From an uncultured Clostridia bacterium (GTDB lineage: Bacteria > Bacillota > Clostridia > Lachnospirales > Lachnospiraceae): DNA of 35,545 bases. This document shows, piece by piece, positions 1 to 35,545 of this stretch. The notes below the pieces were generated by a model, which saw nothing but the letters and a program-made list of their open reading frames with translations, did no database searches and had not been told where the DNA came from. Position numbers and translations under genes: made by a program. The stretch is from contig CAMIVF010000005.1 in assembly GCA_946401715.1 (NCBI GenBank), positions 1 through 35,545 on the forward strand, in the 5' to 3' direction. The stretch's first letter is position 1; every line of letters starts with the position of its first letter.

Positions 1-2
1 TC

Positions 3-47
3 TGGGATAAGATCGCAGACTGGTGGTCAGGACTGTGGCCGCTGTGA
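3..47 (+). CDS. 3' end of an unidentified CDS running in from the left edge (...WDKIADWWSGLWPL*)
   Basis: Open frame from the window edge to TGA at 45-47; too short to identify. Confidence 0.3.
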   Translation, partial: WDKIADWWSGLWPL

Positions 48-94
48 CAGAATCCCCATCGCTCTCAAAGCCCACTTCGCTGAACTAACTGCAA

Positions 95-159
95 CGAAGA
101 CTAAGGTGTCCGGGGTATTCAGCGAACGACACCTTCATACCCCGGACACCAAGTCTTCG
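95..159. repeat. Long inverted repeat / hairpin
   Basis: cgaagactaaggtgtccggggta (95-117) and taccccggacaccaagtcttcg (138-159) are inverted copies, differing only by an aa/t step. Confidence 0.8.
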
Positions 160-249
160 TAAGCAGTGGATTTCAGCTCGTTCCTGCTCATGTTCGCGCA
201 TGGGGATCCCTCCCCTTGTGCCGCGCCCGAATCCGCGCCCGATTCAGTA

Positions 250-744
250 CTACAGCTCAATCTCAATCTTCCGCCCCGTTCTCTGATACCTGACGCAGCG
301 TACGCCCGCGGCATGAAGCAGCCTTGCGGAAGCGATGTTGTTCGGCGCGTTCCGGTACTTGTCGTCCTCGTAGATGACCGTCTTGATCCCGGACTGGATC
401 ACTGCCTTGGCGCATTCATTGCACGGAAACAGCGTCACATACAGCCTTGCGCCCTCCAGGCCCGGGCCGCGGTAATTCAGGATGGCGTTGAGTTCGCTGT
501 GAACGGTGTAGGGATATTTCGTCTTGAGTTCATCTCCGTCGTCCGCGCTTCTTGCCCATGGAAACTCATCGTCAGAGCATCCATTCGGAAGCCCGTTGTA
601 ACCCATGGACAGGATCTTGTTGTCCGTGCTGACGATGCAGGCGCCCACCTGCGTGTTCGGGTCCTTTGACCGGAGCGCGGCCAGGTGCGCGACTCCCATA
701 AAATACTCATCCCAGGATATATAGTCTTTTCTCTTATCGCTCAT
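250..744 (-). CDS. dCMP deaminase (ComEB-like cytidine/deoxycytidylate deaminase family)
   Basis: HSELNAILN and PCNECAKAVIQSG zinc motifs; NTQVGACIVSTDNKILSMGYNGLPNGC is typical of the family. Confidence 0.93.
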   Translation of the reverse strand: MSDKRKDYISWDEYFMGVAHLAALRSKDPNTQVGACIVSTDNKILSMGYNGLPNGCSDDEFPWARSADDGDELKTKYPYTVHSELNAILNYRGPGLEGARLYVTLFPCNECAKAVIQSGIKTVIYEDDKYRNAPNNIASARLLHAAGVRCVRYQRTGRKIEIEL

Positions 745-801
745 AGCTTCCCCCAGTCTTGTTACGACGCATTTTCCTTTGTTCTGTTCCTTTCTGGCAG
801 T

Positions 802-839
802 ATACAGCCCGGCTGCGCTTTGATTCAGCCGGGCTGTAT
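802..839. terminator. Perfect inverted repeat downstream of upp, possible terminator
   Basis: atacagcccggctg (802-815) / cagccgggctgtat (826-839); weak T-tract on the - strand side. Confidence 0.5.
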
Positions 840-846
840 GGATTCT

Positions 847-1476
847 TTATTTCGTTCCGAAGATCCGGTCGCCGGCATCGCCCAGTCCCGGGACAATATA
901 GCCGTGATCGTTCAGGTGATCGTCCAGCCCGGCGATGTAGATGTCAACGTCGGGATGATCTTCCTGCAGACGCTTTACGCCCTCCGGGGCGGCAAGGATG
1001 TTCATCACGCGGATATGTCTGCAGCCGTGCTCCTTGAGCATGGTAATCGCAGCAGAAGCACTTCCTCCTGTCGCAAGCATGGGATCCACGACGAAGACTT
1101 CTCTTTCGCCGCAGTCCTCCGGGAGCTTGCAGTAATACTCGACCGGCTTCAGCGTTTCGGGATCACGGTAGAGTCCGATATGGCCGACCTTCGCTGCAGG
1201 GATCATGGTGAGAACTCCGTCTACCATGCCGAGTCCCGCGCGGAGGATCGGGATGACCGCGAGCTTGCGTCCGGACAGTTCCTTGACGGTTGCCCTGGCG
1301 ATCGGCGTTTCGATCTCGACATCCGTCAGCTTCAGATCCCGCGTTGCTTCGTAGCACATCAGTCCCGCGATTTCCGAGACAATGGTCCGGAAGTCCTTTG
1401 TACCGACGTCTTTTCTTCGAATGACGCCGAGCTTGTGCTGGATCAGCGGGTGATCAAGAATCATTACTTTTGACAT
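847..1476 (-). CDS. upp: Uracil phosphoribosyltransferase
   Basis: 209 aa; PRPP-binding [30 protein letters not shown]-terminal [29 protein letters not shown]. Confidence 0.97.
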
Positions 1477-1563
1477 GACTGGCCTCCTTATGATGTATCG
1501 ATTATCAGGATACTTGAAAACTGTGATACTTCGGAACCGGATTCAGGAACGCCAACGGCGTTC

Positions 1564-2043
1564 TCACTGCAGCGGTTCCTGCTGCAGCCGGCTTTCCTCG
1601 AGACTCAGGATCTTTGAGAGCCTGAGCACATAGACCCGGAGCATTTCGTACACACGGTTGTAGTCCGCCAGGCTTCCGCCGTAAGGATCAGAGATGTCTT
1701 CGTCTGCCTGAATGTAAGAGGCAAGGGTGAAAACATTCTTGGCGTGTTCGTGATCCTTCAGGAGCCGGCTCATCAACGCTTCGTCCATCGTCAGGATCAG
1801 GGTGCGGTCGTCGAAGTCATCCTCGGTGAGCTGCTCGCTGACATGATCCTTCATGGACAGGGAATGACTGACCAGGACCGCCTCTGCCTTCGGATTGATC
1901 GGTTCGGGAAACAGCACTACAAGCCCCTTCGACGTGATCAGGATGTCCTCCAGAAGAAAGATCTGCTGGAGAATCGCCTCAGCCATCGGGCTTGTCGAGG
2001 TGTCACTCTCACTGACAAAGATCAGTTTATCATAGTGTTTCAT
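1564..2043 (-). CDS. Low-molecular-weight protein phosphatase (YwlE-like) homologue with a substituted catalytic loop
   Basis: Fold-level similarity (IFVxxxxTSxSPMAEAIL, LTMDEALMSRL, ISDPYGGSLADYNRVYE). The CX5R loop reads VSESDTSTSP instead of VCTGNTCRSP. Lies next to Sua5 and upp, as in the ywlC-ywlE-upp region of Bacillus. Confidence 0.8.
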   Translation of the reverse strand: MKHYDKLIFVSESDTSTSPMAEAILQQIFLLEDILITSKGLVVLFPEPINPKAEAVLVSHSLSMKDHVSEQLTEDDFDDRTLILTMDEALMSRLLKDHEHAKNVFTLASYIQADEDISDPYGGSLADYNRVYEMLRVYVLRLSKILSLEESRLQQEPLQ

Positions 2044-2053
2044 GGCAGGTTTC

Positions 2054-3109
2054 CTATACTGAGAGAATGTGATGTCCCGCAGCCTTGATCAGCCGGTTCA
2101 TGATCGCGGCCCCAATCTGCGGCGTATCAAATGACTCTGAGTAAATGACATCGACCCCGAGGCTGTCGAATTCACGGAGAATGCCGAACAGATGCTGCGA
2201 GATCGTGATTTCCTTTGCCCGGCTGCCGGCTGAGCGCACGATTCCATAGTGATAACTGCCGGCATCCTCGTCCGCGGCAATGATGCCGCACCTGAGGCCT
2301 TTCATAACAGCTTCGCGCGAAAGCTTCTCGATGGCGGCGCGTACATGGTCCCCGCGTCCTTCAACGATGGTCAGAGCTGCCTTCGGGGCATAATGCCGGT
2401 ACTTCATGCCCGGCGCCTTCGGCCGGAAGGAAGGATCCTCGCTGTGAAGCCCCGGATCCATGCAGACGTCTCCGATCACATCCCGGAGCATCTCCAGACT
2501 GATGAAACCCGGGCGAAGGACCATGGGGGTGTCCGCTGTCAGATCGATAATCGTAGATTCAACGCCAATGCCGACGCTGCCCCCGTCGATGATCATATCG
2601 ATCTTTCCGTTCAGATCATCATACACATGCTGTGCCGTCGTCGGACTGGGCCGGCCTGAAGTGTTGGCGCTCGGGGCGGCAATGTATCCGCCTGACGCGC
2701 GGATCAGCGCCAGCGCAATCTCATGATCAGGCATACGGACTGCGACCGTGTCAAGGCCTCCCGTGACGGAGGATGGGACGAGAGGGCTTTTTTCCATAAT
2801 GATGGTGAGTGGTCCGGGCCAGAATGCCTGACTCAGGATATATGCCTGTTCCGGGATATGCGTTACGATCAGCTCCAGACTGTCCGGACTGGCGATATGG
2901 ACAATCAAAGGGTTGTCACTGGGACGGCCCTTGGCGCTGTAGATCCGCCTGGCCGCGTCCGGATCAAGGGCATCTGCCCCCAGTCCGTATACGGTCTCTG
3001 TCGGAAATGCAACCAGATGGCCGCTTCTGATGATGCTGCCTGCTGTTTCCATGAGAGCTTCGTCGACGCCGTCTCTCATGTCAGCCCATATTGTCTCCAT
3101 GTCTGTCAC
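2054..3109 (-). CDS. L-threonylcarbamoyladenylate synthase (Sua5/YciO/YrdC family)
   Basis: FPTETVYGLGADA, IYSAKGRPSDNPLIVHI, AAPSANTSGRPSPT; C-terminal Sua5 domain (PGMKYRHYAPKA). 351 aa. Confidence 0.95.
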   Translation of the reverse strand: MTDMETIWADMRDGVDEALMETAGSIIRSGHLVAFPTETVYGLGADALDPDAARRIYSAKGRPSDNPLIVHIASPDSLELIVTHIPEQAYILSQAFWPGPLTIIMEKSPLVPSSVTGGLDTVAVRMPDHEIALALIRASGGYIAAPSANTSGRPSPTTAQHVYDDLNGKIDMIIDGGSVGIGVESTIIDLTADTPMVLRPGFISLEMLRDVIGDVCMDPGLHSEDPSFRPKAPGMKYRHYAPKAALTIVEGRGDHVRAAIEKLSREAVMKGLRCGIIAADEDAGSYHYGIVRSAGSRAKEITISQHLFGILREFDSLGVDVIYSESFDTPQIGAAIMNRLIKAAGHHILSV

Positions 3110-3378
3110 CTGATCTGCCGGCTGCTGTGGACGCAGCGCACATAGCCGGGCTGCTTTGCTGCTGTCTGCTTCTTCTGCTGATATCTCATGAAATTATATC
3201 ATGTGCCTTTTCTTCTGTGAAGAAAGAACATGAGAAGTCGCACGGGACGGAACGTCACCCCGGTTTCCCGCCGGCATCCGGCGGGAGTCTCCCCGCTGAA
3301 ATGAACTTATTGGTGCATTTTCTGCAGATTGTGATATACTGGCATAAATTGATCTTTTTTTAGGAGGGACTGTCTGTT

Positions 3379-4587
3379 ATGGGAGAGGAAATCAAAGCAC
3401 CGGCAACGGAAGCAGTAGAAGCAGCGGCTGAGGCTGTATGCGAGGCGGCTGAAACGGTACAGGCTGCAGAGGAAGCAGCGGCTGAGACCACGCAGGCTGC
3501 AGAGGAAGCAGCGGCTGAGACCGCGCAGGCTGCTAAGGAGGCAGCGGCTGAGACCGCACAGGCTGCAGAAGAGGCAGCGGCTGAGACCGCGCAGGCTGCA
3601 GAAGAAGCAGCGGCTGAGGCAGCACAGTCTGTGGCGGAAGCGGCAAAGGAAGCTGCTGAAGAGAAGCCATCAGAGCCTGCCGAATCCATGGCAGATTTTG
3701 AAGCGGAAATTGATGCTTCCCTGCGCAGATATGAGCGCGGTGAGAAGGTAAAGTGCACGGTTGTGAGTGTCGACATGGACAAGGTCATGGTTGAGCTCGG
3801 CTCGACAGCCGGTATTATCCGCAAGCAGGACGTGAATGATGATCCGGCCTATAATTTGCAGGAGAACATCAAACCCGGTGATGAGGTAGAAGCTACTGTT
3901 ATCCGTCCGGATGATGGCCACGGGAATGTCGTTCTGTCGATGAAGGCGGCGTCCGCACAGAAAGCATGGGACAGGCTGCTCAGCCTGCTGGAAACGAAGG
4001 CAACGGTTACCGTGAAGATCAACGGCGTGACCAAAGCCGGCGTAACCACGATCCTGGAAGGCGTGCGTGGATTTATTCCTGCTTCCAAGCTGAGCCTTGG
4101 CTTTGTGTCTGATGAAGAACTGAACAACTGGGTCGGCAAGAGTGTTGAGGCCCGTGTCATTACCGCAGAGAAGGAAGGAAGGAAGCTGGTGCTTTCCTCC
4201 AAGGAGATTCTCAGGGAGAAGGAAGCGGCTGAGCGCAAGGAAGCTGCTGCTGCCGTGAAGCCGGGCATGATCACCGAAGGAACGGTTGAGACGATTAAGG
4301 ATTACGGCGCATTTGTCAATCTGGGCAAGGGCGTTACGGGACTGCTCCATGTATCGCAGATCAGCCCGAAGCGGATCAAGACACCCGGAGAAGTTCTGAA
4401 AGAGGGCGACACGGTCAAGGTGAAGGTCACGAAGGTGGATGGCAGCAGGATCAGCCTGAGCATCAAGGCGTTGGACGAGTCTGCTCCGGAAGAGCCGAAG
4501 GAAGAGAAGATCAACTTCAAGCTGCCCAAGAGCGAAGCGATCGGAACCGGCCTCGGCGATCTGCTGAAGGGCCTGAAGCTGAAATAA
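3379..4587 (+). CDS. S1 RNA-binding domain protein (about three S1 domains) with an Ala/Glu-rich hendecad repeat N-terminus
   Basis: S1-type segments GEKVKCTVVSVDMDKVMVELG, ATVTVKINGVTKAGVTTILEGVRGFIPAS and GMITEGTVETIKDYGAFVNLGKGVTGLLHVSQI. Confidence 0.9.
   Translation: MGEEIKAPATEAVEAAAEAVCEAAETVQAAEEAAAETTQAAEEAAAETAQAAKEAAAETAQAAEEAAAETAQAAEEAAAEAAQSVAEAAKEAAEEKPSEPAESMADFEAEIDASLRRYERGEKVKCTVVSVDMDKVMVELGSTAGIIRKQDVNDDPAYNLQENIKPGDEVEATVIRPDDGHGNVVLSMKAASAQKAWDRLLSLLETKATVTVKINGVTKAGVTTILEGVRGFIPASKLSLGFVSDEELNNWVGKSVEARVITAEKEGRKLVLSSKEILREKEAAERKEAAAAVKPGMITEGTVETIKDYGAFVNLGKGVTGLLHVSQISPKRIKTPGEVLKEGDTVKVKVTKVDGSRISLSIKALDESAPEEPKEEKINFKLPKSEAIGTGLGDLLKGLKLK
3457..3624 (+). repeat. 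In-frame 33-nt tandem repeat, about 5 units (11-aa AQAAEEAAAET)
   Basis: caggctgc recurs at 3460, 3493, 3526, 3559 and 3592, an exact 33-nt period. Confidence 0.9.
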
Positions 4588-4646
4588 GGAAAACGGTTCG
4601 TATGCAGGACGCCTCCAGGTGAGGCGGAATGAGGATTTGCGAAAAC

Positions 4647-4674
4647 AACAGCCCGGCGTATGCCGGGCTGTTTT
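4647..4674 (+). terminator. Rho-independent terminator after the S1 protein gene
   Basis: aacagcccggc gtat gccgggctgtttt. Confidence 0.85.
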
Positions 4675-4743
4675 GCGCCGCCGGGAAAGTGCGTCATGCC
4701 GCCGGGGCGTGCATCATGCCGCGGCCAGGCCGGAAGAGGTGTG

Positions 4744-5535
4744 TCACATGCCGCCTGCCTTGCGTGCGCAGGCAAGCTCCGCTTCGATGATGCTGCTTCT
4801 CAGGCCGCCTTGCTCCAGGACGCGGACTGCCTCGATCGTCGTACCGCCGGGGGAACAGACCATATCCTTCAGCTGGCCGGGATGCATCCCGGTTTCCAAG
4901 ACCATCTTTGCTGAGCCGAGCACCGTCTGCGCGGCAAAGTGATATGCCATGTCCCGCGGCATGCCGAGCGCGACGGCGCCGTCCGCCATTGCTTCTATAA
5001 AAAGACAGACATAGGCGGGTGAGCTGCCTGAAACCGCAGTGACAGCGTCAAGCAGCTTCTCCGGAACCCGGAGGGCGCTGCCAAAGCTTTGAAACAGTTC
5101 CAGCACGCCCGTAAGCTCTTTATCGGAGACCAGCTCGTTCGGGCAGACGGCAGACATGCCTTCCTGGACAAGCGCGGGCGTATTCGGCATGGCCCGGACG
5201 ATCTTCAGCTCTCTCTGGAACTGCTCTTTCAGCCACAGTAAACTCTTTCCCGGTGCGATCGAGACAACGACTGCAGTGTCTTTTACACAGGTGCGGATCT
5301 GCGCGATGACCTCGCCCAGGACCTGCGGCTTCACAGCCAGAATCAGAAGGTCCGATGTGGCGGCAATCTCCTCATTGTCCGCGCAGGTGATCCCGAGTTC
5401 TTCGCGGATGCGCTTTCTGGAGGCTTCTGTACGGGCGGATGCGGCAAGGTCCGCGCGGTCCGCCTGCCCCGAGGCAAGGATGCCGCGGATCATGCCGGTG
5501 GCCATGTTTCCGCAGCCGATCAATCCAATTTTCAT
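4744..5535 (-). CDS. proC: Pyrroline-5-carboxylate reductase
   Basis: MKIGLIGCGNMATGMIRGIL; ILAVKPQVLGEVI; VRAMPNTPALVQEGMSAV; VSGSSPAYVCLFIEAMADGAVALGM. Confidence 0.96.
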   Translation of the reverse strand: MKIGLIGCGNMATGMIRGILASGQADRADLAASARTEASRKRIREELGITCADNEEIAATSDLLILAVKPQVLGEVIAQIRTCVKDTAVVVSIAPGKSLLWLKEQFQRELKIVRAMPNTPALVQEGMSAVCPNELVSDKELTGVLELFQSFGSALRVPEKLLDAVTAVSGSSPAYVCLFIEAMADGAVALGMPRDMAYHFAAQTVLGSAKMVLETGMHPGQLKDMVCSPGGTTIEAVRVLEQGGLRSSIIEAELACARKAGGM

Positions 5536-5731
5536 AGTGATATTGCTGTCCTTTCAGATAGATTTCATAAAAAAGTATAGAATTCCCAGAAGATTGCGTC
5601 AAGAAAGAGATCGCTTGACATGTAATGACTTCGAGAGTAGAATTAAAACAAATGTAATAATTCTGTAATCTCGATGTCCCAGTTCGAAATAAAACCGGGC
5701 AATCCCGATAACATTTATGGGAGGTTTGTTA

Positions 5732-7180
5732 ATGAAAAAGCGTTTAGCCGGAATTATCCTGCTTGCAGTTATGGTGATGCTGGTCTGTGCAGGACATACC
5801 TGGGCGGGTTTTGTCAAGGTGAACGGCAATACCATGTACAAGACAGAATCCGGGAGTTTTCTGAAGGGACTGCAGAAGATTGACGGTGAATACTACTACT
5901 TTGACACTTCCGGCATCCTGAAGAAAAAGGGCTGGATCAAGACACCGGAAGGGAAGGAGTACTATGCCACAAAGACGGGTGCTCTTCTGAGAAACCAGTG
6001 GTATAAGAACAGGAGAAAGTATTATCTGACCGAGACCGGGGAAAAGGCGAAGGGGATCACCAGGATCGGCAACGCGCTGTTTTATTTTTCTCCGACAAAA
6101 GGAAAGCTTCAGAAAGGAAAGCTGAAGGATCCGGACGGCAATTTTTATATTACGAATAACAAGGGCGTCGTATACCGGGGCAAGCTGTTTACGTATAAGG
6201 GCAAGCGGTATTACGCGCATGAGGATGGCAGGCTGGCAAAGGGCCTGACGAAGATCGGGAATCACATTTATTTCTTCCGTCCGAAGAACGGTAAGATGTT
6301 GCTTTCGTCGCTGAGAACAGTTGACGGCGCAAAGTATTACTTCAGAAAGCGTGGAAGAGCTGCCCGCAGCCAGTGGGTAAAGATTAAGAATCAGTACTAT
6401 TATTTCCAGGAAGACGGCCGCATGGCGACGAATCAGATCGTCGGGAAGTGGTACGTCGATGAGGACGGCGTGCGTAAGCCGGCTTCCGAGGCGCCCGGCA
6501 GCGGGATCCGCAAGAAGAACGGAAAGTACTACGTCTACGACGAGGACGGAAATCTAGTCAAGGATGCCTGGGCGAACGACGGGGAAGACACCTATTACGC
6601 CGGAAGCGACGGCGCTGCCCTGACCGGTTTTCAGACAATCAATAAAAAGCAGTACTATTTCGATGAAGAGGGTGTCCTGCAGAAGGATACGATCGTCAAG
6701 GTCGGCACGAAGTATTATGTCGCCGCCTCGGACGGACACATTACGGGGACCACGAAGAAGTCCGGCGCAGCGCTTGTGGCCTATGCGAAGAAGTTCCTCG
6801 GCCTTCCCTATGTGTGGGGCGGAACCAGCCTGAAGAAGGGCGCGGACTGCTCGGGATTCTGCTTCGCTGTCCATCAGAAGTTCGGTATTACGCTGATGAG
6901 AGTTGCGGACGATCAGATGAAGGGACCGTCCAAGGCATATCAGAAGCTTGGCTATAAGAAGGGCGTCCGGATTAAGGATAAGAACCTGCAGCCGGGAGAC
7001 CTGGTTTTCTATGATTCGAGCAAAGACGGTGTGATGGATCACGTTGCGATGTATATCGGAAAGAAGAAGGGAAAAGGACAGGTGATCCACGAGGCCGGCA
7101 AGAAATATGGTTGTGTCATTACGGATATAGACTGGGCGCATGGCCGTGTGTCGAACAAGAATATGCGTTACTGGGCATAA
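5732..7180 (+). CDS. Secreted wall-repeat protein with C-terminal NlpC/P60 peptidase domain
   Basis: Signal peptide MKKRLAGIILLAVMVMLVCAGHTWAG; many glucan/choline-binding-like repeats (YYYFDTSGILKKKGW, YYFQEDGRMATNQ); C-terminal VWGGTSLKKGADCSGFCFAV...PGDLVFYD...DHVAMYIG. Start moved from 5717 to the ATG at 5732, which follows gggagg. Confidence 0.92.
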   Translation: MKKRLAGIILLAVMVMLVCAGHTWAGFVKVNGNTMYKTESGSFLKGLQKIDGEYYYFDTSGILKKKGWIKTPEGKEYYATKTGALLRNQWYKNRRKYYLTETGEKAKGITRIGNALFYFSPTKGKLQKGKLKDPDGNFYITNNKGVVYRGKLFTYKGKRYYAHEDGRLAKGLTKIGNHIYFFRPKNGKMLLSSLRTVDGAKYYFRKRGRAARSQWVKIKNQYYYFQEDGRMATNQIVGKWYVDEDGVRKPASEAPGSGIRKKNGKYYVYDEDGNLVKDAWANDGEDTYYAGSDGAALTGFQTINKKQYYFDEEGVLQKDTIVKVGTKYYVAASDGHITGTTKKSGAALVAYAKKFLGLPYVWGGTSLKKGADCSGFCFAVHQKFGITLMRVADDQMKGPSKAYQKLGYKKGVRIKDKNLQPGDLVFYDSSKDGVMDHVAMYIGKKKGKGQVIHEAGKKYGCVITDIDWAHGRVSNKNMRYWA

Positions 7181-7200
7181 TATTTCAGAAGTGATATGAA

Positions 7201-7230
7201 ACCGCCGTCCGGCACAGGCCGGACGGCGGT
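7201..7230 (+). terminator. Strong hairpin downstream of the NlpC/P60 gene
   Basis: accgccgtccggc acag gccggacggcggt, 13-bp stem; T-tract weak. Confidence 0.6.
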
Positions 7231-7283
7231 TCATTGTAGGAAGCACAAAGAGGCCTTGCGCAGTTTCCCGTACATCAATCTGC

Positions 7284-7313
7284 TTGCAATTGGCCGTAGG
7301 TGCGGATTATACT
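7284..7313 (+). promoter_or_regulatory. Sigma-70/A-type promoter for the MotA-like operon
   Basis: TTGCAA (7284-7289), 18-nt spacer, TATACT (7308-7313). Confidence 0.6.
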
Positions 7314-7359
7314 GATTCTGCGGATCTGAGTCGGAAACGCTGAAAGGGGTACATATACC

Positions 7360-9147
7360 ATGAGAAAAGTCTCTAATGTTATTATCGGCCTGCTTGCGGC
7401 AGGCGTATGCGCTCTGATCACATGGCTTACGCTGGATTCAAATTTCGCGAACGTCATCTATAATCTGGGCTTTCTGGCAGTCATGCTGATCATCATAGCA
7501 GGCGCCTTCGCGATCAGCTTCTCACGTCTTCGCCAGACCCGCCTGGGCCTGGACGGAGCGACGAAGAAGATGAAACAGCTTGCCAGGACCGGCGGCAACA
7601 TGTCTTCCATTACCAGCCCGGGCGCGACGCTTTTTGAAGTGCCTTATCTGGACGGAAAGTATCAGGAATACCTGGCCTTCCTGCATAAGACCAACAGCCC
7701 GACGGATATCGGGGATTACATCGGCGAATACGAGATCAACAACTACACGCACCGCCGTCTGGTGGAGATGGTCCCGGATATTCTGACCAGCCTTGGCATA
7801 CTCGGAACCTTCCTGGGGCTTGTTCTGGGACTGCGCGGGTTTAACCCTGCCAGCTATGAAGCAATGTCCAGCTCTGTCGAATCTCTGATCGACGGAATCA
7901 AGGTTGCGTTTGTCACTTCCATCTACGGACTCTCCCTGTCGCTCGCATTTTCCTACTGGCTGCGCGGCACCCTGACTTCAGTCTCCGAGTCGCTGGACCG
8001 TTTTCTGGATGCGTATTATACCTGCGTGGTTCCGCCGACGGATGCCACCGCGATGAACCATATCATTGCGAACCAGAACTCCCAGACCAAGCTGATGCAG
8101 CAGATGCAGAAGGATCTGGCGAAGGAGGTCGCAGCGAGTCTGTCCAGTTCCATTGAACCCATGGTGGCGCATCTGGACAAGACGATGGATGAGTTTACCG
8201 ATGCGGTGACCATGAACCAGGAAAAGCTGCTTGAGAACATCGGCGAGCGTGTTGCCCGTACCATGAAGCAGGAATTCTTTTCTGAGTTCATCGAGATGCG
8301 CAGGGTCATGGGCGAGGCGAACAAGGCGCAGAGAGAGCACCTGGCATTCATGGACAATGCCGAGAAACAGTTCCAGCAGGATGTCATGGAGGGTGAAGCG
8401 CGCATGGCTCAGGCCATGGATGCTTCTTCCGAGGTTGTGCTCAGAGCCATGACCGCGATGAATGAACAGGAACAGAACCTGTCCACCTTTGTGGCGGATA
8501 TGCGCCGCGCGATGGACGGGATCGTGGAGACGAGCGATCTGAATGTGAAGATGACGCAGCAGATGGAGCATCTGATCGACATGAACGACGACGTCGCGGA
8601 CAAGATGATGGAGCTGGCACAGCTGAGCGAGCGTTATACAAAGAGTCTGGCCAGCGTACAGTCTGCCAACTCGGATCTCTCGGAAGGCCTTGCCGTCATG
8701 AACGATTCGAACATTCGCATGACAGACCAGATCTCGAAGATGAACGCTTCGACGGCGGAAGTGCTGGAAGCCTCAAGGGCGGCACAGATGGAATATATCG
8801 CGGCGTCTTCCGAATACCTGAAGCAGATCCAGGCGTCACAGGACGATCTGTCTGCCCAGATGAAGACACAGCAGAGCAACCTCAAGGAATTCACGGAGTA
8901 CATGACACAGGTTCTCTCGAGAATGACCAAGCTGACAGAGACAAACAGCCAGATGGTGACGAACCTTCAGGTACGCGTGGACAAGCTCAGCCAGTCGCCT
9001 GTGGACGATCTTCTGGTCCAGCAGCAGCTTGACCGCATGATCGGGCTGATGGAAGCGCAGGAGAAGCGTGCTGCGAAACAGGAAGCGGCTGCCGCCGAAG
9101 CGAAGCCGGAAAGTACGCGCCGCAGGGGATTCTTTTCCAGAAACTGA
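7360..9147 (+). CDS. MotA/TolQ/ExbB-family channel protein with long C-terminal helical tail (ZorA-like architecture)
   Basis: N-terminal TM helices; VPDILTSLGILGTFLGLVLGL and SLIDGIKVAFVTSIYGLSLSLAFSYWL are MotA/ExbB-type core helices; then about 370 aa of Met/Gln-rich helical sequence ending RRRGFFSRN. Confidence 0.85.
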   Translation: MRKVSNVIIGLLAAGVCALITWLTLDSNFANVIYNLGFLAVMLIIIAGAFAISFSRLRQTRLGLDGATKKMKQLARTGGNMSSITSPGATLFEVPYLDGKYQEYLAFLHKTNSPTDIGDYIGEYEINNYTHRRLVEMVPDILTSLGILGTFLGLVLGLRGFNPASYEAMSSSVESLIDGIKVAFVTSIYGLSLSLAFSYWLRGTLTSVSESLDRFLDAYYTCVVPPTDATAMNHIIANQNSQTKLMQQMQKDLAKEVAASLSSSIEPMVAHLDKTMDEFTDAVTMNQEKLLENIGERVARTMKQEFFSEFIEMRRVMGEANKAQREHLAFMDNAEKQFQQDVMEGEARMAQAMDASSEVVLRAMTAMNEQEQNLSTFVADMRRAMDGIVETSDLNVKMTQQMEHLIDMNDDVADKMMELAQLSERYTKSLASVQSANSDLSEGLAVMNDSNIRMTDQISKMNASTAEVLEASRAAQMEYIAASSEYLKQIQASQDDLSAQMKTQQSNLKEFTEYMTQVLSRMTKLTETNSQMVTNLQVRVDKLSQSPVDDLLVQQQLDRMIGLMEAQEKRAAKQEAAAAEAKPESTRRRGFFSRN

Positions 9148-9206
9148 GCGCAGTCTTCAGGGCTTCGCCGCGCGGATCTTCGAGACTTTAGTCGTGAGAG
9201 GAGCGT

Positions 9207-9280
9207 AATTCTGCCAAGGCGGAATTGACCGGATTGTCCGGAAGGGAAGTGTGAGAAGTGCTCAGCGCCGCTGAAGCGCT
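9207..9280 (+). other. Cluster of three small hairpins in the intergenic region
   Basis: aattctgcc aa ggcggaatt (9207-9226); ccgga ttg tccgg (9229-9241); cagcg c cgctg / agcgc...gcgct (9263-9280). Confidence 0.45.
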
Positions 9281-9320
9281 CAGAGGAAGTTGGGAATCTC
9301 GGACGAGGGGGACATAGAAC

Positions 9321-10412
9321 GTGAAAATTGTCAACCGCAGAAGAATGAACGATGAGGGCAGCCAGAATATATGGCGGTCCTATTCGGATATGATGAGCGG
9401 TCTGCTCCTTCTGTTTGTGCTGATCATGGCTGTCTGCCTGATGCAGGCGCAGAAGAATTACAATGAGAAGCTTGCCGAACAGGCTTCCAGGCTGCAGACA
9501 CAGGACGAGCTGGATAAAACCCAGGAGGAACTCCTGCAGAGGGAGTCTGAGGTTGAGGCGCAGTCCATGACCCTGACGGATCTGCAGACAGCGCTGGAAA
9601 GCCAGGCATCTGCGCTTTCCACGAAAGAATCTGAACTGGACGAATCGCAGAAAACGCTCAGTGCAGCGCAGCAGACGCTGGCGCAGCGCGAATCCGAGCT
9701 GCAGGAGCAGCAGCTGCTGGTCACGGAGCAGCAGAATCTTCTGGCCCAGCAGGAATCTGAGCTGCAGGAGCGTGACGCGGCGCTGGTTACGAGCCAGGAG
9801 AAGCTGGACGAGCAGACGCGGCTGATGAGTGAACAGCAGAAAAAGATCGACCAGATCATCGGCGTCAAGGCGGATCTGATTGAATCGCTGAATCAGGAGT
9901 TTTCCGCGAATCAGATCAATGTAAACATTGACTCGCAGACAGGCGCGATCGTGCTCGACTCAAATGTCCTGTTCGCGCTCAGGGAATCAGAGCTGACCGA
10001 AGAGGGTGAGAAGATCCTCTATCAGGTCCTGCCGGTTTACTGCGAAGTGCTTCTGAGCGAGCAGTACGCCGGCTACGTGGCAGAGATCATCATCGACGGG
10101 TATACAGACTCTACCGGAGATTATTTCTCGAATCTGCAGCTGTCCCAGAGCAGGGCGCTCGCGGTGGCAGCCTATCTGCTCCAGATCAGTGATTCCTTCC
10201 TGGACAGCACGACGTCGCAGGCGCTGCAGGAGAAGCTGACGGCGAACGGAAGATCCGAGTCGAATCTGATCCTGGATGAAAATGGCTTCGAGAATCAGGA
10301 TGCGTCCCGCCGTGTGGAAGTAAAGTTCCGCCTGAAGGATGATGAGATGATCCAGGAACTGTCTGAGATCCTGGCGCAGACAGGGGAGACGGCGGCGGCA
10401 GAGTCTCAGTAA
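9321..10412 (+). CDS. MotB/ZorB-like protein: single TM with acidic residue, coiled-coil stalk, OmpA-like peptidoglycan-binding domain
   Basis: WRSYSDMMSGLLLLFVLIMAVCLM (plug/TM with Asp); long heptad region; IIIDGYTDSTGDYFSNLQLSQSRALAVAAYL...DASRRVEVKF (OmpA/MotB C-terminal motif). Confidence 0.87.
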   Translation: MKIVNRRRMNDEGSQNIWRSYSDMMSGLLLLFVLIMAVCLMQAQKNYNEKLAEQASRLQTQDELDKTQEELLQRESEVEAQSMTLTDLQTALESQASALSTKESELDESQKTLSAAQQTLAQRESELQEQQLLVTEQQNLLAQQESELQERDAALVTSQEKLDEQTRLMSEQQKKIDQIIGVKADLIESLNQEFSANQINVNIDSQTGAIVLDSNVLFALRESELTEEGEKILYQVLPVYCEVLLSEQYAGYVAEIIIDGYTDSTGDYFSNLQLSQSRALAVAAYLLQISDSFLDSTTSQALQEKLTANGRSESNLILDENGFENQDASRRVEVKFRLKDDEMIQELSEILAQTGETAAAESQ

Positions 10413-10422
10413 GGGGGTGCCT

Positions 10423-10653
10423 GTGAAGAGGAAGAAACGTCAGATACAGAAGAATGCGGCGGCTCAGCCCGGCCCGGCTGTGGAGCCGGAATCCGTCCCT
10501 GCGTCCGGGAAAAAGTCTGTCTCTGAAAAGGCAGCGGCTGCCAGGCTGACGTTCCAAAAGCGCAAAAAACAGTACCAGCGTATGATGACGCTGCTCCGGG
10601 TGGTGATCCGGATCGTGAATGCGGCCGGCCGGAGTACCATGTACCGGAAATAA
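10423..10653 (+). CDS. Small basic protein (76 aa), predicted third gene of the MotAB-like operon
   Basis: GTG start 5-6 nt after aaggggg, 10 nt after the stop of the MotB-like gene; MKRKKRQIQKNAAAQPGPAVEPESVPASGKK...QKRKKQYQRMMTLLRVVIRIVNAAGRSTMYRK. The supplied ORF starts at 10417. Confidence 0.6.
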   Translation: MKRKKRQIQKNAAAQPGPAVEPESVPASGKKSVSEKAAAARLTFQKRKKQYQRMMTLLRVVIRIVNAAGRSTMYRK

Positions 10654-10792
10654 TTCAGCGAGGATTGTGGCAGCGCGAAGCACGGAACAATCCGTAATTG
10701 ACTTTTGGCGGATTTATCATTCAGCTGTGACCTCCATGGGAGGCGGGCAGCAGAATGAAAACAGGCAGAATAAAGGACAAATAGTGAGAGAG

Positions 10793-10817
10793 CGAGCCGC
10801 CCGGCGGCTCGTTCTTT
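10793..10817 (+). terminator. Terminator between the MotAB-like operon and the V-ATPase operon
   Basis: cgagccgc ccg gcggctcg followed by ttcttt. Confidence 0.7.
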
Positions 10818-10819
10818 CA

Positions 10820-10848
10820 TTGACTGACTATAGGCCTTGTGCTAAAAT
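10820..10848 (+). promoter_or_regulatory. Promoter of the V-type ATPase operon
   Basis: TTGACT (10820-10825), 17-nt spacer, TAAAAT (10843-10848). Confidence 0.7.
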
Positions 10849-10945
10849 CAGCCTGAAAATTGGCCTGACCAGGGCTGGTTTCAGGACCGGCATCCGGGTT
10901 GGTGCAGTCAGGTATTAACTGACGTTAACTGAAGGAGGTAGAAGG

Positions 10946-11263
10946 ATGGCCAAGAGTACCATTGATGCGATTCGTGAGGTCGAGCAGCAGACAATGGAGG
11001 CCGAGAGGCAGGCTGCAGCCGATGCCAGAGAGCTCGCGACCAGGACCAAAGCTGATGCGGAGGCTTTGATCCGGGAGGCTGTCAAGAATGCGCAGAGCCA
11101 GGCAGACGCGCTCATCGAGGCGGCTGAGGCAAAGCAGAAGGAACTGGTCAATCAGAAGTCTGAGGCGACAGCAAAGACCGTGGAGAACCTGAAGGCGGCT
11201 GCCGCGCCACACAGCGCGGAGGCAGTGAAGGCGGTCCTGGCGATTGCGTCCGGTCAGGAATAA
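10946..11263 (+). CDS. V/A-type ATPase peripheral stalk subunit G/H
   Basis: Short helical, Ala/Glu/Lys-rich protein; first gene of the operon; ggaggt RBS. Confidence 0.8.
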   Translation: MAKSTIDAIREVEQQTMEAERQAAADARELATRTKADAEALIREAVKNAQSQADALIEAAEAKQKELVNQKSEATAKTVENLKAAAAPHSAEAVKAVLAIASGQE

Positions 11264-11285
11264 CAGAAAGGAGTGAAAGCAGCCT

Positions 11286-13786
<2,501 letters not shown>

Positions 13787-13843
13787 CGCCGGAAAGCGAC
13801 TGAGCCGGATTATAAAACATTGTTTTATAGAGGAGACTGATTC

Positions 13844-14434
13844 ATGGCAGGTTTAGATAAGATCTTAGAAGATATCCGCGCTGAGGGTGCCAAGGCGGTC
13901 GAGTCCGTGAAGAGTGCGGCACAGGCCGCATACGATGCGGAGATGGAGAAAGCCCGGAAGGAAGCAGACGCCCAGGCGCAGAAGATCCTGTCGAAGGCGC
14001 AGCTTCAGGCGGATGACCTGATTGCCAGGGCAGATGCGGCTGCGGCGCTCGAGGAGAAGCGTATGCTTCTGGGCGCGAAGCAGGAGCTGATCTCGGACGT
14101 GATCAACCAGGCAAAGGAAGCATTTGTGAATCTTCCCGCGGAGCAGTATTTTGAACTGGTCCTGAAGCTGATCGGCCAGAATGCGCTGAAGAGGGAAGGT
14201 GAGATCTGCTTCAGCAGACGGGATTTTGAGCGGCTGCCAAAGGACTTTGCCGCGAAGCTTGTCGCGGCGCTTCCTGAGGGTGCTGCACTGAATGTGTCCA
14301 GAGAGGACGCAAAAATCGAAGGCGGTTTCATCCTGAAGTACGACGGACTGGAGCAGAATCTTTCCGTGGAAGAGATTTTCGAGGAGAAGAGAGACCAGAT
14401 GACAGACGCGGCAGGGAAGGTCCTGTTTCCCTGA
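13844..14434 (+). CDS. ntpE: V/A-type ATPase subunit E
   Basis: Helical stalk N-terminus, C-terminal GGFILKYDGLEQNLSVEEIFEEKRDQM; operon position. Confidence 0.9.
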   Translation: MAGLDKILEDIRAEGAKAVESVKSAAQAAYDAEMEKARKEADAQAQKILSKAQLQADDLIARADAAAALEEKRMLLGAKQELISDVINQAKEAFVNLPAEQYFELVLKLIGQNALKREGEICFSRRDFERLPKDFAAKLVAALPEGAALNVSREDAKIEGGFILKYDGLEQNLSVEEIFEEKRDQMTDAAGKVLFP

Positions 14435-14451
14435 CAAGAAGGAGTAATGCA

Positions 14452-15417
14452 ATGGCCGAACAGTATATTTACGCGGTCGCGCGTGTCCGTTCCCGTGAGC
14501 TGTCCCTGTTAAGCGAATCCGTGATCGCTCAGCTGTGTGCCGCAGCGAATGAGGAAGACTGTCTCAGAATTCTCTCTGAGAGAGGCTGGGGCAGCCAGGA
14601 GCTTTCCAGCGAGGCGATGTTTGCGCAGGAGGAAGAGAAAACCTGGGAATTCATCCGGGAGCTGGTGCCGGATCAGATGCAGGTGTTCGATGTGTTCCGC
14701 CTTGCGGATGACTATCACAACCTGAAAGCGGCCGTCAAGGACAGCTGTATCGACGGCGAGCACCCTGGCATCTATCTCAAAAGCGGAACGCTGGATCCGG
14801 AGAAGATTGCACAGGCACTGGAAGAATCGGACTATGAGATTTTGCCGGAGCCGATGCGCGAGGTCGCCAGGGAAGCAAAGGAAGTCCTGCTGCAGACCCG
14901 CGATGGACAGTTGTGCGATGCGATCATAGACCGGGCAGCGCTTGAAGCGGTCCGGAAGGCCGGAGAAGCCACAGGCGAGAAGCTGCTGGCGGATTACGGC
15001 GAACTGATCTGTGCGACCGGCGACATCAAGACGGCGATCCGCAGTGCAAAGAACGGAAAGGACAGACAGTTCCTGGTGAAGGCACTCGCCCCCTGCAGGA
15101 CTCTGGACACAGAGCTTCTGGCAGATGCGGCCGCTGCAGGAACGGAAGCGGTTCTGGCGTACCTGGAGCATACGGATTATGCCGACGCGGTGGATGAACT
15201 GAAGCAGTCCGTGGCTTCCTTTGAACGCTGGTGCGATAACCGTATGATCGAGACGATCCGTCCCGAGATCCACAACCCGTTCGGGATCGGACCGGTCGCG
15301 GCGTACATTCTTGCCCGTGAGAACGAGATTAAGACGGTGCGCATTATCCTTGCGGCAAAGAGGAACAACCTGCCGGAGGAGATGCTCACGGAAAGGGTAA
15401 GGGTGATGTATGTATAA
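14452..15417 (+). CDS. ntpC: V/A-type ATPase subunit C (AC39 family)
   Basis: YIYAVARVRSRELSLLS N-terminus and GIGPVAAYILARENEIKTVRIILAAKRNNLPEEMLTERVRVMYV C-terminus. Confidence 0.94.
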   Translation: MAEQYIYAVARVRSRELSLLSESVIAQLCAAANEEDCLRILSERGWGSQELSSEAMFAQEEEKTWEFIRELVPDQMQVFDVFRLADDYHNLKAAVKDSCIDGEHPGIYLKSGTLDPEKIAQALEESDYEILPEPMREVAREAKEVLLQTRDGQLCDAIIDRAALEAVRKAGEATGEKLLADYGELICATGDIKTAIRSAKNGKDRQFLVKALAPCRTLDTELLADAAAAGTEAVLAYLEHTDYADAVDELKQSVASFERWCDNRMIETIRPEIHNPFGIGPVAAYILARENEIKTVRIILAAKRNNLPEEMLTERVRVMYV

Positions 15418-15739
15418 GGCAGCAGTAATGGGTGACTGGGATTCCATCTATGGATTCTCCGCGCTTGGACTGGATACCTTCCGCGTTGAGGCGGAGGATT
15501 CGGAGCAGGAGGCGGTGGAGCTTCTGAGGAGGCTTGCCCATGGTCATTATGAAGTGATCTATATTACGGAGTCGCTGATGAAGCGCATATCCGACGAGGT
15601 TGACCGGTACCGCCTGCAGGCGAGCCCCGCGGTGATTCCCATTCCGGGGATCTCCGGCAACACAGGGGAAGGCATCCGGGCCGTGAAAAAAGCGGTGGAA
15701 CAGGCCGTCGGCAGCGACATCGTGTTTGGAAAAGACTGA
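15410..15739 (+). CDS. ntpF: V/A-type ATPase subunit F
   Basis: MYKAAVMGDWDSIYGFSALGLDTF; IYITESLMKRI; PIPGISGNTGEGIRAVKKAVEQAVGSDI. Overlaps the end of subunit C by 8 nt. Confidence 0.92.
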   Translation: MYKAAVMGDWDSIYGFSALGLDTFRVEAEDSEQEAVELLRRLAHGHYEVIYITESLMKRISDEVDRYRLQASPAVIPIPGISGNTGEGIRAVKKAVEQAVGSDIVFGKD

Positions 15740-15780
15740 ATATCTCCACGATATGAACAAGTAAAAGGAGCAGGACAGAT

Positions 15781-17553
15781 ATGGCAAAGGGAACAATCAA
15801 GAAGGTGTCCGGACCGCTTGTCGTTGCGACAGGCATGCGCGACGCGAACATGTTCGATGTGTGCCGTGTCTCGGACAGGAGACTGATCGGAGAAGTCATC
15901 GAGATCCATGGGGATGAGGCTTCCGTTCAGGTCTATGAGGAGACGGCAGGCCTGGCCCCGGGAGAACCGGTGGAGTCGACAGGAGCGCCGCTTTCCGTGG
16001 AACTTGGCCCGGGACTGATGGGAAGTATCTATGATGGAATCCAGAGACCTCTGGCAGAGATCATGAAGCAGACGAATTCCAATCTTCTGGCCAGAGGAAT
16101 TGAAGTTCCGGCACTCAGCCGTGAGAAGATCTGGCACTTCGTGCCGACGGCAAAGGCCGGCGATCATCTCGTCGGCGGCGATATCCTGGGCACGGTGCAG
16201 GAGACGCACATTATCACACAGAAAATCATGGTTCCGCCGAATGTTGAGGGCGACCTGAAGTCGATCCAGGAAGGAGACTTCAAGGCGACGGATACGGTGG
16301 CGGTTCTGCAGCTGGCCGATGGCACTGAGAAAGAGCTTACGCTGATCCAGAAGTGGCCGGTCCGCCGCGAGAGACCGTATGTGAAGAAGCTTGCGCCGGA
16401 CAAACCGCTGGTCACCGGACAGAGAGTCATCGACACCCTGTTCCCGATTGCCATGGGCGGTGTCGCCGCGATCCCGGGCCCGTTCGGTTCCGGCAAGACC
16501 GTCGTGCAGCATCAGCTGGCGAAGTGGGCCGAGGCGGATGTCGTTGTCTACATCGGCTGCGGCGAGCGCGGCAACGAGATGACGGACGTTCTGAACGAGT
16601 TCCCGGCGCTGAAGGACCCGAAGACAGGCTACTCTCTGATGGAGCGTACCGTTCTGATCGCGAACACCTCCGACATGCCGGTTGCGGCCCGTGAGGCGTC
16701 CATCTATACCGGTATTACCATCGCAGAGTATTTCCGTGACATGGGCTACTCGGTTGCACTGATGGCGGACTCCACCTCCCGCTGGGCAGAGGCCCTCAGA
16801 GAGATGAGCGGACGTCTGGAAGAGATGCCCGGTGAGGAAGGCTACCCCGCGTACCTGTCCTCCCGTCTGGCACAGTTCTACGAGAGAGCCGGACATGTGG
16901 TGACACTGGGCTCTGAAGGCAGGGAAGGAACCCTGAGTGCGATCGGCGCGGTTTCGCCTGCGGGCGGTGACATCTCCGAGCCGGTTTCCCAGGCAACGCT
17001 GCGTATCGTCAAGGTCTTCTGGAGACTGGATTCGGAGCTTGCCTACCAGAGACATTTCCCTGCGATCAACTGGCTGAGCTCCTATTCCCTGTATCTGGAC
17101 TCCCTCGGCAAGTGGTTTGACAGCCAGACCGACGGCGAGTGGATGAAGCTCAGGGCACAGATGATGAGAATCCTGCAGCAGGAGAGTGAGCTCAATGAAA
17201 TGGTGCAGCTGGTCGGTATGGACGCGCTGTCCGCACCGGACCGCCTGACCATGGAAGCGGCGCGCTCGATCCGTGAGGACTACCTGAACCAGAACGCGTT
17301 CATGGATTCCGATACCTACACCACCCTGGAGAAGCAGCATCTGATGATGAAGCTGATCCTGGCTTACTATGACAAGGGAAATGAAGCGCTGAAGAACGGT
17401 GCTACAATCGATTCCCTGGTGAAGCTGGACTGCCGTGAGGATATCGGCCGTTACAAGTACACGGATATCGGGAAGATCCATGATGAATACGACAGGATTA
17501 TGAAGAACCTGGAAAGCGGGATCCGCGAGGCTCTCGACAAGGAACAGGAGTAA
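15781..17553 (+). CDS. ntpA: V/A-type ATPase catalytic subunit A
   Basis: 590 aa; Walker [62 protein letters not shown]. Confidence 0.98.
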
Positions 17554-17565
17554 GGGGGCACAGAT

Positions 17566-18939
17566 ATGGCAAAGGAATACAGAACGATTCAGGAAGTTGC
17601 CGGCCCTCTGATGATGGTGCGCGGCGTGGAAGGTGTTGCGTACGACGAGCTTGGCGAGATCGAGCTGGAGAGCGGCGAGAAGAGAAGATGCAGAGTTCTC
17701 GAGATCAACGGCGGCAATGCACTGGTGCAGCTGTTCGAGAATTCTACCGGTATCAATGTGGAATCCTCGAAGGTACGGTTCCTTGGCAGGTCCATGGAGC
17801 TTGGCGTATCGGAGGATATGCTCTCGCGCGTCTTTGACGGACTGGGACGTCCGATCGATGACGGCCCGGAGATTCTGCCCGACGAGAGAAGAGACATCAA
17901 CGGACTGCCGATGAACCCGGCTGCCCGTGCGTATCCGGAGGAGTTCATCCAGACAGGCGTGTCTGCGATTGACGGACTGAACACACTGGTCAGAGGCCAG
18001 AAGCTTCCGATCTTCTCCGCGTCCGGTCTTCCGCACGCACAGCTTGCGGCGCAGATCGCCCGCCAGGCGAAGGTTGTCGGAACCCAGGAGCCGTTCGCGG
18101 TTGTATTTGCCGCGATGGGTATCACATTCGAGGAATCGAACTACTTTATCGAATCCTTCCGCGAGACCGGCGCGATCGACCGTGCGGTCCTGTTCATGAA
18201 CCTGGCAAATGACCCTGCCGTCGAGCGTATCGCGACCCCGCGTATGGCGCTGACCGCCGCAGAGTATCTCGCATTTGAGAAGGGCATGCACGTCCTGGTC
18301 ATCATGACCGATATTACGAACTACGCCGACGCGCTGCGTGAGATTTCCGCAGCCCGCAAGGAGGTTCCGGGACGCCGCGGCTATCCGGGCTACATGTACA
18401 CGGACCTTGCCTCTTTATATGAGAGAGCAGGACGCCAGATCGGCAGGAAGGGATCCATCACCATGATTCCGATCCTGACCATGCCGGAAGATGACAAGAC
18501 CCATCCGATCCCGGACCTGACCGGATACATTACGGAAGGCCAGATCATTTTGAGCCGTGACCTGTACCGCAAGGGCCTCGAGCCGCCGATCGACGTGCTT
18601 CCGTCCCTGTCCCGTCTGAAGGATAAGGGTATCGGCGACGGCAAGACGAGAGAAGACCACGCCAACACCATGAACCAGCTGTTCGCCGCCTACGCAAGAG
18701 GCAAGGACGCGAAGGAACTCATGGTCATCCTCGGCGAGGCTGCCCTGACCGATATTGACAAGCTGTACGCGAAGTTCTCCGATGAATTCGAAGAAAAGTA
18801 CGTCAATCAGGGATACCGGACCGACCGGTCGATCCAGGAGACCCTGGATCTTGGCTGGGAGCTTCTGCGCATTCTGCCCAGAGGCGAGCTGAAGAGAATC
18901 AAGGACGAGTATCTGGACAAGTACTACGAGAAGAAATAA
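17566..18939 (+). CDS. ntpB: V/A-type ATPase subunit B
   Basis: 457 aa; [63 protein letters not shown]. Confidence 0.98.
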
Positions 18940-18953
18940 GGGGGTGACCTCCT

Positions 18954-19655
18954 TTGGCAAGTTCAACCATTATACCGACCAGAATGGAGCTCACCCGCCT
19001 GAAGCGGAAGCTTGTGACGGCCCGCAAGGGACATAAGCTTCTCAAGGACAAGCGGGATGAGCTGATGCGCCAGTTCCTGATCATGGTTCGCGAGAACAGG
19101 GAGCTGAGAGAGACTGTCGAGAAGAGTATCATGGAGGCAAACCGCGGTTTCGCGCTTGCCAGAAGTTCCATGTCCGACGAGGCGGTGCGTGTCGCGTTTA
19201 TGGCGCCCAAGCAGAGGATCTCCATCGGTGTTTCCTACCGGAATATCATGAGCGTCAATGTGCCTGAGTACACCTACGAGACCAGGACAGGCAACGAGTC
19301 GGATATGTTTTCCTACGGCTTTGCATTTACCTCTGCCGATCTTGATGACGCGGTTCAGCAGCTGTCCGGCGTCTTTGACCAGATGCTGAAGCTTGCCCAG
19401 ACAGAGAAGGGCTGCCAGTTGATGGCCGCCGAGATCGAGAAGACAAGGCGGCGCGTGAACGCGCTGGAGCATGTCATGATTCCGCAGCTGGAGGAAGACA
19501 TCAAGTACATTGCCATGAAGCTGGACGAAAATGAGCGTTCGAGCCAGATTCGTCTGATGAAGGTGAAGGATATGATGCTCGAGCAGGCGCACCATTACGA
19601 GGAACGTCAGGCGGAAAGAGCAAGGGAAAAAGAAAAGGCCGCAAGCGGGGCGTGA
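18954..19655 (+). CDS. ntpD: V/A-type ATPase central stalk subunit D
   Basis: IIPTRMELTRLKRKLVTARKGHKLLKDKRDELMRQF and NALEHVMIPQLEEDIKYIAMKLDENERSSQIRLMKVKDMML. TTG start after gggggtgacctcc. Confidence 0.96.
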   Translation: MASSTIIPTRMELTRLKRKLVTARKGHKLLKDKRDELMRQFLIMVRENRELRETVEKSIMEANRGFALARSSMSDEAVRVAFMAPKQRISIGVSYRNIMSVNVPEYTYETRTGNESDMFSYGFAFTSADLDDAVQQLSGVFDQMLKLAQTEKGCQLMAAEIEKTRRRVNALEHVMIPQLEEDIKYIAMKLDENERSSQIRLMKVKDMMLEQAHHYEERQAERAREKEKAASGA

Positions 19656-19698
19656 CAGGACGTCCTGCCGTTCGCAGCGAAACTGACAGAACCATACA

Positions 19699-19727
19699 GA
19701 ATGAGGCCGGAAGGCCTCGTTCTTTTT
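19699..19727 (+). terminator. Terminator of the V-ATPase operon
   Basis: gaatgaggcc ggaa ggcctcgttcttttt. Confidence 0.8.
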
Positions 19728-19752
19728 GTGAAGGCGATCGCCCTGTCCTCAG

Positions 19753-19817
19753 CGGCACAGGACTCCTTCGCGCCGACCGGAGCGGAGCGGAGACCAGAGC
19801 GAAGGAACCCCGTGCCG
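19753..19817. repeat. Imperfect inverted repeat (19-nt arms, 16/19 paired)
   Basis: cggcacaggactccttcgc (19753-19771) / gcgaaggaaccccgtgccg (19799-19817). Confidence 0.7.
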
Positions 19818-19879
19818 TTCTGATTGGGCGGCGTCATTCGCTCTGCCTTATCACCAATGAAAAAGGATGAAAAAGCCTC

Positions 19880-19907
19880 TTTACAACCCAATATTTTGTG
19901 TTATTAT
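19880..19907 (+). promoter_or_regulatory. Predicted nrdD promoter
   Basis: TTTACA (19880-19885), 16-nt spacer, TATTAT (19902-19907). Confidence 0.5.
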
Positions 19908-19933
19908 AGTTCTTGCACCGCTATATGTGGAAA
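19886..19933 (+). promoter_or_regulatory. Predicted tandem NrdR boxes
   Basis: acccaatattttgtgt (19886-19901) resembles acaCwAtATaTwGtgt; a weaker second copy, ccgctatatgtggaaa (19918-19933), starts 32 nt later. Confidence 0.5.
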
Positions 19934-20017
19934 CACCGATGATAATCGATATGAAAAGAAAAGATCGCCGCGGAAACGGTGGGCTGCGGCGGACATGACG
20001 ATGTGAGGGAGAAGGAT

Positions 20018-22465
20018 ATGCTGAACGTTAGAAAGAGAAACGGATCGATCGTCCCGTTTGACGGAGACAAGATCCAGGCTGCGATGGAGAAGGCGTTTAA
20101 GGCGACAGGAACGCCGGTGCCGGCAGAGTATATCATGAACAAGATGCTCATGAACATCTATGCTCTGATGCGCACGGAGGATAATATCGTTGACATCGAG
20201 TCGATTCAGGACGCTGTGGAGCAGGTGCTTTCCGAGTCCGGTTTCTTCCGTGTATCCAAGGCGTACGTGCTGTACCGCAGCCAGAGAAAGAGCGTCCGTG
20301 AGGCGGCTTCCAGCGTGCTGGATTATTCCAAGCTGGTGCACGGATACCTGGACCGCCTTGACTGGAGAGTGAAGGAGAATTCCACGGTCCAGTACACGCT
20401 GGGCGGACTGATCCTTTCCAATTCCGGCGCGGTGACAGCGAATTACTGGCTCAACGAGATCTATGACAACGAGATTGCGCAGCTGCACAAGAAGGCGGCC
20501 ATTCATCTTCATGACCTGTCCATGCTGGCGCCCTACTGCGCCGGCTGGAACCTGAAGCAGCTGATCTGCGAGGGAATCAAGGGCGTATCCGGCAGGATCG
20601 CCTCCAGCCCCGCGAAGCATCTGTCCACGCTTTGCAACCAGATGGTCAACTTCCTGGGCATCATGCAGAATGAGTGGGCCGGCGCGCAGGCATTTTCCTC
20701 CTTCGATACGTATCTTGCGCCGTTCGTCCGCGTGGACAATCTGGATTACACAGGCGTGAAGCAGTGTGTGCAGAGCTTCATCTACGGCGTGAACACGCCT
20801 TCCAGATGGGGATGCCAGTCTCCGTTCACGAATGTCACGCTGGACTGGACTGTTCCGGAGGATCTGAAGAACCAGAAGGCGGTCGTCGGCGGCCGTGAGA
20901 TGGATTTCACCTACGGCGACTGCAAGAAAGAGATGGACATGATCAACAAGGCTTTCATTGAGATCATGACCGAGGGCGACGCGCAGGGACGCGGGTTCCA
21001 GTACCCGATTCCGACCTATTCCATCACGAAGGACTTCGACTGGGGGGAGAGCGAGAACAACAAGCTGCTCTTCGAGATGACCGCGAAGTACGGCACACCC
21101 TATTTCTCCAACTACGTAAACAGTGACATGAAGCCTTCCGATATCCGCTCCATGTGCTGCAGGCTTCGTCTGGATCTGCGCGAGCTGAAGCGCAGGAACG
21201 GCGGATTCTTCGGCGCCGGCGAATCGACCGGTTCCATCGGCGTTGTGACCATCAACCTGCCGCAGCTGGCCTATCTGTGCGAGACAGAGGAGGAGTTCTG
21301 GCAGAAGCTTGACTGGTTGATGGATGTCTGCGCCCGTTCGCTTCACACCAAGAGAGAGGTTGTCTCGAACCTGCTGAACGCCGGACTGTATCCGTACACG
21401 CAGGCATACCTCGGCACCTTTGAGAATCACTTCTCGACGATCGGCATCTGCGGCGGCAATGAGATGTGCCTGAACGCGAGATGGCTCGGCAAGGACCTGA
21501 CCCATAAGGAGAGCCAGGACTTCGTGGAGAAGATGCTGAACCATATGAGAGAGCGTCTGTCCGACTACCAGGAGAAGTATGCGCCGGAGCTGTTCAACCT
21601 GGAGGCGACGCCGGCAGAGTCTACGGCCTATCGTTTCGCGAAGCACGACCTGAGCCGCTTCCCGGACATCCACACGGCGAACGACAACGGCACGCCTTAT
21701 TACACCAACTCCACCAACCTTCCGGTTGGCACGACGGAGGATGTGTTTGACGCTCTGGATGTACAGGACCGTTTCCAGCCGCTGTATACGTCCGGAACCG
21801 TATTCCACACCTTCCTGGGCGAGAAGCTTCCGGACTGGAAGAGCGCAGCGATGCTGGTGAAGACGATTACGGATACCTACAAGCTGCCGTACGTGTCCAT
21901 CAGCCCGACCTATTCCGTCTGCCAGGATCACGGCTACATTGACGGAGAGCATTTTACATGTCCGATCTGCGGGAAAGAAGCAGAGGTGTATTCGAGGATT
22001 ACCGGATACTACAGGCCGGTGAAGAACTGGAATGACGGCAAGTCGCAGGAGTTCCGTGACAGGAAGGTCTACGACGCAAAGAAGTCTGTCCCGAAGAAGC
22101 GCAGGATGGTTTATGCAAACCAGCCTTGCTGCGGAGCGGATGATCCGGTTTCCTACCTCACAGAGGAGCTCACGCAGGAGCCGGCGGTCCGGGAGACTCC
22201 GGTCCTCATTACGACGAAGACCTGTCCGAAGTGCAAGATCATCCGCAGCTACATGGATGAGCATGGGATCGGCTATCGTGTGGTTGTAGCCGGAGAGGAA
22301 GAAGCAGACAGACTGATCGCGCAGTTCCGCGTCACGGCCGCGCCGACCCTGATCGGCATGGAGGGCGGACAGCAGAAGGCATATACTGACATTCCCGCGA
22401 TCCGTGCGTATCTGGATTCTGTGTATACCGGCCGGGAGCCTGTCAAAGCTGCGTCCGGACTGTAA
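20018..22465 (+). CDS. nrdD: Anaerobic (class III) ribonucleoside-triphosphate reductase with C-terminal glutaredoxin-like domain
   Basis: ATP-cone N-terminus (VRKRNGSIVPFDGDKIQAAMEKAF); glycyl-radical RITGYYRPVKNWNDGKSQEF; zinc motif HFTCPICGKEAEV; appended VLITTKTCPKCKIIRSYMDEHGIGYRVVVAG...TAAPTLIGMEGG. Start moved from 19979 to the ATG at 20018. Confidence 0.96.
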   Translation: MLNVRKRNGSIVPFDGDKIQAAMEKAFKATGTPVPAEYIMNKMLMNIYALMRTEDNIVDIESIQDAVEQVLSESGFFRVSKAYVLYRSQRKSVREAASSVLDYSKLVHGYLDRLDWRVKENSTVQYTLGGLILSNSGAVTANYWLNEIYDNEIAQLHKKAAIHLHDLSMLAPYCAGWNLKQLICEGIKGVSGRIASSPAKHLSTLCNQMVNFLGIMQNEWAGAQAFSSFDTYLAPFVRVDNLDYTGVKQCVQSFIYGVNTPSRWGCQSPFTNVTLDWTVPEDLKNQKAVVGGREMDFTYGDCKKEMDMINKAFIEIMTEGDAQGRGFQYPIPTYSITKDFDWGESENNKLLFEMTAKYGTPYFSNYVNSDMKPSDIRSMCCRLRLDLRELKRRNGGFFGAGESTGSIGVVTINLPQLAYLCETEEEFWQKLDWLMDVCARSLHTKREVVSNLLNAGLYPYTQAYLGTFENHFSTIGICGGNEMCLNARWLGKDLTHKESQDFVEKMLNHMRERLSDYQEKYAPELFNLEATPAESTAYRFAKHDLSRFPDIHTANDNGTPYYTNSTNLPVGTTEDVFDALDVQDRFQPLYTSGTVFHTFLGEKLPDWKSAAMLVKTITDTYKLPYVSISPTYSVCQDHGYIDGEHFTCPICGKEAEVYSRITGYYRPVKNWNDGKSQEFRDRKVYDAKKSVPKKRRMVYANQPCCGADDPVSYLTEELTQEPAVRETPVLITTKTCPKCKIIRSYMDEHGIGYRVVVAGEEEADRLIAQFRVTAAPTLIGMEGGQQKAYTDIPAIRAYLDSVYTGREPVKAASGL

Positions 22466-22499
22466 TCCCGGGCTGCGGCCTGCGGATGGAGGATGAATC

Positions 22500-23294
22500 G
22501 TGCGTCTTGCTGGACTGCAGAAACTGACATTACTTGACTTTCCAGGGCAGATTGCTTGTACGGTGTTTACACCGGGCTGCAATCTGCGCTGCCCTTTTTG
22601 CCACAACCCTGATCTGGTATTGCCGGCTCTTCTGTCAGAAGAAGATCTTCTGCCGGAAGAGATCTTTTTTGATTTCCTGCAAAAGCGGAAAGGAAAGCTG
22701 ACGGGTGTGGCGGTAACCGGAGGAGAACCTACGCTGCAGCCGGATCTTCCGCAGTTTTTGTCGCGGATCCGGGAGATGGGGTTTGGCGTGAAGCTGGACA
22801 CCAACGGCTTCCGTCCGCAGATCCTGAAGGAGATCGTGAATGCCGGCCTCGTGGACTATGTGGCGATGGACGTGAAGAACTGTCCCGGGAAGTATGCCCT
22901 GACAACCGGACGACCCGAGAAGCGGTCAGGCGAACTGTGGGATACGGTACTGGAGAGTATCTTCTTCCTGATGGAGGGGCACGTTGCCTATGAGTTCCGG
23001 ACGACGGTCGTCGGCGGTCTGCACACGACAGAGGACATCCGCCAGCTGGCGCAGCTGCTCAGAGGGGCGGACCAGTGGTATCTGCAGCAGTATCATCCGG
23101 CAGACGACGTCGTGGGAGACTTCCTGCCGAACGCAGGACTGGGAGGTGCCATGGGAGGTCATCTGCCGGCATCAGAGCCAGGACCGGAACCCGGCAGAAC
23201 ATCAGGCCTGTATGAGCCGTCCTTTCAGATGATGAACGAGATGCGCAGCGCGGCTTCTGCGTATGTTCCGTCCGTGCGGACACGGGGGATATAA
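22500..23294 (+). CDS. nrdG: Anaerobic ribonucleotide reductase activating protein (radical SAM)
   Basis: CX3CX2C motif TPGCNLRCPFCHNPDLV; VAVTGGEPTLQPDL; directly downstream of nrdD. GTG start. Confidence 0.92.
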   Translation: MRLAGLQKLTLLDFPGQIACTVFTPGCNLRCPFCHNPDLVLPALLSEEDLLPEEIFFDFLQKRKGKLTGVAVTGGEPTLQPDLPQFLSRIREMGFGVKLDTNGFRPQILKEIVNAGLVDYVAMDVKNCPGKYALTTGRPEKRSGELWDTVLESIFFLMEGHVAYEFRTTVVGGLHTTEDIRQLAQLLRGADQWYLQQYHPADDVVGDFLPNAGLGGAMGGHLPASEPGPEPGRTSGLYEPSFQMMNEMRSAASAYVPSVRTRGI

Positions 23295-23440
23295 GGTTGA
23301 ACCAGGTATTGTGGATGGAAATTCCATGCCGCAACGAAGAAGCCGTGCTGCCGCTGACGGCGCCGGAGTTTCTCAGGGAGCACGAAATACGAAACAAGCC
23401 GTAATGGACTATGGCAGCCTAATCATTTGATCACATAAAA

Positions 23441-23488
23441 AAACACCAGCAGCCGGAGAGGGAGATCTCGTTTTCGCTGCTGGTGTTT
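23441..23488. terminator. Bidirectional terminator between nrdG and the convergent secreted-protein gene
   Basis: aaacaccagcagc (23441-23453) / gctgctggtgttt (23476-23488), flanked by A- and T-rich tracts. Confidence 0.8.
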
Positions 23489-23525
23489 CTTTGGGAGGGT
23501 ACACTATGAAAAGCGGACTGTATTT

Positions 23526-24026
23526 TTATTCGCCCACGGAATCTTCTGTGTAATCTGAGGGTTCTACGCTGAAGCGCGAACTTACGGCATCCGGATCTTC
23601 TCCGGGCATGACGGAAATCATGAAATATGCGTTTGGTCCGACAGAGAAGAAATAGTCGGTTGATCCGTCTTCTTCTGTGTAGGAGAAGCTCCGCGCAAAT
23701 TCTCTGTAGTTTTCCTGGGAAGGGGCACCTGCTACGTACTCATCAAACACTTCCTTCTCGAGCGTTACGCCGAGCGCATTTGCCGGTGCGTTCTCGTCAA
23801 CCTTGCCGTCATAGAGATACACGGCACCATGTGCAAATTCAGCTGACCAGCCTCCGGTCAGGTCTACGGTTATCCGGACTTCATTTTCCCCCTGATCCAG
23901 CCATGCCGAGGCTGTCTGTTCATAGGTGGGAAACCATTCTGACTCTGTCTCAGAACCAAATCCGACGGTTGTAAGTCCCAAAGCGAATGTGGCGGCGCCT
24001 ATCAGCGCGATTGCTGCTTTTTTCAT
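23526..24026 (-). CDS. Small secreted protein of unknown function
   Basis: Signal peptide MKKAAIALIGAATFALGLTTVGFG; aaggagg RBS before the ATG at 24026 (supplied ORF extends to 24059). Confidence 0.8.
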   Translation of the reverse strand: MKKAAIALIGAATFALGLTTVGFGSETESEWFPTYEQTASAWLDQGENEVRITVDLTGGWSAEFAHGAVYLYDGKVDENAPANALGVTLEKEVFDEYVAGAPSQENYREFARSFSYTEEDGSTDYFFSVGPNAYFMISVMPGEDPDAVSSRFSVEPSDYTEDSVGE

Positions 24027-24194
24027 AAGAACCTCCTTTTTGTCCGGATGTACAGGCATCGGGATGTTTTGTTCTGCCTGGAAAAGTTGTGTCAGTCTGC
24101 TTATTGATACGAGGCTTTTTCAGGAAGAGCCAAGAAAATACGATTATCTGCAGAGGATGGCTAAGAATAAAGCGCTCCGGGTATGCTGTCAAAA

Positions 24195-24223
24195 TTGCAA
24201 GAGCCTGAGGCGTCTGCTATAAT
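24195..24223 (+). promoter_or_regulatory. Promoter of dapA
   Basis: TTGCAA (24195-24200), 17-nt spacer, TATAAT (24218-24223). Confidence 0.7.
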
Positions 24224-24290
24224 CGGTGAAGAGATTCATCACAGACAGACGATACAGAAGGAAAACGATCGTTGATAAAGGAGGATGGTT

Positions 24291-25175
24291 ATGGCGATAT
24301 TCAAGGGAGCCGGAGTTGCGATTGTCACTCCTATGAATGCGGATGAGAGTGTAAATTATGAAAAACTGCAGCAGCTTCTGGAGGAGCAGATTGCCGGCGG
24401 AACCGACGCGGTGATCATCTGCGGAACGACCGGTGAGTCTGCCTGCCTGACGGTGGAGGAGCATCTGGATGTCATCAAGGCCTGCATCGAATATGTTGAC
24501 CATCGCATCCCTGTGATTGCGGGTACCGGATCCAACTGCACGAGAGATGCGATCCATATGTCGCAGGAAGCGGAACAGATGGGCGCGGACGGTCTTCTGT
24601 GCGTCACGCCGTATTACAACAAGGCGACGCAGAAGGGCCTGATTGAGCACTATACAAAGATTTCGGATGCGGTGCACACGCCGATTATCCTTTACAATGT
24701 ACCGAGCCGTACCGGCTGCAACCTTCAGCCGGAGACGATTGCCTACCTTGCGAAGAACACGGAGCATGTGCGTGCGGTCAAGGCTGCAAGCGGGAATATT
24801 TCCCAGATCGCGAAGGTCAAGGCGCTTGCGGGAGACAAGATCGACCTGTACTCCGGCAATGACGACCAGATCGTTCCGATTCTCTCTCTGGGAGGCATCG
24901 GCGTGATCTCTGTTCTGTCGAATGTCGCGCCGCGTCAGACGCACGAGATCTGCCAGGCGTGGTTTGACGGTGAGATTGAGAAGAGCGCGCGTCTCCAGCT
25001 GGAGGCGATCGATATGATAGAAGCGCTGTTCTGTGAGGTGAACCCGATTCCGGTCAAGACGGCGATGAACCTGCTGGGCAAGGAGGTCGGGCCGCTGCGC
25101 GCGCCGCTGTGCGAGATGGAACCGAAGAACCTTGAGAGACTGAAGAAGTCCCTGCAGGGATATGGCCTTTTATAA
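24291..25175 (+). CDS. dapA: 4-hydroxy-tetrahydrodipicolinate synthase
   Basis: GAGVAIVTPMNADESVNYEKL; ICGTTGESACLTVEEH; VTPYYNKATQKGLIEHY; ILYNVPSRTGCN. ATG at 24285 lies inside the RBS; 24291 preferred. Confidence 0.97.
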   Translation: MAIFKGAGVAIVTPMNADESVNYEKLQQLLEEQIAGGTDAVIICGTTGESACLTVEEHLDVIKACIEYVDHRIPVIAGTGSNCTRDAIHMSQEAEQMGADGLLCVTPYYNKATQKGLIEHYTKISDAVHTPIILYNVPSRTGCNLQPETIAYLAKNTEHVRAVKAASGNISQIAKVKALAGDKIDLYSGNDDQIVPILSLGGIGVISVLSNVAPRQTHEICQAWFDGEIEKSARLQLEAIDMIEALFCEVNPIPVKTAMNLLGKEVGPLRAPLCEMEPKNLERLKKSLQGYGLL

Positions 25176-25276
25176 GTATTAGAATGACACAGTCTGGCAG
25201 TCTTCGCCCATACGGGCGGTACAGACACCAGCGGCGTTCCTGGACAGCAGGAAAGAAGGAAAGAAGAGGCTTTTGC

Positions 25277-26032
25277 ATGACAAAGATACTGTTGACCGGC
25301 TGCAGCGGCCGGATGGGGAAAGTAATTACAGAGCTGGCAAAGGCGGATCCGGACGTGGAGATTGCTGCCGGCATTGATGTGGTGAAGGAGAACGGCTGCA
25401 GTTATCCGGTGTATGGCAGCTTTGGCGAGGTGCAGGAAGAAGCTGACGTGATTGTCGACTTCAGCTCGCCCAGGGTATTCGACACGATGATGGACTATGC
25501 GCTGGAGCACCGGATTCCGGTTGTGGTCTGCACCACGGGACTGTCTGAGGAGCAGATCAGCAGGCTCCGGGAAGACGCGAAACAGATTGCGGTTCTTCGC
25601 TCCGCGAACATGTCTCTCGGCGTCAACCTGCTTCTGAAGCTGGTGCGCGAGGCGGCAGAGAAGCTCGCGCCGGAGGGATACGATATTGAGATCGTAGAGC
25701 GCCATCACAATCAGAAGAAGGATGCGCCCAGCGGTACGGCGCTGGCGCTGGCGGACAGCATCAATGAAGGCCTGGACAATGCCTATGAATATACGTTTGA
25801 CCGTTCAGGGCGTCTGGAGAAGCGCCGGGAGAAGGAAATCGGCATCAGCGCGGTCCGCGGAGGAAACATTCCCGGAACACACGAGGTGATCTTCGCAGGA
25901 ACGGACGAACTCGTCGAATTCCACCACATCGCTTATTCCCGGAGCATTTTCGGAAAAGGAGCCCTGACAGCAGCGAAGTTCCTTGCGGGAAAGAGCGCGA
26001 AGATGTATAGTATGGCAGATGTGATCGGGTAA
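25277..26032 (+). CDS. dapB: 4-hydroxy-tetrahydrodipicolinate reductase
   Basis: MTKILLTGCSGRMGKVI; VVCTTGLSEEQI; EIVERHHNQKKDAPSGTALALAD. Start moved from 25184 to 25277. Confidence 0.96.
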   Translation: MTKILLTGCSGRMGKVITELAKADPDVEIAAGIDVVKENGCSYPVYGSFGEVQEEADVIVDFSSPRVFDTMMDYALEHRIPVVVCTTGLSEEQISRLREDAKQIAVLRSANMSLGVNLLLKLVREAAEKLAPEGYDIEIVERHHNQKKDAPSGTALALADSINEGLDNAYEYTFDRSGRLEKRREKEIGISAVRGGNIPGTHEVIFAGTDELVEFHHIAYSRSIFGKGALTAAKFLAGKSAKMYSMADVIG

Positions 26033-26167
26033 TCCGGTCCGGAACCATCGCACATGCACCGGATCATCCGGTCCGGAATCGACATAACGCATGCAAGAGG
26101 GTATCACTTTGTGATATCCCGAAATACTTCTGATCAACGGAAACACTTGGGGGAGACAGGACAGATT

Positions 26168-27487
26168 ATGCTGAAGGTAACCAAATTCGGCGGCAGCTCG
26201 CTTGCCAGCGCGGAGCAGATGGCAAAGGTCGGGGAGATCATACGATCCGATCCGGACAGGAGATTTATCATTCCTTCCGCTCCCGGCAAGCGGTATTCTG
26301 ACGACACAAAGGTCACGGATATGCTGTACCGGTGCTATGACAAGGCATCGGAGGGAAAGGACATCAGCGAGGATATCCGCCGGATTGCGTCCCGGTATCA
26401 GGAGATTATAGACGGGCTGGGGCTGAATCTGTCGCTGGACGAAGAGTTCGACGTGATCGAGGACTACTTCCGGAGACGGGCAGGGCGTGATTACGCGGCC
26501 AGCCGCGGAGAGTACCTGAACGGAATCGTCCTGGCAAATTATCTGGGCTGCAGGTTCATAGACGCCAGGGAGGTAATCCTGTTTGATGCGCATGGGAACT
26601 TTGACGCGGCGCTCACCAACGATGTCTGCCGCGAGCGGCTGAGGAACGTCGGCACCGCCGTCATTCCCGGATTCTACGGAGCGATGCCGGACGGAAGTAT
26701 CAAGACCTTCTCCAGAGGCGGTTCCGATATCACGGGATCCATCATTTCCCGCGCCGTGCGGGCCAATGTCTACGAGAACTGGACGGACGTATCGGGCTGC
26801 CTGGCCTGCGATCCGCATATCATCGAAAACCCGGAAGTCATCGAGACGGTGACCTACCGGGAGCTGCGGGAGCTTTCCTACATGGGTGCGTCTGTGCTGC
26901 ATGAGGATGCGATCTTCCCGGTCCGCGCAGAGGGAATCCCGATCAACATCCGCAACACCAACCGGCCGGATGACCATGGTACCCTGATCGTGGAGTCCAC
27001 CGTGCGCAGCCCGCGCCATGTGATCACCGGCATCGCCGGCAGGACGGGCTTCTGCTCGGTTACGATCGACAAAGCGATGATGAACTCCGAGATCGGTTTC
27101 GGCCGCCGCGTGCTCCAGGTTTTTGAGGAAAATGAGATTTCCTTCGAGCATACACCGTCCGGAATTGATACCTTCTCGGTACTGGTGCATCAGGAGGAAT
27201 TTGCCGATAAAGAGCAGGATGTGATTGCCGGGCTACACAGGGCAGTCAATCCGGATAACATCTATCTGGAGTCAGACCTTGCGCTTGTGGCCATCGTGGG
27301 GCGCGGCATGAAGAATGCCCGCGGTACCGCGGGAAGGCTGTGCACGGCGCTCGCCGATGCCGGCATCAACATCAAGATGATCGACCAGGGCTCCAGCGAG
27401 CTGAACATCATCGTCGGCATCGCGAATGAAGATTTCAAACATGCGATCCGCGCGATCTATCATGAGTTCATAGAGAAAGATCAGTGA
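26168..27487 (+). CDS. lysC: Aspartate kinase (with C-terminal ACT domains)
   Basis: LKVTKFGGSSLASAEQM; FSRGGSDITGSIISRAV; GMKNARGTAGRLCTALADAGINIKMIDQGSSELNIIVGI. Start moved from 26054 to the ATG at 26168. Confidence 0.94.
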   Translation: MLKVTKFGGSSLASAEQMAKVGEIIRSDPDRRFIIPSAPGKRYSDDTKVTDMLYRCYDKASEGKDISEDIRRIASRYQEIIDGLGLNLSLDEEFDVIEDYFRRRAGRDYAASRGEYLNGIVLANYLGCRFIDAREVILFDAHGNFDAALTNDVCRERLRNVGTAVIPGFYGAMPDGSIKTFSRGGSDITGSIISRAVRANVYENWTDVSGCLACDPHIIENPEVIETVTYRELRELSYMGASVLHEDAIFPVRAEGIPINIRNTNRPDDHGTLIVESTVRSPRHVITGIAGRTGFCSVTIDKAMMNSEIGFGRRVLQVFEENEISFEHTPSGIDTFSVLVHQEEFADKEQDVIAGLHRAVNPDNIYLESDLALVAIVGRGMKNARGTAGRLCTALADAGINIKMIDQGSSELNIIVGIANEDFKHAIRAIYHEFIEKDQ

Positions 27488-27511
27488 GTGTTTCCTGAGA
27501 GCGCTTAACAC

Positions 27512-27555
27512 AACCGGGGAGTCCCCGCCGATTCAGGCAGGGACTCCCCGGTTTC
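27512..27555 (+). terminator. Terminator after lysC
   Basis: aaccggggagtccc (27512-27525) / gggactccccggtt (27540-27553). Confidence 0.7.
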
Positions 27556-27658
27556 ATACAGGTATGAACTCAGCTGCGGCAATCATCCTGCCGCGGTAAT
27601 GATTCGGTCACAGGAATGGTTCATGCCCGGAAAGCGGAGCAGTGAACCTTCTGCCGGT

Positions 27659-29377
27659 TTACGAAGCCGGATCCATGATCTTTGCCAGCGTCGCCGCGAC
27701 GACGTTCGCTGTGTCTGCGACCAGCTCGGCATCTACAACAGGATAGTCGGAAGGTACGAAATTCACGTCCGATCCGGGCAGGTCAGCGCCTTCTTCTGCG
27801 CTGCCTTCCGGCGTTAATGCATTTTCCGGATCGACAAGCTCGTCAGCTGCGCCGGTCAGATTCGATGCCTCCAGCTCTACGACACCGTCTGCACCTGCAT
27901 CTGCACTCGTCTGATCCGGTGCCTCGGCCAGGCCAAGCGCGATCGTCTCCTCGAAGCTTGCACTGTCAAGGGCGGGCATATACTGGCTCAGGGTGACAGA
28001 ATGAATCGATGCGTTCGCAAAGCTGTTCATGGTTGGCGTGCTGCCCTTCAGATAGCTCCAGGCTTCGGGCATCGGAACCTGAATGGCTTCACTGCCCTCA
28101 TCGGAATCCTCTTCTTCGTCCAGATAATCAGCGGTATCAATCTCAAGCGCACCGTCATCAGACAGCTCACCTGCCTGCGCGGCAGCGATCTGCTCGGCTG
28201 TCCTTTCATCAATGTATCCGTCGGAACTCTGGCCGACTTCCACCCAGGTTCCGTCATCGTCATCATCGTAGTCACTTTCCTCAAGCCGGGCAGTCAGCAG
28301 GTCGTTGTTAAGACCTAGCTGCTGGACCATGTTGCCCAGAGAATTCGGCTCACCTGTCAGCGTCTTCAGGACATAAGGGGTGTCCGAGTCATAGCCGACA
28401 CGCTCAACACTCAGAACACCGGTGATGCGCGAACGGTTCTCATCACTCAGGGAAGCAATGAAATTCTGCGCGCCGTATCCGCCGTCCTCTTCGCCGGAAA
28501 GGAAGAGGAAACAGATATCCGTATCCGTCACAACCTCGGACAGGATCCGCGCCGTCTCCATCAGGGCAGCAGCGCCTGACTTGTCATTGGCGAAAGGATC
28601 GTCCTCGGAAGGGGAACGCTTCGAGTCGAAGTGTGTCACGATCAGCACGATATCCCTCTTCCGGTTGTTCCTGGAATTCGCCCCGCGCTCGGCAAGCACA
28701 TTGACGCCGGGCGCATCCACACCGTCTTCGTTCAGCACACCCTCATGGAATGCCTGCTCCTGAACGGTATAGCCCATAGATCCAAGCCTGGATTCGATAT
28801 AGGCGGCAACCGTCAGTTCACCGTCGGAACCGGTCGGGCTGTCCACCTCACTCATCGAGTCAAGATATTCCTGTATGCGGTCCGGGCTGGCAGCGATCAG
28901 ACGGCCGGGACTCTCAGAGAAAGGTTCCGTCTCAACTTCGTCCGCGTCTCCTTCATCGAGCTGCAGATCGTAGTATTCCTCGTCATCTTCCTCTTCATCC
29001 TCATCGCCGCGGTAGGCGCCGCTTCCGCCGATGCCGGTACCCGGCCTGCCGGTAGAATTCTTTCCTGTCAGGGCGCCGAGACTCGCGATCTTTTCAAGGA
29101 CCTTCGTGTTTCCGGATTCCATGGCATCCTGAAGCGTGTCCATCGGCACGCCGGCGTTGTACTGGACATCGTCACCCGTATCCTCGAAGAGGGATCCGCC
29201 GTCATCCGCGTCGTATCCGCTGTCGACATAGGAACCGTCATCATCAAAATCCGAATAAGAATCATCGTAGTCGATCATATCGTCCGCGGATACCACTGTG
29301 CTGCAGGACAGAAGCGAGACAGCACAGGCCAGCGCGGCCACTGTTTTCCCTATTCGTATCAGTTCTTTTCTCTTCAT
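27659..29377 (-). CDS. Exported M28-family-like metallopeptidase homologue with acidic low-complexity N-terminus
   Basis: MKRKELIRIGKTVAALACAVSLLSCSTVVSA signal sequence; IVLIVTHFDSKRSPSEDDPFANDKSGAAALMETARIL and FLFLSGEEDGGYGAQNFI are M28-like. Start moved from 29428. Confidence 0.75.
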   Translation of the reverse strand: MKRKELIRIGKTVAALACAVSLLSCSTVVSADDMIDYDDSYSDFDDDGSYVDSGYDADDGGSLFEDTGDDVQYNAGVPMDTLQDAMESGNTKVLEKIASLGALTGKNSTGRPGTGIGGSGAYRGDEDEEEDDEEYYDLQLDEGDADEVETEPFSESPGRLIAASPDRIQEYLDSMSEVDSPTGSDGELTVAAYIESRLGSMGYTVQEQAFHEGVLNEDGVDAPGVNVLAERGANSRNNRKRDIVLIVTHFDSKRSPSEDDPFANDKSGAAALMETARILSEVVTDTDICFLFLSGEEDGGYGAQNFIASLSDENRSRITGVLSVERVGYDSDTPYVLKTLTGEPNSLGNMVQQLGLNNDLLTARLEESDYDDDDDGTWVEVGQSSDGYIDERTAEQIAAAQAGELSDDGALEIDTADYLDEEEDSDEGSEAIQVPMPEAWSYLKGSTPTMNSFANASIHSVTLSQYMPALDSASFEETIALGLAEAPDQTSADAGADGVVELEASNLTGAADELVDPENALTPEGSAEEGADLPGSDVNFVPSDYPVVDAELVADTANVVAATLAKIMDPAS

Positions 29378-29568
29378 TTTATTAACCACTCCCCAATATG
29401 TAACATGAAACAGGGCTGCAAAGAGCATACTATTCCTTATACATCTCTAATATACGGCAAAGTGCGGAAAAACGCAAATGTGCAGGCATTATTGACGTAA
29501 AAAAACCGTGGTGATAAACTCAGAAATAATGAGCGGATTCATCAGCTTGAGAAAGGCGGGGTTGGATT

Positions 29569-30603
29569 ATGGAAAACAAGAAACAGATTGACTGGTCGTC
29601 ACTTGGCTTTGGTTATATGAAGACAGACTACCGGTTTGTTGCCAACTACAAGGATGGCAGCTGGGACGAAGGAAAGCTGACAGAGGACGAGAATGTTGTT
29701 ATGAATGAATGCGCAGGCGTTCTTCAGTATTCCCAGTCCTGCTTTGAAGGCCTGAAGGCCTATACCACCGAGGACGGCCGTATCGTGACATTCCGTCCGG
29801 ACCTGAACGCGCAGCGCATGAAGGACTCCTGTGAACGGCTGGAGATGCCGGTCTATCCTGTAGACAAGTGGGTTGAGGCAGTTCGTATGACCGTCAAGGC
29901 AGACGCAGCCTGGGTCGCTCCGTACGGGAGCGGTGCTACGCTTTATATCCGTCCTTACATGTTCGGCTGCAACGCGGTCATCGGCGTAAAGCCGGCGGAT
30001 GAGTATCAGTTCCGTATCATCACCATGCCGGTTGGTCCGTACTTCAAGGGTGGCGTGAAACCGATCACGATCCGGATCTCTGACTTCGACCGCGCCGCGC
30101 CGCATGGAACCGGACATATCAAGGCAGGCCTGAACTATGCCATGAGCCTGCATGCCATCATGGATGCCCACAGAAACGGCTTCGATGAGAATCTGTATCT
30201 TGATCCTGCCACCCGCACCAAGATCGAAGAGACGGGCGGGGCGAACGTACTGCTGGTCAAAAAAGACGGCACCATCGTCGTTCCGAAGAGCTCCAGCATT
30301 CTTCCGTCCATCACACGCAGAAGCCTTGTCTACATCGCGAAGGAAATCCTTGGCATGAAGGTGGAGGAGAGAGAAGTCCTGTTTGATGAGGTAAGAAAGG
30401 GCGAGTTTGCAGAGTGCGGCCTGTGCGGCACCGCGGCCGTCATCTCCCCGGTCGGCAGAATCTACGATCACGGAACCTATTATGAGATGCCGGATGGCCT
30501 GAATGACATCGGCCCGGTGATGAAGAAGCTGTACGATACACTGACCGGAATCCAGATGGGACGCCTCGAGGCACCCGAAGGCTGGATCTATGTGATCGAG
30601 TAA
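29569..30603 (+). CDS. ilvE: Branched-chain amino acid aminotransferase
   Basis: 344 aa class IV aminotransferase; LQYSQSCFEGLKAY, FRPDLNAQRMKDSCERL, KAGLNYAMSLHA, ECGLCGTAAVISPVG. Confidence 0.96.
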   Translation: MENKKQIDWSSLGFGYMKTDYRFVANYKDGSWDEGKLTEDENVVMNECAGVLQYSQSCFEGLKAYTTEDGRIVTFRPDLNAQRMKDSCERLEMPVYPVDKWVEAVRMTVKADAAWVAPYGSGATLYIRPYMFGCNAVIGVKPADEYQFRIITMPVGPYFKGGVKPITIRISDFDRAAPHGTGHIKAGLNYAMSLHAIMDAHRNGFDENLYLDPATRTKIEETGGANVLLVKKDGTIVVPKSSSILPSITRRSLVYIAKEILGMKVEEREVLFDEVRKGEFAECGLCGTAAVISPVGRIYDHGTYYEMPDGLNDIGPVMKKLYDTLTGIQMGRLEAPEGWIYVIE

Positions 30604-30665
30604 CGTGCATTCCAGGCTCCTGGCTTTATGAAATGCCTGGAATATACGGGGAGTGCATAACAAAT

Positions 30666-30701
30666 TATAGTCACCGTCAAAAGATTTTGACGGTGACTAT
30701 A
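30666..30701. terminator. Perfect bidirectional terminator between ilvE and the nicotinate phosphoribosyltransferase gene
   Basis: tatagtcaccgtcaaaa (30666-30682) / ttttgacggtgactata (30685-30701). Confidence 0.85.
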
Positions 30702-30726
30702 TCTTACTCCGGGCAGTTTTCAATTC

Positions 30727-32199
30727 TCACTCCAGGCTGTCTTCGATCTGCCGCATGCCCATTTCCTCCAGCAGATTCGCCTTGATCTGGAACAGGCGGT
30801 CGGACAGGTCGACATACATCTCATGCGGATTGACAAAACGCTTGGTCTCGTCCCACAGGGACTCCTTCTCCTTCGTGCAGATATCCCGGATTTCCATGAC
30901 GGACGGCGAAGTGTAAACACATTCTCCGCCCAGGAAGACCGGCTGCAGGAGCTCGCGCATCTCATAGGTGCCGCCCTTGAGCCTCGTCTTTTTCCAGGTT
31001 TCCCTCGGATCAAACAGGATCAGGTCGTGGGAAGGGTCGTACGTCTCATCTTCCAGGCAGATCAGGTCTGCGCGGATCTTGTGGAACTGGCTGTCGTAGA
31101 TGCGATAGATCTTCTTGCTGCCCGGGTTGGTCACCTTCTCGCTGTTGTCCGAGAGCTTGATCTTCGGGACAAGATTACCATTCTCATCTTCAATCGCGGC
31201 GAGTTTGTAGACACCGCCGAAAGCGGGCGTATCCTTCGAAGTGATCAGGTTAGTTCCGACCCCCCAGGAATTGATCGCAGCTCTCTGCGCCATCAGGGAC
31301 TGGATCAGGAATTCATCCAGATCCGAGCTGGCAGTGATCGTCGCGTTCGGGAAGCCGGCTTCGTCCAGCATGGCCCGTGCTTTCTTTGACATATAGGCGA
31401 GGTCGCCGGAGTCAAGGCGGATTCCGTACTTCTTCAGCTCGATTCCCTGCTCCTGCATATACCGGAACGTCCGGATCGCGTTCGGAACACCCGAGCGGAG
31501 CGTATCGTAGGTATCGACCAGAAGGGTACAGTTGTCCGGGTAGAGCTTCGCGTAGGTGCAGAACGCCTCAAACTCACTCGGGAAACTCATGATCCAGCTG
31601 TGGGCATGCGTGCCCAGCACCGGCACATCGAACAGCTGCCCTGTCAGCACATTGGACGTACCTATACAGCCGCCGATCATTGCAGCCCTCGCGCCGTAGG
31701 TACCCGCGTCCGGTCCCTGCGCCCGGCGCAGACCGAACTCCATGACCGCGCCGCCCTGCGCGGCATAACAGACACGCGCCGCCTTCGTGGCAATCAGGGA
31801 CTGGTGGTTAATGATATTGAGAATCGCAGTCTCCATCAGCTGCGCTTCCATGATCGGCGCGATCACCTTGACAAGCGGCTCCTTGGGAAAGACGACCGTC
31901 CCCTCCGGAATCGCCCAGATATCCCCGGAGAAACGGAAATTCATAAGATATTCCAGAAAGTCCTCGTCAAATGTCCCTGTGGAACGCAGGTAGTCGATGT
32001 CGTCCTGGTCAAAGGTCAGCCTTTTGACATAGTCGATAACCTGGTCCAGTCCGGCGCAGACCGCGTAGCCGCCGCCATCCGGATTGGAACGGTAGAATGC
32101 GTCAAACACGACCTTCGGATTGCGCCCGGTCTTAAAGTAGCCCTGCATCATGGTCAGTTCATAAAAGTCAGTAAGCAAAGTAAGCTTCATTGTACTCAT
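30727..32199 (-). CDS. pncB: Nicotinate phosphoribosyltransferase
   Basis: TLLTDFYELTMMQGYFKTG; EFGLRRAQGPDAGTYGARAAMIGGCIGTSNVLTG; GIRLDSGDLAYMSKKARAMLDEAG. Start placed at 32199, after the aaggagg RBS. Confidence 0.96.
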   Translation of the reverse strand: MSTMKLTLLTDFYELTMMQGYFKTGRNPKVVFDAFYRSNPDGGGYAVCAGLDQVIDYVKRLTFDQDDIDYLRSTGTFDEDFLEYLMNFRFSGDIWAIPEGTVVFPKEPLVKVIAPIMEAQLMETAILNIINHQSLIATKAARVCYAAQGGAVMEFGLRRAQGPDAGTYGARAAMIGGCIGTSNVLTGQLFDVPVLGTHAHSWIMSFPSEFEAFCTYAKLYPDNCTLLVDTYDTLRSGVPNAIRTFRYMQEQGIELKKYGIRLDSGDLAYMSKKARAMLDEAGFPNATITASSDLDEFLIQSLMAQRAAINSWGVGTNLITSKDTPAFGGVYKLAAIEDENGNLVPKIKLSDNSEKVTNPGSKKIYRIYDSQFHKIRADLICLEDETYDPSHDLILFDPRETWKKTRLKGGTYEMRELLQPVFLGGECVYTSPSVMEIRDICTKEKESLWDETKRFVNPHEMYVDLSDRLFQIKANLLEEMGMRQIEDSLE

Positions 32200-32291
32200 G
32201 GAATCGGAATCCTCCTTCATCACGCATTATAGGAGATATGGAAGGAAAACTCCACCCGGAGAGGCAAAAAAACCTTTTTCCAAAAATGTGC

Positions 32292-32320
32292 TTGCATTGA
32301 TGGTGAGATGCGGTTATAAT
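32292..32320 (+). promoter_or_regulatory. Promoter of tRNA-Gln
   Basis: TTGCAT (32292-32297), 17-nt spacer, TATAAT (32315-32320). Confidence 0.75.
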
Positions 32321-32354
32321 GACTTTCGTCGCGAGAGAGTGACGAACTGAACAA

Positions 32355-32426
32355 AGGGGTATAGCCAAACGGTAAGGCAGCGGACTCTGACTCCGTCATT
32401 TCAAGGTTCGAATCCTTGTACCCCTG
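32355..32426 (+). tRNA. tRNA-Gln (anticodon CTG)
   Basis: aggggta...tacccct acceptor stem; gcgga-ctCTGac-tccgt anticodon arm; aaggttcgaatcctt T-arm. CCA not encoded. Confidence 0.95.
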
Positions 32427-32428
32427 TC

Positions 32429-32470
32429 CATGAAGAAAAGGTACTGCATGTGCAGTACCTTTTCTTCATG
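32429..32470 (+). terminator. Near-perfect palindromic terminator after tRNA-Gln
   Basis: catgaagaaaaggtactgca (32429-32448) / tgcagtaccttttcttcatg (32451-32470), 20-nt arms. Confidence 0.8.
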
Positions 32471-32550
32471 AATCTTCCGGTATTTCATCCCGGTTTTGCG
32501 GATCGGAAGGTGGTATTTCTTCAGGACTCCTGGATCGGAAGGATCATTCT

Positions 32551-32955
32551 TCAATCCTCTTCCGGCTTGGAAGACGGAATTTTTTCTTTCAGAGAGCGTA
32601 TGAGATTGATCGTCTGGCTTGCATTGATCATATGACGGGACAAAATCTCAAATTCCGTTTCGTCAGCTTCCTGAAAGAGCTTTACGACGTAAGACGGTAC
32701 GGTTTGAAGATCAGAAGAATCAAAATCACGCAGAAGGTAATCGAGACTCACGTTGAAGAGATCACAGATACGGATCAGGCGCCAGTACTTTACGCTCTGC
32801 ACGCCCCGCTCTATCTTCTGGATGGTCTCTTCTGAGCAGCATAAATACTCAGCGAGCTGTTCCTGAGAATAGTCATAGAGCTCCCTGAGCTGCCTGATGT
32901 GTTTACCGCAGACAGCGGTGACTTTCCTTTCTTTTTCGTCCGTTAAGTTACTCAT
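32551..32955 (-). CDS. XRE-family helix-turn-helix regulator
   Basis: IRQLRELYDYSQEQLAEYLCCSEETIQKIERGVQSVKYWRLIRICDLFNVSLDYLL. Start trimmed from 33015 to MSNLTDEKERK at 32955. Confidence 0.85.
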   Translation of the reverse strand: MSNLTDEKERKVTAVCGKHIRQLRELYDYSQEQLAEYLCCSEETIQKIERGVQSVKYWRLIRICDLFNVSLDYLLRDFDSSDLQTVPSYVVKLFQEADETEFEILSRHMINASQTINLIRSLKEKIPSSKPEED

Positions 32956-33098
32956 ACACAGAATTATAAAAGAAAGGCAGGACATTGAACACGAACCGAC
33001 GGGACGTGTTTGCACGGCCCAATGGGACGTATGATGACTTGTTCGTCTGCTATTCAGTGCCCGGCTGCAGTTTTCCTTCCATTCTGTTTGTGATAAGA

Positions 33099-33143
33099 TA
33101 ATATGATGTAAGGGCAGAAGCCCTGCGTCCGGACATCATAATA
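33099..33143 (+). other. Nested hairpin in the leader of the hypothetical gene
   Basis: taatatgatgt (33099-33109) / acatcataata (33133-33143) with internal agggcagaagccct. Confidence 0.45.
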
Positions 33144-33185
33144 GAATGCAGTCTTATACATACCTGAAAGGATCGTAGTGACATC

Positions 33186-33719
33186 ATGAGTGGAATTGAC
33201 TGGAAGAGGTATGCGCAGCTTTGCGACGATCTGAATGCATCAGCAGTGGAACGGTTCACGGAAGCTCTGCGTAAGTCGGCAGGAGTGGCAACGCGTCAGT
33301 CCATTCCGGTATATACGGGAGCGATGAAGGCAAGCCTGGTCACCATGCTGCGGCAGATGACAGACATTCTGAAACAGATGAGTGAGTCGGAGCTGAGGGA
33401 GGAGGACCGGGAAAAGATCCGCTGGAACAGGGTAAAGGGGCAGATGCGGGAAGTCTGGTTCGGAAGGCTGTGCGGAATTGAAAACTTTCCGCTTGTCACA
33501 GATTACATGAATACACGGATTCAGAACAGACCGTCAGACATGGAGAGCCTGTACCGCTGGGCGAATTCTCTTCGGGGAAATGAAAAAGAGATTGCCCGGA
33601 TCGCACGCCGGATCCGTGAGGAGACAGCGCTGTTCGAAAGAGAAGATGTGCCGGGAATCATGGAAATAGCCCGGCTGGGGGTGCGCGCGCCGCGCCCGCT
33701 GCGGCTGACACCTCAGTGA
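33186..33719 (+). CDS. Hypothetical protein, 177 aa
   Basis: Complete ORF with typical codon use; no family recognised. Confidence 0.75.
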   Translation: MSGIDWKRYAQLCDDLNASAVERFTEALRKSAGVATRQSIPVYTGAMKASLVTMLRQMTDILKQMSESELREEDREKIRWNRVKGQMREVWFGRLCGIENFPLVTDYMNTRIQNRPSDMESLYRWANSLRGNEKEIARIARRIREETALFEREDVPGIMEIARLGVRAPRPLRLTPQ

Positions 33720-33748
33720 AAGAACCGTCAGAGGAGAGAGAGCAATAC

Positions 33749-34471
33749 ATGGGAGAATACACATTTCCATCCAGGATCCGTTACTCAGAGTGCGGTGAAG
33801 ACTGCCGGCTGAACCTGGTGGGAGCGGTGAACTACTTTCAGGACGCCGCAACCTTTCAGGGAGAGGATCTGGGAATCGGGATTCCCTGGATGAAGGAACG
33901 CCATCTGGCCTGGATCCTGGTCTTCTGGCAGATCATCACAGACCATATGCCCAGGCTCGGAGAGCAGGTGACGGTCCGGACCTGGCCTTACAGCTTCAAC
34001 AGTTTCTACGGCCTTCGAAATCTTGTCCTTGAGGATGAGAAAGGAAGAAAAGCGGTCTGGGCCAACAGTGTATGGGTTCTGATGGATTCACAGACTCAGC
34101 GTCCTGTCAAGGTACCGGAAGAGATGATCAGGCTGTATGGACTGGCAGAAAAGCTGGAGATGGATTACGCTCCCCGGCGCATTCGAATTCCTGAGGGAGG
34201 ACGGCAGATGGAGCCCTTCACGATCCACAGAGGGCATCTGGATTCCAATCATCACGTCAACAACGGCCAGTATATTCAGATGGCGCAGGATTATCTGCCC
34301 GGAGACTTCCGGATCCGTGAGACAAGAGTCGAATACAAAGAGCAGACATTCCTGGGAGATGTCATCACACCGCTGGTAGTAAAAACGCAGGACACGGTCA
34401 CCGTCAGCCTGCAGAAGGAAACCGGCAAGGCCTGTGCCGTGGTTCAGTTTTCACGCGCACGGCAGCAGTGA
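33749..34471 (+). CDS. Acyl-ACP thioesterase (FatA/B-like double hotdog)
   Basis: IRYSECGEDCRLNLVGAVNYFQDAATFQ; LDSNHHVNNGQYIQMAQDYLP (N-x-H motif). Start moved from 33716 to the ATG at 33749, after gaggagagag. Confidence 0.9.
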   Translation: MGEYTFPSRIRYSECGEDCRLNLVGAVNYFQDAATFQGEDLGIGIPWMKERHLAWILVFWQIITDHMPRLGEQVTVRTWPYSFNSFYGLRNLVLEDEKGRKAVWANSVWVLMDSQTQRPVKVPEEMIRLYGLAEKLEMDYAPRRIRIPEGGRQMEPFTIHRGHLDSNHHVNNGQYIQMAQDYLPGDFRIRETRVEYKEQTFLGDVITPLVVKTQDTVTVSLQKETGKACAVVQFSRARQQ

Positions 34472-34514
34472 GAACGAAGGCAGGCAAAGCCTTTCCAGAG
34501 AAGCAAAGCAGCAG

Positions 34515-34613
34515 GCCTTGCAGGAAAACAGAGCGGCAGCAGGCCTGGCAGGAGAAACAGAGCATCAGCCCTGGCAGGAAAAACAGAGCATCATGCCTTG
34601 CAGGAGAAATGCG
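34515..34613 (+). repeat. Degenerate tandem repeat of about 26 nt between the thioesterase gene and the S1 gene
   Basis: cctkgcaggaraaacagagc-like units start at 34515, 34544, 34570 and 34596. Confidence 0.7.
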
Positions 34614-34646
34614 CGGCGGAAGGCGCTGCGGCGGAAAGAGGACAGC

Positions 34647-35471
34647 ATGAAACCAGGAGAGATCCGGACACTTACTATCGACCGGTCGAAAGAATTCGGC
34701 GTATACCTGACAGATGAACAGGGAGATTCTGTCCTTTTGCCGAAGAAGGAGGTTCCTTCCGGCGCGAAGATCGGGGACAAGGTGGAGGTATTTCTGTACA
34801 AGGATTCCTCGGACCGCCTCATCGCGACGGTGAAGCGGCCGCTGCTTTTACTGCACCAGGTCGGACTTCTGAAGGTAACACAGACAGGGAAGATCGGCGC
34901 ATTTCTCGACTGGGGGCTGCCGAAGGAACTGCTCCTGCCGTTCCACGAGCAGACGAGGAGAGTGAAGCCCTCGGAGGAAGTGCTGGTGGCCCCCTACGTC
35001 GACAAGACCGGGCGCCTGGCGGCGACCATGAATGTATATCCCTATCTGGAACAGGACGCGCCCTATCAGAAGGACGCAAAGGTCAAGGCGCGGATCTACG
35101 AAACCAGTGACAACTTCGGCCTGTTTGCCGCGGTGGACGACCGGTACAGCGCATTGATCCCGAAGCAGGAGGCGCAGGGATCCTGGCGGATCGGCGATGT
35201 CGTGGAGGCGCGGGTGACCTCGGTGCGCCCGGACGGGAAACTGAATCTGTCTGTGCGCGAGAAGGCATATCTGCAGATGGAGAAGGACGCCGACGGGATT
35301 CTGAAAGTAATCGGAGAGTATGAAGGCGTTCTGCCTTTTGACGACAGGGTATCGCCGGAGATTATCCAGCGGGAATTCGGCCTGAGCAAAAATGCATTCA
35401 AGCGGGCGGTCGGACACCTGATGAAGGAAGGAAAGGTGGAGATCCGGGACCGGAGGATCTATCTGCTGTGA
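34647..35471 (+). CDS. CvfB-like S1 RNA-binding protein
   Basis: Multiple S1-like domains and C-terminal winged helix (FGLSKNAFKRAVGHLMKEGKVEIRDRRIYLL). Supplied ORF start 34434 runs through a non-coding repeat region. Confidence 0.88.
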   Translation: MKPGEIRTLTIDRSKEFGVYLTDEQGDSVLLPKKEVPSGAKIGDKVEVFLYKDSSDRLIATVKRPLLLLHQVGLLKVTQTGKIGAFLDWGLPKELLLPFHEQTRRVKPSEEVLVAPYVDKTGRLAATMNVYPYLEQDAPYQKDAKVKARIYETSDNFGLFAAVDDRYSALIPKQEAQGSWRIGDVVEARVTSVRPDGKLNLSVREKAYLQMEKDADGILKVIGEYEGVLPFDDRVSPEIIQREFGLSKNAFKRAVGHLMKEGKVEIRDRRIYLL

Positions 35472-35499
35472 CAAGGCTGTGACATGCGCTGAAACAGCG

Positions 35500-35528
35500 T
35501 TGTTTCAAACAAGGAAAAGGTGTATACT
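35500..35528 (+). promoter_or_regulatory. Promoter for a gene beyond the right edge
   Basis: TTGTTT (35500-35505), 17-nt spacer, TATACT (35523-35528). Confidence 0.5.
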
Positions 35529-35545
35529 TTTCGGTAAAGCTATTT

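Follow-up and report, generated by a model that had tools for sequence, protein, structure and literature searches.

Pseudophosphatases of the PTP family have lost the catalytic Cys or Arg and kept a binding role, and the known cases are mainly of other PTP folds in animals; bacterial ones have hardly been described, and the one analysed here spans a major gut family, the Lachnospiraceae. Its closest described relative is YwlE/PtpB (Bacillus subtilis, Geobacillus stearothermophilus, Staphylococcus aureus), an LMW-PTP. The P-loop Cys and Arg play a central part in catalysis and in binding phosphate, and a Thr at position PX5 sets the preference of YwlE for phosphoarginine (pArg; PMC8001253). 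The McsB/YwlE pair controls the stability of TsaD, a t6A enzyme, in B. subtilis (PMC7546277), which gives YwlE an independent link to t6A. In the literature that our search covered, with subscription journals mostly outside it, we found no report that links YwlE with Sua5 or McsB with the Lachnospiraceae, and no description of a bacterial LMW-PTP pseudophosphatase.

The gene in question lies in the 35,545 nucleotides of Lachnospiraceae DNA that were analysed (hereafter the window; Table 1). Its ORF is intact and starts with ATG, 10 nt after the sua5 stop codon. The P-loop reads F-V-S-E-S-D-T-S-T-S-P-M (codons GTC AGT GAG AGT GAC ACC TCG ACA AGC CCG, from the Val), so that S-E-S-D-T-S-T takes the place of the C-x5-R motif. 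The position of the ORF, these residues and codons, the replacement of the catalytic Cys by Ser, the second Cys by Ser and the Arg by Thr, and the downstream S-D-P-Y-G-G all agree with an initial annotation made from the DNA alone, as does the Sua5 neighbour; to these we add the change of the P-loop Asn to Asp. The general-acid Asp is present (D119), and T15 is the Thr at P-loop position 5 that marks the YwlE subgroup. The fold is kept, as had been proposed: the protein scores 67.8 bits against Pfam LMWPc (cut-off 23.2), and the AF2 model is confident (pLDDT 93.3, pTM 0.89) and finds LMW-PTPs as its top structural matches, with YwlE crystals the best (4pic, TM 0.85-0.88; 4kk3, 0.81-0.85). No NCBIfam model that would name the protein exceeds its cut-off. 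The best sequence-profile matches are YwlE and 4egs, an LMW-PTP from a thermophile, and 4egs alone outscores YwlE. The window protein thus shares with YwlE/PtpB the fold, the profile matches, the PX5 Thr and DPYGG, but differs from it in lacking both Cys residues and the Arg, in the Asn-to-Asp change and in a family-specific VVLFPEP block. That it is a pseudoenzyme is near certain.

Table 1. Features of the locus, with window coordinates, strand and basis of assignment.
Feature	Coordinates	Strand	Basis
LMW-PTP (YwlE-like) pseudophosphatase, Sua5-linked, 159 aa	1564..2043	-	ORF, Pfam, family alignment, AF2 model, structure matches
Degenerate P-loop S11-E-S-D-T-S-T17; C-T-G-N-T-C-R in intact relatives	1993..2013	-	sequence, family alignment
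Conserved block S38-K-G-L-V-V-L-F-P-E-P-I-N-P-K52, family-specific	1888..1932	-	family alignment; order-wide comparison
D119-P-Y-G-G, general-acid Asp position, retained	1675..1689	-	sequence, family alignment
Sua5 / TsaC2, L-threonylcarbamoyladenylate synthase, directly upstream	2054..3109	-	PF01300 + PF03481; TIGR00057 above cut-off
Uracil phosphoribosyltransferase (upp), downstream, same strand	847..1476	-	ORF list, Pfam
dCMP-deaminase-like protein, downstream, same strand	250..744	-	ORF list, Pfam

A scan of public genome contigs returned 80 relatives, nearly all from Lachnospiraceae. The close ones have S-x-S-D-T-x-T in common, and all of them lack both the Cys and the Arg. Sequencing error, which had been named as a possible refutation, is rejected because the same loss recurs in independent assemblies (proteins 84-99% identical) with differing synonymous Ser codons, AGT or AGC. 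Close orthologues with an intact CX5R had been named as another, and this objection does not apply because the close relatives lack both residues; intact orthologues occur only in more distant genera. Since FPEPINPK was among the patterns of the contig scan, its conservation there is partly circular, and we rely on an independent set, a profile search of 200 Lachnospiraceae genomes (almost all one per genus) in which this peptide was not a seed, and from which we read 99 Sua5-linked orthologues, one per genome. Of these, 22 retain the Cys as well as the Arg; 53 have lost only the Cys, 12 only the Arg and 12 both, so that the loss, as the initial annotation had asked, is indeed lineage-wide (77 of 99), and the annotation of such genes as phosphatases is likely wrong for most genera. 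The group that has lost only the Arg (L068, L069, L071, L206, L208 and others) represents a degeneration unlike that of the window protein. Cultured relatives include Robinsoniella peoriensis (L023) and Porcincola intestinalis (L066), the latter without either residue. The P-loop Asn, present in 29 of 34 sequences with the Cys and in 11 of 66 without it (the window counted as an extra row), is lost along with the Cys; therefore the whole phosphate-binding loop has been freed from selection or remade. An order-wide search fetched 28 loci, 24 of them outside the Lachnospiraceae, and all 24 adjoin Sua5 and carry an intact CX5R, nearly always as CTGNTCRSP. The intact motif is thus ancestral, and the losses took place inside the Lachnospiraceae.

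The order of these losses can be read, with due caution, from a tree that combines Sua5 with the phosphatase (P-loop columns removed; 96 rows), built by a "quick" method and with many weak branches. It divides the family into two halves: one of 46 rows, in which intact and degenerate loops form a mosaic and to which every McsB-positive row of the tree belongs, and one of 50 rows, including the window, in which the Cys is lost in 45 and McsB has no matches. Most likely the Cys was lost first and the Arg later, because the neighbours of the window protein grade from V-S-x-S-D-T-C-R-x-P loops, which lack the Cys and keep the Arg, to the Arg-less loops of G213, G203, G006 and the window. Parsimony counts about 15 changes between the intact and degenerate states and about 6 of the fusion state described below, counts in which gains and losses are not separable. 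Intact, Cys-less, Arg-less, doubly degenerate and fused forms together make a natural series that traces a route from enzyme to binding protein.

In the window's clade, purifying selection constrains the gene about as tightly as sua5: among the closer pairs, dN/dS is 0.015-0.08 for the pseudophosphatase and 0.04-0.10 for sua5, and is the lower of the two in 9 of 11 pairs; only close pairs were counted because dS is near saturation in wider ones. The window protein in this way resembles the PTP-family pseudophosphatases, which have likewise kept the fold, lost catalysis and been conserved by selection. Lineage-wide loss, purifying selection and a confident YwlE fold strongly support the initial suggestion of a pseudophosphatase rather than simple decay. 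The most conserved part of the protein is the near-invariant block SRGxVVLFPEPxNxK (residues 38-52), with F45 and P48 in every row and E47 in 97%; it is conserved far above the P-loop in the profile-found set, a result that held on re-test, and its FPEP form is largely limited to Lachnospiraceae in the order-wide comparison. In the model, the block lies in the loop between strand 2 and the next helix.

Wherever the contig extends far enough to tell, Sua5 lies directly upstream of the orthologue on the same strand. The gene order is older than the loss, being found in other families of the order as well, and linkage on its own therefore proves nothing about a partnership; it is only the fusions and the constraint that argue for one. 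Sua5 and the phosphatase form a single open frame in 15 of the 99 genomes, and also in L067 and L070, with lengths of about 500-545 aa where complete; one of the 15 (G019), at a contig end, has only the C-terminal part of Sua5. A complete Sua5 and a YwlE-like domain share one ORF in several lineages (L067, L070, L128, L142, L144, L148, L149, L156, L175, L181, L186, L187, L190, L194, L214 and L216). The fusions resemble TsaN (8ide), a natural multi-domain t6A enzyme in which Sua5 is likewise one of several domains of a single chain, but it is accompanied there by TsaD, TsaC and TcdA-type domains, whereas in Lachnospiraceae the partner is a dead phosphatase; the fused orthologues contain a complete Sua5, whereas the solved Sua5 chains that we compared have no LMW-PTP domain. 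A model of the natural fusion L067, built from 16 fused sequences, reached pLDDT 91.3 and pTM 0.84, and its Sua5 part matches the solved Sua5 structures 6f87 and 9d3h. Because Sua5 accounts for only about 70% of the residues, such a pTM would hardly be reached with a free-floating domain, so the model gives the phosphatase domain a defined position, as supporting rather than decisive evidence given that a short rigid linker could contribute to the score. From the fusions we infer a non-catalytic, binding function, and they suggest that Sua5 has gained the dead enzyme as an accessory component.

In arginine phosphorylation, McsB is the writer and YwlE the eraser. Two different models find McsB in the same 43 of 200 Lachnospiraceae genomes. 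The initial annotation had called for a search of this genome for McsB and a second, active YwlE. McsB gave no matches in the window's own assembly, which is about 73% complete, or in 18 genus mates (two genomes, G000, the window's own, and G006, were searched twice), in a search that also missed its control genomes, B. subtilis among them. B. subtilis carries both CtsR and McsB, and its genome went unmatched by the models of either, so that absences found by this search call for care and are not proof. A second LMW-PTP does exist in the genome (L001:1468-1947, minus strand), with an intact CHGNICR loop and Ile at the specificity position; it would be of the phosphotyrosine type by the published rule (PMC8001253).

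Where McsB is present, it has often changed. We read 40 Lachnospiraceae McsB loci (L227-L266) and scored six positions in SSRxRLAR, NEEDHLR and RGxYGEG, ATP-guanido kinase positions that we presume, by analogy with phosphagen kinases, to be the relevant ones. All six are kept in 9 loci; a CX5R YwlE accompanies the canonical McsB in 7 of these 9 genomes versus 2 of the other 31 (p = 6e-5, kinship ignored), and in one of the two exceptions, G227, the only change in McsB is Glu to Asp, a kind of change that may leave activity. Most of the 31 carry NGDDHIR-type motifs, and many of their genomes have no YwlE orthologue of this type. Most Lachnospiraceae McsB homologues thus depart from the catalytic motifs (NGDDHIR and the like in place of NEEDHLR), and much of the family may lack protein-arginine phosphorylation or have it in changed form. 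Loss of CX5R is associated with absence of McsB in a raw Fisher test (p = 0.011), with most of the signal in one deep split, and independent-pairs tests on the tree found no significant association between McsB and the eraser; because of the latter we claim no proven coupling, and that writer and eraser tend to change together is offered as a lead.

Repeated, widespread loss within the family, gene fusions to Sua5 and altered McsB kinases all go beyond the initial annotation. We favor, with moderate confidence, the reading that a YwlE-type protein-arginine phosphatase turned into a pseudoenzyme inside the Lachnospiraceae and was retained to serve Sua5 as a non-catalytic partner. We posit that loss or alteration of McsB-dependent arginine phosphorylation would have made catalysis dispensable and that the dead protein would have been retained for a binding role. 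It would dock on Sua5 (TsaC2), with the VVLFPEP block and its surroundings as a candidate interface, and could then stabilize or regulate Sua5, the maker of threonylcarbamoyl-AMP for the t6A modification of tRNA. More tentatively, and with a little less than even confidence, we extend this to a YwlE-derived pseudophosphatase that would serve as a dedicated accessory Sua5/TsaC2 subunit across much of the Lachnospiraceae, regulating t6A, and that would have arisen as arginine phosphorylation was dismantled, YwlE and McsB both being altered at catalytic positions. Such a scheme would connect YwlE with t6A synthesis; it also predicts that much of the family lacks arginine phosphorylation or has it in altered form.

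The strongest competitor, which we consider unlikely, grants the protein a non-catalytic role but one apart from Sua5, for example as a Clp adaptor or a redox or ribosome factor, with linkage and fusion serving only stoichiometry or co-expression. An ancestral sua5-ywlE linkage and a constrained gene fit this explanation; fusions specifically to Sua5 on several lineages, and a model with a defined placement, speak against it. The initial annotation had raised the possibility of a phosphoarginine or phosphotyrosine reader, whose pocket would bind the phosphorylated residue without hydrolysis. The window protein and most genera retain the Thr that confers pArg preference (PMC8001253), and the general-acid Asp is kept; the genera that have lost only the Cys (53 of 99) could still hold phosphate through the Arg, and Cys-to-Ser versions of this kind may be capable of some phosphate chemistry (in 4kk4, a crystal of YwlE C7S, a serine is phosphorylated). 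The window protein, which lacks the Arg too, falls outside this argument. In its clade a reader is improbable because the loop has lost the Arg and carries a net charge of -2, against +1 in an intact relative; the nearest genera share the acidic, Arg-less loop, the pArg-forming kinase McsB was not found in the search of the 73%-complete genome and its genus mates, and the most conserved block lies elsewhere in the protein. That the protein is an enzyme using a newly built active site, for instance one with Asp/Ser chemistry in a rebuilt loop, is still less probable: S-x-S-D-T is conserved within the window's clade and D119 is kept, but across the family this loop varies greatly while the rest is conserved, and we know of no precedent for a new active site with such a loop. 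That the protein remains an active phosphatase by some unconventional route is scarcely credible despite the intact fold and DPYGG, since the nucleophile and the phosphate-binding Arg, both central to the known mechanism (PMC8001253), are gone. A decaying gene, which the lost catalytic residues alone might suggest, is contradicted by close-pair dN/dS values below 0.1, by ORFs that are intact in about 100 genera and by the Sua5 fusions, and can be dismissed.

The window has other features of note. A 33-bp tandem repeat (5.3 copies, 3445-3618) encodes an N-terminal tract rich in E, A and Q in a 402-aa protein that, by eye, resembles an S1-domain RNA-binding protein. At 5717-7180 lies the gene for a 487-aa protein with what appear, again by eye, to be cell-wall-binding-like repeats and an NlpC/P60-like C terminus, and an imperfect 26/54-bp tandem repeat falls within an ORF at 34498-34609.
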